Of a stretch of 64,000 nt of DNA, positions 1 through 64,000 are shown piece after piece. Position 1 is the stretch's first letter; the number at the start of each line of letters is the position of its first letter. Source of the stretch: Methanosarcinales archaeon Methan_01 (GTDB lineage: Archaea > Halobacteriota > Methanosarcinia > Methanotrichales > Methanotrichaceae); NCBI GenBank assembly GCA_001602645.1, contig LUYE01000036.1:1-64000 (forward strand), given 5' to 3'. The notes below the pieces were generated by a model, which saw only the letters and a program-made list of their open reading frames with translations, was not told the DNA's origin and ran no database searches. The position numbers and the translations under genes were made by a program.

Positions 1-80
1 CCAGGAAAAAACTTCAAAGGCATTATTTTAATTTGCAAAATTAATGTTCCATAGCACTAGCATCAGATAGCGCAGTTACG

Positions 81-1322
81 ATGGGTGGCGAATCCATACC
101 GAAGATTTTTCCGTCGGCCAATAAACTTTTTACTTTATCAAAATATTATCCTATAGGGATAATGATCTATGGGAATGCTACTTTTATGGGGATCCCTTGG
201 GAAACAATAATTAAAATATATAGGAACTTATTAAGTAAAACGTCTTTTAGTACACTAGAAGAACATGCAAATGATTTTATAAATTTTCTTGATAATAATT
301 CGCTTTTTCTGAATGCTATGCAGGAGCATTATTCACAGAACGATATTCGTAGTTATTTAATTTATATCATTGAGGATATCGCGGCCAATCTCAAAGAAAT
401 TGAGGGTGAATTTGACTATGATACTGCGAATGAAGTAGTCTCACACGTTATTGATAAACATTATAATATGTGGGAAGCTGCTGAACTTGCTCCATCCATA
501 TCAGAACAATTGGAAGAAACAGTGTTAAACGAGTACAATGAAATTATAAACAATGAGATAAAATATTCATTTGAGAGGTATCCTTTATCAGATGAAAATC
601 TAGAGAAATTAAAGAAACTATCTGTACATTGTTTGTTAAGATTCTCAGACAAAATCGTCCATGATGGTAGAAGTGGCGTCGTGATAGCCGGATTTGGTGA
701 AGATGATATTTTTCCCTCACTTCATGCATATTATTTCGAACGAGTAGTCAAAGGAAGGATAATATACAAGTTATCTCATAAATATAATATCAATTTTGAA
801 ACAAGTGCCGCAGTTATACCATTTGCACAAAGTGAAATGGTATCAACATTCATGGAAGGTGTTGACCCTAGATACAAAACTGTTAAGGATAGTTATATTG
901 CTAAAATATTTGATGATTATGCTGGAATAGTTGTCAGCAACATGGACAGGTATGACGAAGAAGAAAAAAAATCCATTGAGGAAAAACTAACTAGCATAGG
1001 TAAACAAATAATTGCCGATCTTAATAAAAAATTAGAAGATTACAGACGCACTTATCATTCCAATCCCGTTATAAATGTCGTCGCAGGTCTTCCAAAAGAC
1101 GAACTTGCTGCAATGGCTGAATCATTAGTTAATTTAACTTCTTTTAAGAGACGTGTTACGCCTGAAAGCGAAACAGTGGGTGGACCCATTGACGTTGCTT
1201 TAATTTCTAAGGGAGATGGGTTTATATGGATTAAGAGAAAACATTACTTCAAGTCAGAATTGAACCCACAGTTCCACGCGAATTACTATAGGGAGGATGA
1301 GACAGATGCGCAAAAAGAATAA
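81..1322 (+). CDS. Proteasome-like (Ntn-hydrolase fold) protein, 5' end probably cut by a frameshift
   Basis: The first 60 residues read like the start of a proteasome beta-type subunit: a K-I-F-x-x-A-N-K-L-F segment follows an S-A-V-T-M-G stretch, and further on there is an A-G-F-G-E-D-D-I-F-P-S-L block. The D-S-A-V-T motif is only complete if translation begins upstream of the first ATG: codons 54-80 encode A-L-A-S-D-S-A-V-T in the same frame without a start codon, and the preceding strand I-L-I-C-K-I-N-V-P lies in another frame (28-51). The 5' end is therefore probably frameshifted near 50-54 and the gene continues off the window. GC content is far below that of the neighbours, suggesting acquisition by transfer. 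The C-terminal 200 residues are helical and unassigned. The family assignment is by motif only; enzymatic activity is not shown. Confidence 0.55.
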   Translation: MGGESIPKIFPSANKLFTLSKYYPIGIMIYGNATFMGIPWETIIKIYRNLLSKTSFSTLEEHANDFINFLDNNSLFLNAMQEHYSQNDIRSYLIYIIEDIAANLKEIEGEFDYDTANEVVSHVIDKHYNMWEAAELAPSISEQLEETVLNEYNEIINNEIKYSFERYPLSDENLEKLKKLSVHCLLRFSDKIVHDGRSGVVIAGFGEDDIFPSLHAYYFERVVKGRIIYKLSHKYNINFETSAAVIPFAQSEMVSTFMEGVDPRYKTVKDSYIAKIFDDYAGIVVSNMDRYDEEEKKSIEEKLTSIGKQIIADLNKKLEDYRRTYHSNPVINVVAGLPKDELAAMAESLVNLTSFKRRVTPESETVGGPIDVALISKGDGFIWIKRKHYFKSELNPQFHANYYREDETDAQKE

Positions 1323-1479
1323 ACAGATATTTCACTCAGTAGACGAGTTTGAAGCGGAATATTTCCCAAGATCTTTCAAAGAAAAATCCAGAAAAGAACC
1401 TATAGACCCTCAATCCCTAGGAATTAGCTTAGCAGAAGAATCCCTCGATAAGATTAGGAGCCAGCTAGCGGCTTCATAA
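1306..1479 (+). CDS. Small basic protein, partner of the proteasome-like gene
   Basis: A 57-residue lysine/arginine-rich protein whose start overlaps the end of the upstream gene. An ATG at 1297 is also in frame, but GGGAGG at 1291-1296 abuts it; the ATG at 1306 sits 9 bases after that Shine-Dalgarno sequence and is preferred. The same low GC and the overlap indicate one operon with the proteasome-like gene. No domain is recognised. Its role is unknown; co-expression suggests a helper or substrate of the larger protein, which is inference. Confidence 0.5.
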   Translation: MRKKNKQIFHSVDEFEAEYFPRSFKEKSRKEPIDPQSLGISLAEESLDKIRSQLAAS

Positions 1480-1551
1480 TTTTAGGCGGGATTAAACCTA
1501 AAGTTCGATGGAGGAGAGGCACTAGAGGCCTCTCCACGTGTTAGCCATATT

Positions 1552-3168
1552 TTACTTTTTCCTCGCTCTCTCCCTCATCGCCCGAACGAAGGCCAGGAAC
1601 GGCGGCGAGGGGCGGCCGGGCCTCGACTTCATCTCGGGGTGGAACTGGGTCGAGAAGAAGAACGGGTGGCCGGGGATCTCGGCGATCTCCATCCGGTTCC
1701 GGTTCTTCCCCGAAAAGATCATCCCTTTCTCCTCGATCCTGGGGATGTAGTCGGGGTTCACCTCGTAGCGGTGGCGGTGACGCTCGACGATTCGAAGGGA
1801 GCCGTAGATATCCTCGGCGAGGGACCCCTCCCGGAGGATCGCCTCGTAGTCGCCGAGGCGCATCGTCGCCCCCATATCCTCGACCCCCTCCTGCTCGGGG
1901 AGGATGGTGATGACTGGGTGCGGCGTCTCCCCGAACTCCCCGGAGCTCGCGCCGTCGAGGCCGAGGACGTGGCAGCAGAACTCGACGACGGCGAGCTGCA
2001 TCCCAAAGCATATCCCGAGGTACGGTATGGCATTTTCGCGGGCGTACCTGATCGCCGCCATCTTGCCATTCGTGCCCCGGGCGCCGAACCCCCCGGGGAC
2101 GAGGATCCCGTCGAAGTCGGCGAGGAGGTCGGCGGCGGGGCACCGCTCCAGCTCCTCCGCGTCGATCCAGGAGATCTTCGGCCAGGCCCCCGCCTCGATC
2201 CCGGCGTGCTTCAGCGCCTCGCGGATCGAGAGGTAGGTATCCTCCATGTGGGTCGTGCCTTGCGACCCGGTGGTGTACTTGCCGACGATCGCCATCTTGA
2301 CGGAGTCTTTGATCGAGACCATCTTCTCGATCAGCTCCACCCAGTCGGTCCGGTGCTCCAGGGGGTATAGCCGGAGCATCTTCATCAGGTACAGCGGCGT
2401 TCTCTGCTCCTCCAGGAGGAGGGGGACTTTGTAGACGTCGTCGACGTCGTGGTTGGAGACGACCCCCTCCACCGGCACGTCGCAGAAGAGGGAGATCTTC
2501 GACTTCGTCTCGTCTCGCAGGGGCGTTGTGCACCGGACGGCGACGATGTCGGGCTGGAGGCCCAGGGCCCTCATCTCCTTGACGCTGTGCTGGGTCGGCT
2601 TCGTCTTCTGCTCGCCGTCGGTCGTCGTCGGAGCCAGGGTGACGTGGACGAAGGCGATGTTTCCCATCTCCTCGTTCCGCAGCTGCCTCATCGCCTCGAG
2701 GAACGGCATCCCCTCGATGTCGCCGACGGTCCCGCCGACCTCGATGACGCAGACGTCGCAGCCGCTCTCCCGGGCGACCCGCCTGATCCGGTCCTTGATC
2801 TCGTTGGTTATGTGGGGGATGATCTGGACGGTCTTTCCCAGGTACTCGCCCCGCCGCTCCTTCTCGATGACGGTCTTGTAGACCTTTCCGGTGGTGATGT
2901 TGTGGTCGCGGGTCAGCTCCACGTCCAAAAATCGCTCGTAGTTTCCGAGGTCGAGGTCCACCTCCCCCCCATCCTTGAGGACGAAGACCTCGCCGTGCTG
3001 GAAGGGGCTCATCAGCCCCGCGTCGATGTTTATGTAGGGGTCGATCTTGATGGCGGTGACCTTGTAGCCCCGCTCCATCAGCATCCGACCGATGGAGGCG
3101 GCGGTGATCCCCTTTCCCAGGCCGCTCATCACCCCGCCCGTTACGACGATGTATCTTGCGCTTATCAC
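1552..3168 (-). CDS. pyrG: CTP synthase
   Basis: Converts UTP to CTP using ATP and glutamine, the last step of pyrimidine nucleotide synthesis, in the cytoplasm. The 538 residues match the usual length. The amidoligase half has the P-loop G-V-M-S-G-L-G-K-G (12-20) and the E-V-G-G-T-V-G-D nucleotide/Mg site (143-150). The glutaminase half has G-G-F-G-A-R-G (359-365), nucleophile Cys387 in G-I-C-F-G-M-Q, and the His510/Glu512 pair in Q-F-H-P-E. Translation starts at GTG (3166-3168). It appears monocistronic, with an A+T-rich promoter region upstream at about 3205-3235. Confidence 0.97.
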
Positions 3169-3319
3169 GTATCCGGGAAGGGTTTTCGTCCCTAGATAAG
3201 AGTGACGATCAGAATAAAAGAGAATTTAAAAGGATCACCTGGGGCGGGATCTTGAGGCTGGCCCTGAAGGGCTCGGGGCCGATGGCGGCGGGGCCGGCGG
3301 GGGCGCCAGCGGCGCGAGC

Positions 3320-3514
3320 CTAGCAGCCCATCTCCTCCCGCAGATCCGGTGGGAGCATGTTCGGTATCCCGTCCTCGATGGGGTAGACCTCGCCGCAGCC
3401 CTTGCAGCGTAGCCTCCCGTCCAGAATCTCCCCGTCCTTCTCCTCGAATACTTCGAGGTCCAGATCGCCCTTACAGAGGGGGCAGGCCAGAATCTCCATC
3501 AGGTCGCGCTTCAT
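3320..3514 (-). CDS. Trm112-family zinc-ribbon protein
   Basis: A 64-residue protein beginning M-K-R-D-L-M-E-I-L-A-C-P-L-C. Two CxxC pairs (C11/C14 and C37/C40) and the ending Y-P-I-E-D-G-I-P-N-M-L are the signature of the Trm112/UPF0434 family. Trm112 proteins are small activating subunits of S-adenosylmethionine methyltransferases acting on tRNA, rRNA and release factor. The frame stays open 54 bases further upstream, but the ATG at 3512-3514 gives the family's N-terminus. Followed downstream on the same strand side by pyrG and upstream by an amidohydrolase; no specific partner methyltransferase is adjacent. Confidence 0.85.
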   Translation of the reverse strand: MKRDLMEILACPLCKGDLDLEVFEEKDGEILDGRLRCKGCGEVYPIEDGIPNMLPPDLREEMGC

Positions 3515-3586
3515 GCCCTCAATACAGCGACGATCCGTTAAAAAAGTTGGGCTCCGCCGGGGGGCCATATCGCGCCCACGGTCGAT

Positions 3587-4387
3587 CTATCGGCGGAAGA
3601 GGAGCCTTTCAGCGTTCTCCGAGAGGATCATCTTCTTCTCCTGGGCTGAGAGGTCCATCCCCTCTATGAAACCGACCTCCTTTGCCTGGTCGGTCCAGGG
3701 GTAGTCGGTCCCGAATAATACCCGGTCTGGGCCGATCTCGCTTATCAGATCACAGGCCTCCTCCGAGGTCAAACTCGGCGAGGTGTAGGCGGTGTCGAAG
3801 AAGACGTTCTCCGCCGCCGGGATGAGGTATTTGCGGACGGCAGACCACATCTCCCACCCCCCCAGGTGCGCGAGGATGACGACGAGGTCGGGGTGGCGCG
3901 CCGCCATCCGGGCGAAGCGGTCGGGGGTCCCGAAGAACTCCGGCAGGTCCTCGGGGACCTTCCCGGCGTGGAGGAGGAGGACCATCCCCCGCTCCGCCAC
4001 CCCCTCATAGAGCCGGTCGCACCGAGGGTCGTCGGGGTAAAATCCCTGGAGGAAGGGGACGGCCTTGACTCCCCGGACCCCGGCCGCGAGGAGCCTATCC
4101 AGCTCCTCTTCCAGGTCGGACTGGAAGGGGTGGATCGCCCCGAAGGGGACGAGGCCGTCTCCGTCGGCGGCCGCGAGGAAGAACTCGTTCGCCGGCCGGA
4201 CGTGTTTGGGCAGAGGCGCTAGGGGGAGGATGATCGATTTTTCGACGCCTGCTTTCGCCATCGAATCCTGCAGGTCGGCGACGGTCCCAAGACCCGGGAC
4301 CCTCACCCCCATCCTCCTCTTGACGGAGGCTATCGCCTTTGGCGCCATCTCGTCGGTGTAGATGTGAGCGTGAAAGTCGATGACCAC
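3587..4387 (-). CDS. Metal-dependent amidohydrolase (TIM-barrel, COG2159-like)
   Basis: A 266-residue soluble enzyme of the amidohydrolase-2 group. The metal-binding D-F-H-A-H motif (His6, His8), His140 in L-L-L-H-A-G, His174 in I-L-A-H-L-G-G and Asp228 in L-F-G-T-D-Y-P-W are in the expected order, with Lys108 near the usual bridging position. Members hydrolyse or decarboxylate small carboxylated substrates; the substrate here cannot be told from sequence. The start is GTG (4385-4387), placed directly before V-I-D-F-H-A-H as is usual. It precedes the Trm112-like gene on the same strand, about 70 bases apart. Confidence 0.85.
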   Translation of the reverse strand: MVIDFHAHIYTDEMAPKAIASVKRRMGVRVPGLGTVADLQDSMAKAGVEKSIILPLAPLPKHVRPANEFFLAAADGDGLVPFGAIHPFQSDLEEELDRLLAAGVRGVKAVPFLQGFYPDDPRCDRLYEGVAERGMVLLLHAGKVPEDLPEFFGTPDRFARMAARHPDLVVILAHLGGWEMWSAVRKYLIPAAENVFFDTAYTSPSLTSEEACDLISEIGPDRVLFGTDYPWTDQAKEVGFIEGMDLSAQEKKMILSENAERLLFRR

Positions 4388-4690
4388 GGTCGAAAGGCTC
4401 TCTCAAAATAGATAAAATTTCGCCTCGCCGTCGATGAGGTCCCGTACCGCCGATATATCCGGAAGGTGAACTTTTATAGCAAAGTTCAGCCCCGTTCCAT
4501 CGGATACATCCTTTTCAACCTTCTTCGAGGGGGGCGATTTTTGATGGGATAAGCCGCAGCTCTTCTGTCGAGCGCCGCCGCTATTCAACAGATACAATCG
4601 CTAGCTAGCAAAACACCCGTTTTTTGAGGCATAATTTAGGAATCGTTAAATATCAGGTATGTAGAAATCCCCTAATATGGAGTCATTAAT
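4388..4690. promoter_or_regulatory. Intergenic region with promoter of the binding-protein gene at 4691
   Basis: A 303-base divergent region. For the plus-strand gene there is a TATA-like TTAAATAT at 4646-4653 and a GGAG Shine-Dalgarno at 4679-4682, 8 bases before the ATG. The region is A+T-rich near 4600-4690. A 64-codon minus-strand open frame inside it has no family resemblance and is not called. Confidence 0.5.
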
Positions 4691-5752
4691 ATGACTAAAA
4701 ATAAAAAAGTATTACTCATTGGGCTATCTGTCTTGGTGCTGCTATTCTCAGCCGCCTGGCAGGTCAGTGCATCGCAGACCCTGAACATAGTCGATTCTTC
4801 GGGCAGAGAGGTGACGCTCGATATTCCGGTGGAGAGGGTGGTCGCCCTCACCAGCGAGTCCTTTGACGTGATCCGCTCGCTGGGAGCCCTGGACACGGTA
4901 GTGGGAGCGAACAAATATGTGGTAGAGGACGAGCTGCTCTACCCTGGGTGCTCCGGCTACACCAACCTGGGGTCATCCTTCTCGGTGGATTATGAGGCCC
5001 TGATAGAGACCGCGCCTCAGGTGGTTTTCACCTATACCAGCAGCCCAACGGACATCCTTGAGAAGCTGGATGGGACGGGGATAGAGGTCGTCCGCTTCAA
5101 CTTCAATAAGATGTCCTCCTACGGGGATGAGGTGGCGAAGACAGGACAGATCCTAGGCCGCGAGGAGGAGGCCCAGCAGCTGATAGACTTCTACGAAGGA
5201 TACACCGGGACGATTGAGGAAACGGTCGCAACCTTAGAACAAAAGCCCAAGGTCTATCTGGAGGCTGACTTCGGCGGCGGGAAGAATTATGTCACCTGTG
5301 GCGAAGGCCATGGCCACCATGAATTGCTGGCTGCGGCTGGTGGAGATAATATCTTCATCGAGGTGAACGGATCTAAGGAGATCGACCCGGAGGCGGTCAT
5401 AGCTCTGGATCCAGAGATCATCGTCAAGTACCGCTATCCAGCCCCAGCTGGCCTGGGCATGGCCATCGATGACATCGGCGGGCTGGAGGCCATAAGGCAG
5501 GAGATCCTCGATCGTCCTGAGCTGCAGAACGTCACCGCTGTCAAGAACGAACAGGTCTATGTTCTTACCTGGGACAGCACCAGGGGAGCTGCCAGATACT
5601 TCCTCGCCCTGGGGTACATGGCCAAATGGTTCCATCCCGAGCTTTTCGGCAACCTCGATCCAAGGGCCACCTACCAGGATTACCTCAACCGTTACCAAGG
5701 CGTAGATATCGACCTGGACGAGCAAGGGGTCTTTGTCTATCCTGAGCCCTGA
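4691..5752 (+). CDS. ABC transporter substrate-binding protein (BtuF/FepB type), orphan
   Basis: A 353-residue secreted binding protein of the cobalamin/iron-siderophore/heme class (COG0614). A lysine-rich N-terminus and hydrophobic segment (about 8-26) ending V-S-A-S form a signal peptide. The mature start I-V-D-S-S-G-R-E-V-T-L-D-I-P-V-E-R-V-V-A-L is the family hallmark. The closing F-H-P-E-L-F and Y-L-N-R-Y-Q-G-V-D blocks and an internal T-C-G-E-G-x-G-H-H-E motif are shared with the dockerin-linked binding protein at 58778-60044, so the two probably bind the same type of ligand. No permease or ATPase lies beside it; it may feed the BtuCD-like pair at 55.7-57.6 kb, which is inference. Confidence 0.88.
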   Translation: MTKNKKVLLIGLSVLVLLFSAAWQVSASQTLNIVDSSGREVTLDIPVERVVALTSESFDVIRSLGALDTVVGANKYVVEDELLYPGCSGYTNLGSSFSVDYEALIETAPQVVFTYTSSPTDILEKLDGTGIEVVRFNFNKMSSYGDEVAKTGQILGREEEAQQLIDFYEGYTGTIEETVATLEQKPKVYLEADFGGGKNYVTCGEGHGHHELLAAAGGDNIFIEVNGSKEIDPEAVIALDPEIIVKYRYPAPAGLGMAIDDIGGLEAIRQEILDRPELQNVTAVKNEQVYVLTWDSTRGAARYFLALGYMAKWFHPELFGNLDPRATYQDYLNRYQGVDIDLDEQGVFVYPEP

Positions 5753-5994
5753 ACGCGGGGCTTGAGCTACGAAGTCCTCAGAGACATGCCGCATCGTTCC
5801 CCAAGATGGGGTGCGAAGTTAAGCCGGTTTAGAGGCCCTCGGACACAATCGACGAGGGCCTCGAGTTCGGCCGCAGTGATGCGCTCGGGGTGGCATGGAT
5901 ACGGTGGGCTTGGAACTCATTAGCCGAGATGGTCCCAAGCCCCGCCCACCCCCACATCTTCGGCGCCATCTCGTAAGTATCGATGCAATGCTCC
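5753..5994. other. Intergenic region with strong hairpins and a possible decayed coding remnant
   Basis: There is a perfect 10-bp inverted repeat (GAGGCCCTCG at 5832-5841, CGAGGGCCTC at 5853-5862) and a smaller CCCCA/TGGGG hairpin at 5801-5813. On the minus strand two frames read as protein-like without a start: roughly 5990-5835 (I-D-T-Y-E-M-A-P-K...) and 5900-5765 (A-A-E-L-E-A-L-V-D-C-V-R-G...). They look like one gene fragment broken by a frameshift. The hairpins may be fortuitous products of that remnant or a 3' end of the upstream gene. Confidence 0.3.
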
Positions 5995-7077
5995 CTAGAT
6001 CAGCCCCATCTCCGAGAGCCTCTCGGGGAGGTAGGTCTTCGTCACGAAGTCGAGCCCCTTCCCGGCGAAGGCCTGCTGCTCAGCCTTCTTCGAGAGCTTG
6101 ATCTGGAGCTGGATCTGCTCCCTCCAGTAGTCGGTCGCAAACCTCGGGTCGGCGAGCTCGGACCGGAGGGCCTGGAGGTCCTGATCCGTCAGCTTGTCCG
6201 TCGAGAGGTCGTAGTTGACGATGTCCGATGGCTGGACCCCCACGAACTGGGCGGCCGGCGTCACCAGATAGTCGGAGAGGTAGGCGCTCTTGATGGCTCC
6301 GTAGGCGACGCTGGCGTAGATCCGGTAGGACCAGGGGTCGCCGTCGGTGAAGATGACGACAGGAAGGTTCAGCTCTTCGTTCAGCCTCTTTATCAGCCTG
6401 CGGGTCGACCGGGCGGGCTGCCCCTTCAGGTGGACGAGGATCGCGTCGTGCTCCTGGTCGAAGCCGTTCTCGATCAGTCTGGCGTGCATCCCGCCCGTCT
6501 CGATGGCGATGACGAACTTCGCGTCGTGTTCTTTGAATTCCACGTTGTCGACGTTGAAGGGGATCTGGTAGCCTGCCTCGCCGACGTCCTCCTGACAGTG
6601 GATCGTCCTCTCTCCTCGCCGGGTCTTCTCGCTGATGGTGAGGGGGCCGAAGACCGTCGCCCCGTCCTCCTCGGGCCGGACGTGAAAGTCCTCTCGGAGG
6701 AGGGCGGTGAGGATCTCCAGGTCCTCGACGAGCCGGTCGCTCTCGGCCTGCTCTCCGAACTTGGCGATGTCCCAGTTCTCGGAGATGTAGTATATCTCCC
6801 TCAGAGTCGATCCCCGGTTCTGCCGGAGGTGCTCGTTGATCAGAAGCTCCACGAGGTAGGTGGTCTTGAGGAGGCTCTTCGCCCCCCGGACGGTCTTGAC
6901 GGACCTGACGCTCTCCTGGTCGCCGTAGACCCAGATCTCCCCCTCCTGGTCGTACTCGAGGTTATTCTTCGTCCTGCTCGGAAGAGCGAGGTGGGGGACC
7001 GTCCCCCTCTGGAACTGGTCGTAGAGCGTCTCCGCGAGGCCCAAAAGCCTCCCCTTCGTCGCTTCTGCATCCTTCAA
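5995..7077 (-). CDS. top6A: DNA topoisomerase VI subunit A (Spo11-like)
   Basis: The DNA-cleaving subunit of the type IIB topoisomerase that relaxes and decatenates DNA with subunit B. The 360 residues match the family. The winged-helix part carries R-E-I-Y-Y-I-S-E, where Tyr96 or Tyr97 is the attacking tyrosine. The Toprim part carries Glu193 in A-I-E-T-G-G and Asp245/Asp247 in F-T-D-G-D-P-W-S. The only start near the expected N-terminus is TTG (7075-7077), which immediately follows the TAG stop of top6B in the same reading frame. The two genes are thus a tight operon with no spacer. Confidence 0.96.
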
Positions 7078-8913
7078 CTAGCCCACCACCCTCGCGCCGC
7101 TGACCAGCTCCGAAGCGACCCCCTCGACGACCGGCTCGGAGAACCGGACCCCCTCCGAGGGGACGGTGTACCTGATCAGCTGCCTCTCCCCCGGCCGGAG
7201 GGTGAGCTTCCAGAGGTGGTCGTAGCCGTCCCCCAGGGCGATCACCCTCGCCGGAGGCTCGACGGACTCCGCCTCCACCGAGACCGTCTCGTGGAGCTTG
7301 AAGGCCTTGGCGGCCTCGCCGTAGTTTGCGACCACCAGGGTCACCAGGGCCAAACCATTCTCGGAGGAGATGGACCTCCTGACGAGGAGGTTTCCCATGA
7401 TCTTGGCGATGACGGGGTTGATGTCTGGCTCCTCCCGCGCGAGGAGCTCCGCCAGCTTCTTCGATATGCGTGGGAGGATCTTCCTTATGATCTCCTCCTT
7501 CTCCTTCCGCTCCGAGAGGGCGGACTTCTTTGAGATGTACCTCCGGAGCTTCCGCCCCACCTCCTTCAATCCCAGCTCCACCTCCGCCACGATCTCGGGG
7601 ACGTCGGCGACGGCGTCCTTCGACTCGGAGGTGAAGGGTATGTTCGTCGACGCGATGTGGACGAGGATGGCGGCGGAGCCGACGGGGACCCCGCCCCCGG
7701 GCTGGCTGAGGGCGTAGCTCTTCCAGGATACGTTCTCGATGGCGTGGGTCATGGCGCACCCCCCCTGCTGGTATAGGAGCGGCACCCGGTTCGCGAACCT
7801 CAGGACCTCGACTTTGCCGTCACCCTTCAGCTCGCCGCCGTAGGCGAGCCCCACCTCCACCTGGAAGGGGTTTCCGGCGTAGACCGAGACCGGCCTCTTG
7901 GTGGTGGCGATGAAGTCGACCCGGTACTCCTTCTCGAGGCCCGCCCGGATCAGCTCCTCGCCTATGGGGGACAAACAGTCGGTGGGGGGCGACTTCAGCC
8001 TCATCTCCTTGAAGGCGGCGAGAAGCCGCGTCGCCTCGGAGTGGGTCAGGTCTTGGGGCGTCGTCTCGGGGTCGAGCTCCGCCCGGTCGCAGATCTCTTG
8101 AGATATTATAGCCCCTACGCTGGAGAAGGAGCCCGAGAGAAAGCTCTTCAGCTTCTTCTTATCGGTGTATCGGAGCATCTTGATGAGGCCGCCGAGCTCC
8201 ATCCCCCAAGGGTGGGGCTTGATCTCGTAGGAGGGGCTCGGCATCTTATCCGTCGCCCTCTCGAAGACCTCGACGTTCCCGTCGGGCTCCACCAGGGTGA
8301 TCCGGGCGTGGGGGTTCACTATCGCCACGTTCTTCAGATAACCATAAATCGACTGCCTCCGGCTCCGGACGTACGACCCCTCCATCTCCATCTCCACCCG
8401 AGTGCCGTGGGGGCGGTCCCACTCCGCCTCCTCCGTCTTGAGGATCTCGGGCTCGTTGGTGGCGGTGTTGATCATCAGCTCCCACCTCCCCGCCCGGTGG
8501 GTTGGCCCGATCTTGGTGGTGACTGCCGTAGGCCTTCCCGTCGTCAGCTGGGAGTAGAGGACGCCCGCGGATATCCCTATGCCCTGCTGACCCCGGCTCT
8601 GCTTGAGGACGTGAAACCTCGAGCCGTAGAGGAGCTTGGCGAAGACCCGGGGGACCTCGGACCCGACGATACCGGGGCCGTTGTCCTCGACGACGACCCG
8701 GAAACCCTCGCCCCTCCTCAGGATCTGGACGAAGATGTCGGGGAGGATATCCGCCTCCTCGCAGGCGTCGAGGGAGTTGTCCACCGCCTCCTTGACGGTC
8801 GTTATCAGCGCCCTCGGCGCCGAGTCGAACCCCAGGATCTGGCGGTTCTTCTCGAAAAATTCGGCTACGGAGATGGCCTTCTGGTGCTTGGCCAGCTCCT
8901 CTGCTATCTCCAT
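7078..8913 (-). CDS. top6B: DNA topoisomerase VI subunit B
   Basis: The ATPase subunit of topoisomerase VI. The GHKL nucleotide-binding motifs are clear: E-A-V-D-N-S-L-D-A (Glu42, Asn46, Asp49), E-D-N-G-P-G-I (76-82) and R-G-Q-Q-G-I-G-I-S (107-115). The transducer domain and a C-terminal extension complete 611 residues, a normal archaeal length. ATP-driven dimerisation gates DNA passage through the A subunit. It ends with TAG at 7078-7080, and top6A begins at the next codon. The start is ATG at 8911-8913. Confidence 0.96.
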
Positions 8914-8933
8914 GTCAGAAAAGAGGAGGGAGC

Positions 8934-9164
8934 TTAGAGCTCGGCCCCCACCACCGTCTGGGTCGCGGTCACGTTGTGGATCTCACGGATGGTGTCCACC
9001 AGCCGGTTGAGGACGGAGAGCCCCTCCACCTCCAAGACCACCACGAAGTCATACTCGCCGAAGACGTGATAGACGTCCTTTATTCCCTCGATCTCCCTCA
9101 GGGCGTTGTAGACGCTCCTCTCCTGTCCTGGCACCACCTTGACCATCGTAACTCCGATCACCAT
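8934..9164 (-). CDS. Stand-alone Lrp/AsnC ligand-binding (RAM/SRAM) domain protein
   Basis: A 76-residue protein consisting only of the alpha-beta effector domain of Lrp/AsnC regulators. It has the alternating hydrophobic strands V-I-G-V-T-M-V-K-V, the [11 protein letters not shown] loop and the terminal T-A-T-Q-T-V-V strand. There is no DNA-binding helix-turn-helix. Stand-alone RAM proteins bind amino acids and modulate full-length Lrp partners; the ligand is unknown. A TATA-like TTATATAA near 9198-9205 and GGTGGTGAT before the ATG support independent expression. It lies 20 bases upstream of top6B on the same strand. Confidence 0.85.
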
Positions 9165-9234
9165 ATTCTATCACCACCTATTATAAACTCCGACGCATTA
9201 TATAAGCTTTTCAGGGCCCCGGCTGGCTTTTGGC

Positions 9235-10131
9235 TCACCGCTCCCTCCTCTTCTTGCTGGGGGCCTTCTCTCTTTCTCCAAAGAAAAGCTCCTCCTCTTC
9301 TATCCTCTCGGCGTCCCTCAGATCTTCTTCCCCATCAAAGCTCAGAGGTACCTTCAGGTCTTTTGGCCTCCTGGGGTCTCCTTGCGCCGCTCTGGCGTCG
9401 AAGCCCTCCTCCTCCTCATCCCAGGTGGGACCTGATGCATCGGACGCTCTCCTTCCTGGACGAACTTCAGCCTCTTGCCCCTCCTTCGGCTCAGGCATCT
9501 CCCCTTTCAGGGAGGCCAGGGCCCTTATGACCATCTGCCGGTACTTCTCCAGGTCGGTCCCATAGTGGAGGTGGGCCTTTCCTATCTCGGCGGCCTCCCC
9601 CGGAGGCTCGGGCTTTTTCATAAGCTGGTCGCCGCTGGAGAAACCTCCGGCGCCCTCTGTCCCCAGGAAGGCCCTGAAGGCCTCGATCCGATCGAGGGTC
9701 CTCGCCGCCGTCTCCAGGACCCACCGGTCCCTCGTCTCGGCGTCGACCCGCTGGACCGCCTCGGCCCTGACCGATATCAGCCTTTTGCCATCCTCGGTCT
9801 CGTAGACGCTCGGCTTGCCGACGACGGCGACGAAGGCCGGGGGCTCCGTCGCCGCCAGGACCTGGGCGGCCTCGGGCTGGTACTGGCCGGCGTAGACGAA
9901 GATGCTCCCCGTGGGGTCGGCGACCCTCCCCCGCCAGTACTCGACCTCGTCTCCCAGGTTATCCCTCTCGGTGAGGGTCCCCACCAGGAGGACCCGGTTG
10001 CACCGCGCCCCCGTAGGGGTGATCAGGTAGAGGGGAGCGTACTGGTCCTCGTTCTCCCTGAAGGTGAGGTCGGAGTCCCGGAGCTCCGAGGAGTAGACCC
10101 TCCTCGCCACCTCTCGGGCGAAGCCAGCCAT
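9235..10131 (-). CDS. RPA-associated protein (COG3390-like)
   Basis: A 298-residue partner of archaeal single-stranded-DNA-binding protein. The N-terminal A-G-F-A-R-E-V-A-R-R-V-Y-S-S-E-L and a following OB-type fold (V-L-L-V-G-T-L-T-E, R-V-A-D-P-T-G-S-I-F-V-Y-A-G-Q-Y) are typical of the RPA-associated family, which sits beside RPA in most euryarchaea. The C-terminal third is charged and low in complexity, probably disordered. Its ATG lies one base from the stop of the RPA gene, so the two are co-transcribed and probably act as one complex in replication and repair. Confidence 0.85.
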   Translation of the reverse strand: MAGFAREVARRVYSSELRDSDLTFRENEDQYAPLYLITPTGARCNRVLLVGTLTERDNLGDEVEYWRGRVADPTGSIFVYAGQYQPEAAQVLAATEPPAFVAVVGKPSVYETEDGKRLISVRAEAVQRVDAETRDRWVLETAARTLDRIEAFRAFLGTEGAGGFSSGDQLMKKPEPPGEAAEIGKAHLHYGTDLEKYRQMVIRALASLKGEMPEPKEGQEAEVRPGRRASDASGPTWDEEEEGFDARAAQGDPRRPKDLKVPLSFDGEEDLRDAERIEEEELFFGEREKAPSKKRRER

Positions 10132-10132
10132 C

Positions 10133-11377
10133 TCAGATCACCTCCCCGGCCCTCGCCGCGAGGCCGTCGGCCTCCTCGGGGGTCGTCGGCTTGGCCGGCG
10201 AGATCATCTCGACGAGGATGTAGCGGTCGACGGTCGGCCCCGAGACGGAATAGTACCTCCCCAGGAGCCTCTCCTCGATCATCCCCTTCACCACCTCGTG
10301 GTCGAGGGCCTCCATCGCCATCGTCTTAGCCTCCTCCATGCTGATCCCCATGAGGCTCTCCGTCCTCTCCCGGTTGATCAGCACCTCCTGGACCTTCACC
10401 CCATCGTCCAGGACCGCCTTGATCCGGAGGTCGTAGGTCCCCTCCTGCTTTCCATGCTCGCCGCAGACCCCCTTGTTCAGCATCCGTCTGCAGATGGGAC
10501 ATCGCTTGATCAGCCCCGAACCCTTTTGGACGTCGACGATCGCCCCCGTGAACTTCGCCTCCTGGGGGCTCACCTCTACCTCTTCTTCGAGAGGCATAAT
10601 CCCGCTCGTCCTGTTCAGCTTGACGCTGAACCTCCCCTCGAACTCGTCGGTGACGACGTTCTTGAAGAGGTAGCTCTCCCCCTCCACCAGGTCCGGAAGC
10701 TCGGCCTTGGCCCACTTGACGAACTTGATCACCCCAGTCTCGTCGCCGATGAGCCCCGTCTGAGATATCGTCTCGCTCGTCGGGTCCCAGAGCTGGACTA
10801 CCTTCGCCCGGAGGTCTATCCACCGGGATTGCTCTTTGATCTCGGCGATCTTCATCTCCTGGACCTGGTTCGACATCGAAGGCTCAGCCGCCACCACCTC
10901 TTTTGTCAGCTCCTCGATCCCGCTCGTCCTGTTCAGCTTGACGCTGAACCTCCCTTGAAACTCGTCGGTGACGACGTTCTTGAAGAGGTAGCTCTTCCCC
11001 GCCGCCAGGTCCGGGAGCTCGGCCTTGGTCCACTTGACGAACTTGATCGTCCCCGTCTCGTCGCCGATGAGCCCCGTCTGGGATATGGCGCTGCTCGTCG
11101 GCTCCCATAGCTCCACCACCTTCGCCTCCAGGTCGATCCATCGGCCGGGTCCGTTGATCTCCCCCACCTTCAGGCTCTCGGCCTTCTTCGGGGCGAAGGT
11201 GGCCGGCGAGACGCCGTGCTCTTTGAGAAAATAGTTGACGACGCTGCGGATCGCCTCGGCCTCGGGGACCCCAAACTTCTCAACGAGGAGGGCGAGACGG
11301 CTCTCCACCTCGGCTGCGGGAACCTCTACCTTCTGGTCCCTCAGTCGAGCCAAAATCTGCTCTACGGCTGCATTCAT
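10133..11377 (-). CDS. rpa: Replication protein A (archaeal RPA41-like), duplicated OB folds plus zinc finger
   Basis: Binds single-stranded DNA during replication and repair. The 414 residues hold a helical N-terminus (1-65), OB fold 1 (about 70-158), OB fold 2 (about 176-262) and a third OB region with an inserted zinc finger whose ligands appear to be C293, C296, C305 and H308 in C-P-I-C-R-R-M-L-N-K-G-V-C-G-E-H. OB folds 1 and 2 are nearly identical in sequence, down to G-L-I-G-D-E-T-G and L-F-K-N-V-V-T-D-E-F, so a recent duplication or gene conversion is likely. Forms an operon with the RPA-associated gene just downstream. The promoter is in the divergent gap shared with Nop5. Confidence 0.93.
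   Translation of the reverse strand: MNAAVEQILARLRDQKVEVPAAEVESRLALLVEKFGVPEAEAIRSVVNYFLKEHGVSPATFAPKKAESLKVGEINGPGRWIDLEAKVVELWEPTSSAISQTGLIGDETGTIKFVKWTKAELPDLAAGKSYLFKNVVTDEFQGRFSVKLNRTSGIEELTKEVVAAEPSMSNQVQEMKIAEIKEQSRWIDLRAKVVQLWDPTSETISQTGLIGDETGVIKFVKWAKAELPDLVEGESYLFKNVVTDEFEGRFSVKLNRTSGIMPLEEEVEVSPQEAKFTGAIVDVQKGSGLIKRCPICRRMLNKGVCGEHGKQEGTYDLRIKAVLDDGVKVQEVLINRERTESLMGISMEEAKTMAMEALDHEVVKGMIEERLLGRYYSVSGPTVDRYILVEMISPAKPTTPEEADGLAARAGEVI
10601..11160 (-). repeat. Tandem OB-fold repeat inside rpa, period 318 bp
   Basis: The stretch beginning CCCGCTCGTCCTGTTCAGCT at 10601 recurs at 10919. About 240 bases of each 318-bp (106-codon) unit are closely similar, with long runs of identity such as the ones near 10624-10670 and 10942-10990. 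The linker between units is not conserved. Confidence 0.85.
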
Positions 11378-11495
11378 GGCATTTGACCTCCAGTTTTTTA
11401 TAGAGAGGCAATACCCTTGGCGCTTTCAAGGTAGATAAACTTACTTACGGCGGGGCGAAAGTAATATTGGTTCAGGCGTAATAGGGGAAGTCGGA

Positions 11496-12404
11496 ATGAA
11501 GATCAGTACCTGGTTTGGGCATCTAGACGACGAATCCGGTCCGTCTCGCCTCCCCGGAGGTGCCGAGGAGATCGTCGGAGGGACGATGGTGGACGCTGAG
11601 ACCTCCCTGGGGGAAGGGGCGGCCTTCCAGCCCGACCTCCGGAGGCTGGCCCTGGCTGGGGGTCTATTCCGGGACGACGCCGAGTACAACGCTGCCATCC
11701 GATCGGCGGCGATGGAGCTGGTGAAGAGGAAGCTCCGGGTCCAGGCGGGGGCAGAGGCGGAGCTCCTCCAGACGATCGAGGCCCTCGACGACCTGAACGA
11801 GGTTATAAACCGCCTCGAAGAGAGGCTCTACGAGTGGTCTCGCCTCCACGGCGAAGACCGCAGCCTCCGGGGCAGAGCCCTGGCGGAGGAGCTCGCCGAG
11901 GAGGAGGAGCTGATCGGGGTCGTAGCCCGTTCCATCCTCGACCTCGCCGACGCCCGCCGTTCGGTCCAGAAGAGCCTCGAGACGGCGACGGCCCAGGCCG
12001 CCCCGAACCTCTCCAGCCTCGCGGGGCCGCTTCTGGCCGCGAGGATGATCTCCCGGGCCGGAGGGCTCCAACGCCTCACGGAGATGCCGGCCTCCGCGAT
12101 CCAGGTGATGGGGGCGGAGAAGGCCCTCTTCAAGCACCTTCGGGGCAGGGCGCCCTCGCCGAAGCACGGGATGATCTATCGGCATCCGGCCGTCATGGGC
12201 ACTGCCCGGAGCCTCCGGGGGAGGGCGGCCCGCGCTTTGGCGGCGAAGCTCGCCATAGCTTCCAGGATCGACCTGTACTCCGGGGAGGTGAACCCCCAGC
12301 TGAAGCTGGCCCTCGACCGCCGGATCGACGAGATCAGGGCGACTCCGGCGCGAAAGAGGGGTCGAGGGGGGGTCCGATCCGCCCGAGGCGGCAAAGGCCT
12401 ATAG
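11496..12404 (+). CDS. Nop5/Nop56-58 family C/D-box snoRNP protein
   Basis: Core scaffold of the archaeal box C/D RNP that directs 2'-O-methylation of rRNA and tRNA, bridging L7Ae/guide RNA to fibrillarin. The Nop domain is seen as G-A-E-K-A-L-F-K-H-L-R-G-R-A-P-S-P-K-H-G-M-I-Y-R-H-P, followed by the basic tail R-K-R-G-R-G-G. A coiled-coil region precedes it (about 80-170). At 302 residues it is shorter than many archaeal Nop5 proteins, mainly in the N-terminal fibrillarin-binding part. Fibrillarin is not adjacent here, although the two are often neighbours in other archaea. Confidence 0.88.
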   Translation: MKISTWFGHLDDESGPSRLPGGAEEIVGGTMVDAETSLGEGAAFQPDLRRLALAGGLFRDDAEYNAAIRSAAMELVKRKLRVQAGAEAELLQTIEALDDLNEVINRLEERLYEWSRLHGEDRSLRGRALAEELAEEEELIGVVARSILDLADARRSVQKSLETATAQAAPNLSSLAGPLLAARMISRAGGLQRLTEMPASAIQVMGAEKALFKHLRGRAPSPKHGMIYRHPAVMGTARSLRGRAARALAAKLAIASRIDLYSGEVNPQLKLALDRRIDEIRATPARKRGRGGVRSARGGKGL

Positions 12405-12410
12405 CCCATC

Positions 12411-12421
12411 ACATTTATAAT
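12411..12421 (+). promoter_or_regulatory. TATA-box region of secreted twin 1
   Basis: The motif CCCATCACATTTATAATGG (12405-12423) contains a TATA box about 45 bases before the ATG at 12464. Almost the same 19 bases (CCCATCAGATTTATAATGG) precede the paralogous gene at 13131, showing that the promoter was duplicated with the gene. Confidence 0.5.
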
Positions 12422-12463
12422 GGTCGGGCGGGAATACCTTCCTGAGGTAAAGAGGGGTCGACG

Positions 12464-13009
12464 ATGAAGGCCGGAGTGCTGATCTTGCTATCCTTCCTGT
12501 CGGTTCTGCTTTCGCCACCTTCGGCGCTTGCAGGGTGCGGTGATGGAGAATGCGAGGATGCAGACTGGAAGATCGCAAAGAACGTCACCCAGCGATCGAC
12601 CATATTCCTGATCGGGTATATGGACGAGATGGGAGCTTACCAGACGGAGTCGGGGATAGCAGGAAGCAAGCTAGTCTACGGCGTCCGGGGCAGCGGGACC
12701 GCCTCGAAGACGATGACCGTATACGTCGACGAGGGCGGCGTCTGTGATGGCGAGGGAGGCGGGAGCGGGATATACTACAACGTCCAGGCCGAGTACAACT
12801 ACCATCCTTACACTTTCATCCCTCAAACCACCACCTACGATAAGAAGGCCGATAGCTACCTCAGAAGCGCCCTCCGGGCCAAGAACCGGGTCGTCGGAAC
12901 GGCCATCGCTGAGAATAGCTCCGGGGTGGAATACCTGATCAAGGAAGACGCCACCGACGAGGAGAGCCTCCCTCCGGCCATGGAGGTCCTCCGCCTGGGA
13001 TCCTGGTGA
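12464..13009 (+). CDS. Secreted protein, twin 1 (unknown function)
   Basis: A 181-residue protein with a signal peptide (A-G-V-L-I-L-L-S-F-L-S-V-L-L-S, then cleavage near S-A-L-A-G). The body has the pattern G-Y-M-D-E-M-G-x-Y-Q-T-E-S-G and K-L-V-Y-G-V-R-G-S-G-T. The same pattern recurs in the next gene, so the two are paralogues. It is likely exported and anchored or released outside the cell. No catalytic motif is recognised; the tyrosine-, asparagine- and glycine-rich composition suggests a beta-rich surface protein. Confidence 0.75.
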   Translation: MKAGVLILLSFLSVLLSPPSALAGCGDGECEDADWKIAKNVTQRSTIFLIGYMDEMGAYQTESGIAGSKLVYGVRGSGTASKTMTVYVDEGGVCDGEGGGSGIYYNVQAEYNYHPYTFIPQTTTYDKKADSYLRSALRAKNRVVGTAIAENSSGVEYLIKEDATDEESLPPAMEVLRLGSW

Positions 13010-13083
13010 TCGACCCGGCGGCGGGAGGCATCTGGTATCGTCGATGGGCGGAGGGGTCGACGGGGATCTCCGGTACCCATCAG

Positions 13084-13091
13084 ATTTATAA
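13084..13091 (+). promoter_or_regulatory. TATA box of secreted twin 2
   Basis: ATTTATAA lies 40 bases before the ATG at 13131 within CCCATCAGATTTATAATGG, the same context as the promoter of twin 1. Confidence 0.5.
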
Positions 13092-13130
13092 TGGATGTGC
13101 CAGAATATGGGATTAGTAAAGGGGTTCATC

Positions 13131-13745
13131 ATGAAGGTCAGAGTTCTGCTGCCGCTGGCCGTCCTGGCCACGATCTTATCGATGCCTGCAGTCTTGGCGG
13201 ATTGGAGCTATACCGAGGACGTCACAGATCATTCTTACGTCCACCTGAGCGGCTACATAGACGAGATGAAGATCTACCAGACCGATAGGGGGTTCCACGG
13301 CCAGAAGCTCGTCGTCGGGACCAAGGGCAGCGGGATGATCGATCGGAGACAGACCGCCTACGTCTACGATGACGAGGTATACGGCGACGAGATGTACTTC
13401 AACGAGTGGGGCACCTTCGACCACCGGTCCGTCCAGGACGGAACCGGCGAGAGCGACCTCCGAAACGCCCTCTGCGCCAAGAACTACGAGATGGGAACGG
13501 TCATCTCCGAGAGCTACACAAACATGGATTATCTGATAAAGGACACCACCATCTACCAGAACGATAACGTCTCCATTTATCAGATCGCCTCGGAGGGAAG
13601 GGGCACCGCTCGGCTCGGGGCCCGGGTGAAGGACGGCCCCTGCAAGGGCGTCACCATCATGACCTACGGCGGGACTTACATCGGCGACTTCAACATCAGG
13701 CAGGAGATAGGATCGGGGGACGAGCTCTACCTGACCTGCCCGTAA
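13131..13745 (+). CDS. Secreted protein, twin 2 (unknown function)
   Basis: A 204-residue paralogue of the preceding gene. It has a signal peptide (K-V-R-V-L-L-P-L-A-V-L-A-T-I-L, cleavage after V-L-A) and the shared blocks G-Y-I-D-E-M-K-I-Y-Q-T-D-R-G and K-L-V-V-G-T-K-G-S-G-M. An upstream in-frame ATG at 13095 lies next to the TATA box and is unlikely; the ATG at 13131 directly precedes the signal peptide. Near the C-terminus R-L-G-A-R-V-K-D-G-P-C-K and T-Y-G-G-T-Y-I-G-D-F-N-I suggest a beta-barrel or sandwich. Function unknown. Confidence 0.8.
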   Translation: MKVRVLLPLAVLATILSMPAVLADWSYTEDVTDHSYVHLSGYIDEMKIYQTDRGFHGQKLVVGTKGSGMIDRRQTAYVYDDEVYGDEMYFNEWGTFDHRSVQDGTGESDLRNALCAKNYEMGTVISESYTNMDYLIKDTTIYQNDNVSIYQIASEGRGTARLGARVKDGPCKGVTIMTYGGTYIGDFNIRQEIGSGDELYLTCP

Positions 13746-13769
13746 CCCCTTCTCTTTTCGGCCTGCAGC

Positions 13770-14618
13770 CTATACAAGGGGCCTCGGCTGCTTATTCTCC
13801 GGGAGGACGGGCAAGGGCATCGTATTTATGAGGATCGGCCGGTCCACCTCCTTCGCCCGCTCCACCAGCACCTCCTTCCCCCACGCCGTCAGGCCGAATA
13901 GCGGCACCGCCGTCCCCACCTGGACGAGGGGACGGACCTTCTCCCTCACGAACTTGGAGGCACAGCTCGTCACGATGTCGGCTTCTGCGACGAGCCGCTC
14001 CGCCTCCTCCTCAGCGATCCCCGTGAGGTGAACCCCCACGATCAGGATTCGGACGCTCCGCTCTCTCTCCAGGGCTCGAAGCCTCTCGGCCGCGTCGGCG
14101 TCGGCGACGGTGACCGCAAACCTTCCGTACCGTTCGGCAGCGATCTCTGCCCCCGCCACCTGGTCGATCTTGGCGGTAACCGGGTCCAGGACGATCCCCC
14201 CCCGGGCCTCGATCCCGGCGAGGACCTCGGGGATCGGATCGGTGCTGACGAGCCCCGATATCCAGCCCCCCATCCCCTGGATGAGGCTGGGGTTAGCGGT
14301 GATCACCGTCCCCGCCCCGTCGCAGACGGTGACCGCCGCCTCGATCAGCCCCCGCCGGGTCGCCGTCATCATCACCTCCGAGGCGCCGAAGCCGACGAAG
14401 ACGTCCATCTCCAGCTTCCTTTCCGGGGTGAACATGCCGTGCTCTTTCACCCGGAACTCCATGTTGGCGGCCGCCGCCTCGGGGGTGATCTCCTTTATCC
14501 CCCGGACCTTGTCGAAGAGGGGGCACCACCGGATGAGGGGCTCGCCGGTCTCGACGACCTGGCCGTCCTTGACCACGACCTTCGTCCTTCCCAATAGCTC
14601 CATCTCGTCCAAGCTCAA
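13770..14618 (-). CDS. Methanogenesis marker protein 8 (DUF2099)
   Basis: A 282-residue protein found in nearly all methanogens, of unknown biochemical function. Recognisable blocks are R-W-C-P-L-F-D-K-V-R-G-I, M-D-V-F-V-G-F-G-A-S-E-V-M-M-T, C-D-G-A-G-T-V-I-T-A-N-P and I-Q-G-M-G-G-W-I-S-G-L. It overlaps the stop of the upstream alaX gene. The open frame starts at TTG 14618; TTG 14612, 6 bases after AGGTGA, or ATG 14603 are also possible. It marks the organism as a methanogen. Confidence 0.88.
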   Translation of the reverse strand: MSLDEMELLGRTKVVVKDGQVVETGEPLIRWCPLFDKVRGIKEITPEAAAANMEFRVKEHGMFTPERKLEMDVFVGFGASEVMMTATRRGLIEAAVTVCDGAGTVITANPSLIQGMGGWISGLVSTDPIPEVLAGIEARGGIVLDPVTAKIDQVAGAEIAAERYGRFAVTVADADAAERLRALERERSVRILIVGVHLTGIAEEEAERLVAEADIVTSCASKFVREKVRPLVQVGTAVPLFGLTAWGKEVLVERAKEVDRPILINTMPLPVLPENKQPRPLV

Positions 14619-15322
14619 TCACCTTTCTGAACTTCGAAGTAGACCCGGCGGTTCGCCTTCCCCTTGTTCTCGGCCTTCAGCATCTTTATCAGGCCTATCT
14701 CGCCCGTCCTCTGGACGTGGGTCCCTCCGCAGGCCTGGAGGTCTATACACTCCACTTCGACCGTCCTTATCTCCTCCCGATCGGGGACCTCTTTGGCGAG
14801 CCTCATCAGGTCCGGGATCTCCATCGCCTCCTCCCTCGAGATGAGGCGGATGGAGACGGGCCTGTCCTCCCTTATGATCTCGTTCACCCTCTCGACGTAA
14901 TCGGCGAGGGCTTCCCGATCGAACTCCTGGAGGCTGAAGTCGACCCTCGACCGATCTATCCCGATCTGGTTTCCCGTGATCATCGCCCCCGTCCTCTGGA
15001 AGATCACGGCGGAGAGGATGTGGCAGGCGGTGTGGCTCCGCATGAGGTGGTGCCTCCGGTCCCAGTCGATCTCCCCCCTCACCAGGTCTCCGGCCACGAG
15101 CCCCGGCCTCTCCACCCGGTGGGCGATGTCGCCGTCGGAGAGGCGGACGTAGACGACTGGATATAACTCGACCCCCCTCGCCAGAGTTCCGAGATCGTGG
15201 GGCTGGCCCCCCGAGTCGGGATAGAAGGCCGTCCTGTCGAGGAAGACCTCGTCGCCATAGACCCTCTCCACCCTCGCCTCGAAGCTCCTCAGGCGGCTGT
15301 CAGCGGTGTATAGACCGATCAT
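14615..15322 (-). CDS. alaX: Alanyl-tRNA editing protein AlaX
   Basis: A free-standing editing enzyme that deacylates mischarged Ser-tRNA(Ala) or Gly-tRNA(Ala). The zinc-binding motif is His97 and His101 in S-H-T-A-C-H, completed by Cys198 and His202 in C-G-G-T-H. The S-G-G-Q-P-H-D motif (37-43) of the N-terminal barrel is present. At 235 residues it fits the medium-length AlaX-M class. Start ATG at 15320-15322. It is followed, with a short overlap, by the MMP8 gene. Confidence 0.93.
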   Translation of the reverse strand: MIGLYTADSRLRSFEARVERVYGDEVFLDRTAFYPDSGGQPHDLGTLARGVELYPVVYVRLSDGDIAHRVERPGLVAGDLVRGEIDWDRRHHLMRSHTACHILSAVIFQRTGAMITGNQIGIDRSRVDFSLQEFDREALADYVERVNEIIREDRPVSIRLISREEAMEIPDLMRLAKEVPDREEIRTVEVECIDLQACGGTHVQRTGEIGLIKMLKAENKGKANRRVYFEVQKGD

Positions 15323-15456
15323 ACGATCGCCTCATAATCCTGATTACATATCGGATTGTAGTCAGCCGGGGCTGGTAAAATCCCTTTCGATCCGTCCGAT
15401 CCAGATCCGGGCAAACCATCGCCCGGTCCGGATTAAACGATATTTATTTTGAACGA

Positions 15457-15468
15457 AACTTATATATG
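15457..15468 (+). promoter_or_regulatory. TATA box of the HTH regulator gene
   Basis: AAACTTATATATGG is centred about 26 bases before the ATG at 15489, which would make the transcript leaderless or nearly so. There is no good Shine-Dalgarno before the ATG, in agreement. Confidence 0.6.
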
Positions 15469-15488
15469 GATCTATAACTACCAGTACA

Positions 15489-15878
15489 ATGGTGACCGGA
15501 TTGAGGAATGTTTCGCTACCCGCTCAGAACGTTGAACGCGAGGAGTTCGCATCGATCCTGATGAAGATCGGCCTCAAGAGGAACGTGGCCAAGGTCTTGA
15601 CCTATCTCGCCTGCGTAGACGAGGCCACCAGTCGGGAGATCGAGATGGGGTCGGATCTCCGGCAGCCGGAGGTCAGCATAGCCATGAGGGAGCTCCGGAA
15701 GCTCGATTGGATAGCCGAGAGGGACGAGAAGAACCCAGGGAAGGGGAGGCCCTATCGAATATACAAGCTGAAGAAGGGGCTCTACGACATCATCGATTAC
15801 CTGGAGACGAACAAGAAGACCGAGACCGACCAGGTGATGACCAAGATCAGCAGGCTGAAGGAGCTGAAATCCTCCTGA
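15489..15878 (+). CDS. Winged-helix transcriptional regulator (COG4738-like)
   Basis: A 129-residue predicted DNA-binding protein. The winged helix runs from about 25 to 100: helix K-V-L-T-Y-L-A, the E-A-T-S-R-E-I-E turn, recognition helix Q-P-E-V-S-I-A-M-R-E-L and a wing rich in K-G-R-P-Y-R-I-Y-K-L. A C-terminal helix of about 25 residues is likely for dimerisation. This type is widespread in methanogens. It is single, with its own TATA box, so its targets cannot be inferred from position. Confidence 0.8.
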   Translation: MVTGLRNVSLPAQNVEREEFASILMKIGLKRNVAKVLTYLACVDEATSREIEMGSDLRQPEVSIAMRELRKLDWIAERDEKNPGKGRPYRIYKLKKGLYDIIDYLETNKKTETDQVMTKISRLKELKSS

Positions 15879-16018
15879 TCGGCGGAATGCCTCTTCTATT
15901 CTGAAATTATAATTATCGGTGGCGGAGATGGGGGAGTACGCCACCTTCGGAGAGGAGCCTCGATCCGTCCCTCTGCCATTCATCTATCCTCACCCATCCG
16001 TCCTTCGGAGCCGTCCGG

Positions 16019-16591
16019 TCACCCGAAGTGGCTCTCGAATAAGCCGGGGATATCCTCGGGCCTCTCCAGCATCGTCACCCCCTCCATCGCCGCCAGCCTC
16101 TTCACGTGCTCCACGTCCTCCTTTCGGATGACGAGGGTCAGGTCCCTCCCGTCGGGGAGCGTCGTCACCACCTCCCCCTCCTGGAAGTCGGAGGGCATGA
16201 TGTACAGGGGGAGCATCACCTTCTGGCTCATGATGGCGGCGTTGGTGAGCATGGTGTCCGCGATCCTCAAGGAGATCTTGGCGACGGTGTTGGAGGTGGC
16301 GGGGGCTATGAGGATGAACTCGAACCTCCCCATCTGGACCTGCCCCGCCAGGAAGGGGGCGTTGGCGTTCGCCTCCACCCAGATCTTGTCGAACTCCTCC
16401 TCCAGCTCCGGGAAGAGCTTGTAGTACTTCACCACCTGGTCACCGGCCTTGGAGATGTAGACCCGGATATCGACCTCGTCGTCGTACCTCCGCCTCATCT
16501 CCTTCATCACGGCGGCCGTCTCCCGGATCCGGTCGCCGGACCCCGTGATCCCCCAGACGACCCTCTTCTTCTTGGCCCTCTTTTCGGTCAT
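16019..16591 (-). CDS. afpA: Archaeoflavoprotein AfpA-type FMN protein
   Basis: A 190-residue flavoprotein of the HFCD fold. I-T-G-S-G-D-R-I-R-E-T near the start is the flavin phosphate loop, I-A-P-A-T-S-N-T-V-A-K-I is the classic flavoprotein block, and M-P-S-D-F-Q-E-G-E fits the archaeal AfpA/dihydromethanopterin-reductase-like group. Members transfer electrons in methanogens; one relative reduces dihydromethanopterin. The next gene upstream on the same strand is an iron-sulfur flavoprotein, a plausible electron partner. Confidence 0.85.
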   Translation of the reverse strand: MTEKRAKKKRVVWGITGSGDRIRETAAVMKEMRRRYDDEVDIRVYISKAGDQVVKYYKLFPELEEEFDKIWVEANANAPFLAGQVQMGRFEFILIAPATSNTVAKISLRIADTMLTNAAIMSQKVMLPLYIMPSDFQEGEVVTTLPDGRDLTLVIRKEDVEHVKRLAAMEGVTMLERPEDIPGLFESHFG

Positions 16592-16620
16592 CTTCTATCC
16601 TTATCCATCCACACCTTGAT

Positions 16621-17205
16621 TTATTTTTCCTTTCCCAAGAGGTCGGAGAACCTCCGGACGGTCTTACGGAGGGACCGCCACCCCTCGGCGTCCTCCATCG
16701 CCCCCTCCAGGGTGTCCTTCGACCAGAAGGTGGCGCCGAGGTTCGCCCCGAAGGAGCCGCCGCCGACGGGGAGGACGCCGTTCAAGACGTAGAAGGCGAT
16801 GATCTGCTGGATCGCCAGCTCCTGGCCGCCCATCCGGTCGCCGCCGACGGCTATCGCCATTCCGGCCTTCCCCCTGAAGATGTCGTAGTCGGCGGCCACG
16901 AGGGCCCGGCACCGGTCCATCACCGCCTTCGTCTGGGCGCTGACGCCGCCGTTGTAGACGGGGGTCGCAAAGACGATCCCGTCGGCGTCCCGGAGGAGGG
17001 GGTAGAGCTGGTACATGTCGTCTTTTATCCTGCACTCCTTGTTGGTGAGGCAGAAGTCGCAGTGGAGGCAGGGGCTGATCCTCTTTCCCCTGACGGTGAA
17101 GGAGGTGGTGGAAAAGCCCCTCTCCTCCAGCATCCTGAGAGTTTCTTTGAGGATGTGGTCCGTCGCCTTCTCCCGGGGGCTGCCGCATATTCCCACGATC
17201 TTCAT
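16621..17205 (-). CDS. Iron-sulfur flavoprotein (Isf-like NADPH-dependent FMN reductase fold)
   Basis: A 194-residue flavodoxin-like protein. G-I-C-G-S-P-R-E-K-A-T-D (5-16) binds the FMN phosphate. The compact cysteine motif C46-x2-C49-x2-C52-x5-C58 is the [4Fe-4S] ligand set of Methanosarcina iron-sulfur flavoprotein. T-P-V-Y-N-G-G-V-S is the second FMN loop. It probably relays electrons from ferredoxin or handles oxidative stress. It sits just upstream of the AfpA-type gene, with a TATA element AAATATAAAT near 17232-17241. Confidence 0.88.
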   Translation of the reverse strand: MKIVGICGSPREKATDHILKETLRMLEERGFSTTSFTVRGKRISPCLHCDFCLTNKECRIKDDMYQLYPLLRDADGIVFATPVYNGGVSAQTKAVMDRCRALVAADYDIFRGKAGMAIAVGGDRMGGQELAIQQIIAFYVLNGVLPVGGGSFGANLGATFWSKDTLEGAMEDAEGWRSLRKTVRRFSDLLGKEK

Positions 17206-17360
17206 GATCGATATATTAATTTCGTATGCGATTTATATTTATCCATGCCTCCCCCCCTTCGGCGCTCCCAAGAGAAGCCGTCCTCTGTCCCGCCCTCCTC
17301 CTCTCCGCCTCAGCCCATCTCCGCCCCCAGCTGGGGCCAGCTCCGCCCGAGGGTAGGAGG

Positions 17361-17367
17361 TATATAT
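17361..17367 (+). promoter_or_regulatory. TATA box of the MFS transporter, leaderless transcript
   Basis: GGAGGTATATATCC is centred 26 bases before the ATG at 17390. The transcript would start at or next to the start codon. Confidence 0.55.
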
Positions 17368-17389
17368 CCCCTCTCCAAATCCCCAAGGG

Positions 17390-18772
17390 ATGTGCGAAGC
17401 CGAGAGCAAAAGTAGCGTCCTCTTCATCGCCACCGTCGCCGCCTTCCTCCCGGCCTTCGCGAACTCGGCGATCAACGTCGCCCTTCCTCCGATAGGCGTC
17501 GAGTTCGGCATGGACGCCGTCCTCCTGGGGTGGGTGGTCACCTCCCATCTCCTGGCGATGGCGGTCTTCATGGTCCCCCTGGGGAGGGCCGCCGACATCT
17601 GGGGGAGGAAGAGGTTCTTCACCCTGGGGATGGGGATCTTCGCCGCATCCTCCCTCTTCTGCGCCTTCCCCACCTCCGGCTCCGCCCTCATATTCTTCCG
17701 GCTCTTCCAGGGGATGGCGAGCGCCATGATCTTCGGGACGGCCGTCGCCCTCCTCACCAGCGTATTCCCGCCGGGGGAGAGGGGGAGGGCCCTGGGGATC
17801 AACGTCACCGCCGTCTACCTAGGCCTCTCCCTCGGCCCCTTCCTGGGGGGGATCCTCACATCGTACCTGGGGTGGCGGAGCATATTCCTGGTGAACGTGC
17901 CCCTGGGCGCGTTGGTCGTCCTCCTGACGCTCCGGGGGCTCGAGGGGGAGTGGGTGGAGGCGGCCGGGGAGAGGTTCGACTGGCTCGGCTCCTCGATATA
18001 CGCCCTCGCCCTCATCTCGACGGTCTACGGCCTAACGAGCCTCCCCTCGGCCGCAGGGGCAGGCTTCCTCGCCCTCGGCCTCCTCGGCCTCCTCGCCTTC
18101 GGCCTCGTGGAGCTGAGGAGCAAAAGCCCCGTCCTCAACGTCCGGCTCTTCCGGGATAACCGGGTCTTCGCCCTCTCGAACCTCGCCGCCCTGATAAACT
18201 ACGGGGCGACCTTCGCCGTAGCCTTCGTCCTCACCCTATACCTCCAGACGGTGAAGGGGCTATCGCCCCTCGCGGCCGGGTTCGTCCTCGCCGCCCAGCC
18301 CGCCGTCCAGGCGGTCCTATCGCCGTGGGCGGGGAGGCTCTCCGACCGGATCGAGGCCCAGGTAGTCGCCTCCGCCGGGATGGCCCTCGTCGCCGGGGGG
18401 CTCCTCCTCCTCGCCCTCGGCCTCGACGGCGAGACGGGATTGGGCTTCATCGTCGCCGTCCTCGCCCTCCTCGGCCTCGGCTTCGCCTTCTTCTCGTCGC
18501 CGAACACCAACGCCATCATGAGCTCCGTCGAGAAGAGGGACTACGGCGTCGCCTCGGGGATGGTGGGGACGATGAGGTCGATCGGGATGATGACCTCGAT
18601 GGCGATCGCCATGACCGCCCTCTCGACATTCATGGGGCGGGTCCAGGTGACCCCGGAGGTCTACCCGCAGTTTCTGGAGGCGGTGACCGCCGTCCTATCG
18701 GTCTTCTTCGTCCTCTGCGTCATCGGGATCTTCGCGTCCCTGGCAAGGGGGAAGGTGAGGCGGGGGGAGTGA
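17390..18772 (+). CDS. MFS transporter, DHA2-type multidrug exporter
   Basis: A 460-residue integral membrane protein with about 14 hydrophobic segments. P-L-G-R-A-A-D-I-W-G-R-K-R is the loop 2-3 signature (about 63-75), and F-R-L-F-Q-G-M-A-S-A with P-P-G-E-R-G-R-A-L-G are typical of the 14-helix drug:H+ antiporters. It probably expels hydrophobic cations or drugs using the ion gradient. It is monocistronic. The substrate is not predictable. Confidence 0.9.
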   Translation: MCEAESKSSVLFIATVAAFLPAFANSAINVALPPIGVEFGMDAVLLGWVVTSHLLAMAVFMVPLGRAADIWGRKRFFTLGMGIFAASSLFCAFPTSGSALIFFRLFQGMASAMIFGTAVALLTSVFPPGERGRALGINVTAVYLGLSLGPFLGGILTSYLGWRSIFLVNVPLGALVVLLTLRGLEGEWVEAAGERFDWLGSSIYALALISTVYGLTSLPSAAGAGFLALGLLGLLAFGLVELRSKSPVLNVRLFRDNRVFALSNLAALINYGATFAVAFVLTLYLQTVKGLSPLAAGFVLAAQPAVQAVLSPWAGRLSDRIEAQVVASAGMALVAGGLLLLALGLDGETGLGFIVAVLALLGLGFAFFSSPNTNAIMSSVEKRDYGVASGMVGTMRSIGMMTSMAIAMTALSTFMGRVQVTPEVYPQFLEAVTAVLSVFFVLCVIGIFASLARGKVRRGE

Positions 18773-18846
18773 GCGCTCGGGTCAGGGGGGTGGTGACGCG
18801 AGGGCGGGGGGTGTTTCTCCCCTTCCTCGTGAGAATAGAGCCTCGA

Positions 18847-19053
18847 TTATTTTTCTTCCCCCTTCTTCTCCCGGCCGTACCCCTCCTTTATCGCCTCCAC
18901 CATCTCGTCGTCCGCCTCCACCACCAGGGCCCCCATGTAGTTGCAGTCCTTGCAGTGGTAGACCTTCCCGACGTAGCCGCCGGTCTCAAGGTATATCTCG
19001 GAGCTCCCGCAGACCGGGCAGACCTCCACCATCCTCTCCCTCTTCTTCTCCAT
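18847..19053 (-). CDS. Small zinc-ribbon protein
   Basis: A 68-residue soluble protein with two CxxC pairs (C12/C15 and C34/C37) around an E-I-Y-L-E-T-G-G-Y-V-G-K-V-Y segment, a one-ribbon zinc fold. The C-terminus is acidic then lysine-rich. Similar single-ribbon proteins are common in methanogens without a known role. A TATA-like AGATATATAG lies near 19170-19180. Met8 could also be the start. Confidence 0.65.
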   Translation of the reverse strand: MEKKRERMVEVCPVCGSSEIYLETGGYVGKVYHCKDCNYMGALVVEADDEMVEAIKEGYGREKKGEEK

Positions 19054-19261
19054 CTTTTCGGACGTTTCCCACTCCCCCTTTCGTCTCTGGCTGGCTGAAG
19101 CGCTCGCAAGCCGCCGGAGGCCGGCCTCGATGGCTGCCCCAACTTATGCGGTATTTTAAACCCATCCCGGCTATATATCTTTTGGCCTCCCATCTATGCC
19201 TTCTCTCGTCGACCGTCGACCGCTGGGATTCTTGGCGGCCGCAAAGATGGAGAAGACATCT

Positions 19262-19345
19262 TCGACTAAAAATGAGGCGGAAGGGCCCGCCCTTCGAGGT
19301 GGGGCGCTGCCTCCGCCCGCGGGCCCCTCCGCCACCTCAGATGGC
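19262..19345 (-). terminator. Hairpin-rich 3' end with T run after the secreted-protein gene
   Basis: Downstream of the stop at 19352, read on the minus strand, GAAGGGC/GCCCTTC (19280-19286 and 19289-19295) forms a tight 7-bp stem. An outer GAGG-CGGA/TCCGCC-CCTC pairing encloses it. The stem is followed by CATTTTTAG at 19266-19275. This resembles an intrinsic terminator, or a stable 3' end. Confidence 0.45.
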
Positions 19346-19351
19346 CGCCCT

Positions 19352-20002
19352 CTACCTTTCATCCGAGGAGGCGGGGGCCTGAGGGATGACGTCCACCCTC
19401 GCCAGGAACTCCTCGAACTCCTCCGCCGCCATCTCGCCGGAGACGCCGGAGACCGACTCGATCCTGCAGACGGTCCGGTCGTCGACGGCGAAGAGGACGA
19501 GGTAGACGGCCGGAAGGGCGAGGCCATCGCCATACTCCCAGACCGCTTTATAGAGAGACGTCTCCCGCGGGTTGATCCTCCCCACGGTGACGTCCTTGAC
19601 GGCGGTGATAGTCAGGTTCGCCACCTCCCCGCCGAGGCCGAAGGGGGTGGTGGGAAGCCCCCCCTCCGGGGGCTCGCTGTAGGTCTCGATCTGGATCCCG
19701 ACGTTCGAATCCAGGGTCAGAAGGTCGTGGGGCACGTCCGCCAGGTCCTCGGAGGCGGACCCGATGGTGAAGGTCTGACGGGTGAAGTTCATCGCCGAGG
19801 CTACCGCCTCCGGCCACGCCGACCCCCTCACCACCAGGGGGTAGGTGATCCTTCCCGCCTCAGCCTCCTGGGTGTCGTTTCTCACCAGGTCGGCGTCTAT
19901 CGCTATCGAGCAGTCGCCGGCCTCGATCGTCACGAGGCTGGCCGCGGCGGAGTTCGCCGCCGCCATGGCCGCCATCAGCAGCAAGATGCACGTCGTCTTC
20001 AA
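19352..20002 (-). CDS. Secreted protein of unknown function
   Basis: A 216-residue exported protein with a signal peptide (C-I-L-L-L-M-A-A-M-A-A, cleavage near S-A-A-A-S). The body alternates strands and loops (T-I-E-A-G-D-C-S-I-A-I-D-A-D-L-V, F-A-V-D-D-R-T-V-C-R-I-E-S-V), suggesting a beta-rich domain. The start is TTG (20000-20002) with AGGTGATG just upstream. Thirty-four bases separate it from the DUF333-repeat gene upstream, so they may form an operon of cell-surface proteins. No family recognised. Confidence 0.65.
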   Translation of the reverse strand: MKTTCILLLMAAMAAANSAAASLVTIEAGDCSIAIDADLVRNDTQEAEAGRITYPLVVRGSAWPEAVASAMNFTRQTFTIGSASEDLADVPHDLLTLDSNVGIQIETYSEPPEGGLPTTPFGLGGEVANLTITAVKDVTVGRINPRETSLYKAVWEYGDGLALPAVYLVLFAVDDRTVCRIESVSGVSGEMAAEEFEEFLARVDVIPQAPASSDER

Positions 20003-20036
20003 TTCATCACCTTCTCATCGATGTCGTGATCGGCCT

Positions 20037-21179
20037 TCAGGGGATCAGGTCCACTCCTACCGTCGTCGAGGCGCCCGAGGGCCTGACCCCACAGGGGGTC
20101 CAGTCGGCCTTGACGCTGACGAAGATGACATTGCTCGGAACCCCATCCAGGGTGAAGATCGCCATCATCAGCCCTGGAGTGCTGGATTTGAGGACGATCT
20201 GATGGTACCCCGTGGTGGAGTACCCCAGGTCCAGCCTCCGGGCGTCTCCGCTGAAGTCCATCAGGTAGAGGTTCACCGCCCCGTTCCTGGGAAGGTATAG
20301 GACCTCGGTGATCCAGGCGTCGAGGGGGGCTATGCTGTTCCAGGACCATCCCGACGATGTGACGATCCAGAGGGTGGGGTCTGTGGCTGGGAAGGTCCCG
20401 TTGAAGCTCCGCCAGGGGACGGAGCTCCCCTGATAGTAGACCGCCGTCGGAGGCGACGACTTCGGCTCAAAGTCCAGGATCGTCTCCTCCTCGCCCGCTG
20501 GCGGCGGCGTGCAGGTGTAGATCGCCGTCGGGGCCTGGGGCTTGGGGACGGGGGGGACCGGGGTAGGGGTCGGGGTCGGCTGGGGTTTCGGCTTCGGGTT
20601 GTACTGGCACGTGCCCCGGTAGAAGGCCCACTCCTCGCAGGACGACCCGTCGGGGAATACGCAGTACCCGACCTGCCCTCCAGTCCTGGGGTCGGTCCTG
20701 ATGACGGATGTATACCCCAGGGCCTTGCAGTGGGTTGAGGCGGGGTTTGGCATCCCTATCGGCTTCACCGGCTCGGGGTTGTAGCTGCAATCCCCCCGAT
20801 AGAAGTCCCAGGCGTCGCAGGACGACCCGTCCGGGAATACGCACCTTCCGTCGGAGTACTGGTATCCCTGATTTGTGCAGTAGGTGGCGGCGGGGTTTGG
20901 CATCCCTATCGGCTTCACCGGCTCGGGGTCGTAGCTGCAATCCCCCCGATAGAAGTCCCATGCGTCGCAGGACGACCCGTCCGGGAATACGCACCTTCCG
21001 TCGGAGTACTGGTATCCCTGATTTGTGCAGTAGGTGGCGGCTGGATTCGCCATCCCGACCCCCTCGTCGGTTCCGGGCCCTCCGATCCAGCCGATGGAAT
21101 CATCATCATCCTCGGCAGATCCTGCGGTTGCGAGGCAGAGAAGGGCCGAGAGGAGCAATATATTCCCATACAAATTCAT
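20037..21179 (-). CDS. Secreted protein with three DUF333 repeats and a proline-rich linker
   Basis: A 380-residue exported protein. After a signal peptide (L-L-L-S-A-L-L-C-L-A-T-A-G-S-A) come three cysteine-rich DUF333 units at about 44-82, 94-132 and 144-192, each with N-P-A-x-T-x-C, C-V-F-P-D-G-S-S-C and W-x-F-Y-R-G-x-C. A P-T-P-T-P-V-P-P-V-P-K-P linker (about 196-218) leads to a beta-rich C-terminal domain. DUF333 is found in small surface proteins and putative hemolysins, with function unproven. The first two repeats are almost identical even as DNA. Confidence 0.8.
   Translation of the reverse strand: MNLYGNILLLSALLCLATAGSAEDDDDSIGWIGGPGTDEGVGMANPAATYCTNQGYQYSDGRCVFPDGSSCDAWDFYRGDCSYDPEPVKPIGMPNPAATYCTNQGYQYSDGRCVFPDGSSCDAWDFYRGDCSYNPEPVKPIGMPNPASTHCKALGYTSVIRTDPRTGGQVGYCVFPDGSSCEEWAFYRGTCQYNPKPKPQPTPTPTPVPPVPKPQAPTAIYTCTPPPAGEEETILDFEPKSSPPTAVYYQGSSVPWRSFNGTFPATDPTLWIVTSSGWSWNSIAPLDAWITEVLYLPRNGAVNLYLMDFSGDARRLDLGYSTTGYHQIVLKSSTPGLMMAIFTLDGVPSNVIFVSVKADWTPCGVRPSGASTTVGVDLIP
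20741..21040 (-). repeat. Two near-identical 150-bp tandem repeats encoding DUF333 units
   Basis: The sequence from 20741 (CGGGGTTTGGCATCCCTATC) recurs at 20891 with only a few mismatches over 150 bases. The third copy, downstream in the DNA, is more diverged. This is a recent in-frame duplication. Confidence 0.9.
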
Positions 21180-21394
21180 TCCATCCCTCCGTCAGAATGG
21201 GGGCTGAAGAACATGGAATGACATTTGAATAAGTTGATAGATAAAGTTTTTGGGCTCTTCCTCACCGGTCGGAGGAGGCCGATCCAAGGCCGTCTCCCCT
21301 CGGCCCCTTCCGGATCAAATCCTCTGGGGCTATGCCCCGGCCGTCGGCCAAATAAAATGGGCTGGTGGATCTTCATCCACCAGATCCCCGAAGC

Positions 21395-22699
21395 TCAGGG
21401 AACGAGCCTTCTCCGGTCCCTGGGGAAGAGAACGGCGTCCCGGATGTTCTCGAGGCCGAGCATCGTGAGGACGACCCTCCCGAGGCCGAGGCCCCAGCCG
21501 GCGTGGGGGGGCATCCCGAACCGGAAGGCCCTCAGGTAGAACTCGAACCCATCGGGGTCGAGCCCCTGCCGCCTTATCTTCTCGACGAGGAGGGCGGGGT
21601 CGTGGACCCGTTGGGCGCCGCTAGCAAGCTCCATCGTAGGGTGCATCAGGTCGAAGCCCCGGCTGATCTCGGGCCTCTCCTCATAAGGCTGGGTGTAGTA
21701 GGGCTTGATGGCGGTCGGCCACTCGGTCATGAAGTAGTGCTCGCCTATCGCCGAGCCTATCGCCCTCTCCGCCTCGGTGTCGAGGTCGTCGCCCCATTCG
21801 ATCTCGACGTTCCTCGACTCATTGGCGATCTTCAGCGCCTCGGTGTAGGTGACCCTCTTGAAGGGGGTTTTGGGGACGGCTAGGTCTACGCCCAGGACCT
21901 CCAGGTCCCTCGGGCACCGCTCCGCGACGTCGGAGTAGGCCTTGGCCATCGCCCTCTCCAGGAGGAACATCACGTCCTCTTCGTCGGCGAAGCTGACCTC
22001 GACGTCGATGGATATCGCCTCGTTGAGGTGGCGCCTCGTATCGTGCTCCTCGGCCCGGAAGATCGGGCCGATCTCGAAGACCCGGTCGAGGCCCGCCGAC
22101 ATCAGCATCTGCTTGTAGAGCTGAGGGCTCTGGTTGAGGAACGCCTCCCTCTCGAAGTAGGTTATGGGAAAGAGGGCGGTCCCGCCCTCCGTAGCCGTCG
22201 CCACCACCTTGGGGGTACAGACCTCGAGAAAGCCGTTCTCGGAGAAGAACTCCCGGAAGGAGCGGAGAACCTCGCTCTCGATCCTGAAGACCGCCAGCGC
22301 TGGAGGCCTCCGGAGGTCGATGAACCGCGAGTCGAGCCTGGTGTCCAGGTCGGCTCCCACTTTTCCCGTGGGGTCCATCGGCAGCGGCGACTCGGCCTCG
22401 TTGAGGAGATTGATCTCCGAGGGTATGATCTCGTAGCCCCGGGGCGCCTTCGGCTCGCCCTTCACCCTCCCTCGGACGAGGAGGACGCTCTCCCGGCTGA
22501 GCCCCCTCACCCTCTCCAGGAGGTCTTTATCCACCTTCTTCGCGACGAGGGTCACCTGAGCGAACCCCTCCCGGTCCCGGAGGACGAGGAAGCAGATCCC
22601 GCCCAAGTCTCGGACCTCGTGGGCCCAGCCCGCCAAGGTCACCTCGGAGCCGTCCATCTCCGGAAGGATGTCGCCTGAATAATGAGTTCTGAGGACCAA
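21395..22699 (-). CDS. aspS: Aspartyl-tRNA synthetase, archaeal type (probably nondiscriminating)
   Basis: Charges tRNA(Asp), and in archaea with the GatCAB route also tRNA(Asn), with aspartate. The 434 residues have an N-terminal anticodon-binding OB fold ([21 protein letters not shown]). Class II motif 2 is [14 protein letters not shown] and motif 3 is [10 protein letters not shown]. Translation starts at TTG (22697-22699). A TATA box TTTTATAT lies about 25-30 bases upstream (22724-22733), implying a very short leader. Discrimination cannot be judged safely by eye. Confidence 0.95.
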
Positions 22700-22723
22700 A
22701 GAACGTCACCGATGGGAGAATAG

Positions 22724-22733
22724 GGTTCTGATA
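22724..22733 (-). promoter_or_regulatory. TATA box of aspS
   Basis: On the minus strand GGCTTTTATATCAG lies 25-34 bases before the TTG start of aspS, leaving almost no leader. Confidence 0.55.
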
Positions 22734-22859
22734 TAAAAGCCGTCCGTAGATCGGGACCACCCGACGGCGGGCTTCTCTCATCCAACAGAGCCAAATAGGA
22801 TAAGCGGGTCATTAACATAATATTATGGCGATTTGACCTGGTCGGCCCACCGGCGGTCC

Positions 22860-22940
22860 TGCTTGGCCGTCGGCCAGGCGGCGAAGATGGGATAGGCCGG
22901 GTCCCGGCTGGGGCTCAAAAGCCCGATCCTTCCATCTTCC
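22860..22940 (+). promoter_or_regulatory. Structured 5' leader RNA candidate upstream of the symporter/DUF835 operon
   Basis: Four nested or adjacent helices can be drawn. GCTTGGCC/GGCCAGGC at 22861-22879 has one mismatch. An 8-bp outer stem pairs GAAGATGG (22883-22890) with CCATCTTC (22932-22939). Inside it are GCCGG/CCGGC (22896-22900 and 22904-22908) and GGGCT/AGCCC (22911-22915 and 22920-22924, loop CAAA). A TATA-like AACATAATATTATGG near 22815-22829 would start the transcript just before this region, leaving a leader of about 145 bases to the ATG at 22996. It does not match any riboswitch class I can name. Confidence 0.4.
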
Positions 22941-22995
22941 GTCCGGGAGATAGATCTAAAAAGGGGGTCCTGGCGGCTAGAGGCCTGCTCTCACC

Positions 22996-23208
22996 ATGAT
23001 GATATCGCGCAAAGACCTCATGGAGCAAGACGAGTTCTGGATCTTGCTCTTCATCCTCGGAGGCGTCCTCCTCAACTGGCCGATCTTGTCTCTGGTCTCG
23101 GGTGGAGGCGAAACCTCCGGCGGACCTTCGATACTAGTCTATATAGTCGCTGTCTGGCTTCTGATCATCTCATCGGCTTATCTCTTCGACAGGTGGACCT
23201 CGAATTGA
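22996..23208 (+). CDS. Small two-helix membrane protein
   Basis: A 70-residue protein with two hydrophobic segments (about 13-34 and 46-64) separated by a glycine/serine-rich loop. It ends inside the first codons of the symporter/DUF835 gene, a 16-base overlap, which shows translational coupling. Small two-helix proteins often accompany sodium:solute symporters as accessory subunits; that is a likely role here but unproven. Met2 is an equally possible start. Confidence 0.7.
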   Translation: MMISRKDLMEQDEFWILLFILGGVLLNWPILSLVSGGGETSGGPSILVYIVAVWLLIISSAYLFDRWTSN

Positions 23209-26200
23209 TAAACCCCGTTGTTGCCCTGGCGGCGATGGTCCTCTACCTCCTCCTCCTCTTCGGGATAGCCCATTACGCCGATCGAATGCGGGGGATGGGG
23301 AAGAGCATAGTCTCCAACCCCCTCGTCTATGCCCTCTCCTTCTCCGTCTACGTCACCGCCTGGACCTTCTACGGCTCCGTCGGGAGGTGCGCCACCGAGG
23401 GGCTCGGTTTCCTCCCCATATACCTGGGCCCATCCCTGGTGATGCTCCTCGGCTGGACGGTCATAAGGAAGATGATCGTCGTCTCGAAGGAGCACCGGCT
23501 CGCCACCATCAGCGACTTTATCAGCTTCCGGTACGGCAAGAGCTATGTGATCGGGGCCCTCGTCGCCATAGCCATCCTGATCGTCGTCACCCCCTACGTC
23601 GCCCTCCAGCTGATAGCCATCTCCGAGTCCCTGACGATCATCAGCGGCGACTATCACGAGACCCTGGGGACGAGGAGGCTGATGGTGTCGATCCTTCTTG
23701 CGGTCTTCGCCATCATATTCGGGACGAGGCACCTCGACCCCCTGGAGCGGCACGAGGGCCTGATCGCTGCCGTTGCCTTCGAGTCGGTGGTGAAGCTGGT
23801 CGCCTTCCTCGCCGCAGGGATCTACATAACCTACGGCCTCCTGGGCGGCTACGGCGAGATCGTCGAAGGCATCGCCGAGAGCGTCGATTATTCTCACCTC
23901 CTGGAGGTCGATTACGTCTCCTGGCTCTCCCTTCTGGTGATGTCATCCTTTGCGATCCTCTTCCTCCCCCGGCAGTTCCACGTCATGGTGGTGGAGAACT
24001 CCGACGAGAGGCACCTGAAGATGGCGATGTGGCTCTTTCCCATCTACATGCTCCTGATGAACCTCTTCGTCCCGGCGGTCGCCTGGGGCGGCCTCCTCCT
24101 GGGGGCGCAGGAGAGGGCGGACATGTTCATGGTCTCGATCCCCATCAGCCAGGGGCATGAGCTCCTCGCCCTCCTGGTCTTCATCGGGGGGACCTCCGCC
24201 GCCACCGCCATGGTCCTCGTCGAGGCGGTGGCGGTGGGGACGATGATCCTAAACGACCTGGAGATGCCCTACATCGTCAGAAAGATCGGAAAGGGGCGGA
24301 ACCTGCCATCCCTCATCCTCTCCCTGAAGCGGCTGAACATCCTTCTGGTGGTGGGCCTAGGCTATCTATACTCCCTGTTGGTGGGGTTTCCCGCCCTCGT
24401 CGACATCGGGACCCTCTCCTTCCTCGCCGCCAGCCAGCTCGCGCCCGCAGCCCTGGGCGGCCTCTACTGGAAGAGGGGGTGCCGGCAGGGGGCGGTGGCG
24501 GGCCTCGTCGCCGGCTTCCTCATATGGGGGTACACCGCCCTCATCCCGACCCTCGTCGATGCCGGCTGGATCTCCAGAGGCCTGATCGATGCCGGGCCCT
24601 TCGGCATCCTCCTCCTCCGGCCGACGGCCCTCCTGGGGCTGGAACTGGACCTCTGGTCTCACGCCTTCTTCTGGTCGATCCTGGCGAACTTCACCCTCTA
24701 CGTCCTCTTCTCCCTCATCCACGAGCCGAGCGAGGAGGAGAAGGCCCTAGCCGAGAGCTTCGTCGACGTCTACAAGGCCTCTCCTCGGATCGAGCCCTCT
24801 CCCCTCCTCCCCTTTGGTGAGAGCGTGGTGATAAGGGTGGGGACGGTCGACGAGCTGGAGGGGACGGTGGCCCGGTACATCGGTGCCGAGAGGGCGAAGA
24901 ACGTCGTCGAGCTGAACCTCGCCGACCTCAAGACGACCCGGGAAGGGATCGATGCGAGGCAGCTCTTCGAGCTGAAGGACAGGCTGGAGAAGACCCTCAC
25001 CGGCTCCCTGGGGCCGACGGCCACGAGGATGATCGTCGAGGACGAGGTGGGGGTGAAGCCGGTGGTGGAGGTGATCCAGGAGACGAGCCCCGTCTACACC
25101 CTCGATCCGGGTAAGGTCTACATCGTCCCGGAGAAGGCCTACGAGGTCTTCACCGACCAGATCACCCACGGCGTCGAGGGGCTCTGCATAACCTCCTCGG
25201 ACCCCGAGGAGATCAGGTCGATGTGGCACTTCACCGAGACCCCCATCGTCAGGCTCAGCCATGAGCGGGGGCGGGGGGAGAGGTACATCGCCCCCAACAA
25301 CCTCCCCCTCCTCTTCATAACGATAAAGTCCTTCGTCGAGAAGAGCAAGAATAGCATCATCCTCCTGGACAGCTTCGAAGAGCTGATTGAGGAGAACGCC
25401 TCCTCCGTCCCCGAGTCGGAGGTCCTCGACTTCGTCCACGCCCTAGAAGAGCTCTCCGGGAGGGGGAGGACGAGGCTCATCATCCAGGCGAGGCAGGAGT
25501 TCGTCAACAGGAAGCTATCTGCCGATATCAACGAGGCCCGTCAGCTGATCTTCCTCCTGGGTCCCCTATCCGCCTACCTCTTCAAGGCCTTCGCCGAATC
25601 CTTCCTCAAGAGGCTCGACGAGCCGGCTAGGGGGATCGTCCAGAGGGGCCTCGCGGAGATGGTGGAGACGGAGAAGGTCTTCTCAGGGATGAGGGGTGAG
25701 GGAGACGGCAATGGCTGCGACCCTGAGATGAGCGATATAGATATGGGCTTCCGGGGGGCCACTCTGAAGGTCGATGCCAGGTCGAGGCTGAGCCGCTGGG
25801 AATTCTTCGCCGCCCTCAGACGCCTGGGGGTGGCTATGAAGTCCGTCGATCCGACTTTTGATCTCGGCCAGGCCGCAAGGCCCCTGATGGCCAAGTACGG
25901 CCTTCAACCCATAGAGCTCCGCCTCGCCCCGGGGACGACCTACGTCGTCGAGGAGGAGAAGCCGGTCCAGACCCTGAGGATCTACGCCGACCTCGTCGGC
26001 CGGGGGGTGGAGGGGCTCTGCATCAGCAGGTATCACCCCGAGAAGCTACGGGAGAGGTACGGCCTATCCCCGGAGAGGGTGATCTGGCTCACCCAGTCGG
26101 CGGGGATGGGGCCAGAGGTGCGGCAGGTCGACCCCACCAACTTCCCGAGGCTCAGCGGGATGATCTCCGACTTCCTCTCCAGGGTCGAGGAGCCCCTGAT

Positions 26201-26402
26201 CCTGCTGGAGGGGCTGGGGTACCTCATAACCCAGAGCAACTACGAGTCGGTCCTGAGGTTCGTCCAGTCCCAGAGGGACGAGGTCGCCCTGAAGAGGGGC
26301 ATATTGATGATCCACATCGATCCCCTGGCCCTCGACCTCAAGGAGAGGCACAGGCTCGTCAGCGAGATGGAGGCCCTCCTGGTCGGAGAGGAAAAGGGAT
26401 GA
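23193..26402 (+). CDS. Sodium:solute symporter-like membrane domain fused to two DUF835 domains
   Basis: A 1069-residue fusion. Residues 1 to about 520 hold about 13 hydrophobic helices with the SSS pattern, including Y-V-T-A-W-T-F-Y-G-S-V-G and F-L-A-A-S-Q-L-A-P-A-A-L-G-G-L-Y-W-K-R-G. The cytoplasmic remainder contains two copies of the DUF835 pattern (about 640-775 and 915-1065). Each begins P-G-x-x-Y-x-V, continues G-V-E-G-L-C-I, and has a later hydrophobic strand such as S-I-I-L-L-D-S-F or P-L-I-L-L-E-G-L. No histidine-kinase core is present. It resembles transporter-sensor fusions such as CbrA but with DUF835 output. The start is GTG 23193, overlapping the small membrane gene. The ligand is unknown. 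Confidence 0.85.
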   Translation: MDLELINPVVALAAMVLYLLLLFGIAHYADRMRGMGKSIVSNPLVYALSFSVYVTAWTFYGSVGRCATEGLGFLPIYLGPSLVMLLGWTVIRKMIVVSKEHRLATISDFISFRYGKSYVIGALVAIAILIVVTPYVALQLIAISESLTIISGDYHETLGTRRLMVSILLAVFAIIFGTRHLDPLERHEGLIAAVAFESVVKLVAFLAAGIYITYGLLGGYGEIVEGIAESVDYSHLLEVDYVSWLSLLVMSSFAILFLPRQFHVMVVENSDERHLKMAMWLFPIYMLLMNLFVPAVAWGGLLLGAQERADMFMVSIPISQGHELLALLVFIGGTSAATAMVLVEAVAVGTMILNDLEMPYIVRKIGKGRNLPSLILSLKRLNILLVVGLGYLYSLLVGFPALVDIGTLSFLAASQLAPAALGGLYWKRGCRQGAVAGLVAGFLIWGYTALIPTLVDAGWISRGLIDAGPFGILLLRPTALLGLELDLWSHAFFWSILANFTLYVLFSLIHEPSEEEKALAESFVDVYKASPRIEPSPLLPFGESVVIRVGTVDELEGTVARYIGAERAKNVVELNLADLKTTREGIDARQLFELKDRLEKTLTGSLGPTATRMIVEDEVGVKPVVEVIQETSPVYTLDPGKVYIVPEKAYEVFTDQITHGVEGLCITSSDPEEIRSMWHFTETPIVRLSHERGRGERYIAPNNLPLLFITIKSFVEKSKNSIILLDSFEELIEENASSVPESEVLDFVHALEELSGRGRTRLIIQARQEFVNRKLSADINEARQLIFLLGPLSAYLFKAFAESFLKRLDEPARGIVQRGLAEMVETEKVFSGMRGEGDGNGCDPEMSDIDMGFRGATLKVDARSRLSRWEFFAALRRLGVAMKSVDPTFDLGQAARPLMAKYGLQPIELRLAPGTTYVVEEEKPVQTLRIYADLVGRGVEGLCISRYHPEKLRERYGLSPERVIWLTQSAGMGPEVRQVDPTNFPRLSGMISDFLSRVEEPLILLEGLGYLITQSNYESVLRFVQSQRDEVALKRGILMIHIDPLALDLKERHRLVSEMEALLVGEEKG

Positions 26403-26414
26403 ATACGGTTTAGC

Positions 26415-26681
26415 ATGGGGTCTTTCATGGTCCAAGTCGAGATGCTGATCCTGGGATTGCTCCTCATATTTGCGATATACGCTTCTTTCAGCCTGGTCAT
26501 GAGGTCCGTCAAGTTCCTGGCAGTCAACGCCCTCTTCGGCCTCCTTATCCTCTACCTCGCCAAAGCTGTCGGGGGCCTCGCCATCCCCTATAGCCTCCCA
26601 GTCCTTCTCGTCTGCGCCGTCCTGGGGGCACCGGGGGCGATAGCGCTGATCATCCTGGACCTCTTCGGCCTAGCGTTCTGA
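26415..26681 (+). CDS. BofA-like membrane protein
   Basis: An 88-residue protein with three hydrophobic segments and the pattern V-K-F-L-A-V-N-A-L-F-G-L-L-I-L-Y and G-A-P-G-A-I-A-L-I-I-L-D, as in the pro-sigmaK-processing inhibitor BofA family. Archaeal members have no sporulation role and their function is unknown. It lies 12 bases after the symporter fusion, so it is probably the third gene of that operon. The second ATG (26427) is closer to a GGGG motif and may be the true start. Confidence 0.75.
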   Translation: MGSFMVQVEMLILGLLLIFAIYASFSLVMRSVKFLAVNALFGLLILYLAKAVGGLAIPYSLPVLLVCAVLGAPGAIALIILDLFGLAF

Positions 26682-26842
26682 ACTGTCGGCGAGATATGTC
26701 GGGACCGTGGGACCGTCTCTATTTCGCCCCAGGTCCGTCCGTAGAAGGTCCCTGGCCTTGCCAGCCCTCTTCTCTGGCCTCTAAGGCCGCATGGCTTTCC
26801 ATATCGTCAAAGAAGGGCTTCGGCCTTGGGGCGAGGCGGATG

Positions 26843-27655
26843 TCACGGGCCGGTGCAGCTGGTGGAGAGGATCTGGCCGGACCGGTGGAAGTATTGGACG
26901 ACGAAGGCGGCGAGGAGGACGGCCATGATCCCGGTGAGGAAGATCCCGTCGAAGACCCCTGCACCGCCGATGGAGAGGACGAGGGGCCTTGTGGCCATGC
27001 TCATAGAGCCGGGGCCGACCATCGGCGGGGCGAGCTCCGCCAGGACTCCGGGGGTGAGGAGGTTGAAGATGTCCGCTCCGAGGAGGGTCCCCATCGTCCC
27101 GCTGATGTAGGCGAGGGCGGGGGCGGCCTGGAGCCTCCTCGCCAGGACGAGGCCGGCGATGGCGGCGAGGGTGGGGGCGACGTAGACGGGGAGGAGGATC
27201 CCTTCGCCTGCCACCGGCATCGCCATCTTATATGTGATCGCCGCCACGACGAGGGTTCCCAGGATCGCCCTCCTCGCCGAGACGCGGCATCGGACGAGGA
27301 TCGTCAGGGAGACGATGATGGGGATTATGCACCCGCCGAGGTTCACCGCCAGGACAGTCGGGTGGAAGGTGGTGGGGAAGGAGATGTCCAGAGCCGGGGA
27401 TAGGAGGGATGCGGCCTCGATAAATATGGGGGGGTACTCGGTGATGATCCCGGAGTAGAGGGGGAAGTCGACGGCGCTTCCGAGGAAGCTTCCGAAGACC
27501 ATGAGAAGGGCGTGCCAGTAGCTGAACCCCACCTGGTAGAAGGCCTCGGTCGAGAGCCGGAAGAATAGGTATACCACTATGAGGGGCGCGGCGAGGACGA
27601 GCAGCAGGATCGCGAGGGAGATGGGGATGAGGAGCCATTCGAACAACGTCTGCAC
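26843..27655 (-). CDS. DUF1614 family membrane protein
   Basis: An integral membrane protein with about seven to eight hydrophobic segments. The ending G-G-A-G-V-F-D-G-I-F-L-T-G-I and the L-G-A-D-I-F-N-L-L block fit the archaeal DUF1614 family, whose function is unknown. The frame is open to 27835, but that start would lie inside the divergent dUTPase gene. A TATA-like TTATATTAACC (27718-27730) points to a start further in, and GTG 27653-27655 before the first helix is chosen; the exact N-terminus is uncertain. Confidence 0.75.
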   Translation of the reverse strand: MQTLFEWLLIPISLAILLLVLAAPLIVVYLFFRLSTEAFYQVGFSYWHALLMVFGSFLGSAVDFPLYSGIITEYPPIFIEAASLLSPALDISFPTTFHPTVLAVNLGGCIIPIIVSLTILVRCRVSARRAILGTLVVAAITYKMAMPVAGEGILLPVYVAPTLAAIAGLVLARRLQAAPALAYISGTMGTLLGADIFNLLTPGVLAELAPPMVGPGSMSMATRPLVLSIGGAGVFDGIFLTGIMAVLLAAFVVQYFHRSGQILSTSCTGP

Positions 27656-27805
27656 CAGCCAGCCTATTTGTTCTGCAGATATTTCTTTGTCGGATTGTTC
27701 CTCGGATCTGTTGGGGCGGTTAATATAACCTTCCAGATGGTCGTGGGCGACGGGACCGAAAAGAGGATCTCTTCTGGGGAGGGCTGAAGGACGGAGGTTA
27801 TTGAT

Positions 27806-28312
27806 TTGTCCATAATTGCGGATAGAGAGCTTCAAGATCTCCTGGACCGGGGCGTCGTCGCGGAGATGATCGATCCGACGGTCCAGGTACAGGCATGCGG
27901 GGTCGACCTCACCTTGCGGTCCGTCGAGAGGTTCGCGACAGCGGGGGCGGTCGACTACGACAACCGGGATCGGAAGGTCTCCAAGACCGAGGCGATCCCC
28001 TTCGACGACGCCGGCTGGGTTCGCCTCGGCCCCGGACCTTACCTCGTCACCTTCAACGAGGCGGTCTCCATACCGAAGGATATCGCCGCCCTGGCGAGGC
28101 CTCGATCGAGCCTTCTGCGGAGCGGGGCGACGGTCGAGACCGCCCTCTGGGATCCCGGTTATCGAGGCCGCAGCCAGTCCCTCCTCGTCGTCTTCAACCC
28201 CGGAGGCCTCCGGCTGAAGAGGGACGCACGGCTGATCCAGCTCGCCTTCTACCGGCTCAGCGCCACCGCGGAGAAGGGGTACGAGGGCGTCTACCAGAAC
28301 GAGAACCTCTGA
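27806..28312 (+). CDS. dUTPase / dCTP deaminase family protein
   Basis: A 168-residue homotrimeric nucleotide hydrolase that keeps dUTP out of DNA. Family motifs are C-G-V-D-L-T-L-R, R-P-R-S-S-L-L-R-S-G, D-P-G-Y-R-G-R and the C-terminal G-Y-E-G-V-Y-Q lid. The archaeal DCD-DUT group may carry dUTPase, dCTP deaminase or both, and the choice is not clear by eye. The start is TTG (27806) with GGAGG at 27793-27797, 8 bases upstream. Confidence 0.88.
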   Translation: MSIIADRELQDLLDRGVVAEMIDPTVQVQACGVDLTLRSVERFATAGAVDYDNRDRKVSKTEAIPFDDAGWVRLGPGPYLVTFNEAVSIPKDIAALARPRSSLLRSGATVETALWDPGYRGRSQSLLVVFNPGGLRLKRDARLIQLAFYRLSATAEKGYEGVYQNENL

Positions 28313-28326
28313 TCCCCCGTGTGGGA

Positions 28327-29046
28327 TCAGACCCTAGCCGCCTCGTCGCCGCAGAGGAGGCGGCGGGACCGCGGCCGGAGCTCTGAATCAAGCTCGTAGA
28401 CGATGGGGACGCCCGTCGGGATCTCGACGGCGGCGATACCTTCGTCGGAGATCCCGTCGAGGCGTTTCACCAGGGCCCGGAGGGCGTTCCCGTGGGAGAC
28501 GACGAGGACCCGTTTCCCAGATCTGATCGACGGGGCGATCGTTTCAATCCAGAAGGGAACGACCCGGCGGAGGACGTCCGCCAGGGCCTCGGAAGAAGGA
28601 AGCTGATCAGGCGGCAGGTCGCGGTAGCGCCGGTCGAAGCGAGGGTGGCGGGGATCGTCATATTCCAGCGGCGGCGGCGGCGCCGAAAAACCGCGCCTCC
28701 AGAGCCGGACCTGCTCCTCTCCTGCCTGGGCCGCCACCTCGTCTCTGGTCCGGCCCTGAAGCGCCCCGTAGTGCCGCTCGTTCAGCTCCACCGCCTTGAC
28801 GATGGGGACCCACTCCAGCTCCATCTCCTCGGAGACGAGCCAGAGGGTCTTGATCGCCCTCTTGAGGAGCGACGCGAAGGCGATGTCGTACTCCAGCCCC
28901 TGCGAGCGCAGAAGCCGGCCCGCACGCCGCGCCTCCGCCTCTCCCGTGGGCGATAGGCCGACGTCGGCCCAGCCGGTGAACCTCCGCTCTTGGTTGTAGA
29001 CGGACTGGCCGTGGCGGAGGAGGACGAGGTTCTCATCTGATCTCAA
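28327..29046 (-). CDS. gpmA: 2,3-bisphosphoglycerate-dependent phosphoglycerate mutase
   Basis: Interconverts 3- and 2-phosphoglycerate in glycolysis and gluconeogenesis. The phosphohistidine motif L-L-R-H-G-Q-S is at 9-15 (His12), followed by N-Q-E-R-R-F-T-G-W-A-D. E-L-N-E-R-H-Y-G-A-L-Q-G and V-V-S-H-G-N-A-L-R-A-L complete the active site. The 239 residues match the bacterial-type dPGM. The start is TTG at 29044-29046. Bacterial-type dPGM is less common in archaea than the cofactor-independent enzyme, so acquisition by transfer is likely but old, since GC matches the neighbours. Confidence 0.92.
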   Translation of the reverse strand: MRSDENLVLLRHGQSVYNQERRFTGWADVGLSPTGEAEARRAGRLLRSQGLEYDIAFASLLKRAIKTLWLVSEEMELEWVPIVKAVELNERHYGALQGRTRDEVAAQAGEEQVRLWRRGFSAPPPPLEYDDPRHPRFDRRYRDLPPDQLPSSEALADVLRRVVPFWIETIAPSIRSGKRVLVVSHGNALRALVKRLDGISDEGIAAVEIPTGVPIVYELDSELRPRSRRLLCGDEAARV

Positions 29047-29188
29047 TCGAAGGCCCCGGAATCTCGATCTTGGGCCGAAGGGAGGGATCAGCCCAATTCA
29101 GGAGGGCCGTTGGCGGGGCAGAAGAAATCCTTTTCCGACCCCGCGCAAGAAAAACAGAAGAAAAAAAGGTTGGTGACCCGACAGGCCC

Positions 29189-29386
29189 TCAGAGGACGGC
29201 CCGGGCGGTGGTTATGATCCGGTCGTTTCTGTCCACCACCAGGACCTCCTCGCCGTCAGCGATGTCCAGGTCGGCGGCGATCACCTGGCGGCCGTATACC
29301 CGGCCGCCCCGGGCGACGAAGGGCACGGCGGCGTCGGATATCACCATCTTCTTCCTTCTCGGGGTTCTGCTGTCTGACAAGAGCAA
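29189..29386 (-). CDS. Stand-alone PUA-domain protein
   Basis: About 63-65 residues, nearly all PUA domain: M-V-I-S-D-A-A-V-P-F-V-A-R-G-G-R-V-Y-G, then A-D-L-D-I and D-E-E-V-type strand G-E-E-V-L-V-V-D-R-N-D, ending T-A-R-A-V-L. The arrangement resembles the C-terminal PUA domain of archaeosine tRNA-guanine transglycosylase. It would bind structured RNA. Starts at TTG 29386 or, with better spacing from AGGTGA, TTG 29380. No catalytic domain is adjacent. Confidence 0.65.
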   Translation of the reverse strand: MLLSDSRTPRRKKMVISDAAVPFVARGGRVYGRQVIAADLDIADGEEVLVVDRNDRIITTARAVL

Positions 29387-29824
29387 TCACCTCTGGATAT
29401 AATGGGGGAGCTGATCTGATATGAATTTTACGGTGAAAAGTATGATCTAATCTTAAATCAAATGGAAAATTTCAGCACACATGGTTGTTCCCAACCGCAT
29501 TAACAAAAAATCGAATGGCATCTCGGTGATTTGTGTGGGTGTATTTAAGGTATCACCAATCCTGTAGCTTGGTCCCTATAACTTCAAGACTGCCGAGAAT
29601 AGGGATGATTGTGAGATGTATCGCTACCTTCTGACTCGGTAACGGGATTCATGGCGGGCATTTGCATGATCGAATCCGCTTATCGCTATCCTGAAGTTAC
29701 CCACACAGAATAGCGAAGAGCCATAAATTTGTTAGACTTTGGAGATGGTGTCTGAGTGCCAACGTATTTTAATTTTGTTAATTCGTGAAAGAAGTGGTTG
29801 ATAGGTGGGGCGGGGATTTATATA
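29387..29824. other. AT-rich intergenic region with no recognisable gene
   Basis: A 438-base stretch of lower GC than its left flank. The inverted TGTGTGGGT (near 29532-29541) and ACCCACACA (near 29699-29707) lie about 160 bases apart. No open frame, tRNA or transposase remnant was recognised. It marks the boundary of the AT-rich island to the right. Confidence 0.5.
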
Positions 29825-30868
29825 TTAATGGGACCTCGCCCTCCCCGGATAACAGCAATAAGGATTCTCGTAGAGAGATTGTGTGGTGAAGTAACAGGAC
29901 CCTCTGCAACCCCCACGACAAATCCAGCCTTTGTCACACCCGGCGCATGTACCCGTAAGCTTGCTGGGATCGAACTGTCTATTATATGCGAAGTTGCCCT
30001 CTTTGCACCATATATCCCTGAGCGATTCTTCCCTCAAGTTCCCCTCTATGAATTCATCGGAGTACAGAGATTCGCATCCTTTAACGTTGCCAACGCTGTC
30101 AATACCAACCACCCTCAGACCCGCCTGACACCCCCTCCAAGAGGAAATCGTTCCAGGCCGGTTTCTCAGATACATCTCATTTTCGTCGTAGTATCCGATA
30201 TCGTCCCCGGCGTACAATCTGATTTTTTGTTCGTTCCGTTTATCTTTTATAAACTCAGTAATCCGAGGTATCTTCGCAGGATTGAGGAGGACGTCCTTTT
30301 TTTCGGCCATGTTCCCCATGGGGGTAGCGATTTGAAGCTGCCATACTAATACGCCATTCTCCACAAATAGATCGTACATCGCATCCAGATCATCAAAGTT
30401 GAAGTCCAAAAGGCTGGTGACCACGCCTATTGAAATGTCCTCTTTGGAAAGCCGATCAAAGGCTCTCAGCACCCGTTGGAATGATTTATTTGAATTTCTA
30501 ATTCGGTTGTGATTTTCTTCCATGCCGTCGACAGATATACCGACATTATCCAGCTGTGCATATCTAATCTGGTCAATTTGGTCATCGCCAAATTTGAACG
30601 CGTTGGTAATGATATTGACGTGCACACCGCCATCGGACAATTTCCTGGCAATCGTTTCCCATCCGTCATAAAGAAAAACCTCCCCTCCTATAAACGTGAC
30701 CTGTCTTGAGCCGAGATCCATAAGCTGATCGGCCACGTCCAGACATTCATCTACGCAGAGTTCATTTGCTCTTGCTTTTCCTGCTACAGAACCACAGTGT
30801 ATACATCTCATATTGCATTTCAGCGTAAGCTCCCACACGCATGTTTCAGGCGTATACTCATTGTCCAA
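29825..30868 (-). CDS. Radical SAM/SPASM enzyme, probable peptide maturase
   Basis: A 347-residue radical S-adenosylmethionine enzyme. C18-x3-C22-x2-C25 binds the SAM cluster, and G-G-E-V-F-L-Y follows at the usual distance. The C-terminal part has the SPASM-type layout: G-C-E-S-L-Y, then a cysteine-dense tail with C-A-G-C, W-I-C-R-G-G-C-R-G-S-C and Y-C-C, enough for two auxiliary iron-sulfur clusters. Such enzymes modify side chains of ribosomally made peptides. The start is TTG 30868 with GGAGGT upstream. It follows three repeated small genes on the same strand, its likely substrates. GC is clearly lower than the chromosome, indicating transfer. Confidence 0.88.
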   Translation of the reverse strand: MDNEYTPETCVWELTLKCNMRCIHCGSVAGKARANELCVDECLDVADQLMDLGSRQVTFIGGEVFLYDGWETIARKLSDGGVHVNIITNAFKFGDDQIDQIRYAQLDNVGISVDGMEENHNRIRNSNKSFQRVLRAFDRLSKEDISIGVVTSLLDFNFDDLDAMYDLFVENGVLVWQLQIATPMGNMAEKKDVLLNPAKIPRITEFIKDKRNEQKIRLYAGDDIGYYDENEMYLRNRPGTISSWRGCQAGLRVVGIDSVGNVKGCESLYSDEFIEGNLREESLRDIWCKEGNFAYNRQFDPSKLTGTCAGCDKGWICRGGCRGSCYFTTQSLYENPYCCYPGRARSH

Positions 30869-30922
30869 TGTAAGGCACCTCCTGTTGGTAAATGTCTATA
30901 TAAATAAGAAGATCCTTCCTAA

Positions 30923-31048
30923 TCAAACAAATTTGTGGATAAAATTGTTGGCGAATTCGACGGGTGACTTCCCTGAGATTCCTGATCCACAAAGGTCGTC
31001 TCTTGAGCATCTTCCGACACGATCATATCCGCCAACAATTTCGATCAT
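30923..31048 (-). CDS. Possible 41-residue peptide between precursor 3 and the radical SAM gene
   Basis: A short frame from ATG 31048 reads M-I-E-I-V-G-G-Y-D-R-V-G-R-C-S-R-D-D-L-C-G-S-G and ends 55 bases before the radical SAM start. The two cysteines and glycines are suggestive of a peptide or small accessory protein. There is only a weak purine-rich site before the ATG, and the frame stays open upstream into the precursor gene. It may be a chance frame. Confidence 0.25.
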   Translation of the reverse strand: MIEIVGGYDRVGRCSRDDLCGSGISGKSPVEFANNFIHKFV

Positions 31049-31076
31049 TTCTCTTAAGACTGCTTCCTGACATCGA

Positions 31077-31363
31077 TTATTCTGTCGGTAGCCCGTACCT
31101 AAACCTTGGAACCACTTCATCGTCAAGTTCGATGAAGTTACACGAAATACCGGCCTCGTCCATCATCTCTCTCTTTTGCCAATCCGTTAGGTACATCTTT
31201 TTTACCTTCGGATTTTTGGGTATTCTTATGCCGTACAGGGTAACGATGGGGGGGGTATCGGTATTTCTAATACGGGACAATCGACGTTCAACGTGTCCTT
31301 TACCATCCTCATCTGCCAATCTGTCAGATACAGCCTGATTACCTTTTTCCCTTCAAATTCCAT
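31077..31363 (-). pseudogene. RiPP-like precursor 3, two-unit, frame broken at a poly-C tract
   Basis: From ATG 31361-31363 the frame reads M-E-F-E-G-K-K-V-I-R-L-Y-L-T-D-W-Q-M-R and stops after 46 codons. The second half, V-T-L-Y-G-I-R-I-P-K-N-P-K-V-K-K-M-Y-L-T-D-W-Q-K-R..., continues in another frame. The switch falls on a run of eight C on the coding strand (31248-31255). Nine C would give one 95-residue protein closely matching precursor 2. GGAGGTAGGTGA precedes the ATG. This is a phase-variable gene, a recent pseudogene or an assembly error. Confidence 0.75.
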
Positions 31364-31417
31364 ATTCACCTACCTCCATCACGCCAATGACGATCGATCG
31401 ATTTCGATTGCGTGATG

Positions 31418-31696
31418 TCAATCGGTTATCATCCCGTACCTTACGATGACGCCCTTTTCAAGTTCGATGAAGTTGCACACAGCCCCAGCTTCGTCCATCA
31501 TCTCTCTCTTTTGCCAATCCGTTAGGTACATCCTTTTTACCTTCGGATTTTGAGGAGTTCGGATTCCGTACTTTAAAACTTGGTCGTCTATGGGTACCTC
31601 CCAGAAATGGCAATCGACGCCCAAGGTATCTTTTACCATTCTCATCTGCCAGTCTGTCAGATACAACCTGAGTATCTTTTTTCCCTTTACTTCCAT
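31418..31696 (-). CDS. RiPP-like precursor 2, two tandem units
   Basis: A 92-residue protein made of two related units. Unit 1 (about 6-50) has L-R-L-Y-L-T-D-W-Q-M-R-M-V-K-D-T-L-G-V-D-C and ends L-K-Y-G-I-R. Unit 2 (about 55-92) has K-R-M-Y-L-T-D-W-Q-K-R-E-M-M-D-E-A-G, a single Cys and ends V-R-Y-G-M-I. Each unit therefore has a helical leader-like part, one cysteine and a basic/hydrophobic Y-G motif. GGAGGTAGAGAG precedes the ATG. Position just upstream of a radical SAM/SPASM gene suggests it is modified by that enzyme. The family is not one I can name. Confidence 0.75.
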   Translation of the reverse strand: MEVKGKKILRLYLTDWQMRMVKDTLGVDCHFWEVPIDDQVLKYGIRTPQNPKVKRMYLTDWQKREMMDEAGAVCNFIELEKGVIVRYGMITD

Positions 31697-31746
31697 ATCT
31701 CTCTACCTCCACAAATTCAATACTGATTGTTAAATATGGATTGATA

Positions 31747-31890
31747 CTAACTTGCCAGCATCCCGTACCTTACAATGGTGCCCTTTTCGAGCTCGATGAA
31801 GCTGCACACAACCCCAGCTTCGTCCATCATCTCTCTTTTTTGCCAATCCGTCAGATACAGCCTGAGCATCTTTCTTCCCATTATCTCCAT
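31747..31890 (-). CDS. RiPP-like precursor 1, single unit
   Basis: A 47-residue single-unit member: M-E-I-M-G-R-K-M-L-R-L-Y-L-T-D-W-Q-K-R-E, one Cys, then V-R-Y-G-M-L-A-S. The frame is open to an ATG at 31938, but a TATA box at 31945-31951 would start the transcript near 31920. AGAGGGAA lies just before ATG 31890, and the protein then aligns with precursor 2 from its first residue. First gene of the cassette. Confidence 0.7.
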   Translation of the reverse strand: MEIMGRKMLRLYLTDWQKREMMDEAGVVCSFIELEKGTIVRYGMLAS

Positions 31891-31944
31891 TTTCCCTCTA
31901 ATATCCAAATATTCTTGAATAACTGCAACCACCTCCATCGATAT

Positions 31945-31951
31945 AAATCTT
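31945..31951 (-). promoter_or_regulatory. TATA box of the radical SAM/precursor cassette
   Basis: On the minus strand AAAGATTTATATCG lies about 58 bases before the ATG of precursor 1. There is no other strong TATA box between the cassette genes, so they may be one transcript. Confidence 0.45.
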
Positions 31952-32269
31952 TTGCATTATGTAATATGAGATGAACGAAGTTTAAACCTGAAATTTATAC
32001 TCACTTGCGAGAATATGTTTACATATATGGTATTTATCCATATTTTTAATTCAAAAATCGTAAACTATTCTTCATTTAATTTTTGCATTTTTTGTTTAAC
32101 TTCTTGAAAACTATTCTGAATATAGTTCTTATTTTAGGGCGCGACCGCATACAAAACAGTCTAGATATGCTAGAAACTATCTGATCGATGGCACAATCAT
32201 TTTATATCAATGGTCTTGCATCTGTTCAGGCTGATGCGATGGTGAGTCGGCGGGGTTGGGGTTTCTGCC
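31952..32269. other. AT-rich intergenic region, no gene seen
   Basis: About 318 bases, very AT-rich until 32190, then a sharp return to high GC at about 32230. No open frame of note. It forms the right edge of the transferred-looking island 29.4-32.2 kb. Confidence 0.5.
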
Positions 32270-33151
32270 TCAGTTCTGCCCCGCTCCGCCCCGTCCCTCG
32301 GTCTTCACGCTGGCGGGCGTGTCTATCCTTTTCCCGCAGCAGGGGCAGATCACCGCCGCCCCGACCTCGACTTCGCGGACCCCTTCATCCCTCTCCCTCC
32401 CCTTCCGGCCGTCCAGCACCTCGACGAAGCCGGAGGCGAGGATCCCCGCCGGGAGGGCGAACATCCCGATACCCACGAGGATCACCAGGGCTCCGATGAA
32501 CTTTCCTGCCGGGGTTATCGGGTAGACGTCTCCGTACCCCACCGTCGCGAGGGTGACGATCCCCCACCACATCGCCGCCGGGATGCTGGAGAACTCCTCG
32601 GGCTGAGCGTCGTGCTCGACGTAGTATATCATGGTGGAGGAGAAGACGAGGAGGATCAGGAGGGAGAAGAGGCTGATGAAGAGCTCCACCTTCTTCAGGG
32701 TCAGGACCCTTCCGAGGGTCCTCATCGCCTCCGAGTACCTCGCCATCTTGAAGATCCGGAAGAGGCGGAAGAGGCGGATCGCCCTCACGTGCCGCAGGTC
32801 GGCGACGAAGAAGGGGAGGAAGAAGGGGAGGATCGCGACGAGGTCGATGACCGCGAAGGGCGTCCTCATAAACCTGAGCCTCCCCCGGACCGGGGAGGCG
32901 AACTCTTCGTCGACGGTGCAGGATCAGATCCTAAGAGCATACTCGATCGAGAAGACCGCCACCGAGAAGACCTCGAAGGCCCCGAAGATGGGGTCGTACT
33001 GGGGGAGCAGCTCCTCCACCGTCGATAGGATCACGGCTATGACGTTCAGGATGATCAGCGCCATGATCGATAGGTTGACGGCCCTGCTGAACCTGTCGCC
33101 GGGGGGCGCCACCTCCAGAATCTCGTGGATCCTCCGCTTTATCCGCTCCAT
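32270..33151 (-). pseudogene. Voltage-gated K+ channel (KvAP-like), interrupted by in-frame TGA
   Basis: A six-helix potassium channel read in one frame from ATG 33151 to 32270 but with a TGA at 32924-32926. Before it: helices S1-S2 ending E-Y-A-L-R-I. After it, without frame change: S-C-T-V-D-E-E-F-A-S-P-V-R-G-R-L-R-F, S3, the S4 voltage sensor R-A-I-R-L-F-R-L-F-R-I-F-K and the pore with selectivity filter T-V-G-Y-G-D. The C-terminus carries a small C-P-C-C motif. Relatives have tryptophan (TGG) at this place, so one G-to-A change explains the stop. Otherwise intact, so inactivation is recent, unless TGA is read through. Confidence 0.85.
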
Positions 33152-33269
33152 CCTAACTCGTGGGGCGTACTCCTCGGATATATATCAACCGGCTTTTTTT
33201 AGACCTGCCTGCGACCCCTGGAGATCCTCTTAAATCATCTTAATATACTCCGCCCTCTTTTTTCAGATC

Positions 33270-34016
33270 ATGAAGGTCGCCTCCATCCAGCTTCAGATCC
33301 GGCTCTGCGATAAGGAAGAGAACCTGGCCAGGGCCCTGGCCATGGCCGCCGAAGCCGTCGACCAGGGCGCCGAGATCCTCGTCTTCCCGGAGCTCTTCCT
33401 CACCGGCTTCTGCTATCGGCGGGATCTATCCGACCGGCCGCCCTACGCATCCCTCGACCCCTTCCGGTCCCTGGCGGAGGAGCACGGCTGCCTGATGGTA
33501 GGCTCACTAGTAGACGGCCGCCTGAACAGGGGCTTCTGCCTCGATCGGCGTGGAATCGGATTTCAGGAGAAGGTCCACCCCTTCGGGACCGAGAAGGAGC
33601 ACTTCGACGGCGGCGATACGATCTCGCCGGTGAAGACCAGCAAGGGGAAGATCGGCCTATCCATCTGCTACGACCTCCGGTTCCCGGAGGTGGCGAGGAG
33701 CCTCGCCCTCTCCGGCGCCGACCTCCTCGTCACCGTCGCCCAGTTCCCGCCGTCGCGGGGGCGCGTCTGGGAGACCCTCTGCCGGGCGCGGGCTATCGAG
33801 AACCAGATCCACCACATCGGCTGCAACGCTGCCGCCCCCGACCACTCCGGCGGCTCCGTAATCCTCGACCCCTGGGGGAGGGCCATCGCTGAGGCGGGGG
33901 CGGAGGAGGGGTTGATCATCGCCGACCTCGACCTCGCCGAGAGGGACGAGGCCCGGAGGGAGATCCCGGCCCTGGCGGATAGGCGGCCCGAAATCTACAG
34001 ATCCTTTGAGGGATGA
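33270..34016 (+). CDS. Carbon-nitrogen hydrolase (nitrilase superfamily, omega-amidase-like)
   Basis: A 248-residue amidase. The catalytic triad is visible: Glu41 in F-P-E-L-F-L, Lys101 in E-K-V-H-P-F and Cys133 in S-I-C-Y-D-L-R-F-P-E. The last motif is typical of the omega-amidase/Nit branch, which hydrolyses small amides such as alpha-ketoglutaramate or deaminated metabolites. ATG 33270 follows a TATA-like TTAATATA near 33238-33245. It lies upstream of priS on the same strand. Confidence 0.9.
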   Translation: MKVASIQLQIRLCDKEENLARALAMAAEAVDQGAEILVFPELFLTGFCYRRDLSDRPPYASLDPFRSLAEEHGCLMVGSLVDGRLNRGFCLDRRGIGFQEKVHPFGTEKEHFDGGDTISPVKTSKGKIGLSICYDLRFPEVARSLALSGADLLVTVAQFPPSRGRVWETLCRARAIENQIHHIGCNAAAPDHSGGSVILDPWGRAIAEAGAEEGLIIADLDLAERDEARREIPALADRRPEIYRSFEG

Positions 34017-34058
34017 GGGGCCGATGGCAGAGCGGATGAGATCGATGGAGGGCCATCT

Positions 34059-35330
34059 ATGAAGCCCGAGACGGTGAAGTTCCTCAGATCCCGGTTCAGG
34101 GAGTACTACCTGGAGGCGTCCCTGGAGATGCCTCCCCAGATGGAGCGGCGGGAGTGGGGCTTCATCCTCTTCGACGACATGCCGAAGTTCGTGATGCATC
34201 GGCACAGGTCCTTCTCGACGAGGTCTGAGCTGGTCGACTACATCCGGACATCGGTCCCTGCCCACGTCTACCACTCCGCCGCGATCTACGAGCTGCCGGC
34301 CGCCCCCACCATGCGGGAGAAGGGGTGGCTCGGCGCCGACCTGATCTTCGACCTCGACGCCGACCACCTCCGGAACGCTCCGACCTCCTACAACGAGATG
34401 CTCGAGTTCGTCAAGGCCGAGACCCTCAAGCTCCTGGACTTCCTGACCGGCGACTTCGGCTTTGGGGCCGAGGAGGTCCAGGTAGTCTTCTCCGGCGGGA
34501 GGGGCTACCACATCCACGTCCGGGACCCCCGGGTCACCCACCTCGGCAGCGGCGAGCGGCGGGAGATCGTCGACTACCTGACCGGAAGGGGGTTGGACTT
34601 GGAGCGTTTCATGTATAAGCAGGCCACGGAGGGTGATTTTGGCATAGAAAAGGGGACCGCCTTTAGATGCCCTCCGGGAGATGCGCCAGGTTGGGCGGGG
34701 AGGGTTAACAAATCGGTTCTCTCCTTCGTCAGGCAGATTCATGCCCTTGATAAGGAAGAGGCGATATCGCAGCTCTCTTCAAGAAAGGGGATTGGAACGC
34801 GGAAAGCAGCTCGTTTTTATGAAGGTCTGATGGCAAAAGATGAGATGGGTGAAGACATCTTCGATAAGATCAATAGAGGTCTGATCGATCTCTCGTTCGG
34901 AAGTCCCGAGTTCTGGAAGATGTTGATAAAGGAGAACCTGGAAGGGGTGCAAGTACAGCTCAGCCAGGATAAAACTGAGGTGGATGATCCGCTCGTCGGT
35001 CTCCCCATAGACAGAGCAAAGGGCGAGACCGACGAGCCGGTGACCACAGACGTCAAAAGGCTGATAAGGTTTCCCCTCAGCCTCCACGGGGGGACGGGGC
35101 TCCGGGTGACGCCTCTGACCATCTCGGGGCTCGCGGCCTTCGACCCCCTCCGCGACGCCGTAGTCTTCGGCGACCGGCCGGTGGAGGTCTGCCTCCGGGG
35201 GCCCTACGCCATCGAGATGAAGGGCGAGAGCTTCGACCTGGAGGAGGGGCCGACGGTCCTCCCCCAGTATGCGGCCGTCTTCCTCGCGGCCCGGAAGGTG
35301 GCGGAGCTGGGGAAAGCTTTAGACCGATGA
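34059..35330 (+). CDS. priS: DNA primase small (catalytic) subunit PriS
   Basis: Makes RNA/DNA primers with PriL. The 423 residues show the catalytic D-L-D-A-D (Asp98, Asp100, Asp102) and S-G-G-R-G-Y-H-I-H-V. The sugar-binding and later R-L-I-R-F-P-L-S-L-H-G-G-T-G-L-R-V-T block is present. From about 34,612 to 35,070 the codon use turns AT-rich, with many A/T third positions, and then returns to GC-rich, although the protein reads through normally; this covers the helical insert domain and its flanks. GINS follows directly, a common archaeal pairing. Confidence 0.95.
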   Translation: MKPETVKFLRSRFREYYLEASLEMPPQMERREWGFILFDDMPKFVMHRHRSFSTRSELVDYIRTSVPAHVYHSAAIYELPAAPTMREKGWLGADLIFDLDADHLRNAPTSYNEMLEFVKAETLKLLDFLTGDFGFGAEEVQVVFSGGRGYHIHVRDPRVTHLGSGERREIVDYLTGRGLDLERFMYKQATEGDFGIEKGTAFRCPPGDAPGWAGRVNKSVLSFVRQIHALDKEEAISQLSSRKGIGTRKAARFYEGLMAKDEMGEDIFDKINRGLIDLSFGSPEFWKMLIKENLEGVQVQLSQDKTEVDDPLVGLPIDRAKGETDEPVTTDVKRLIRFPLSLHGGTGLRVTPLTISGLAAFDPLRDAVVFGDRPVEVCLRGPYAIEMKGESFDLEEGPTVLPQYAAVFLAARKVAELGKALDR

Positions 35331-35377
35331 GGGGGGTTAATATCCCTCTCCGACGTGGGCGTTGAGGACGGCCGAAG

Positions 35378-35962
35378 ATGAGCGACCTGGACCTGGTGAA
35401 CCTCCTGCGAAAGGAACGGAAGGCGGCGGAGCTTCTGCCCCTGGAGCCCGGCTTCTATAAGAAGGTGGGCGAGTACCTCGCCGAGCTGGAGCGAGATCGC
35501 AGTCTGGTGAAGGACCCCTACTCCGTCGAGGCCCAGATCCTGGAGGACGAGCTGAAGGCGGCCCGGGGTTCCATCGGGCGGCTCATCGACCTCCGGATCA
35601 AGAAGATCACGAAGAAGGTCCTGCGGGCGGGCTCGGCCTCCAAGGACGTCGCCGTCAAGGGGATGACCCCGGAGGAGGAACGCATATACAGGAATGCCTT
35701 GACCGCCCTCACCGAGGGGAGGGAGTCGATCCTCGCCCGAGTGAACAGGGTCGAGGGCCCGACCACCGAAAGGGCTTTAACGCCCAAGAGGGGTATGGAC
35801 CAGGAATACGCCCTTGTGATGATGATGGAGAGCGTTCCGACGTTCGTTGGCGTTGATGGGAGGCGTTACTCTCTCGAAAGGGGAGATCTGGTGATGCTCC
35901 CGGCTCTACACGCCAAGAACCTATGCAATAAAAATTTAGCTCGCGAATGCAAGCAGGTGTGA
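35378..35962 (+). CDS. GINS complex subunit (Gins51-like)
   Basis: A 194-residue subunit of the archaeal GINS complex that couples MCM helicase to primase and polymerase. It is helical, with the pattern [12 protein letters not shown] and [10 protein letters not shown]. The C-terminal small domain ([23 protein letters not shown]) is characteristic of Gins51. It lies between priS and rpl44e, an arrangement conserved in many euryarchaea. Confidence 0.88.
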
Positions 35963-35966
35963 ACCC

Positions 35967-36248
35967 ATGAAGATGCCAAAGGAGTTTAAAGCTCATTGTC
36001 CTTTCTGCAAGAAGCACACCACCCACGTGGTGGAGAGGGTGCGAAAGGGACGGGCCACGTCGATGGCCCACATCGACAGGCAGAAGCAGCGGGCCCAGGG
36101 TATAGGAAACTCTGGGAAGTTCTCCAAGGTCCCCGGCGGGGACAAGCCGACGAAGAGGTTGAACCTCAGATATCGGTGCAACGTGTGCAAGAAGGCCCAC
36201 AACCGGAAGGGGTTCAAGGTCTCAAAGTTCGATCTGGTGGAGGGTTAA
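35967..36248 (+). CDS. rpl44e: Ribosomal protein L44e
   Basis: A 93-residue zinc-binding large-subunit protein near the E site. It begins [14 protein letters not shown] and has the second pair C-N-V-C near the end. AGGTG at 35953-35957 precedes ATG 35967. Its stop lies 2 bases before the CTG start of rps27e. Expression is probably coupled with gins and rps27e. Confidence 0.95.
36239..36243 (+). promoter_or_regulatory. Shine-Dalgarno GGAGG that fixes the rps27e start
   Basis: GGAGG at 36239-36243, within the end of rpl44e, lies 7 bases before CTG 36251. No ATG, GTG or TTG occurs in frame at a usable distance. The next TTG (36263) is 19 bases away. Confidence 0.65.
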
Positions 36249-36250
36249 AT

Positions 36251-36415
36251 CTGTCGAAATTTTTGAAGGTCAAGTGCAACGACTGCGAGAACGAGCAGGT
36301 CATCTTCGGCAACGCCGCCACCGTCGTCAAGTGTCTCGTCTGCGGCAGGACCCTGGCGGAGCCGATGGGCGGAAAGGCCCAGATCAAGACCCAGATCCTC
36401 GAAGTGCTAGAGTGA
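36251..36415 (+). CDS. rps27e: Ribosomal protein S27e, apparent CTG start
   Basis: A 54-residue zinc-ribbon small-subunit protein: (M)[18 protein letters not shown], then [11 protein letters not shown] and G-G-K-A. The family's N-terminus falls exactly on CTG 36251, which has a GGAGG 7 bases upstream. If TTG 36263 were used, the first four residues would be lost and the spacing would be 19 bases. It follows rpl44e and precedes the aIF2-alpha gene, the standard archaeal order. Confidence 0.92.
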
Positions 36416-36420
36416 TCGAT

Positions 36421-37194
36421 ATGCAGCGTGAGGGTTGGCCTGAACCGGGGGAGCTTGTGGTCTGCACCGTCGACCAGGTGGTCGACTTCGGCGCCTTCGT
36501 CATCCTGGACGAGTACGCGAACAAGAGAGGGCTGATCCACATATCCGAGGTGGCCAGCGGCTGGATAAAGTACATCCGAGATCACGTCCGCGAAGGCCAG
36601 AAGATAGTCTGCAAGGTTCTGAACGTCGACCCTTCCAGGCACCACATCGACCTCTCTCTCAAAGACGTCAACGAGCACCAGAGGCGGGATAAGATCCAGG
36701 CCTGGAAGGCGGATCAGAAGGCCTGGAAGTGGCTCGAGATGGCCTACGAGGGGGACCAGGAGCACCTCGCCGAGGTGACCGGATACCTCGTCAAAGGGTA
36801 CGAGAGCCTTTACGTCGCCCTGGAAGATGCCGCCGTCCGCGGCGTCGAAACCCTCACCGAGGCGGGGCTCAGCCCCGAGGACGCCGAGAAGGTCCTGGCG
36901 ATATCCCAGGAGAACGTCAAGATTCCCTACGTCGAGATCAGTGGCTACGTCGACCTCACCAGCCCTGCCCCTGACGGGGTGGAGCAGATCAGGAAGGCCC
37001 TCAAGAAGGCGGCGAAGACCAAGGAAGAGGATGTCACCCTGGACGTGAGGTACGTTGGAGCTCCTCGGTATCGGATCCACGTCACCGCCCCCGACTACAA
37101 GCTCGCCGAGGCGGAGCTGCGGAAAGCGGCCCAGGCGGCGATAAAGTTCATCGAGAAGCAGGGCGGCGAAGGCGCCTTCCACAGGCAGGCATGA
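36421..37194 (+). CDS. eif2a: Translation initiation factor aIF2 subunit alpha
   Basis: With beta and gamma it brings initiator Met-tRNA to the ribosome. The 257 residues hold an S1-type RNA-binding domain (about 8-85: G-E-L-V-V-C-T-V, F-G-A-F-V-I-L, G-L-I-H-I-S-E-V). A helical domain and an alpha-beta C-terminal domain (V-T-L-D-V-R-Y-V-G-A-P-R-Y-R-I-H-V) follow. The start is ATG 36421, 5 bases after the rps27e stop. Its TGA overlaps the ATG of nop10. Confidence 0.95.
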   Translation: MQREGWPEPGELVVCTVDQVVDFGAFVILDEYANKRGLIHISEVASGWIKYIRDHVREGQKIVCKVLNVDPSRHHIDLSLKDVNEHQRRDKIQAWKADQKAWKWLEMAYEGDQEHLAEVTGYLVKGYESLYVALEDAAVRGVETLTEAGLSPEDAEKVLAISQENVKIPYVEISGYVDLTSPAPDGVEQIRKALKKAAKTKEEDVTLDVRYVGAPRYRIHVTAPDYKLAEAELRKAAQAAIKFIEKQGGEGAFHRQA

Positions 37195-37352
37195 GGTCTA
37201 AGATAAAGAGGTGCAGGGCCTGTGGCCTCTACACCCTCAAGGAGATCTGCCCCATCTGCGGCGCTGCCACCAGCCAGACGAAGCCTGCCCGGTTCTCCCC
37301 TGAGGACCGGTACGGCAGGTACCGGCGGGCCCTGCGCCAGGAGGCCGAATGA
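37191..37352 (+). CDS. nop10: Nop10, H/ACA snoRNP protein
   Basis: A 53-residue zinc-binding component of the box H/ACA pseudouridylation RNP: M-R-S-K-I-K-R-C-R-A-C-G-L-Y-T-L-K-E-I-C-x2-C-G with A-R-F-S-P-E-D-R-Y-G-R-Y-R-R. It overlaps aIF2-alpha by ATGA at 37191-37194 and the next gene by ATGA at 37349-37352, so this is a tightly coupled operon. Confidence 0.94.
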   Translation: MRSKIKRCRACGLYTLKEICPICGAATSQTKPARFSPEDRYGRYRRALRQEAE

Positions 37353-38113
37353 GAGAAACCACCGTTCGCAGATTGAAGGAGTTGGACCTCAAAGACCCCA
37401 TCCTGGTGGAGGGGCTGCCAGGGGTCGGCCACGTCGGAAAGCTGGTGGCCGAGCACCTCATCGACGAGCTGGAGGCCGAGTTGGTGATAGAGGTCTACTC
37501 GCCCCACCTCCCCCCCCAGGTGATAGTCCTGGACGACGGGACGGTTAAGCAGGTCAGAAACGAGATCTATGTCCACCGCGGCGAGGATCGCGACCTCCTC
37601 CTCCTGGTGGGAGACTACCAGAGCGCCACCAACGAAGGCCACTATGAGCTCGCGGGCGCCTTCCTCGACCTCTGCGAGGAGTTCGGGGTCAAGAGGATCT
37701 ACACCCTCGGAGGCTACGGCACTGGCCAGTTCGTCGACAAGCCCCAGGTTCTGGGGGCCGCGAACAGCCTCGAGCTCGTCGAGGAGATGAAGGGGTACGG
37801 CGTCGTCTTCCAGGAGAACGAGCCGGGTGGCGGCATCATTGGGGTCAGTGGCCTCTTGGTGGGCCTCTCGCGGCTCAGGGAGATCGATGCCGTCTGCCTG
37901 ATGGGCACCACCAGCGGCTATCTCGTCGACCCCAAGAGCGCCCAGGAGGTCCTTCGGGTTCTCTCCAGGGCCCTGGGGATCGAGGTGGACATGCTGGCCC
38001 TGGAGGAGCGGGCGCGGGAGATGGAGCGGATCGTAGGCAAGCTCCGGGAGATGGAGAAGGCCCAGATGCCCTTCGAGACGAGCGGCGAAGAAGACCTCCG
38101 CTACATCGGTTGA
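37349..38113 (+). CDS. PAC2 family protein (proteasome assembly chaperone-like)
   Basis: A 254-residue protein that commonly follows nop10 in archaea. It shows E-G-L-P-G-V-G-H-V-G-K-L-V-A-E-H, L-L-L-V-G-D-Y-Q-S, L-G-G-Y-G-T-G and a later G-I-S-like I-I-G-V-S-G-L-L-V-G-L. Members resemble eukaryotic proteasome assembly chaperone PAC2; a role in proteasome or ATP-grasp-linked assembly is proposed but not established. C-terminal 40 residues form a coiled coil. Confidence 0.85.
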   Translation: MRETTVRRLKELDLKDPILVEGLPGVGHVGKLVAEHLIDELEAELVIEVYSPHLPPQVIVLDDGTVKQVRNEIYVHRGEDRDLLLLVGDYQSATNEGHYELAGAFLDLCEEFGVKRIYTLGGYGTGQFVDKPQVLGAANSLELVEEMKGYGVVFQENEPGGGIIGVSGLLVGLSRLREIDAVCLMGTTSGYLVDPKSAQEVLRVLSRALGIEVDMLALEERAREMERIVGKLREMEKAQMPFETSGEEDLRYIG

Positions 38114-38120
38114 TGTCACC

Positions 38121-39455
38121 ATGATAGATGATCTCTTCGAGGGCGCTCGTCGGCTCCTATCTTTGGCCGAGAAGGCCGGGGCCGAGGAGGCCGAGGTCTT
38201 CGGCCTTATGGTCAAAACCGTCGACGTTGACCTCCGGAGATATCGGGTGGAGATGGCGAGCGAGAGCCGGTCCCGAGGCCTCGGCCTCAGGGCCGTCCTG
38301 AGGGGGGCGGTTGGCTTCTCGGCCACCAGCGACCTCTCCAAACTCAACCTGGTGGCCGAGGGAGCCGTTCGGGCTGCCAGGGCCCGGGGCCCTGACGATA
38401 AATGGCGATCCCTTCCCTTTTCTGGGGCACTGCCCCGCCCCCGGGACGTCTACGATCCAGCGACGGCGGAGATGGGCCCGGAGGACTGCCTCGACCTCGC
38501 GGCGACCCTCATCGAGGGCGCGTCAGCCATCTCTGGGGCAGAGCCCGTCTCGGGGGGCGTCACCGCCGTATCGGGCTCGGAGATTCTGATCAATTCTAAT
38601 GGCCTAGAGCTCTCCGAGAGGGGGACGGTCTTCACCGCCTTCATCGAGACGGTCGCCAGGGGCGCCGATGGCACCGCAGCTACAGGCTACGATTTTGCCA
38701 ACTCCAGATCGGCCCCAAGAGACGTATCGGAGGTCGGAAGGTCCGCATCTTCCTTGGCGGTGCGGTCCCTCGGCGGATCCCGGGGCGAGGGGGGGACGGC
38801 CCAGGTCCTCCTGGGACCGATGGCCTTCGCCGATATCCTCGAGAACGCCTTCGTCCCCTCCACCTTTGGGGACCAAGTCCAGAAGGGAAGGTCGTCCCTG
38901 GCAGGAAGGATCGGGGAGGAGGTGGCGGAGGAGTGCTTAAAGATCGTCGACGACGGCCTCTTTCCTGGAGGGATGGCCACCTCCAGCTTCGATGGCGAAG
39001 GCGTCCCCTCTCAGAGGACGACCCTGGTGGAGGGGGGGATCCTCAGGTCCTACCTCTACGACACCTACTCCGCCGGGAAAGAGCCGACGGAGACGAAGAG
39101 CACCGGGAACGCCGACCGGCCGGGTTACGCTGGGCTTCCTCGGATCGGAACCACCAACCTGACGGTCTCCTCCGTCGATCCTGAGGACGTCCTGGCGGAG
39201 ATGGATCGGGGTTACCTCGTCACCGGCGTCATCGGGGCCCACACCGCAAACCCCATCTCAGGGGACTTCTCGGTGGAAGCCAGGAACGTCTTCGTGGTCG
39301 AAGACGGCGCCGCCGAAAAACCGATCCGGTCTCTGATGCTGGCGGGGAACGTATTCGACCTCCTCTCGTCGATCAGGGTCGGGACGGACGCGCGGATGGT
39401 GGGTTCGTTTGTCGTCCCCACCGTCAAGGCGGAGATGAAGGTGGTCGGAAGCTGA
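38121..39455 (+). CDS. pmbA: TldE/PmbA-family metallopeptidase-related protein
   Basis: A 444-residue member of the TldD/PmbA family, which in bacteria acts as a heterodimer that proteolyses modified peptides and antitoxins. No HExxxH zinc motif is visible, so it fits the non-catalytic TldE/PmbA side. Typical blocks are A-E-E-A-E-V-F, G-L-G-L-R-A-V and the C-terminal G-D-F-S-V-E-A-R-N. It lies 7 bases after the PAC2 gene. Its TldD partner is not in the window. Confidence 0.88.
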   Translation: MIDDLFEGARRLLSLAEKAGAEEAEVFGLMVKTVDVDLRRYRVEMASESRSRGLGLRAVLRGAVGFSATSDLSKLNLVAEGAVRAARARGPDDKWRSLPFSGALPRPRDVYDPATAEMGPEDCLDLAATLIEGASAISGAEPVSGGVTAVSGSEILINSNGLELSERGTVFTAFIETVARGADGTAATGYDFANSRSAPRDVSEVGRSASSLAVRSLGGSRGEGGTAQVLLGPMAFADILENAFVPSTFGDQVQKGRSSLAGRIGEEVAEECLKIVDDGLFPGGMATSSFDGEGVPSQRTTLVEGGILRSYLYDTYSAGKEPTETKSTGNADRPGYAGLPRIGTTNLTVSSVDPEDVLAEMDRGYLVTGVIGAHTANPISGDFSVEARNVFVVEDGAAEKPIRSLMLAGNVFDLLSSIRVGTDARMVGSFVVPTVKAEMKVVGS

Positions 39456-39487
39456 TGGGATCGGCCGAGGCCGACCACAGAACTATC

Positions 39488-39500
39488 AAATTTTATAAAT
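39488..39500 (+). promoter_or_regulatory. TATA box of prs
   Basis: AAATTTTATAAATAA lies about 35-45 bases before the prs start in a short intergenic gap, marking a new transcription unit after pmbA. Confidence 0.5.
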
Positions 39501-39532
39501 AAAACTCAACTCAGGTACAGGGGCGATTGTTG

Positions 39533-40390
39533 ATGATCATCGGTGGACCATCCTCCCAGCTTCTGGGGGGTAGGATAGCGACAATTTTAAAAGAAGATCT
39601 GGCTTTGTGCGAGTACAGCAGTTTTCCCGATGGCGAGGCTTATACTCAGGTTTGCTCCGACCTCGACGATGGGATCGTCGTAGTCCAGAGCACCCCGTCG
39701 GACCGGGACATAATCCAGCTCCTCCAGCTCCTGGACGTCTGCCGGGGGAGGAGGATCGATCTGGTGGTACCGTACTTTGGGTACGCCCGCCAGGACAAGC
39801 AGTTCAAGCCGGGAGAGCCCCTCTCGGCGAGGGCGATGGCCGTCGCCATCGACTCCTTCCTCGCCGAGGGCTCCCGGATCTTCACCGTCAACATCCACGA
39901 TCGGTCGGTCCTCAAGAACTTCCGACACCAGGCCACGGACCTGGACGCAACGCCCCTCCTCGCCGACGAGATCGGAAAGTTGGGCCTCGACGACCCGGTG
40001 ATCATATCCCCCGACAAGGGGGCGGTCCGGATGGCCAGGGCCGCCGCGGAGAGGCTCGGGGTCCCTTACGACTACCTGGAGAAGACGAGGCACAGCGGGA
40101 CCGAGGTCTCCATGGCCCCCAAGGAGATCGATGCCGCCGGAAGGGACGTCGTCATCCTCGACGACATGATCGCCACCGGCGGGACGATGGCCCAGGCGAT
40201 CTCGATCCTTAGAGCGAGCGGCGCGAAGCGGGTCTACCTCGGCTCGGTCCATCCGGTCCTGACGGGGAGCGCCGTCCTGAAATTGTGCAGAGCAGGGGTC
40301 GAGGCGATCATCGCGACCGACACCCTGGAGAAGGCGGTCAGCACCGTCTCGGCGGCGGAGCTCGTCGCCGAAGCGGTCCGGTCCCGGTGA
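39533..40390 (+). CDS. prs: Ribose-phosphate pyrophosphokinase (PRPP synthase)
   Basis: Makes PRPP from ribose 5-phosphate and ATP for nucleotide and histidine synthesis. The 285 residues have the ATP loop Y-F-G-Y-A-R-Q-D-K-Q-F and F-T-V-N-I-H. The PRPP-binding V-I-L-D-D-M-I-A-T-G-G-T-M motif is present too. Two in-frame TTG codons precede ATG 39533; the ATG gives the family N-terminus M-I-I-G-G-P. Confidence 0.95.
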   Translation: MIIGGPSSQLLGGRIATILKEDLALCEYSSFPDGEAYTQVCSDLDDGIVVVQSTPSDRDIIQLLQLLDVCRGRRIDLVVPYFGYARQDKQFKPGEPLSARAMAVAIDSFLAEGSRIFTVNIHDRSVLKNFRHQATDLDATPLLADEIGKLGLDDPVIISPDKGAVRMARAAAERLGVPYDYLEKTRHSGTEVSMAPKEIDAAGRDVVILDDMIATGGTMAQAISILRASGAKRVYLGSVHPVLTGSAVLKLCRAGVEAIIATDTLEKAVSTVSAAELVAEAVRSR

Positions 40391-40545
40391 TGGCCACCGG
40401 ATCGGATGACCGCTGGGCTCTCTCCGAAATGGATGGTGCCCTGGGGTGGTGGCTGTGGTAGGACGGCTCTCGGGATCAGATCCACCCTGGGGCGGTGACC
40501 GGCCCCTGCCCTGCTGAGGGCGCCTGGCGATGGTAGACTGAGGAT
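40391..40545. other. GC-rich intergenic gap, nothing recognised
   Basis: A 155-base gap between the convergent ends of prs and the S-layer gene. GC-rich, with no T-run hairpin or open frame. Confidence 0.4.
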
Positions 40546-43494
40546 CTACCTTCTCCACCGCCTCGCCAGAGCGAAGGCCGCCCCCGCCGCCAGGAGGGAG
40601 AAGGCCGCCCCCGGAGCCGGGGTCCTCCCCCTCGGCTCCGCGGGGGCGGTGACGTTCACGGTCCCGTTACTGATCTTGCGGACCTCTGCCCCCTCCATCT
40701 CCCTGATTCGCACCTCGCTATCCCCCTCCGCCATGCCGGCCCGGAAGGTGAGGTTGAAGGCGGAGCAGTTTCCAGGGATGTCGAGGCCGATCTCCCCCTC
40801 CTCCGAAAGGTCCGGGCGGAGGTCGCAACCGCCATCGCCACCATCCTCGATCGCCTCGAAGGTCATGTGCCGGGGATCATAGGTGAGGGTCATTCTGGTC
40901 CTGTTCTCCGATGGCGGGATCTCCAGGGGGAGGATGAACCTCTCGCCGACGGCGACCGAGGCCGATCCGACGGCGGCTGACCTGAGATCCCGCGGCGAGA
41001 CCTCAAAGTAGAGGCCCGTCACCTGGAGGGCGTCCATGGCGTTCTCCACCCTCAGACGGACCTCGTACCGTCCCGGCGGGGCTCCGACCCGCACGATGTG
41101 GGGCTCCATCCCCTGGGGCGAGAACCACAGCCCATGGGGCGTCTCGTCGAGGACCGCGGTGCCGTTTGCGACCTGAATGAACCTGATCTCGCTCGCCCCC
41201 GGCTCGACCTTGACGTACCTCCTCCGAACCGCTTCGTCGGAGGCCATCTCGGCGTAGCTGGAGTTGGCCCCGAGTTTATCGTACTCGGAGGGGGATATGT
41301 AGTATATCTCTCCCGCGGAGTCCCGGATCAGGCTGATCCTCCCGGAGGCGTCGAAGCTCACGAAGACCGGGACCGGCTGGGTGGTGTTGTTCAGCTTCAG
41401 GACTCCGCTTTGAAGATCCGATTCGGGGAGCCGGGTCCCGTCGTCGCTGAGGGCGGGGACGGTGGCGTTCCACTGCCAGGAGTAGAGCCACTGGTCCCTG
41501 GCCCCGACCGCCGAGCGGGTCAGGTCTCCCAGGATCACCCGCAGGCCTCTGGAGTCGACGGTCTCAGCGGTGACGCTGATGATATCCCCAGCCTTGACGA
41601 AGATCGAGAAGTTCGCCACCCCTCCCGAGGGGACCGGCTCAGTGGGGAGGTACACGTCCACCAGCTCTGGGAGCGGGACCACGTACTCGTTATTGTATAT
41701 GTGATATCGCAGGGTGCTGTTGTCGGCTACCGATATCCTCATCCCTGGCAGGATGTTCACATCGGAGTCGCGCCTGAGGAAGATATCCTCGAGATTCCCC
41801 ATATAAATTCCAAGATTGGGATCGGTTAACAGAACCGTCATTTCACCAAGGTCGTCCCCCGGCTCGATGGACAGAACCTGGCTATCTGATATCTGGAAGA
41901 TCCCATCGATTATGGCGAACTGATTCCCCATGTCGCTGAAGATGCTCTCCACATGCAGAGCGATTACTGGGAGATCTTCCACGTCGCCTACGTCCCTCTC
42001 GTAGACGTATGTGGAGTTTGATTCGATCACAGCAGAGTCCAACAATTGATTGTTCTTCCTCAACTCGATGAACATCTCGTCTTTCTTGACGTCGTCTTTT
42101 ACGACGTCCCGGATGAGGAGAGTATATCCCTCCCCCAGGTAATAGACATCTCCCGCCACGGCCATATCTCTCTGGTCGGAGTCGATGAGAACTCGGCCTA
42201 GCTGGTCTCGCTCCAGCATGCTGATCTCTTCGACGTCCAGCGTTGCGCCGGGCCCATAACCGACAAACCACACGTCTCCGAGGAAACAGAGCACCTTATA
42301 GCTGCCCCAGGGATCGAACTCGAAATCCGTGTCATGGACGAGGCATAGGTACTCCATTCCATCCACCAACCTCCTCCCGTCGCTTCGTATCGTTCTTATA
42401 TACCTGCCGTCGGTTTTGTGAATTATCAATGTCTCCGACCCTATCTTTTTATCATCATCAAAATAAAAACCAGTGAAATTTGCATAGTTCCATCGGGCCT
42501 GGGCGTATCCTACAAAATCTCCGGCGGCTGTGCTGATGGGCACCTGGGATTCTTCGCTGTTCACCGGACCCCTGATCTCGTGGACGCCGTACTCGGTGAT
42601 CGTCCCCAGAGGATAGTAGATCAGGTCGTCGGCGTCTCTCACCCTCAGCATCAGGCCTCCGGCGAGGGGGATGGTGCTCCCCCGCCGAAGGACGATCTCG
42701 ACGGCGTTCTCAAGCTCGATCCTCCCCACCGACAAGGTCGTCACCTCCATCTGACCTACCAGGTCGCCGGTCTCGAGCTTCAAGGCTGGGACGTCCTGGA
42801 CCTGGAAGACGCCGTCGACGTCGACGATCGCCATATCGATCCCTTGCATCGCCGCGCTGACGTGGGCGAGGATGATGGGCAGGTCGTCGTCGCCCACCTC
42901 GTATACGTAGGTATCCCCAACCCTCACCACCGCCCGATCCACCTCGATGCCGTTCTTCTTCAGGATCAGGTAGACGATCTTGCCGTCGGAGGAGGCACCC
43001 GCCACCTCGATCCAGTAGCCGCCTTCGAGGAATAGTGGGGAGCTGGAGGTGGCGGTCTGGATCCCCTCATAGTCTATCAGAACCTCCCGGAGCTCCCCCT
43101 CCTCCAGGGCGGAGACGGCGTCGGTGAAGTTACTTTTTAGATAGCCCGCCAGGTACCTCTCCCCCAGGAAGGCGACGGCCTGGTAGCGGCCCCACCCGGG
43201 GAAGTCGAACTCCTCGGTCCAGACCCTGCTCGAATATGAAAGGTGACCCTCCCGGACCCGTCGCCCGTCGGCCTCGACGGTGAGCCTCTCGCCGCCGACC
43301 CCCTCGTCCAGGTCGTAGTAGAACCAACCGAAGCTCTCGGCGTCCCAGCTCCCGTTCCCGTCGGAGAACGAGCCTCGGACCTCGGCCATCGGCACCTGGG
43401 CTGAGGCTTCCAGGGCCATCGCCAAAAGGCTCAGGAGGACCAGAAGGCTGCGCCCTCCCCCCATCCATCTATCAGAGTCGACTTTTAAATTCAT
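40546..43494 (-). CDS. S-layer protein with two Methanosarcina-type S-layer domains and membrane anchor
   Basis: A 982-residue surface protein. The frame is open further upstream, but ATG 43494 is followed by a signal peptide (L-L-V-L-L-S-L-L-A-M-A-L-E-A-S-A). Two related S-layer domains follow (about 40-320 and 325-610). Each has an opening G-F/W-F-Y-F/Y-D-D/L-D element, a Y-L-x-L-or-A-V-x-F-L-G strand pair and a closing block with I-Y-Y/H-I-Y. Then come a beta-rich linker and a cohesin-like domain (about 840-950, starting V-G-E-R-F-I-L-P-L-E-I-P-P). The C-terminus is P-A-P-G, a hydrophobic helix and R-R-W-R-R, like an archaeosortase PGF-CTERM signal with P-A-P-G instead of P-G-F. The second S-layer domain is encoded by noticeably lower-GC DNA. 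Confidence 0.88.
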   Translation of the reverse strand: MNLKVDSDRWMGGGRSLLVLLSLLAMALEASAQVPMAEVRGSFSDGNGSWDAESFGWFYYDLDEGVGGERLTVEADGRRVREGHLSYSSRVWTEEFDFPGWGRYQAVAFLGERYLAGYLKSNFTDAVSALEEGELREVLIDYEGIQTATSSSPLFLEGGYWIEVAGASSDGKIVYLILKKNGIEVDRAVVRVGDTYVYEVGDDDLPIILAHVSAAMQGIDMAIVDVDGVFQVQDVPALKLETGDLVGQMEVTTLSVGRIELENAVEIVLRRGSTIPLAGGLMLRVRDADDLIYYPLGTITEYGVHEIRGPVNSEESQVPISTAAGDFVGYAQARWNYANFTGFYFDDDKKIGSETLIIHKTDGRYIRTIRSDGRRLVDGMEYLCLVHDTDFEFDPWGSYKVLCFLGDVWFVGYGPGATLDVEEISMLERDQLGRVLIDSDQRDMAVAGDVYYLGEGYTLLIRDVVKDDVKKDEMFIELRKNNQLLDSAVIESNSTYVYERDVGDVEDLPVIALHVESIFSDMGNQFAIIDGIFQISDSQVLSIEPGDDLGEMTVLLTDPNLGIYMGNLEDIFLRRDSDVNILPGMRISVADNSTLRYHIYNNEYVVPLPELVDVYLPTEPVPSGGVANFSIFVKAGDIISVTAETVDSRGLRVILGDLTRSAVGARDQWLYSWQWNATVPALSDDGTRLPESDLQSGVLKLNNTTQPVPVFVSFDASGRISLIRDSAGEIYYISPSEYDKLGANSSYAEMASDEAVRRRYVKVEPGASEIRFIQVANGTAVLDETPHGLWFSPQGMEPHIVRVGAPPGRYEVRLRVENAMDALQVTGLYFEVSPRDLRSAAVGSASVAVGERFILPLEIPPSENRTRMTLTYDPRHMTFEAIEDGGDGGCDLRPDLSEEGEIGLDIPGNCSAFNLTFRAGMAEGDSEVRIREMEGAEVRKISNGTVNVTAPAEPRGRTPAPGAAFSLLAAGAAFALARRWRR

Positions 43495-43605
43495 GCCCCC
43501 GAAGTTCGGTCGGATCTCTTCCGGATCTCCCATAGCCCCCGTAACACCAATTTTGGATAAGCTGTATATCCGATGGCGAAGCTCAGGGCGTTCTGGAGAT
43601 AGAAC
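43495..43605. promoter_or_regulatory. Divergent promoter region of the S-layer gene and cfbC
   Basis: A TATA-like CTGTATATCC at about 43561-43570 lies 36-45 bases before the cfbC ATG (43606). Nothing as clear is seen toward the S-layer gene. Confidence 0.4.
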
Positions 43606-44400
43606 ATGTCCCAGGTTAAGCATGTTGCGATATACGGCAAAGGGGGGATCGGAAAGTCCTGCACCGCCTCCAACGTAGCGGCCGCCTGTGCCGAGAAGGG
43701 TCTTCGGGTGCTGATGGTCGGCTGCGATCCCAAGAGCGACTCGACGATAACCCTCGTCGGGAGGAGGATCCCGACGATGATGGACTTGATCCGGGCCGGG
43801 GGCGAGATCGCCGAGGAGGATGTCGTCTTCGATGGGTACGGCGGCGTCAGGTGCATCGAGGTGGGGGGCCCGGAGCCCGGCGTCGGCTGCGCCGGCCGGG
43901 GGATCATCGTCGCCATCGAGTTTCTCAGGAAGGTCTCGAAGGTCCTCGACGAGATCGACCTGACCCTCTACGACGTGCCGGGGGACATCGTATGCGGCGG
44001 GTTCTCCGCCCCCATAAGGAAGGGGCTCGTCACCGAGGCCTACATCATAACCTCGGGGGAGTACATGCCGATCTACGCGGCAAACAACATATGCCGGGGG
44101 CTTAAGAGGCTGAATACCCCCCTGGCGGGGGTGATATGCAACTCCCGGGAGGCTGCGGGCGAGCGGGAGATTGTGGAGAAGTTCGCAAGAGAACTCGGAA
44201 GCGAGATGGTCGCCTACATCCCAAAAGACCCCATAGTCCAGAGGTGTGAGCGGCGGGGGGTCTCGGTGATCGAGGGGGCGCCCGACTCGGAGATCGCCGA
44301 GGTCTACCGGAGGCTGGCGGAGCACGTCGCGGGAGACTCAAAGCCGAGGCACCCCTCGCCCATCGACGACGAGAGGCTCCGGGAGCTGTCCCTGATATGA
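43606..44400 (+). CDS. cfbC: Ni-sirohydrochlorin a,c-diamide reductive cyclase, NifH-like reductase CfbC
   Basis: The ATP-dependent iron-sulfur reductase that delivers electrons to CfbD in coenzyme F430 synthesis. The 264 residues have Walker A G-K-G-G-I-G-K-S (11-18), the V-G-C-D-P-K-S-D switch and the two bridging cluster ligands Cys95 in G-V-G-C-A-G-R-G and Cys130 in I-V-C-G-G-F. Overlap of its TGA with the ATG of cfbB and the identity of that neighbour support the CfbC assignment rather than nitrogenase NifH. Confidence 0.92.
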
Positions 44401-45794
44401 GCTCCGAGATCCCGCGAGTCCTCCTGGCCGGGGACCGAAGCTCCAGCGGCAAGACGACGATCGTGGCTGGGCTCCTCTCGGCCCTCCGGAGCAGGGATTT
44501 AACGGTCCAGTCTTACAAGGTCGCCCTCGACTACATCGACCCGAGCTACCACACCGGAATCACCGGCCGTTGGTGCCGGAACCTGGACGGCCACCTGATG
44601 CCCGAGGAGACGGTCCGGGAGGTCTACGCCCACGCTGCCGAGGGGGCGGAGGTCGCCGTCATCGAGGGGGTCCGGGGGCTCTACGAGGGGTACGACGGCG
44701 ACCGCGGCAGCACAGCCCAGATCGCTAAAATGCTGAAGGCTCCGGTGATCCTGGTGGTGGACGCGAGGTCGATAACAAGAAGCGCAGCGGCTCTGGTGAA
44801 GGGCTACATCGACTTCGACCCCGCCGTCGATATCAAGGGAGTCATCCTCAACAAGGTCGGAGGCAGTCGCCACGCTGAAAAGGCGATCTCCGCGATCCGG
44901 GATCACGCCGGGGTCGAGGTCGTCGGCGTCATCCCCCGGGACGAGGCGATGCACCTAGCCATGCGCCACCTGGGGCTCGTCCCGATGCTGGAGGGGGAGA
45001 AGAGACACGCCGGGTTCGTCGAGCGGCTGGATAAGATCCGTCGGGTGGTGGAGGAGGGGCTGGATATCGACCGGATCCTGGAGATCGCCGCCGAGGCAGT
45101 GCCCCTGGAGGAGCCGGAGCCGGACCTTTACCGGCCCAGCCGCCAGGGCGAGGGGGTCAGGATAGGCGTCGCCCTGGACGAGGCGTTCAACTTCTACTAT
45201 CGGGACAACCTCGAGCTGATCGAGCTCTCGGGGGCGGAGGTCGTCCCGGTGAGCCCAGTCCATGACCACAGCCTCCCGGAGGTGGACGGCCTTTACATCG
45301 GCGGCGGATACCCCGAGCTTTACGCAAAGGAGCTCTCGGAGAACCGATCTATGATCGAGTCGATCAGGCGGGCCCACGAGGACGACATACCCATCTTCGC
45401 CGAATGTGGGGGGCTGATGTACCTCTGCGAGGAGATCGACTGGGGCGGCGAGGCCCTTCCGGCCGTCGGCCTGGTTCCGGCAAAGACCAGAAGGGGGGGC
45501 CGCAGGATCGTCAGCTACACTGAGGGGAAGTTTCTTCGCGACTGCTCCATGGGGCCCCAGGGCGCGACATTCCTGGGCCACGAGTTTCACCACTCGGAGC
45601 TGGTCATTGACGACGACGCAAAAGCCAAAGTCGAGTACGCCATCCACCTCCGGCGGGGGACGGGGATCGATGGGGGGAGAGACGGGATCGTCGATGGGAA
45701 CCTCGTCGCCTCCTACAACCACTTCCACGGAGCATCCTATCGGCTCTTTCCGAGCCATTTTATAAAGTCAGCCCGAGAGGCAAGGGATAAATAA
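44397..45794 (+). CDS. cfbB: Ni-sirohydrochlorin a,c-diamide synthase CfbB (CobB/CbiA-like)
   Basis: Glutamine-dependent amidation of the acetate side chains of Ni-sirohydrochlorin, before the CfbCD step. The 465 residues start with a P-loop [21 protein letters not shown] and the glutaminase Cys in F-A-E-C-G-G-L-M-Y are present, and H-E-F-H-H-S-E-L is close to the C-terminus. It is homologous to cobyrinate a,c-diamide synthase, but its overlap with cfbC assigns it to F430. CfbA, CfbD and CfbE are not in the window. Confidence 0.92.
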
Positions 45795-45827
45795 ACTGCA
45801 GTCAGCTTGAACAGTGGTGATGATAGA

Positions 45828-46232
45828 ATGGTGAAGATGCCCCCCGAGGTGAGTGAGACCCTGGAGAAGCAGTGGCCGATCCCCTTCGCCACCTCCTCCT
45901 CCGAAGGAAAGCCGAACGTCGTCTTCATGGGGATATTGAAGATAAAAGACGACGAGACCCTCGTCTTTGCGGACAACTTCTTCAACAAGACCGCGACGAA
46001 CCTGGCGGAGAACCCTTGGGCTTCGGTCGTCTGCTGGACGAAGGACCCCAGGAGGTCCTACCAGATCAAGGGAAAGGTGACCTTCGCGGAGGAGGGGCCG
46101 ATCTTCGAGGAGATGGCGGCGTCGGTCCGGGCCCGAAGGGCGGACCTCCAGATGAGGCGGGCCGTGATATTCAAGGTCGAGGAGGTCTACGAGGCCAACT
46201 CCGGCCCCACCGCCGGCGAGAGGATCGCCTGA
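45828..46232 (+). CDS. Pyridoxamine 5'-phosphate oxidase-like FMN-binding protein, paralogue 1
   Basis: A 134-residue split-barrel flavoprotein. It begins M-V-K-M-P-P-E-V-S-E-T-L-E-K-Q and has N-V-V-F-M-G-I-L-K, F-A-D-N-F-F-N-K-T-A-T-N-L and the C-terminal G-P-T-A-G-E-R. These small proteins bind FMN or F420; substrate unknown. The frame is open from TTG 45807, but the ATG at 45828 aligns with paralogue 2. It lies 33 bases after cfbB and may be co-transcribed. Confidence 0.82.
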   Translation: MVKMPPEVSETLEKQWPIPFATSSSEGKPNVVFMGILKIKDDETLVFADNFFNKTATNLAENPWASVVCWTKDPRRSYQIKGKVTFAEEGPIFEEMAASVRARRADLQMRRAVIFKVEEVYEANSGPTAGERIA

Positions 46233-46466
46233 TCTGGGCCGCGCTCCCTTCGGGCCGGACCCTTCCTCCCCCCCGTTTTATCCCCTCATTTTCTGTTTCT
46301 ATTCTTGTCGCCCCTCCCGTCCTCGACGGGCCTTGAGGCGAGGCTGGGCGCCGGTCTCTGTCGGGCTCATTAATGTTCCGGATTATCTTTCAGATCTCTT
46401 CGAACTCCTCCTTTCCGACGTAAAGAATAAATATATTGCTATTCTATTTGATGATAGGTGATTAAA

Positions 46467-46871
46467 TTGGTCAAGATGCCAGCAGACGTTAGAGAGACCC
46501 TGGAGAAGCAGAAGCCCGCCCCCGTCGCCACCGCCGACGCCTCCGGCACCCCAAACGTCGTCTACGTCGGTTTTTTGAAGGTCCTCGACGACGAGACGAT
46601 CATGATCGCGGACAACTTCTTCTACAAGACGGCGGCAAACCTCGAAGAGAACCCCAAGGTGTCGATCCTCTGCTACGATACCACGACGAAGAAGTCATTC
46701 CAGATCAAGGGGACGGCGGCGGTCCATAAAGAGGGTGAGTACTTCGACGAGATGACCAAGTGGGTTTTAGCCGTCAACAACAAGCTTCCGGCGAAGGCCG
46801 CCGTGGTGGTGAAGGTGGAGGAGGTCTTCAACGCCATGTGGGGGCCGACGGCGGGAAAGAAGGTCGTCTGA
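46467..46871 (+). CDS. Pyridoxamine 5'-phosphate oxidase-like FMN-binding protein, paralogue 2
   Basis: A 134-residue paralogue of the previous gene: M-V-K-M-P-A-D-V-R-E-T-L-E-K-Q, N-V-V-Y-V-G-F-L-K, I-A-D-N-F-F-Y-K-T-A-A-N-L, G-P-T-A-G-K-K. The best start is TTG 46467, 4 bases after AGGTGAT and aligned with paralogue 1; GTG 46458 would add three residues. A TATA box AATAAATATATTG at 46427-46439 gives it its own promoter, only about 28-40 bases from the start. Confidence 0.82.
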   Translation: MVKMPADVRETLEKQKPAPVATADASGTPNVVYVGFLKVLDDETIMIADNFFYKTAANLEENPKVSILCYDTTTKKSFQIKGTAAVHKEGEYFDEMTKWVLAVNNKLPAKAAVVVKVEEVFNAMWGPTAGKKVV

Positions 46872-46937
46872 GAGAGAGCAGAGAGGGATCAGCCACAACC
46901 ATTTTTTTGATTGCGTCGTCGTTCAAGGGGGAGCTCT

Positions 46938-48032
46938 TCAGAGTTGTTCATCCATCGTTGCCGCCTCCCGGGCGCGCCTCATGAAGACCCCCTTGATGGC
47001 GCACTCAAGTCCCACGTCGCCACTCATGCTGAAAGAGTACGCAGGACAGGACCCGCCGCAGAGCCAGAAGTCGGGGCATCTTCGGCATGGGAGATGTGGC
47101 TCGATGATATCTCTGGCGTCTTTTAATCCCTCCAGAAGACCTCCTCCGATGGAAGGGTCCATAATATCGCCCAGTCGAAACTCAGGACTAAGCAGGGACG
47201 GACAGGAATAGACCTCTCCCCCCGGCGTCACCACGAGGGACTGGCACGCATCGAATTGACAGTGGCAGAGGCGCCTATTTCCGGCGGAGAGGACGAGCTT
47301 CATCCGTTCGAGCTCCCGGAACTTCACCCGGTTCCCCCCCATCTGGCAGATCATCTCGGCCCGATCGATGGCCATGTCCAGATACCTTGCCGCGGTAGCT
47401 GGATCGGGCACCATCTCCCTTCCAGCCCGCCCAACGGGCCTCACGGGGTCGAGGGTTATGCCGTCGACGTTTCCGAGGTAGCTGGCCAGCTCGACGAGGG
47501 CAGGCAGCTTCATGAAGTTCGAAGCGGCGAGGACACAGGTCATCCCGACCCTGATGCCGGCATCGCCCAGATTCTTTATGCCAGCCACCGCCGCCCCGAC
47601 AGACCCGCCCCCATCGGCAGACGGGCGGAGGTCGTCAGAGCCGGGCGGACCGTCGAGGCTCACACCAACTCCTATGCCCAGGCCTTTGAGCCGGTCGGCC
47701 ATCTCGGCGGTGATGAGGGTGGCGTTGGTCTGGACCTGACAAAGGGCATCAGCGCCACCCTCCTCCAGATAAAGGACGACCTTCTCGATGAGGTCGAGGT
47801 TTAGGAGCGGCTCACCTCCCGTAAACTGGACCTTGAACTTCTTCGATCTTTCCGCCATCAGATCCACCGCCCGCCTAGCCACCTCCTCGCTCATATGCGC
47901 CTTCTCCTCCCCGCCGCGAGCGGAGCAGTATCTGCATCGGAGGTTACAATCGGCGGTGACGCCGAGGACCAGGAGCCTCAGACCGTTCCCGCCGCCCTCT
48001 TTCCCGTCGCATCGATAGCTCGACATGGCCAT
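46938..48032 (-). CDS. Radical SAM/SPASM enzyme of the NifDK-like cluster
   Basis: A 364-residue radical SAM enzyme with C29-x3-C33-x2-C36 and F-T-G-G-E-P-L-L. The C-terminal SPASM part shows C-H-C-Q-F-D-A-C-Q, Y-S-C-P-S and the closing C-R-R-C-P-D-F-W-L-C-G-G-S-C. Such enzymes usually modify a peptide, less often a small molecule or a heme-like ring. It is the last gene of the minus-strand cluster and is preceded by an ABC-2 exporter. No small precursor gene is obvious nearby, so the substrate is open. Confidence 0.88.
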   Translation of the reverse strand: MAMSSYRCDGKEGGGNGLRLLVLGVTADCNLRCRYCSARGGEEKAHMSEEVARRAVDLMAERSKKFKVQFTGGEPLLNLDLIEKVVLYLEEGGADALCQVQTNATLITAEMADRLKGLGIGVGVSLDGPPGSDDLRPSADGGGSVGAAVAGIKNLGDAGIRVGMTCVLAASNFMKLPALVELASYLGNVDGITLDPVRPVGRAGREMVPDPATAARYLDMAIDRAEMICQMGGNRVKFRELERMKLVLSAGNRRLCHCQFDACQSLVVTPGGEVYSCPSLLSPEFRLGDIMDPSIGGGLLEGLKDARDIIEPHLPCRRCPDFWLCGGSCPAYSFSMSGDVGLECAIKGVFMRRAREAATMDEQL

Positions 48033-48054
48033 CCCAATCCCGAAATCGATCCGC

Positions 48055-48798
48055 TTAGATGCTGGCCCTCTTCAAGACCAGGTTGCATCCGACGAAGAAG
48101 ACGAGCCAGAAAGATCCGATGGCAAGGAGCGACTCCCAGGGGAAGGGCTGGTCGAGGGCTGCAGCCCGGAGGCAGGTGCTCGAATGGGTGAGGGGAAGGG
48201 CGTAGAGAGCGAACTTCAGCGCGTCTGGGAGTTGGCTCACCGAGAAGAAGGTGCCGCCGAGAAAGGTCATCGGCAGAAGGATCAGGCTCCCGAAGGTGGC
48301 CATGTCTTCGTGGGACTTAGCGAGGAGGGCCGCCAGAACGCCCAAGAAGGCGAAGGCCAGACATGTGACCAGAAGGCTGACCAGGAAGAGAGGGTCCACG
48401 GAGAAGGCGGGAGCGATAAGAAGGGCGACGATCATGAAGGCGGCGGAGCTTATAAGCCCCCGCACGACCCCGATCATCGCTTTTCCCAGGAGGAGGGAGA
48501 GGGGGCTGACGGGGGCCATGAGACATTCGTCGAAGCTCTTGAAGAAGAGCCTGTCCACGTTCAGCCTCGTCCCAGCGCCGTTGAAGCTGCTGTTCATCGC
48601 AGTTAGGGCGATGATGCCTGGCACCACGAACTCGAAGTAGCTCGCCCCTTCGACGGAGATTCCGCGGCCGAGCCCCCACCCGAAGGCCACCAGGTATAGG
48701 AGGGGGCTGATCAGGGTGGTGACGAGATACCTAGCCATCCGGCGTTTGAGGACCATCAGATCCGCCCAGAGGATCGAGTATGCGTCAACGACCATCAT
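48055..48798 (-). CDS. ABC-2 type exporter permease (DrrB/NodJ-like)
   Basis: A 247-residue membrane protein with six hydrophobic segments and the ABC-2 signature near the end (L-P-M-T-F-L-G-G-T-F-F-S-V-S-Q-L-P). Its start overlaps the stop of the ATPase gene by ATGA, so they form one exporter. It probably exports a drug, lipid or modified product. Followed by the radical SAM gene 22 bases on. Confidence 0.88.
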   Translation of the reverse strand: MMVVDAYSILWADLMVLKRRMARYLVTTLISPLLYLVAFGWGLGRGISVEGASYFEFVVPGIIALTAMNSSFNGAGTRLNVDRLFFKSFDECLMAPVSPLSLLLGKAMIGVVRGLISSAAFMIVALLIAPAFSVDPLFLVSLLVTCLAFAFLGVLAALLAKSHEDMATFGSLILLPMTFLGGTFFSVSQLPDALKFALYALPLTHSSTCLRAAALDQPFPWESLLAIGSFWLVFFVGCNLVLKRASI

Positions 48799-49655
48799 TC
48801 TGAGACCCTCCGGCCGGTGAGCTCCACAAATACGTCCTCCAGGTTCGACTCTCTCATGACGATCCTCTCTGTGCTGGACGGGAGCGACTGGACGTACTCT
48901 GTCGCAGAGCCTCTGTCTTGGAAGTAGCGGTACTCGGTATCGTCGCCGCTTCTCCTTCGCTCCACGACGGCCAGGCCCAGATGCTTTCGCAGCTCCAGGG
49001 GGCTGCCCAGGGATATCATACGGCCTTGATGAATTATTCCCACCCGATCGCAGAGAGCCTCCGCCTCCTCAATGTAGTGGGTGGTCAGAAATACCGTGGT
49101 CCCGTCCGAGTTCATCCTCCGGATGATGTCCCAAATTCTTCGGCGGGTCTGGGCGTCCAGCCCCACAGTGGGCTCGTCGAGGATGAGGAGCCTTGGTCGG
49201 TGAATAAGGGCCCGGGCGATCATCACCCTCCGCTTCATCCCTCCCGAGATCCTATCGATCAGATGATCTGAATACGCCGCCAGGTCCACGTAATCGAGGA
49301 GCTCGTCGATTCGGTCCCGCCGTTCGGCCTTGCCGAGGTGGTGGAGCCGCGCATGAAGGTCCAGGTTCTCTCGGACGGAAAGCTCCCTGTTGAGGCTGAG
49401 GTGCTGCTGGACTATCCCGAACTCTCCCTTCACCTTCGCTGCCTCCTCCACCCCGTCGAAGCCGTTGATCCAGACGCGGCCGGATGTCGGCCTGGTGAGG
49501 GTGGTGAGGATGCGGATGGTCGTCGTCTTGCCAGCTCCGTTCGGGCCGAGAAAGCCGAAGGTCTCTTGGTGGTTCACCCCCAGGTCGAGATCGTCGACCA
49601 CTTTCTTGCCGCCGTACTCCTTCGAGAGATGCTCAGTTTTGATCATTATTTGCAT
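48795..49655 (-). CDS. ABC exporter ATP-binding protein (DrrA-like)
   Basis: A 286-residue ATPase with Walker A G-P-N-G-A-G-K-T, signature I-S-G-G-M-K-R-R and Walker B L-L-I-L-D-E-P-T-V-G. The C-terminal extension typical of DrrA/CcmA drug-efflux ATPases is present. The frame is open to 49766, but ATG 49653-49655 follows GGAGAT and directly precedes the family start; Met4 of that form is an alternative. Confidence 0.88.
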   Translation of the reverse strand: MQIMIKTEHLSKEYGGKKVVDDLDLGVNHQETFGFLGPNGAGKTTTIRILTTLTRPTSGRVWINGFDGVEEAAKVKGEFGIVQQHLSLNRELSVRENLDLHARLHHLGKAERRDRIDELLDYVDLAAYSDHLIDRISGGMKRRVMIARALIHRPRLLILDEPTVGLDAQTRRRIWDIIRRMNSDGTTVFLTTHYIEEAEALCDRVGIIHQGRMISLGSPLELRKHLGLAVVERRRSGDDTEYRYFQDRGSATEYVQSLPSSTERIVMRESNLEDVFVELTGRRVSE

Positions 49656-49809
49656 AATATCTCCTGGGTTTGAAATTTTACGGGCCCTGGTGGAGCCGTG
49701 CATATCGATGAGAGGATGGAATCTCTGCGGCTCCGCCCAGGAACCAATAACAGACGGATCAGCCATGTGGCTTCATATCATCATGTTACTGACGAGCGCT
49801 TTCCGGCTC

Positions 49810-50823
49810 TCATATCTCAGGATAGGCCCAAGTCCCCTCCATCTCCATCCCGTAGAACTTCTCGAGCATCTCTTTTTCCACCGCCGCTGGATCGACGTCC
49901 TCGAATAGGTCGGGATGGAACCATTTGCCCATATAAAGAAGGTATCCGACCAATCGAGGTCCTCTCCTCAGGAAAGGATGATAGACGTAGACCTCTCCGT
50001 TCTGAACGGCGCTCGTCTCCTTCAGGCCGGGGCGCGAGAGGATCTCGTCCCTCTTGGCTTTGAGCATCTCCTCGGTGGCGGGGTCTGTGCCGGATACTCT
50101 GGTGACGATTATCTCCGGATCGTTCTCCAGCACCCACTCTGCGCTGACGATAGGCCTCTCCACCGACTCGTCGTGGGCGATGTTTATTCCGCCAGCGAGG
50201 TTGATGTGCTCGTCCTTGGGCGTGCCGGCGGCGTTGGACTTGTACTCCCGGCACTCGTGATAGACCAGGGGCTTTTCATCCTCATCTAGGTCCCTGGTCC
50301 TCTCCTGGATCAGGTCCACGTAACCCTGTATGAACCCGGTGAGCTCTTCGGCCTTCTCCTGGTCGTCCATCATCTCTCCGATCACCCGGATGTTGTAGAT
50401 GATCGAATCAAGCTCGCAGTTCATCCCCACGATCACCACGGGGACGCCGGCGTCTTCGATCTGCTCGATCGTCTCCGGGAGCATGCTGGTATCGGATATC
50501 ACTACATCCGGGTCCAGATCCAGCGCCAGCTCTACGTTGGTGGTCTTGCTGTAGCTCCCGACGACGGGCTTCTCCTCGAGAACTGGCGGGAAGGTGGAGT
50601 ACTCATCCCGGCCGACGATATTGTCCATGCCGCCGAAGATAGAGATCAGCTCCGATGCCGAGGCGGTAGTGGAGACTATCCGCTCCGGCGGGCATGGGAC
50701 TTCTACCGATCTGTTCATGCCATCGACGATGGTGATCGTCTCTGCCTCAGCGCCCTCGACGATTCCCAGACAGCTCAAAAGCATGAGGGATATGAGGACG
50801 AATCCCGAAAATTTCACATTCAT
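49810..50823 (-). CDS. BtuF/FepB-type substrate-binding protein, tandem copy A
   Basis: A 337-residue secreted binding protein. Signal peptide V-L-I-S-L-M-L-L-S-C-L-G-I-V-E-G (9-24, with a lipobox-like L-L-S-C) is followed by T-I-V-D-G-M-N-R-S-V-E-V-P and P-E-R-I-V-S-T-T-A-S. It ends with K-W-F-H-P-D-L-F-E-D-V-D-P and W-A-Y-P-E-I. It is a paralogue of the next gene upstream, sharing D-E-I-L-S-R-P, L-R-R-G-P-R-L-x-G-Y-L-L-Y and the C-terminus. Confidence 0.88.
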   Translation of the reverse strand: MNVKFSGFVLISLMLLSCLGIVEGAEAETITIVDGMNRSVEVPCPPERIVSTTASASELISIFGGMDNIVGRDEYSTFPPVLEEKPVVGSYSKTTNVELALDLDPDVVISDTSMLPETIEQIEDAGVPVVIVGMNCELDSIIYNIRVIGEMMDDQEKAEELTGFIQGYVDLIQERTRDLDEDEKPLVYHECREYKSNAAGTPKDEHINLAGGINIAHDESVERPIVSAEWVLENDPEIIVTRVSGTDPATEEMLKAKRDEILSRPGLKETSAVQNGEVYVYHPFLRRGPRLVGYLLYMGKWFHPDLFEDVDPAAVEKEMLEKFYGMEMEGTWAYPEI

Positions 50824-50847
50824 TGTTTTGTCTCCATAAGTTGATCG

Positions 50848-51783
50848 TCATATCTCTGGGTAGGTCCAGATCCCCTCCAGGCTGATCCCGTAGAACCTCC
50901 GGAGCATCTCTCTCTCCACTGCCGCCGGATCGATGTCCTCGAAGAGTGAGGGGTGGAACCATCGAGCAAGATAGAGAAGGTATCCAATCAATCGAGGCCC
51001 CCGCCTCAGGGTGAGATGGGATACATAGACCTTTTCGCTCCGCACGGCATCGGTCCTTTTCAGCTCCGGCCGCGATAGGATCTCATCCCTCTTTCCCTTC
51101 AGCGGATCCTCGGCAGGGAGAACTGAGCTCGAAACCTGGGATATTATTACATTCGGGTTCTTCCCAGCCACCCAATCTCCGCTCACGACCTGCTCCTCCA
51201 AAAGCTCATCCTCCGCGATATTCAGGCCGCCCGCAAGGTCGATGCACAGATCCGCCGCGGTGCCAGATCCGGTGGTCTTGTACTTTCCGAAGGCACACTC
51301 GTGGTATACCCGGGGCTTATCCTCGACGTCCAGGTCTCTTGTCCGGCTCAAAACCAGATCTCTATATCTTTGAATAAAACCGACGAGCTCTCCTGCCTTC
51401 TCGTTGGCGTTCATCATCTCGCCCAAAGAACGAACGTTTTTTATGAGCGAATCCGTCTCGCAGCTCGTCCCGACGAGGAGCATGGGTATGCCCGCCGCAT
51501 CCATCACCTCAACGGTCTCCGGAGGAAGCCGCCTTCCGGCCACCACCACATCGGGATCGAGATCCAGCACCTCCTCGATCCTGATCGTCCCGCGAATACC
51601 GCTCCCCAAAGGCGGCTTCTCATTGAGGCCAGGAGGAAAACTTGAGTGATCATCTCGTCCCACTATCTTATCCATGCCGCCCAATATGCAGATCAGCTCT
51701 GATGCTGATGGCGTCAAAGAGACTATCCTGCCTGGTGAACGGGATACCTCTCTGCTGGTGGCCAAATTACCTTTATTCATCAT
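50848..51783 (-). CDS. BtuF/FepB-type binding protein, tandem copy B, no signal peptide
   Basis: A 311-residue paralogue of copy A, collinear from R-I-V-S-L-T-P-S-A-S-E-L-I-C-I-L-G-G onward. Its N-terminus M-M-N-K-G-N-L-A-T-S lacks both the signal peptide and the first beta strand of copy A. AGAGGAACG precedes the ATG and the frame closes upstream, so the short form seems real. It may act inside the cell or be a non-exported remnant. Confidence 0.82.
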   Translation of the reverse strand: MMNKGNLATSREVSRSPGRIVSLTPSASELICILGGMDKIVGRDDHSSFPPGLNEKPPLGSGIRGTIRIEEVLDLDPDVVVAGRRLPPETVEVMDAAGIPMLLVGTSCETDSLIKNVRSLGEMMNANEKAGELVGFIQRYRDLVLSRTRDLDVEDKPRVYHECAFGKYKTTGSGTAADLCIDLAGGLNIAEDELLEEQVVSGDWVAGKNPNVIISQVSSSVLPAEDPLKGKRDEILSRPELKRTDAVRSEKVYVSHLTLRRGPRLIGYLLYLARWFHPSLFEDIDPAAVEREMLRRFYGISLEGIWTYPEI

Positions 51784-51863
51784 CGTTCCTCTTCTGATTT
51801 CGACTCAAACGCAAGAGTCATCGGGCTCATTAGGGCTCTTTTTCCTCTCATCGATCCGGGGCG

Positions 51864-54800
51864 CTATCCATCCTCCAGCATCCCCTCTATCTCCAGGTAT
51901 ATCCCCCTCAGCTCCTCTCTCATCTCCTCGGTGGCGTCCCACATCTCCCGGTCTATCGCCTCAAGCAGCCTCTCAGCGATGTTCATGAGGGCGTGAGGGT
52001 TCACATCCTTCAGCCACTCCTGCATCTTCTCATCCAGAGCGTACTTACTCGCGAGCGCCTCGTACATCCAGTCCTCCAGGACCTCGGCGGTGGCGTCCCA
52101 GCCGAAGGCTATGTCCACCTGCCGGGAGAGGTCGCCTGCCCCCTTGTAGCCGTGCCGCTGCATGCTCTCGATCCACTTGGGGTTGAGGATGCGGGCGCGA
52201 AATATGTGCTTCGTCTCCTCGAAGGTGCTTCTGACTTTGACCCGATCCGGATCGGAGCTGTCGCCGCTGTAGGAGCGGGGAAGCTCTCCCTTGAGGGCCT
52301 TGACGGCCGCTATCATGCCGCCATGATAAGAGTAGAAGTCGTCGCCGTCGAGCATGTCGTACTCGCGGGTGTCCTCGTTCTTGACGGTCAGGTCGAGGCG
52401 GCTCAACCTTCTCCGAAAATCGTCCGGAACGGTGATCCCGTAGTTTCGTCGGCCGTAGGCGTAGCCGCCCCATTTGACGTAGATCTCGGCGAGGTCGTGC
52501 TCGTCTTTCCAGTTCTTGGAGTCGATGGCGTCGGAGACGCCTGCGCCGTAAGCTCCGGGGCGACAGCCGAATATCCGATAGCAGGCCTCCTCCTTCGCCT
52601 GGAGAGGATCGATCCCCTCAGCGATCTTCTCTTTTACGTCCTCGGCGACGTGCATGGCGAGATAGTTCTCCTCATGGGGCTCGCCCGAGCCTGCCACCAT
52701 CTCCACCGCCTCGTCGATGAGGGCGACTATGTTGGAGAAGGCGTCGCGGAAGAGGCCGCTTATCCGCAGCGTCACATCGATTCTGGGGCGGCCCAGCTCC
52801 TCCAGAGGTATCAGCTCGATCCCCCCCACCCTCCCGCTCTGGGCCTCCCACACTGGCCTTACGCCCATCAGATAGAGGACCTCGGCGACGTCGTCCCCCT
52901 TCGTCCTCATGGTGCCGGTCCCCCAGATTACCATGCCGACGCTCTCTGGATACCTGCCCTCGTCTTTCAGGTAACGTTCGAGGAGGGCATCGCCCTGGGA
53001 TACGCCCACCTTCCATGCAGCGGGAGATGGTATCGCCTGAGGGTCGACGGAGTAGAAGTTCCTCCCGGTGGGGAGGATATCGGCCATCCCTCGGGTGGGC
53101 GCCCCCGAGGGGCCTGGCGAAACGAAGCCGCCCCGAGAAGCGGCGAGGACGGCAGTCAGCTCATCGGTGGTCGCTCTTATCCTCGGGACGAGGGATCTTC
53201 CGATATAATCGAGGACCAGCTCCATCTTCTCGCTTCTTTTCCCCAGCACCTCGTCCTCTAAGGCCTCTATCACGTCGGGGCTGAAGTTTTCCTGGTGAAA
53301 ACGCTCTACAAGCTTGAGGGAGAGGCAATGAACCTCTTCGATGATGTGGCCGCCTTTCTGTCCCCTGGTTCTCAGAAGCTCGTCATAATCGTGGCCCAAG
53401 AGCTCTGCCAGCGCCTCTCTCATCGAGGGGACGCTGCCGTTGGATAGCCTGGTGAGGGCTACGAGAAACTCGTCGAGCCTCGAGCCCTCGGGCGGCTCTC
53501 CAAAGATGTGAAGCCCGTCCCTTATCTGGGTGTCAGCCATCTCGTGGATGTAATCGTGGAGCCGGTCGAGGAAGCTGTCGAAATCCGAGAAGGCGGCCAC
53601 TTCGTTCACCAAGAGGTCGTGGTCGAGCTTCGCTTCAGAGACCTTCCCCCAGATCCTTCTCTGCACGTCCTGCGTCTTTCCCGGGTCCTCCGAGACGACG
53701 TGCTGGTAGTCCTGCAACAGCACCTCCAGCTCCGCCATCTCCTCATAGGAGTCGGCGTTGTGCATCACTGGAACCAGATGGTCGATGATGCAGCAGTAGC
53801 TCCTCCTCTTCGCCTGGGTCCCCTCTCCAGGGTTGTTGATGATGTAAGGATAGATGTTGGGCAGATCGTCAATGGCGATATCCGGAAAGCAAGATGAGCT
53901 GAGGCCAGCTCCCTTTCCGGGAAGCCACTCCAGGGATCCGTGTTTGCCGATATGCATCACCAGATCTGCGCCGAAGACATCCCGGATCCACCGGTAGTAG
54001 GCGTAGTAATGGTGAGGGATGGGATGATCGGGGCTGTGGTAGATCGCCGCAGGGTCCTCCAAAAATCCCCGCGGAGGCTGAAGGCCGATGAAGACGTTGC
54101 CGTTTATTATGCCTGGGATGATCAACCTGTCCTCGTGAACGAAAAGATCTCCTGGAGGCGGACCCCAGGCCTCCGTCATCTTATTCTGTACTCCGGCCGG
54201 AAGCTCACAGAACCACTTCCGGTACAGATCTCCAGAGACAGTATCTACGGCCCTCGTGGCCATCTCGGCGGGGCCAGACCACTGCCTGTTATTGGTGACG
54301 CCGTCTCTCACCTCCTCGATGAGCGTCCGACCATCTTCGGGCAGCCGATCGAGCCGGTACCCCCCCGCCTCCATATCCCGCAGGATGTTCCAGACCGATG
54401 CGGGCGAATCCAGCCCGAAGGCGGAGCCGATCCGATCGTCTCTTGGTGGGTAGTTGTGAAAGATGATGGCAACCCTCTTATCCTCGCTGGGAATATGTCT
54501 AAGCCTCGCCCAGTTCAGGCTCAGCCGGACGATCTTACCGACCCTCTCCTCGATCGGCATGTAAATGGTCGCTTTGGCCCCTGTCAGTGGATCCCTCTCT
54601 GTGCGCTCTCTCGCTGCCACAGGCACAGTGATCAGAAGTCCATCGAACTCGGGAAGGGCTATGCTCGTGGTGACGTCCATGGGGCTCAGCCCCTGGATCG
54701 ACTCCACCCACTCCTTCTCGGTTTTGTGGGTCATGATCCCCTTGATGACCGGCACGCCGAGCTTCGTCAGGAAGACCTCTTTTTCGCCAGCCAAGGCCTC

Positions 54801-55640
54801 TTGGGTCCCGTTTTCTCCTGCCAGGGCCTCCTTATCTCCTCCCGAAGCCCACATGGAGAATGAGAACATCAGCAAGCTTATCAGAACGTCCACGATCGGC
54901 CGGCCGTCCCTCATGAAGTAGTTCTCCATCACCCATTCGGCACCATGGGTTCCCAGCTCGACGTCCTTCAGGCTGTACATGAAGACGGGGATGACGTTTG
55001 CCCCCTGCCCCTCGATCTCGGCTATCAGCCTGTCTACAAAGGCGGTGTTCCCCGACTGCCAGAGGCCGTTATAAAACCAGATGCCCACGGTGGGACGGCC
55101 TCCCGCGTGCCTCTGCTCTAGATATTCATCAAGGGTGGGGACGTGATCAAAATCCGGATGGTATATGCCGTCCCAGATCGGCCTCTCCGGTTCTGGCACA
55201 GCGCAATCAAAGCCTCCAAACCGGTGGGCCAGGTAAAGTAAGAGCCCTTTGAAGTTCTCCTTTCCACCGTAGTTGAGGTACCTGGTTATGCTCCAATAAT
55301 CTTCTTTATCGACGGTGGATCGCTTGAAGAGCTCGGTGTCCTGTTCGGATGCTGTTGCCTGGGCATGGATGGGAACCCCCGCCGCCTCAAGTTCTGAGAC
55401 GAGATCATCGAAGCAGGCGAGGCTCTTCTTGCCTCCGTGAAGATGAAGTATGACGAGATGAGATTTTGAGGCGATTTGGACGAACTCATCGATCTGGCCA
55501 GCCGTCATCAGATCTTCGCCAGATCTGACTTGCAGCTCAGCAACGTCGCCAACCTCATCGATGATCTCCCTGAAGGCTGATATCAGCGGAAATAGATCGG
55601 TCGGATGAGTGCTGGCATATGCTATCTTCACTTTTTCCAT
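51864..55640 (-). CDS. CobN/BchH-like metal chelatase large subunit
   Basis: A 1258-residue homologue of CobN, the large subunit of aerobic cobaltochelatase, and of magnesium chelatase H. The conserved core is seen as H-P-I-P-H-H-Y-Y-A-Y-Y-R-W, V-M-H-I-G-K-H-G-S-L-E-W-L-P-G-K and G-Y-K-G-A-G-D-L-S. Stand-alone CobN-like proteins without the small AAA+ subunits occur in methanogens; their metal and tetrapyrrole are unknown. No ChlI/ChlD-like genes are near. It lies between the BtuCD-like genes and two binding proteins, so it may handle an imported or metal-exchanged tetrapyrrole, which is inference. Confidence 0.93.
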   Translation of the reverse strand: MEKVKIAYASTHPTDLFPLISAFREIIDEVGDVAELQVRSGEDLMTAGQIDEFVQIASKSHLVILHLHGGKKSLACFDDLVSELEAAGVPIHAQATASEQDTELFKRSTVDKEDYWSITRYLNYGGKENFKGLLLYLAHRFGGFDCAVPEPERPIWDGIYHPDFDHVPTLDEYLEQRHAGGRPTVGIWFYNGLWQSGNTAFVDRLIAEIEGQGANVIPVFMYSLKDVELGTHGAEWVMENYFMRDGRPIVDVLISLLMFSFSMWASGGDKEALAGENGTQEALAGEKEVFLTKLGVPVIKGIMTHKTEKEWVESIQGLSPMDVTTSIALPEFDGLLITVPVAARERTERDPLTGAKATIYMPIEERVGKIVRLSLNWARLRHIPSEDKRVAIIFHNYPPRDDRIGSAFGLDSPASVWNILRDMEAGGYRLDRLPEDGRTLIEEVRDGVTNNRQWSGPAEMATRAVDTVSGDLYRKWFCELPAGVQNKMTEAWGPPPGDLFVHEDRLIIPGIINGNVFIGLQPPRGFLEDPAAIYHSPDHPIPHHYYAYYRWIRDVFGADLVMHIGKHGSLEWLPGKGAGLSSSCFPDIAIDDLPNIYPYIINNPGEGTQAKRRSYCCIIDHLVPVMHNADSYEEMAELEVLLQDYQHVVSEDPGKTQDVQRRIWGKVSEAKLDHDLLVNEVAAFSDFDSFLDRLHDYIHEMADTQIRDGLHIFGEPPEGSRLDEFLVALTRLSNGSVPSMREALAELLGHDYDELLRTRGQKGGHIIEEVHCLSLKLVERFHQENFSPDVIEALEDEVLGKRSEKMELVLDYIGRSLVPRIRATTDELTAVLAASRGGFVSPGPSGAPTRGMADILPTGRNFYSVDPQAIPSPAAWKVGVSQGDALLERYLKDEGRYPESVGMVIWGTGTMRTKGDDVAEVLYLMGVRPVWEAQSGRVGGIELIPLEELGRPRIDVTLRISGLFRDAFSNIVALIDEAVEMVAGSGEPHEENYLAMHVAEDVKEKIAEGIDPLQAKEEACYRIFGCRPGAYGAGVSDAIDSKNWKDEHDLAEIYVKWGGYAYGRRNYGITVPDDFRRRLSRLDLTVKNEDTREYDMLDGDDFYSYHGGMIAAVKALKGELPRSYSGDSSDPDRVKVRSTFEETKHIFRARILNPKWIESMQRHGYKGAGDLSRQVDIAFGWDATAEVLEDWMYEALASKYALDEKMQEWLKDVNPHALMNIAERLLEAIDREMWDATEEMREELRGIYLEIEGMLEDG

Positions 55641-55728
55641 ACCAATTAAACCCCATGACGTTATAATTTAGGAGATATTCAAAACTCGGTATATCTTATC
55701 GATCTCGACGGGGATGTGATGGATAAGG

Positions 55729-56505
55729 TCATACGGGCTCGATCGGCATGATGTAGGGCATGCCCTTGCTGTCTTTTATCACCTCGGCCCTGACGCCGTA
55801 GACCCGTTCGATGTTCTCGGAGATGAGGATCGACTTGGGATCCCCCACCTTGAAGACCTTCTTATCCTTGAGCATCACTATGCTGTCTGAGAACCTAGAT
55901 GCCAGGTTCAGATCGTGCATGGCCATGACGGCGGAGATCTTCCTCTCCCAGACGAGCTTCTTTACGATGTTCATCACCTCGAGCTGGTGCTTTATGTCGA
56001 GGTTGCTGGTGGGCTCGTCCAGGAGAAGCACCTCCGGTTCCTGGGCCAGCGCCCTCGCCATGGCGATCTTCTGTTTCTCTCCGCCGGAGAGCTCGTCGAA
56101 GTACCTCGATGCGAACTCCTCGATCCCCATGAACTTGAGAGTTCGCGAGACGATTTTTACGTCGTTTCCGGTGACCCGCCAACCTATGTGGGGCCTTCTT
56201 CCCATGAGCACTATATCAAAAACCGTGTAGGGAAAGACCTCCGTCGTGCTCTGAGGGACGTATCCCACCATCTTGGAGAAGTCCTTGGAGCTCAGCTGAG
56301 CTGCCTCGTTTCCATCGATATAGACCGTGCCCCGTTGAGGTTTCAGTATCCTGTCTATGCACTTGATCAGGGTGCTCTTCCCAGCCCCGTTTGGTCCCAC
56401 GAGGCTTACGATATCTCCCTTCTCGATCTCCAGGGAGATGCCGTCGAGGATGGTCTTGCCATTATAGCCGAAGTTCAGATCGCTTACTTCCAGCTTCACT
56501 GCCAC
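55729..56505 (-). CDS. ABC importer ATP-binding protein (BtuD/FepC-like)
   Basis: A 258-residue ATPase: L-V-G-P-N-G-A-G-K-S-T-L (Walker A), G-Y-V-P-Q-S (Q loop), L-S-G-G-E-K-Q-K (signature) and V-L-L-L-D-E-P-T-S-N-L-D-I (Walker B). The frame is open upstream, but GTG 56503-56505 gives the family N-terminus and overlaps the last residues of the permease. It powers the adjacent permease. Confidence 0.9.
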   Translation of the reverse strand: MAVKLEVSDLNFGYNGKTILDGISLEIEKGDIVSLVGPNGAGKSTLIKCIDRILKPQRGTVYIDGNEAAQLSSKDFSKMVGYVPQSTTEVFPYTVFDIVLMGRRPHIGWRVTGNDVKIVSRTLKFMGIEEFASRYFDELSGGEKQKIAMARALAQEPEVLLLDEPTSNLDIKHQLEVMNIVKKLVWERKISAVMAMHDLNLASRFSDSIVMLKDKKVFKVGDPKSILISENIERVYGVRAEVIKDSKGMPYIMPIEPV

Positions 56506-57563
56506 CACCGCCTCTTTCTCCTCACCAGAAGGTAAAGGAAGAAGGGAACTCCTATGAAGTATGTGAGGATGCCCACCGGTATCTCGGTGGGCGAGATCAT
56601 GGTCCTGCAGGCCGTATCTGAGGCGAGGAGGAGGAGCGCCCCGATCAGCCCCGAGCAGGGGATGAGGTACCGATGGTCGCTTCCTATCAACAGTCTGCAG
56701 ACGTGAGGAGAGACCAGTCCGATAAATCCTATGACGCCGGTGAAGGCGATGACGCTGGCGGTGAGGATGGTGGCAAGGGTCAGGCAGGTCAGCCTGACCC
56801 GGTTGACGTTGATCCCCAGGCTCGATGCCACCTCCTCCCCCGCGCTCATGGCGTTCAGGTCCCAGGAGTAGCGCATCAGGATCGTGGTCAGTATCAGCAC
56901 AGTCGGGATGAGGATGATCACGTTCTCCCATCGGGAGGTGTAGAGGCCACCCATCAGCCAGAATACGACCTCCCTCAGCTCTTCGTGGCCCGATACGTAC
57001 TTGAGAAGAGATATCACGGCCGAGAATAGGTAGCCCATAGCCACACCTGCGAGGATCAGCGTCTCAATAGAGGTCCCTTTCATCCGGGATATCCCGTAGA
57101 CGATGACCATGGTGAGGAGGCTGAAGAGGAAGGCGTTGATGGCGATGATATACCGGCCCGGCCCCAAGACGCCTACGCCCAGAACGATGGCTATGGCGGC
57201 TCCGCAGGCCGCCCCCGAAGAGAGGCCCAGGGTGTAGGGTGAGACGAGCGGGTTCCTGAGAACGCCCTGCATCGCTGCGCCGGCAACGCCGAGGCTGATC
57301 CCCGTGATGACCGCCATTAGTATCCTCGGAAGCCTCAGCTGGAGGACGACCACCTGGGCAAAGGTGCTGACCTCTTCAGTGGGCATGAACTGGGCCAAGA
57401 CGACGCGGAAGGACTCGCCCATCCCCAGAGACGCTGCGCCCATGGATATCGCGAAGACTGCTAGGAGAGCGACCGCAACAAAAAGAACGAGGGTGAAAAG
57501 GGTCTTCTTCCAGGAAGCCCTGGCGTAGACCTCCTCGGCATCGAAGACTTCATCTTCGCTCAT
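56496..57563 (-). CDS. ABC importer permease (BtuC/FecCD-like)
   Basis: A 355-residue permease with about ten hydrophobic segments. R-L-P-R-I-L-M-A-V-I-T-G and L-G-V-A-G-A-A-M-Q-G-V-L-R-N-P-L-V-S-P-Y-T-L-G are the FecCD hallmarks, with G-F-I-G-L-V-S-P-H-V-C-R near the end. It imports siderophores, heme, cobalamin or similar metal chelates. It overlaps the binding-protein gene upstream by ATGA. Confidence 0.92.
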   Translation of the reverse strand: MSEDEVFDAEEVYARASWKKTLFTLVLFVAVALLAVFAISMGAASLGMGESFRVVLAQFMPTEEVSTFAQVVVLQLRLPRILMAVITGISLGVAGAAMQGVLRNPLVSPYTLGLSSGAACGAAIAIVLGVGVLGPGRYIIAINAFLFSLLTMVIVYGISRMKGTSIETLILAGVAMGYLFSAVISLLKYVSGHEELREVVFWLMGGLYTSRWENVIILIPTVLILTTILMRYSWDLNAMSAGEEVASSLGINVNRVRLTCLTLATILTASVIAFTGVIGFIGLVSPHVCRLLIGSDHRYLIPCSGLIGALLLLASDTACRTMISPTEIPVGILTYFIGVPFFLYLLVRRKRRWWQ

Positions 57564-58555
57564 GGATAGACATACACCCCCTCCAGTTTCTGGCCGAAGA
57601 GCTCCTGGATCAGCTCTTCATGAACCTCCTCAGGATCGATATCCTCGAAGAAGTCGGGGTGGAACCATTTGGCGAGGTAAAGCTCTCCTATTATTGAGCG
57701 AACGCCGGTTGTCACGGGACTGCTGAGGATATATGCCCGATCATCCTCGACCGCCTTGACGCTGCTCAATCCAGGTCGGGAGAGGATCTCATCCCTCGCC
57801 TCCTCCATCATCTCCACTGTTAAATCTTCTGTAGAGGAAACGAGACGGAGGATTATGTCAGGATCTCTCTCGGCGAGCCACTCGGGGCTCCCAGTGGGAT
57901 ATTTAGCGGGCTCATCGCCTACGACGTTAATCCCGCCAGAAGCACCGCTGTGATACGGCTGGGACCATTCAAAGAAGACTACGGGTTTGTCCTCTTCCTC
58001 AAGATCGGCGCAACGTTCCTCGACGATGTCATGGTACTGTTCGATGAAGCCGATGATCTCTCCCGCCCGGTCTTCTTCATCCAACACGATCCCGAGATGG
58101 CTCACAACAGTGGCTACCGCCGCGGGGTCCCACGACGTCTCCACTATCACCGGTATTCCCGCATCCTCGATCCTCTGGCGGTAGTCATCGGAGAGCATAC
58201 TGTCAGCGATCACCAGATCGGGCTCGAGCTCGAGGATGAGCTCCACATTTGGCGTATAGGAGCTCCCGGCCACCACCGGAACATCCTCAAGAGACTTAGG
58301 AACGATGGAGTAAGAGTCGCGCCCGACGATCCTCTCGCCAGCGTCCAAAGCGCATATGATTTCAGATGTACGCGAGGTGATGGAGACGATCCGCATCACA
58401 GGGCGTGATACATCGACGGACTCTCCTGTACCATCGACGATGGTGACAGTATCTGACGGCAGAGTCGTCTCTTCGGCATACCCAGTGGGTGATAGAAATA
58501 TGAAACAGAGAGAGACGATTGCCCCAGTTATTCTTACATTTTTATCCATACACAT
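57560..58555 (-). CDS. BtuF/FepB-type substrate-binding protein of the BtuCD-like importer
   Basis: A 331-residue secreted binding protein with a signal peptide (I-V-S-L-C-F-I-F-L-S-P-T-G-Y-A). T-I-V-D-G-T-G-E-S-V-D-V, V-V-A-G-S-S-Y-T-P-N-V-E and W-F-H-P-D-F-F-E-D-I-D-P follow. The stop overlaps the permease start, so it is the cognate binding protein. ATG 58555 or ATG 58549 may be used. A TATA-like element near 58570-58585 would leave almost no leader. Confidence 0.9.
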   Translation of the reverse strand: MCMDKNVRITGAIVSLCFIFLSPTGYAEETTLPSDTVTIVDGTGESVDVSRPVMRIVSITSRTSEIICALDAGERIVGRDSYSIVPKSLEDVPVVAGSSYTPNVELILELEPDLVIADSMLSDDYRQRIEDAGIPVIVETSWDPAAVATVVSHLGIVLDEEDRAGEIIGFIEQYHDIVEERCADLEEEDKPVVFFEWSQPYHSGASGGINVVGDEPAKYPTGSPEWLAERDPDIILRLVSSTEDLTVEMMEEARDEILSRPGLSSVKAVEDDRAYILSSPVTTGVRSIIGELYLAKWFHPDFFEDIDPEEVHEELIQELFGQKLEGVYVYP

Positions 58556-58777
58556 CAGCCAACATCAAATATACTTGTTATAACTACAGCTATGTTGATC
58601 CATACTATCATCTCTTATTTAATGGCTGCGGTTCTGAGAACGACGAAAGCTGCAAGGATTTCATTCTACCCGCAGAATCGAATAGACCACATAATCTGAC
58701 GAAAATCGAGGCATGACCGCTAACAACAGTAAAGGCGCCAGAAAAAGTTAGGGAAAAAAATGCCCTATTTCTATTTA
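58556..58777. promoter_or_regulatory. Promoter region of the binding protein at 57560-58555
   Basis: AT-rich. Contains ACTTGTTATAA at 58573-58583 and a TATA-like AGTATATTT (minus strand) next to it. The same 11-base ACTTGTTATAA occurs at 60119-60129 upstream of the dockerin/binding protein. Confidence 0.35.
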
Positions 58778-60044
58778 TCACTCATCAAGTGGTGGATAGA
58801 CAAATTTTCCATGCTTTTCCAGATCATAATCCAATCCCTGGAACCTGGTCAGATATTCCTGGTGGATTGCCTTAGGATCTAAGTCCTCAAAGAGATCCGG
58901 ATAGAACCATTTTGCTAAGTATCCAATGCCAATAAAATGCTGCGCTCCACCGATTAGATCATTGCTGATCACATAAACTCGTCCCTGCCTCACCGCAGCG
59001 ACATCGGCTAGTTCTGGTCGGCTCATAACCTCGTCCCTTAGATTCGCCAGTTCGATTATATCATCAGATTCATAGCCACATGCACCACGAGCCACTATGA
59101 CGATAATATCGGGATCGCGAGTTATCACTTCTTCGGGGTCCACCGTGGGGTAGTCTGAAAGGTCACCGAATATATTGTTCCCACCGGCCAGCACGACTTT
59201 TTCATGATATCCTGCGCCTTCACCACAAGTCATGTAAGGAGTCGTCTCGGGATTAGCCTCAACGTATACCGAGGGTTTATCTTCTTCCGAGAGGGCGCCC
59301 ACGCGCTCATTGACCGTATCCATCACACCATTGTAGAAATCGAGGAACTCGTCAGCTTCATCGCGTTTTCCAAGGATGTAACCCATCTTCTGAATTTCGT
59401 CTACGTGGTTAGATGGTTTATAGCCATCAATCCTCAGAACGGTGATCGTCGGGTCTAATTCGTTTAGCGTACTTTGAATCTGGTCGTAAGTGGAGGAACT
59501 GCCCACACTTGCATATATCCAGATAGTATCAGGATGCAAATTCAATATCGCCTCGTAATCCGGCGATGAGACCGTTCCAAGACCTTGATACTTGCTGAAC
59601 TCCGGAAAATACGTGCCATCCTCTTTTATATACGTAGCAACGCCCACAATATTCTCTGACTCTAAATTGAGCGAACGCATTGGTTCAAGGATGGGACCTA
59701 AAAGGACCACCAATCTCTCAAGCGGCTTCTTAATCGTCACGATTTGATCCGCTGAATCGATGAGTGTAAGCTTTGTCTCTTCTCCGCTTATGATCATCTC
59801 GATCTGGGCGATGTCATCCTCATTGATCTCGCCGTCATAGTTGGCGTCTGCAAACTCTGTTGGCTTCGTTCGTTCCCGCGATTATCCCCTCTACGTATGC
59901 TATGTCAGCCTCATCTATCACATCGTCCATGTTGGCGTTGCCGTAGATGCCCAGCGTGTAATCTGATGCGCCCGCAGGCATGACCAGCAGCAGCACGCAT
60001 AACATCATTACCGCTTCACAAATCATTCTCTTCATTTTTGCCAC
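58778..60044 (-). pseudogene. Dockerin-like domain plus BtuF/FepB-type binding protein, frameshifted
   Basis: Two frames form one protein. The first (ATG 60044) has a signal peptide (M-L-C-V-L-L-L-V-M-P-A-G-A-S) and a dockerin-type calcium loop G-N-A-N-M-D-D-V-I-D-E-A-D-I-A-Y-V-E-G-I-I-A-G-T. The second (to 58778) begins F-A-D-A-N-Y-D-G-E-I-N-E-D-D-I-A-Q-I-E-M-I-I, the second dockerin loop, then a binding protein like the one at 4691-5752 (T-C-G-E-G-A-G-Y-H-E, G-L-D-Y-D-L). The break falls on a duplicated GAAC (about 59867-59878); removing one GAAC joins the frames exactly. AGGTGG precedes the ATG, and a TATA box lies at 60080-60090. Confidence 0.85.
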
Positions 60045-60431
60045 CTACTAACATGGGGTCGGCCACAACTCTGGTACTATTTTTTATAGAGTTAGATCTG
60101 CCATCTCAGATCAAATTAACTTGTTATAAACCAATATCAGTTGTTTAGTATTGTCGTAGTACATAACTCTGTTGGTCAGAAAGTCGTTACATATTGAAAT
60201 GAGACGTTTTACAAAAGTCGACCACACTGATTTAGCGCTGGTTCTGGGCTATGAGACGATGACGATAAGCATACGACATAATTAATTCACCAATTGTATT
60301 TAGGAATAGTTAATCACTTTGACAATCGAGCTACTCCGATGCCCACAGAATTAACCACACATATCAATGGGCAAAATCAGATCATTTCGAAGCAGGAAGT
60401 AAGTGAATCCTCCGAGGTCTGAGCGACGACG
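60045..60431. promoter_or_regulatory. AT-rich intergenic region with promoter of the dockerin/binding protein
   Basis: A 387-base gap. On the minus strand CTCTATAAAAAATAG (60077-60091) is a TATA box about 40 bases before the ATG. ACTTGTTATAA at 60119-60129 matches the motif upstream of the next binding-protein gene. The rest shows no gene. Confidence 0.5.
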
Positions 60432-61283
60432 TCACTGTGCCTGCCCCGCCAGAGTTTTCTCTCGAAATAGCTCCTCTACCTCCCGGTTAATCTCGTTGAG
60501 CTCCTCGTCTGATAGCGGCTCTGGAACCACTTTATTCTCGTTTCTGACGATGGATCTGCCAAGATTTCTGAAGAATTCTGCGGTATCTGAGTCGGGTGCA
60601 TACTCAATTACGGTCTTGTGGCGGATTTCAGACATCGGTATGAGATCGCTCATGGGGACCCTGCCCACGACCTGAGCCCCCAACCTCTCCGCAAAACCGT
60701 CTACGATCGAGGGCTCATCTACGGAGCTCCTCCCGTTGTAGATTATGCCGCCTAAAAATACCTCGCCCCTCACAGCAAACCGCTTTATTCCCTTACAAAT
60801 GTTGTTTGCGGCGTAGATCGACATGGAATCACAGGTGGTGACGATGTAGACGTCGTCAACTAAGCCGTTTTTCAGAGGCATCGCAAACCCGCCGCAGACC
60901 ACATCTCCCAAGACGTCGTATATCAACACGTCCAGGTTTAGGTCGTCAAAGGCGCCGAGACGGTCCAACATTTCGGCAGCGGTGATGACGCCACGGCCAG
61001 CACAACCGACGCCTGGCTCAGGTCCGCCGGACTCCGCACAGTAAACGCTGTTGAATCCGACGAAGACTATATCTTCGAGCTTCATATTGCCGGGACCCTT
61101 CTCGCGAAAGGCATCTAAAATCGTCGGAATTCTGCTGCCGATTAGGTTGCGGGTCGAATCCGCCTTCGGATCGCATCCCACGACCATCACGCGACTCCCG
61201 TTCTCCGCCAAAGCGGCAGCCATGTTTGAAACCATTGTAGACTTTCCAATCCCACCTTTGCCGTATACACAGAACCGTCTCAT
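60432..61283 (-). CDS. NifH-like iron-sulfur ATPase of the NifDK-like cluster
   Basis: A 283-residue nitrogenase-type reductase: Walker A G-K-G-G-I-G-K-S (8-15), V-G-C-D-P-K-A-D, cluster ligands Cys94 in G-V-G-C-A-G-R-G and Cys130 in V-V-C-G-G-F. It passes electrons to its NifDK-like partner with ATP hydrolysis. The frame is open further upstream, but ATG 61281-61283 with GAGGAG upstream gives the family N-terminus. It is not CfbC, which is encoded at 43606 and pairs with cfbB. The C-terminal tail is acidic and helical. The position after the NifD-like gene is unusual, as nifH generally comes first. Confidence 0.92.
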
Positions 61284-61305
61284 CGTGAAATCACTCCTCA
61301 AGAAT

Positions 61306-62457
61306 TCATACGATATTTTTGAGCTTGTGGTCAAACCCCATCACGGCGTTGATGATGCTCTCCGTCAGAAATGCCGCCCCTCTAAATCCCGCATAAGGCG
61401 CATAGTCGCAGATGCAGATTTGATCGAATATCGGGTAGACGAACCTCATGATGGGTATGCCCAACTCCTTTGCCAGACCGCGCTCAAAGCTGCTCCCGAA
61501 GAGCATCATGGTACAGGACTTCCTCACATCTTCTTCAAATGAATGATAATCTCGATCAAAATACGATTGAACTTCGATCTCAAATCCCAACTCCCCTTCC
61601 AGGAAATTGGCCATAGGGGTACAATGAAAATCGCCTATAATCGATACGGTAGTGCCATAGATCTCATGCAGATGGAGAAACGCTCTCTTGAAAGGCTCCA
61701 GATCGAGGCTATTTTCCGCATCATGTTTTATATCCAATTTCTCACATAACGCATCAACGAACTTAATCGACCCCTCAAGGCCATAGGGGTAATCGGCTTC
61801 AATATAGGGCACACCAAATTCTTTCTTCATATATTGTGCCAATTTTGTCCCCTGACCCAAAACCACGTTAAGCTCAGCAGCGGGGGCTGCCCTGAGCTCC
61901 TCGAAGCTGCAGATCGATAAGGTGCAGTTCAGCTTGACGCCAAGGTCTTCCATAATCCGCGTAATCTCCTTTATATCCGCATGAACTTTGAAATCATCGG
62001 GGCAGAAACCTATCAGGTTGACCGATCGTTCGACGACACCACGTTCCTTCATCAAAGACCCAAGCTTTAGGAGGGCATCTTCGTACCCGTCTCTCATGGA
62101 GCCACTGTAACCTGCAGCCTCCAACCACAGCACATCTTCGTCCGACGAAACTGAATCGATCACCGCCTGAACGTCATCGCCTATTATGGATGGGACGTCC
62201 CCAGATATGACCACCAACAGCGATCTATCATAAATTTCGTCTGCAAGGGCGAGGGCCTTTTTCAACGCCTCTTCGCCACCAAAGACGATCTCCCGCTCAT
62301 GGACTACGGTGCAGGCGTGCCTGATATCTGGCTGGTTGGAGAAGTTGTTGAAGATGCCAGTCCCCCAGTTGCATCCCACAGGAGCGTGACTGAGCACCAC
62401 GGCATCGGTTATTCCAGAGAACGCCCTAAAGGCCCCAAAGAATCTCCCTCCATCCAT
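61306..62457 (-). CDS. NifD/NifE-like oxidoreductase subunit, one cluster cysteine replaced
   Basis: A 383-residue nitrogenase-like alpha subunit. It starts directly in the core fold: C29 in P-V-G-C-N-W-G and C49 in R-H-A-C-T-V-V, followed by E-I-V-F-G-G-E. At the third P-cluster position there is [11 protein letters not shown], with Asp87 instead of Cys. Later [11 protein letters not shown] and [10 protein letters not shown] resemble NifE/NflD-type proteins. At 383 residues it lacks extensions of true NifD. The start ATG 62455-62457 is 1 base after the NifK-like stop. The substrate is unknown. Confidence 0.85.
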
Positions 62458-62458
62458 T

Positions 62459-63973
62459 CTAGCTGCCCCCCCTCATGGAATTGGCCCTCCATATGCCATG
62501 CCACATGCTTATGGAGGACGTAATTCTAGAGTCCTTCAACATCGGGTAATAAGGAGAATCATAATCGAATCTGGACACAATTAGATGACGTTTATTACGC
62601 CCGGGGCTATTTGTCATTCGGACCAAACGTCTGCCAAGTTCGACAATGATGCCGAAGCTGGTCCGATAAAGCAGGTCGGAGAGGGGAGTGACGTCCAATA
62701 TGGGAATTTCATCCGCTTTTTCGTAGACCGGTGAAGTGATGAACTCGCCCAAAACGTAGTCGACTTTCTTCGCAACGTTGTGTAACTCCTCTGCAGAGGG
62801 GTCCATCAGAACCTGGAAATTTGAATCCAACTCCTCGAACATGCTATTCATGTTCTTGATCATCATATTTCGTGTAGCCTGAGATACTTTAAGGCGGTTC
62901 AGCACACGAGAATCGATGCAGATGTATTTCAGGGGGACCCTCAAATCTTCGAGGTAGACTTTTGCACGGTAGGGATTGAATACTAAATTTTGGGACGTGA
63001 TGGCAAAGTCGTACGCGGAGAGAATCTGCCTGATCTTGGCCAGCTCTTCGGAAACTCGCTTCTTTTCTCCATCAATCGCCTCTTCAGCTTCGCCGTCCAG
63101 ACCCAGCTTGGACCCCAGATCCAAGAAAAAACTTCCTATGCCATCTATTCCGGAGTGATGTGGCCACTTCTTAATCTGATCTATCCCAAATTCGTCCCTC
63201 ATATGATCTGCCCACCGGGGGGTGCGAGATCTCACCACGTTCAGCTGAGCAGCAGGAGCCCGTTTTATCCATTCAACGGTGCTGGTGGGGATAACGGCAT
63301 TTATGCTGGTCCCCATCTTGGCCAATATGCGCCGATACTCCTGGATCTCCAGGTTGAAGCCATAGGTGTATCTCCCAGTCGATTCCAGATTAACCGAGTT
63401 CTCGATTACATCCTGCTCTTCCATCAGCTGTTCTGCAATAGCTTTCAACGCATCCACCTGGCCGCAACCCCTGAAATCAAATTCCTTTGACGTCTTTTTC
63501 CAGGAAGTAGCTACATACTGCATTATAGAGTCGATCGAATCGCGGTCTCGATGGGCAAACCCTTCCGAAGGTACGTAAACTACGTTGCAGGGGAGGGTCT
63601 GCTCGACGTCTTTAGCCACGCTCAATACATCTTCTCCCATCAGCCCGGATATACACGTGGGCAAAACGACGATCAAAGACGGTTGATATCGATTGTATAC
63701 CTCACATATGCTCCGTCTCAGCTTTGCTTCTCCGCCGTAGATGATATCCCCCTCCTCCAGGTTGGTGCATGCCATATTATAGACAGGAGAATGGAGCTTA
63801 CGCGGGCTCAGACGCTGGTGAAACGCGCAGCTTCGAGGTCCGTGTATTAGGGGGACGGCACCATCGATCTCTGAGACGACGTAGACTGAACCTGATAGCT
63901 TACAATTGATCCCATGATAGTGAGCGGACCTTGATATGCTATCATAGATGCCCAAAAAGGTCCGATCTAACAT
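62459..63973 (-). CDS. NifK/NifD-like oxidoreductase subunit with full cluster cysteine set
   Basis: A 504-residue nitrogenase-like subunit. The P-cluster-type cysteines are C24 in I-N-C-K-L-S-G, C49 in G-P-R-S-C-A-F-H, C69 in N-M-A-C-T-N-L-E-E-G-D and C107 in L-P-T-C-I-S-G-L-M-G-E-D. A core with two Rossmann-like lobes follows. It is probably the partner of the 383-residue subunit. It is too divergent to call nitrogenase, and it has no NifB, NifE or NifN neighbours. Its ATG (63971-63973) is close to the right edge; an AT-rich TATA-like stretch lies at 63980-63992. Confidence 0.85.
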   Translation of the reverse strand: MLDRTFLGIYDSISRSAHYHGINCKLSGSVYVVSEIDGAVPLIHGPRSCAFHQRLSPRKLHSPVYNMACTNLEEGDIIYGGEAKLRRSICEVYNRYQPSLIVVLPTCISGLMGEDVLSVAKDVEQTLPCNVVYVPSEGFAHRDRDSIDSIMQYVATSWKKTSKEFDFRGCGQVDALKAIAEQLMEEQDVIENSVNLESTGRYTYGFNLEIQEYRRILAKMGTSINAVIPTSTVEWIKRAPAAQLNVVRSRTPRWADHMRDEFGIDQIKKWPHHSGIDGIGSFFLDLGSKLGLDGEAEEAIDGEKKRVSEELAKIRQILSAYDFAITSQNLVFNPYRAKVYLEDLRVPLKYICIDSRVLNRLKVSQATRNMMIKNMNSMFEELDSNFQVLMDPSAEELHNVAKKVDYVLGEFITSPVYEKADEIPILDVTPLSDLLYRTSFGIIVELGRRLVRMTNSPGRNKRHLIVSRFDYDSPYYPMLKDSRITSSISMWHGIWRANSMRGGS

Positions 63974-64000
63974 GAGATTATAATATATGCCATCAAAAAC

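Follow-up and report, generated by a model that had tools for sequence, protein, structure and literature searches.

A probable splicease-like cassette of repeated X-Tyr-Gly proteins and a radical SAM/SPASM enzyme in a Methanotrichaceae archaeon

The cassette at positions 29825-31890 of the DNA analyzed (the window: 64,000 nucleotides of contig LUYE01000036.1 from the methane-producing Methanosarcinales archaeon Methan_01) probably encodes a splicease-like system, which would excise tyramine from its own repeat proteins. Tyramine splicing is indicated by the motif of these proteins, X-Tyr-Gly, together with the family of the radical SAM/SPASM enzyme encoded next to them. A sequence-only reading of the window had overlooked the significance of the Tyr-Gly at the unit ends, which is the key to the cassette. 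PlpX, the founding splicease (IPR026482), is encoded beside Nif11 or NHLP precursors and acts on Xaa-Tyr-Gly; PlpX and PlpY cut out tyramine at this motif and rejoin the chain to an alpha-ketoamide (PMC11002830; PMC10533398). PlpX acts on LYG and MYG, and ketoamide formation works without a leader peptide (PMC10533398). The spliceotide products have been reported as protease inhibitors (PMC11117315).

All features of the cassette lie on the minus strand, with gene 1, gene 2, gene 3 and the enzyme gene in order of transcription, and the small proteins thus precede the SPASM enzyme as the sequence-only reading had it. The AT-rich island it described is also present (43-45% GC in a background of 60-65%), and so is the TATA box before the first small gene (TTTATATC, 31940-31947), a match to the consensus only, with an A-rich BRE-like AAAAGA ahead of it. 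A second TATA-like box, TTTATATA, likewise a match to the consensus only, is located at 30897-30904 before the enzyme gene. Precursor gene 1 (31890-31747) encodes a protein of 47 aa, MEIMGRKMLRLYLTDWQKREMMDEAGVVCSFIELEKGTIVRYGMLAS, with a single unit (RYGM). Its N-terminus at ATG 31890 aligns with that of gene 2; a longer start, ATG 31938, is situated at the TATA box, and its transcription is unlikely. Gene 2 (31696-31418), preceded by the Shine-Dalgarno sequence GGAGGT, encodes 92 aa with two LYLTDWQ...C...XYG units ending with LKYGI and VRYGM, and gene 3 (31360-31077) contains two units (LYGI and RYGL) in a broken frame. The enzyme of 347 aa (30868-29825) starts with TTG at 30868 behind the Shine-Dalgarno sequence GGAGGTG (30877-30883). 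Between gene 3 and the enzyme gene, at 30942-31041, is a nearly perfect inverted repeat (15 nt, 93%; loop of 70 nt). An Rfam search gave no match.

The unit has the consensus hxLYLTDWQxRxxxDxxGxxCxFIEL...hXYGh. No variation was seen at L, Q and the late Tyr, either in the first seven units aligned or in ten, and the Tyr is followed by Gly in seven of the ten. The final K/R-Y-G motif proposed earlier holds for genes 1 and 2 and for unit 2 of gene 3, but unit 1 of gene 3 has LYG; the single Cys ascribed to each small protein is a property of each unit, and the two-unit proteins have two. As to the three repeated small proteins, those of genes 1 and 2 are intact, with one and two units, respectively, but the broken frame of gene 3 had been missed. 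Genes 2 and 3 are 333-bp tandem copies with 86% identity over 114 nt, and the repeated units are genuine duplications. Nucleotide changes between gene 1 and unit 2 of gene 2 are mostly synonymous (pS 0.43, pN 0.19), and the sequences are therefore coding; the L065 row was left out of this Ka/Ks comparison. Homologues of gene 2 are present at two loci (L018, L019). None of the window precursors matched Pfam or NCBIfam, and the LTDWQ repeat fits no model there. Modelled with AlphaFold2 from four sequences (pLDDT 71), the protein of gene 2 is predicted to form two beta-alpha-beta units, with RYG located in the last strand; a fold search of this model against the PDB gave nothing significant.

The enzyme possesses the cluster motif CNMRCIHC, which conforms to CxxxCxxC, a SPASM set of seven Cys (C247, C265, C308, C311, C317, C321, C338) and Pfam matches to Radical_SAM (5.6e-24) and SPASM (2.2e-07). 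Its best NCBIfam model is TIGR04103 (nif11-class peptide radical SAM maturase 3), which we take to correspond to IPR026482, but the score of 251.1 bits is below the cut-off of 725, which counts against the splicease reading. The Nostoc enzyme, which served as yardstick, is a true TIGR04103 member with 853 bits; its Nif11 precursor ends with GGRGSIALYGLPPELF (ALYGLPPELF), and a 71-aa downstream ORF occupies the PlpY position. The match of the window enzyme ends at profile position 344 of 412, i.e., the C-terminal 68 positions are absent, and the enzyme therefore lacks the C-terminal part found in those of PlpX type; neither a PlpX-like C-terminal extension nor an N-terminal RRE was found in the protein. 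The second-best model is TIGR03913 of the GDL-motif (DUF1843) radical SAM trio (238 bits, cut-off 591.75). The DUF1843 partners of Aureibacter and Azospirillum likewise begin with P-Y-[GA] or M-Y-A, but the cassette has a different precursor and no DUF1843. An AlphaFold2 model of the enzyme (pLDDT 73) matched PqqE, SkfB and SuiB (Foldseek E 4e-17 to 4e-13), which are alike in overall fold but differ in chemistry and share only 14-21% identity; SkfB and SuiB carry RRE domains.

In a genome-wide scan, the enzyme had homologues of 38-77% identity in Methanoperedens (76% for the homologue compared directly), Methanothrix and Arcobacter as well as in two Clostridia, a Clostridiaceae, KSB1 and Thermoplasmatota. 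A profile search detected further homologues (560-580 bits) in eight genomes of one genus, probably Methanosarcina, in another family of the class. The peptides upstream of the latter comprise 41-53 aa with two XYG sites (PLYGV..PLYGV), e.g., MIVSKNILILYPGGCIHIPVPEPRPVPLYGVVRPLYGVPLK. In an alignment made without statistics, they match the unit at both ends (K-x-h-h-x-L-Y ... P-V-x-L-Y-G-V), with PGG in place of the unit helix. In Clostridia, the relatives are accompanied either by NHLP precursors containing AYGG or KYGV or by proteins that repeat KYGY up to 13 times, a KYG[VIA]-type site ten times or VYAG (VYAGPE) nine times, and the motif is MYG in Agathobacter, LYG in KSB1 and IYG in Thermoplasmatota. 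XYG-bearing neighbours, which adjoin nearly all relatives of the enzyme, thus span archaea, Clostridia, Thermoplasmatota and Cyanobacteria, and X-Tyr-Gly is common to precursors that are not related in other respects (Nif11, NHLP, PLYG peptides, giant KYG repeats). At the Agathobacter locus (L046), a small unannotated ORF ends with PVMYGTGVRM. Clostridial proteins with 10-16 XYG or XYA sites adjoin related enzymes at L089 (362-1309, +), L090 (506-1453, +) and L084 (301-1410, enzyme-strand numbering) and are candidate giant multi-site splicease substrates.

The Tyr-Gly association was also found with a motif-blind rule, which takes for each enzyme the longest ORF that lies on its strand no more than 600 nt upstream of the cluster motif. 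YG was present at 24 of 32 loci, where shuffled sequences would give 11 (z 5.5), and ranked first among 400 dipeptides; after near copies had been collapsed, the values were 19 of 27 and 9.2 (z 4.4), again with rank 1. This rule at times picks the wrong ORF, a bias that works against an enrichment of YG. At 12 control loci of other radical SAM/SPASM enzymes, YG ranked 236 and was not enriched. Two neighbours count against the splicease reading, namely the precursor of Methanothrix bin.308, which has KYR and KYA and no YG, and the Arcobacter ORF, which has LYM and no Y[GA]; no XYG neighbour was seen at L087, L094 and L095.

These relatives bear on the alternative that the enzyme is a thioether maturase of the sactipeptide or ranthipeptide type, which would link the unit Cys to a carbon of the backbone or of a side chain close by. 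It could explain the one Cys at a fixed place in each window unit, kept in nine of the ten aligned units, and the best PDB sequence match of the enzyme is the sactionine enzyme SkfB (8.8e-19). However, the Methanosarcina-like precursors L061, L063 and L064 and unit 1 of L019 have no Cys donor, the Clostridia VYAG substrates use few Cys, and what is common to all but two lineages is Tyr-Gly/Ala. The enzyme also scores far higher with TIGR04103 than with the SkfB model (86 bits), and we regard thioether formation as improbable. A streptide- or WgkB-like enzyme forming carbon-carbon or ether cross-links between Trp, Tyr or Lys of the LYLTDWQ part is improbable to much the same degree. LTDWQ is the best-conserved stretch of the unit, the WgkB model gives 96 bits, and SuiB is among the closest folds, but the Methanosarcina-like precursors, whose enzymes score so highly, lack Trp and the whole helix. 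The cross-links at Trp, Lys or Cys envisaged earlier are not supported by the relatives, where all three residues are lost and Tyr(-Gly) is kept. Both readings were rejected, as neither Cys nor Trp is conserved across the substrates.

A second archaeal radical SAM/SPASM group (L067-L069, L074-L076; about 300 bits) has a partner of 101-141 aa encoded upstream, which conserves (K/R)-Y-L-x(2,3)-(D/N)-W and LRAGDY(I/Y)xLQ and contains no XYG. This looks like another unnamed precursor-enzyme pair. Such partners would favor cross-linking in the cassette, but homology of the unit to these partners was rejected in a profile comparison (hhalign probability 1%).

In a phylogenetic tree, the archaeal enzymes formed one clade (support 100/98), sister to Arcobacter and joined with Arcobacter and two Clostridia groups at 99/94. 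Further out followed the TIGR04103 and GDL enzymes and then the KYG Clostridia, and the whole XYG-bearing set including TIGR04103 was placed on one side of a branch (80/88); the support for this joining of the window group with TIGR04103 is only moderate, which counts against the splicease reading, and the tree represented TIGR04103 by members other than PlpX. By its NCBIfam matches, the enzyme belongs with maturases of nif11 and NHLP peptides, which supports the RiPP-like precursor and radical SAM/SPASM cassette recognized from the sequence. Another reaction at the same Tyr, either an oxidative decarboxylation as in mycofactocin formation or a backbone cleavage without religation, would have an identical target residue, and MftC (TIGR03962) scores 117 bits. 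We consider it very unlikely, since internal XYG sites occurring up to a dozen times per protein ill suit a C-terminal decarboxylation and the clade takes in TIGR04103.

The PlpXY splicease and its spliceotides reportedly come from Pleurocapsa (Morinaka 2018, Scott 2022). The cassette resembles that system in its enzyme of the nif11-class peptide maturase 3 type, in the small substrate proteins upstream, and in several X-Tyr-Gly per precursor in LYGLP/RYGLP-like context. It differs in being archaeal, in the enzyme of 347 aa lacking the PlpX extension, in a repeated beta-alpha-beta unit as substrate with the site in the last strand and mainly Lys or Arg as X, and in precursors in which Pfam and NCBIfam recognize no Nif11 or NHLP leader. 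Seven archaeal genomes including that of the window gave no match to the Nostoc protein in the PlpY position at E < 0.5; this counts against a splicease because PlpX is reported to work with PlpY. Since cut-off, partner and leader were all tested and all found wanting, the cassette is not assignable to TIGR04103. We read it as a probably new variant, set apart by its archaeal host, by lacking a Nif11/NHLP leader and the PlpX C-terminal extension, by having no recognizable PlpY, and by the beta-alpha-beta repeat substrate. The literature searched, with Scott et al. 2022 (Chem) outside that search, contained no paper linking Methanosarcina with spliceotides; Scott et al. are said to have predicted 939 systems.

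In such a splicease-like system, the small repeat proteins would be the substrates of the enzyme. Excision of tyramine (minus C8H9NO per site) is predicted at K42-Y43-G44 and R86-Y87-G88 of gene 2, at R-Y-G of gene 1 and at L-Y-G and R-Y-G of gene 3, and would leave reactive ketone-containing residues (alpha-ketoamides). The N-terminal beta-alpha part (xLYLTDWQ...) probably presents or docks the substrate, replacing leader and RRE protein, and the Lys/Arg ketoamides might, as a conjecture, inhibit trypsin-like or clostripain-like proteases in a covalent-reversible manner. The product may stay inside the cell, because no PlpY-like protein and, among the neighboring ORFs examined, no obvious transporter or protease was found. 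The full scheme, a one-protein archaeal splicease that edits folded beta-alpha-beta repeats to Lys/Arg-ketoamide protease inhibitors without leader or RRE partner, is tentative, and we would sooner expect part of it to fail than all of it to hold.

Radical SAM backbone splicing makes beta-amino acids from ribosomal proteins and already serves protein labelling. If the scheme is true, a one-protein splicease acting on leaderless folded repeats would simplify this tool and show the minimal needs of the enzyme, and ketoamide-bearing proteins would occur in methanogens and anaerobic methane oxidizers. Spliceases are described as bacterial in reviews, and their chemistry has so far been reported mainly from bacteria. 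As the neighbors range from peptides with one site to proteins with more than a dozen, the substrate rules are directly testable.

A search of 50 genomes of the family for the unit gave one further match, and a profile search of the class (238 genomes) yielded four genomes with strong matches, the window genome, G021 (Methanothrix bin.308, Methanotrichaceae), G110 (Methanoperedens) and G216; extension to 388 genomes of the phylum added none. In all four, the same radical SAM gene either follows the unit gene directly or lies close to it; both genes are damaged in G216. The profile search for other loci proposed earlier thus found no unit without the enzyme in the archaeal genomes searched, and the joint presence of both in four archaeal lineages gives good support to a RiPP-like cassette of precursor and enzyme. 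The sister of the window enzyme is the Methanoperedens enzyme (99/92) rather than the one from its own family, and among nine genomes of the genus the cassette occurs in one only, which suggests acquisition by transfer. No relative was found in viral contigs. At locus L045, in another genome of the class, a decayed copy (8255-10386) contains an unannotated ORF of 89 aa between precursor and enzyme, META-domain-like by eye.

Gene 3 is not an intact ORF: unit 1, which begins with ATG 31360, is out of frame with unit 2. A C8 run (31248-31255, minus strand; a G run on the plus strand) marks the -1 change of frame, which a -1 shift or one extra C would bridge, and both halves are conserved at the protein level; a sequencing error, a recent mutation, a contingency locus or -1 recoding are possible. 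That the whole cassette is decayed or non-functional after transfer, as this break, the damaged G216 locus, the sporadic distribution and an adjoining MITE-like repeat might imply, is hardly credible, as genes 1 and 2 and the enzyme gene are unbroken, possess initiation signals and are under purifying selection. The MITE-like element (29516-29730) is a non-coding repeat of about 215 bp with imperfect 26-nt terminal inverted repeats and has two further copies in the same genome (71-74% identity). On the other side of the cassette, an Ion_trans ion-channel gene is split across two minus-strand ORFs (32270-32869 and 32924-33151), likely by a frameshift or sequencing error.
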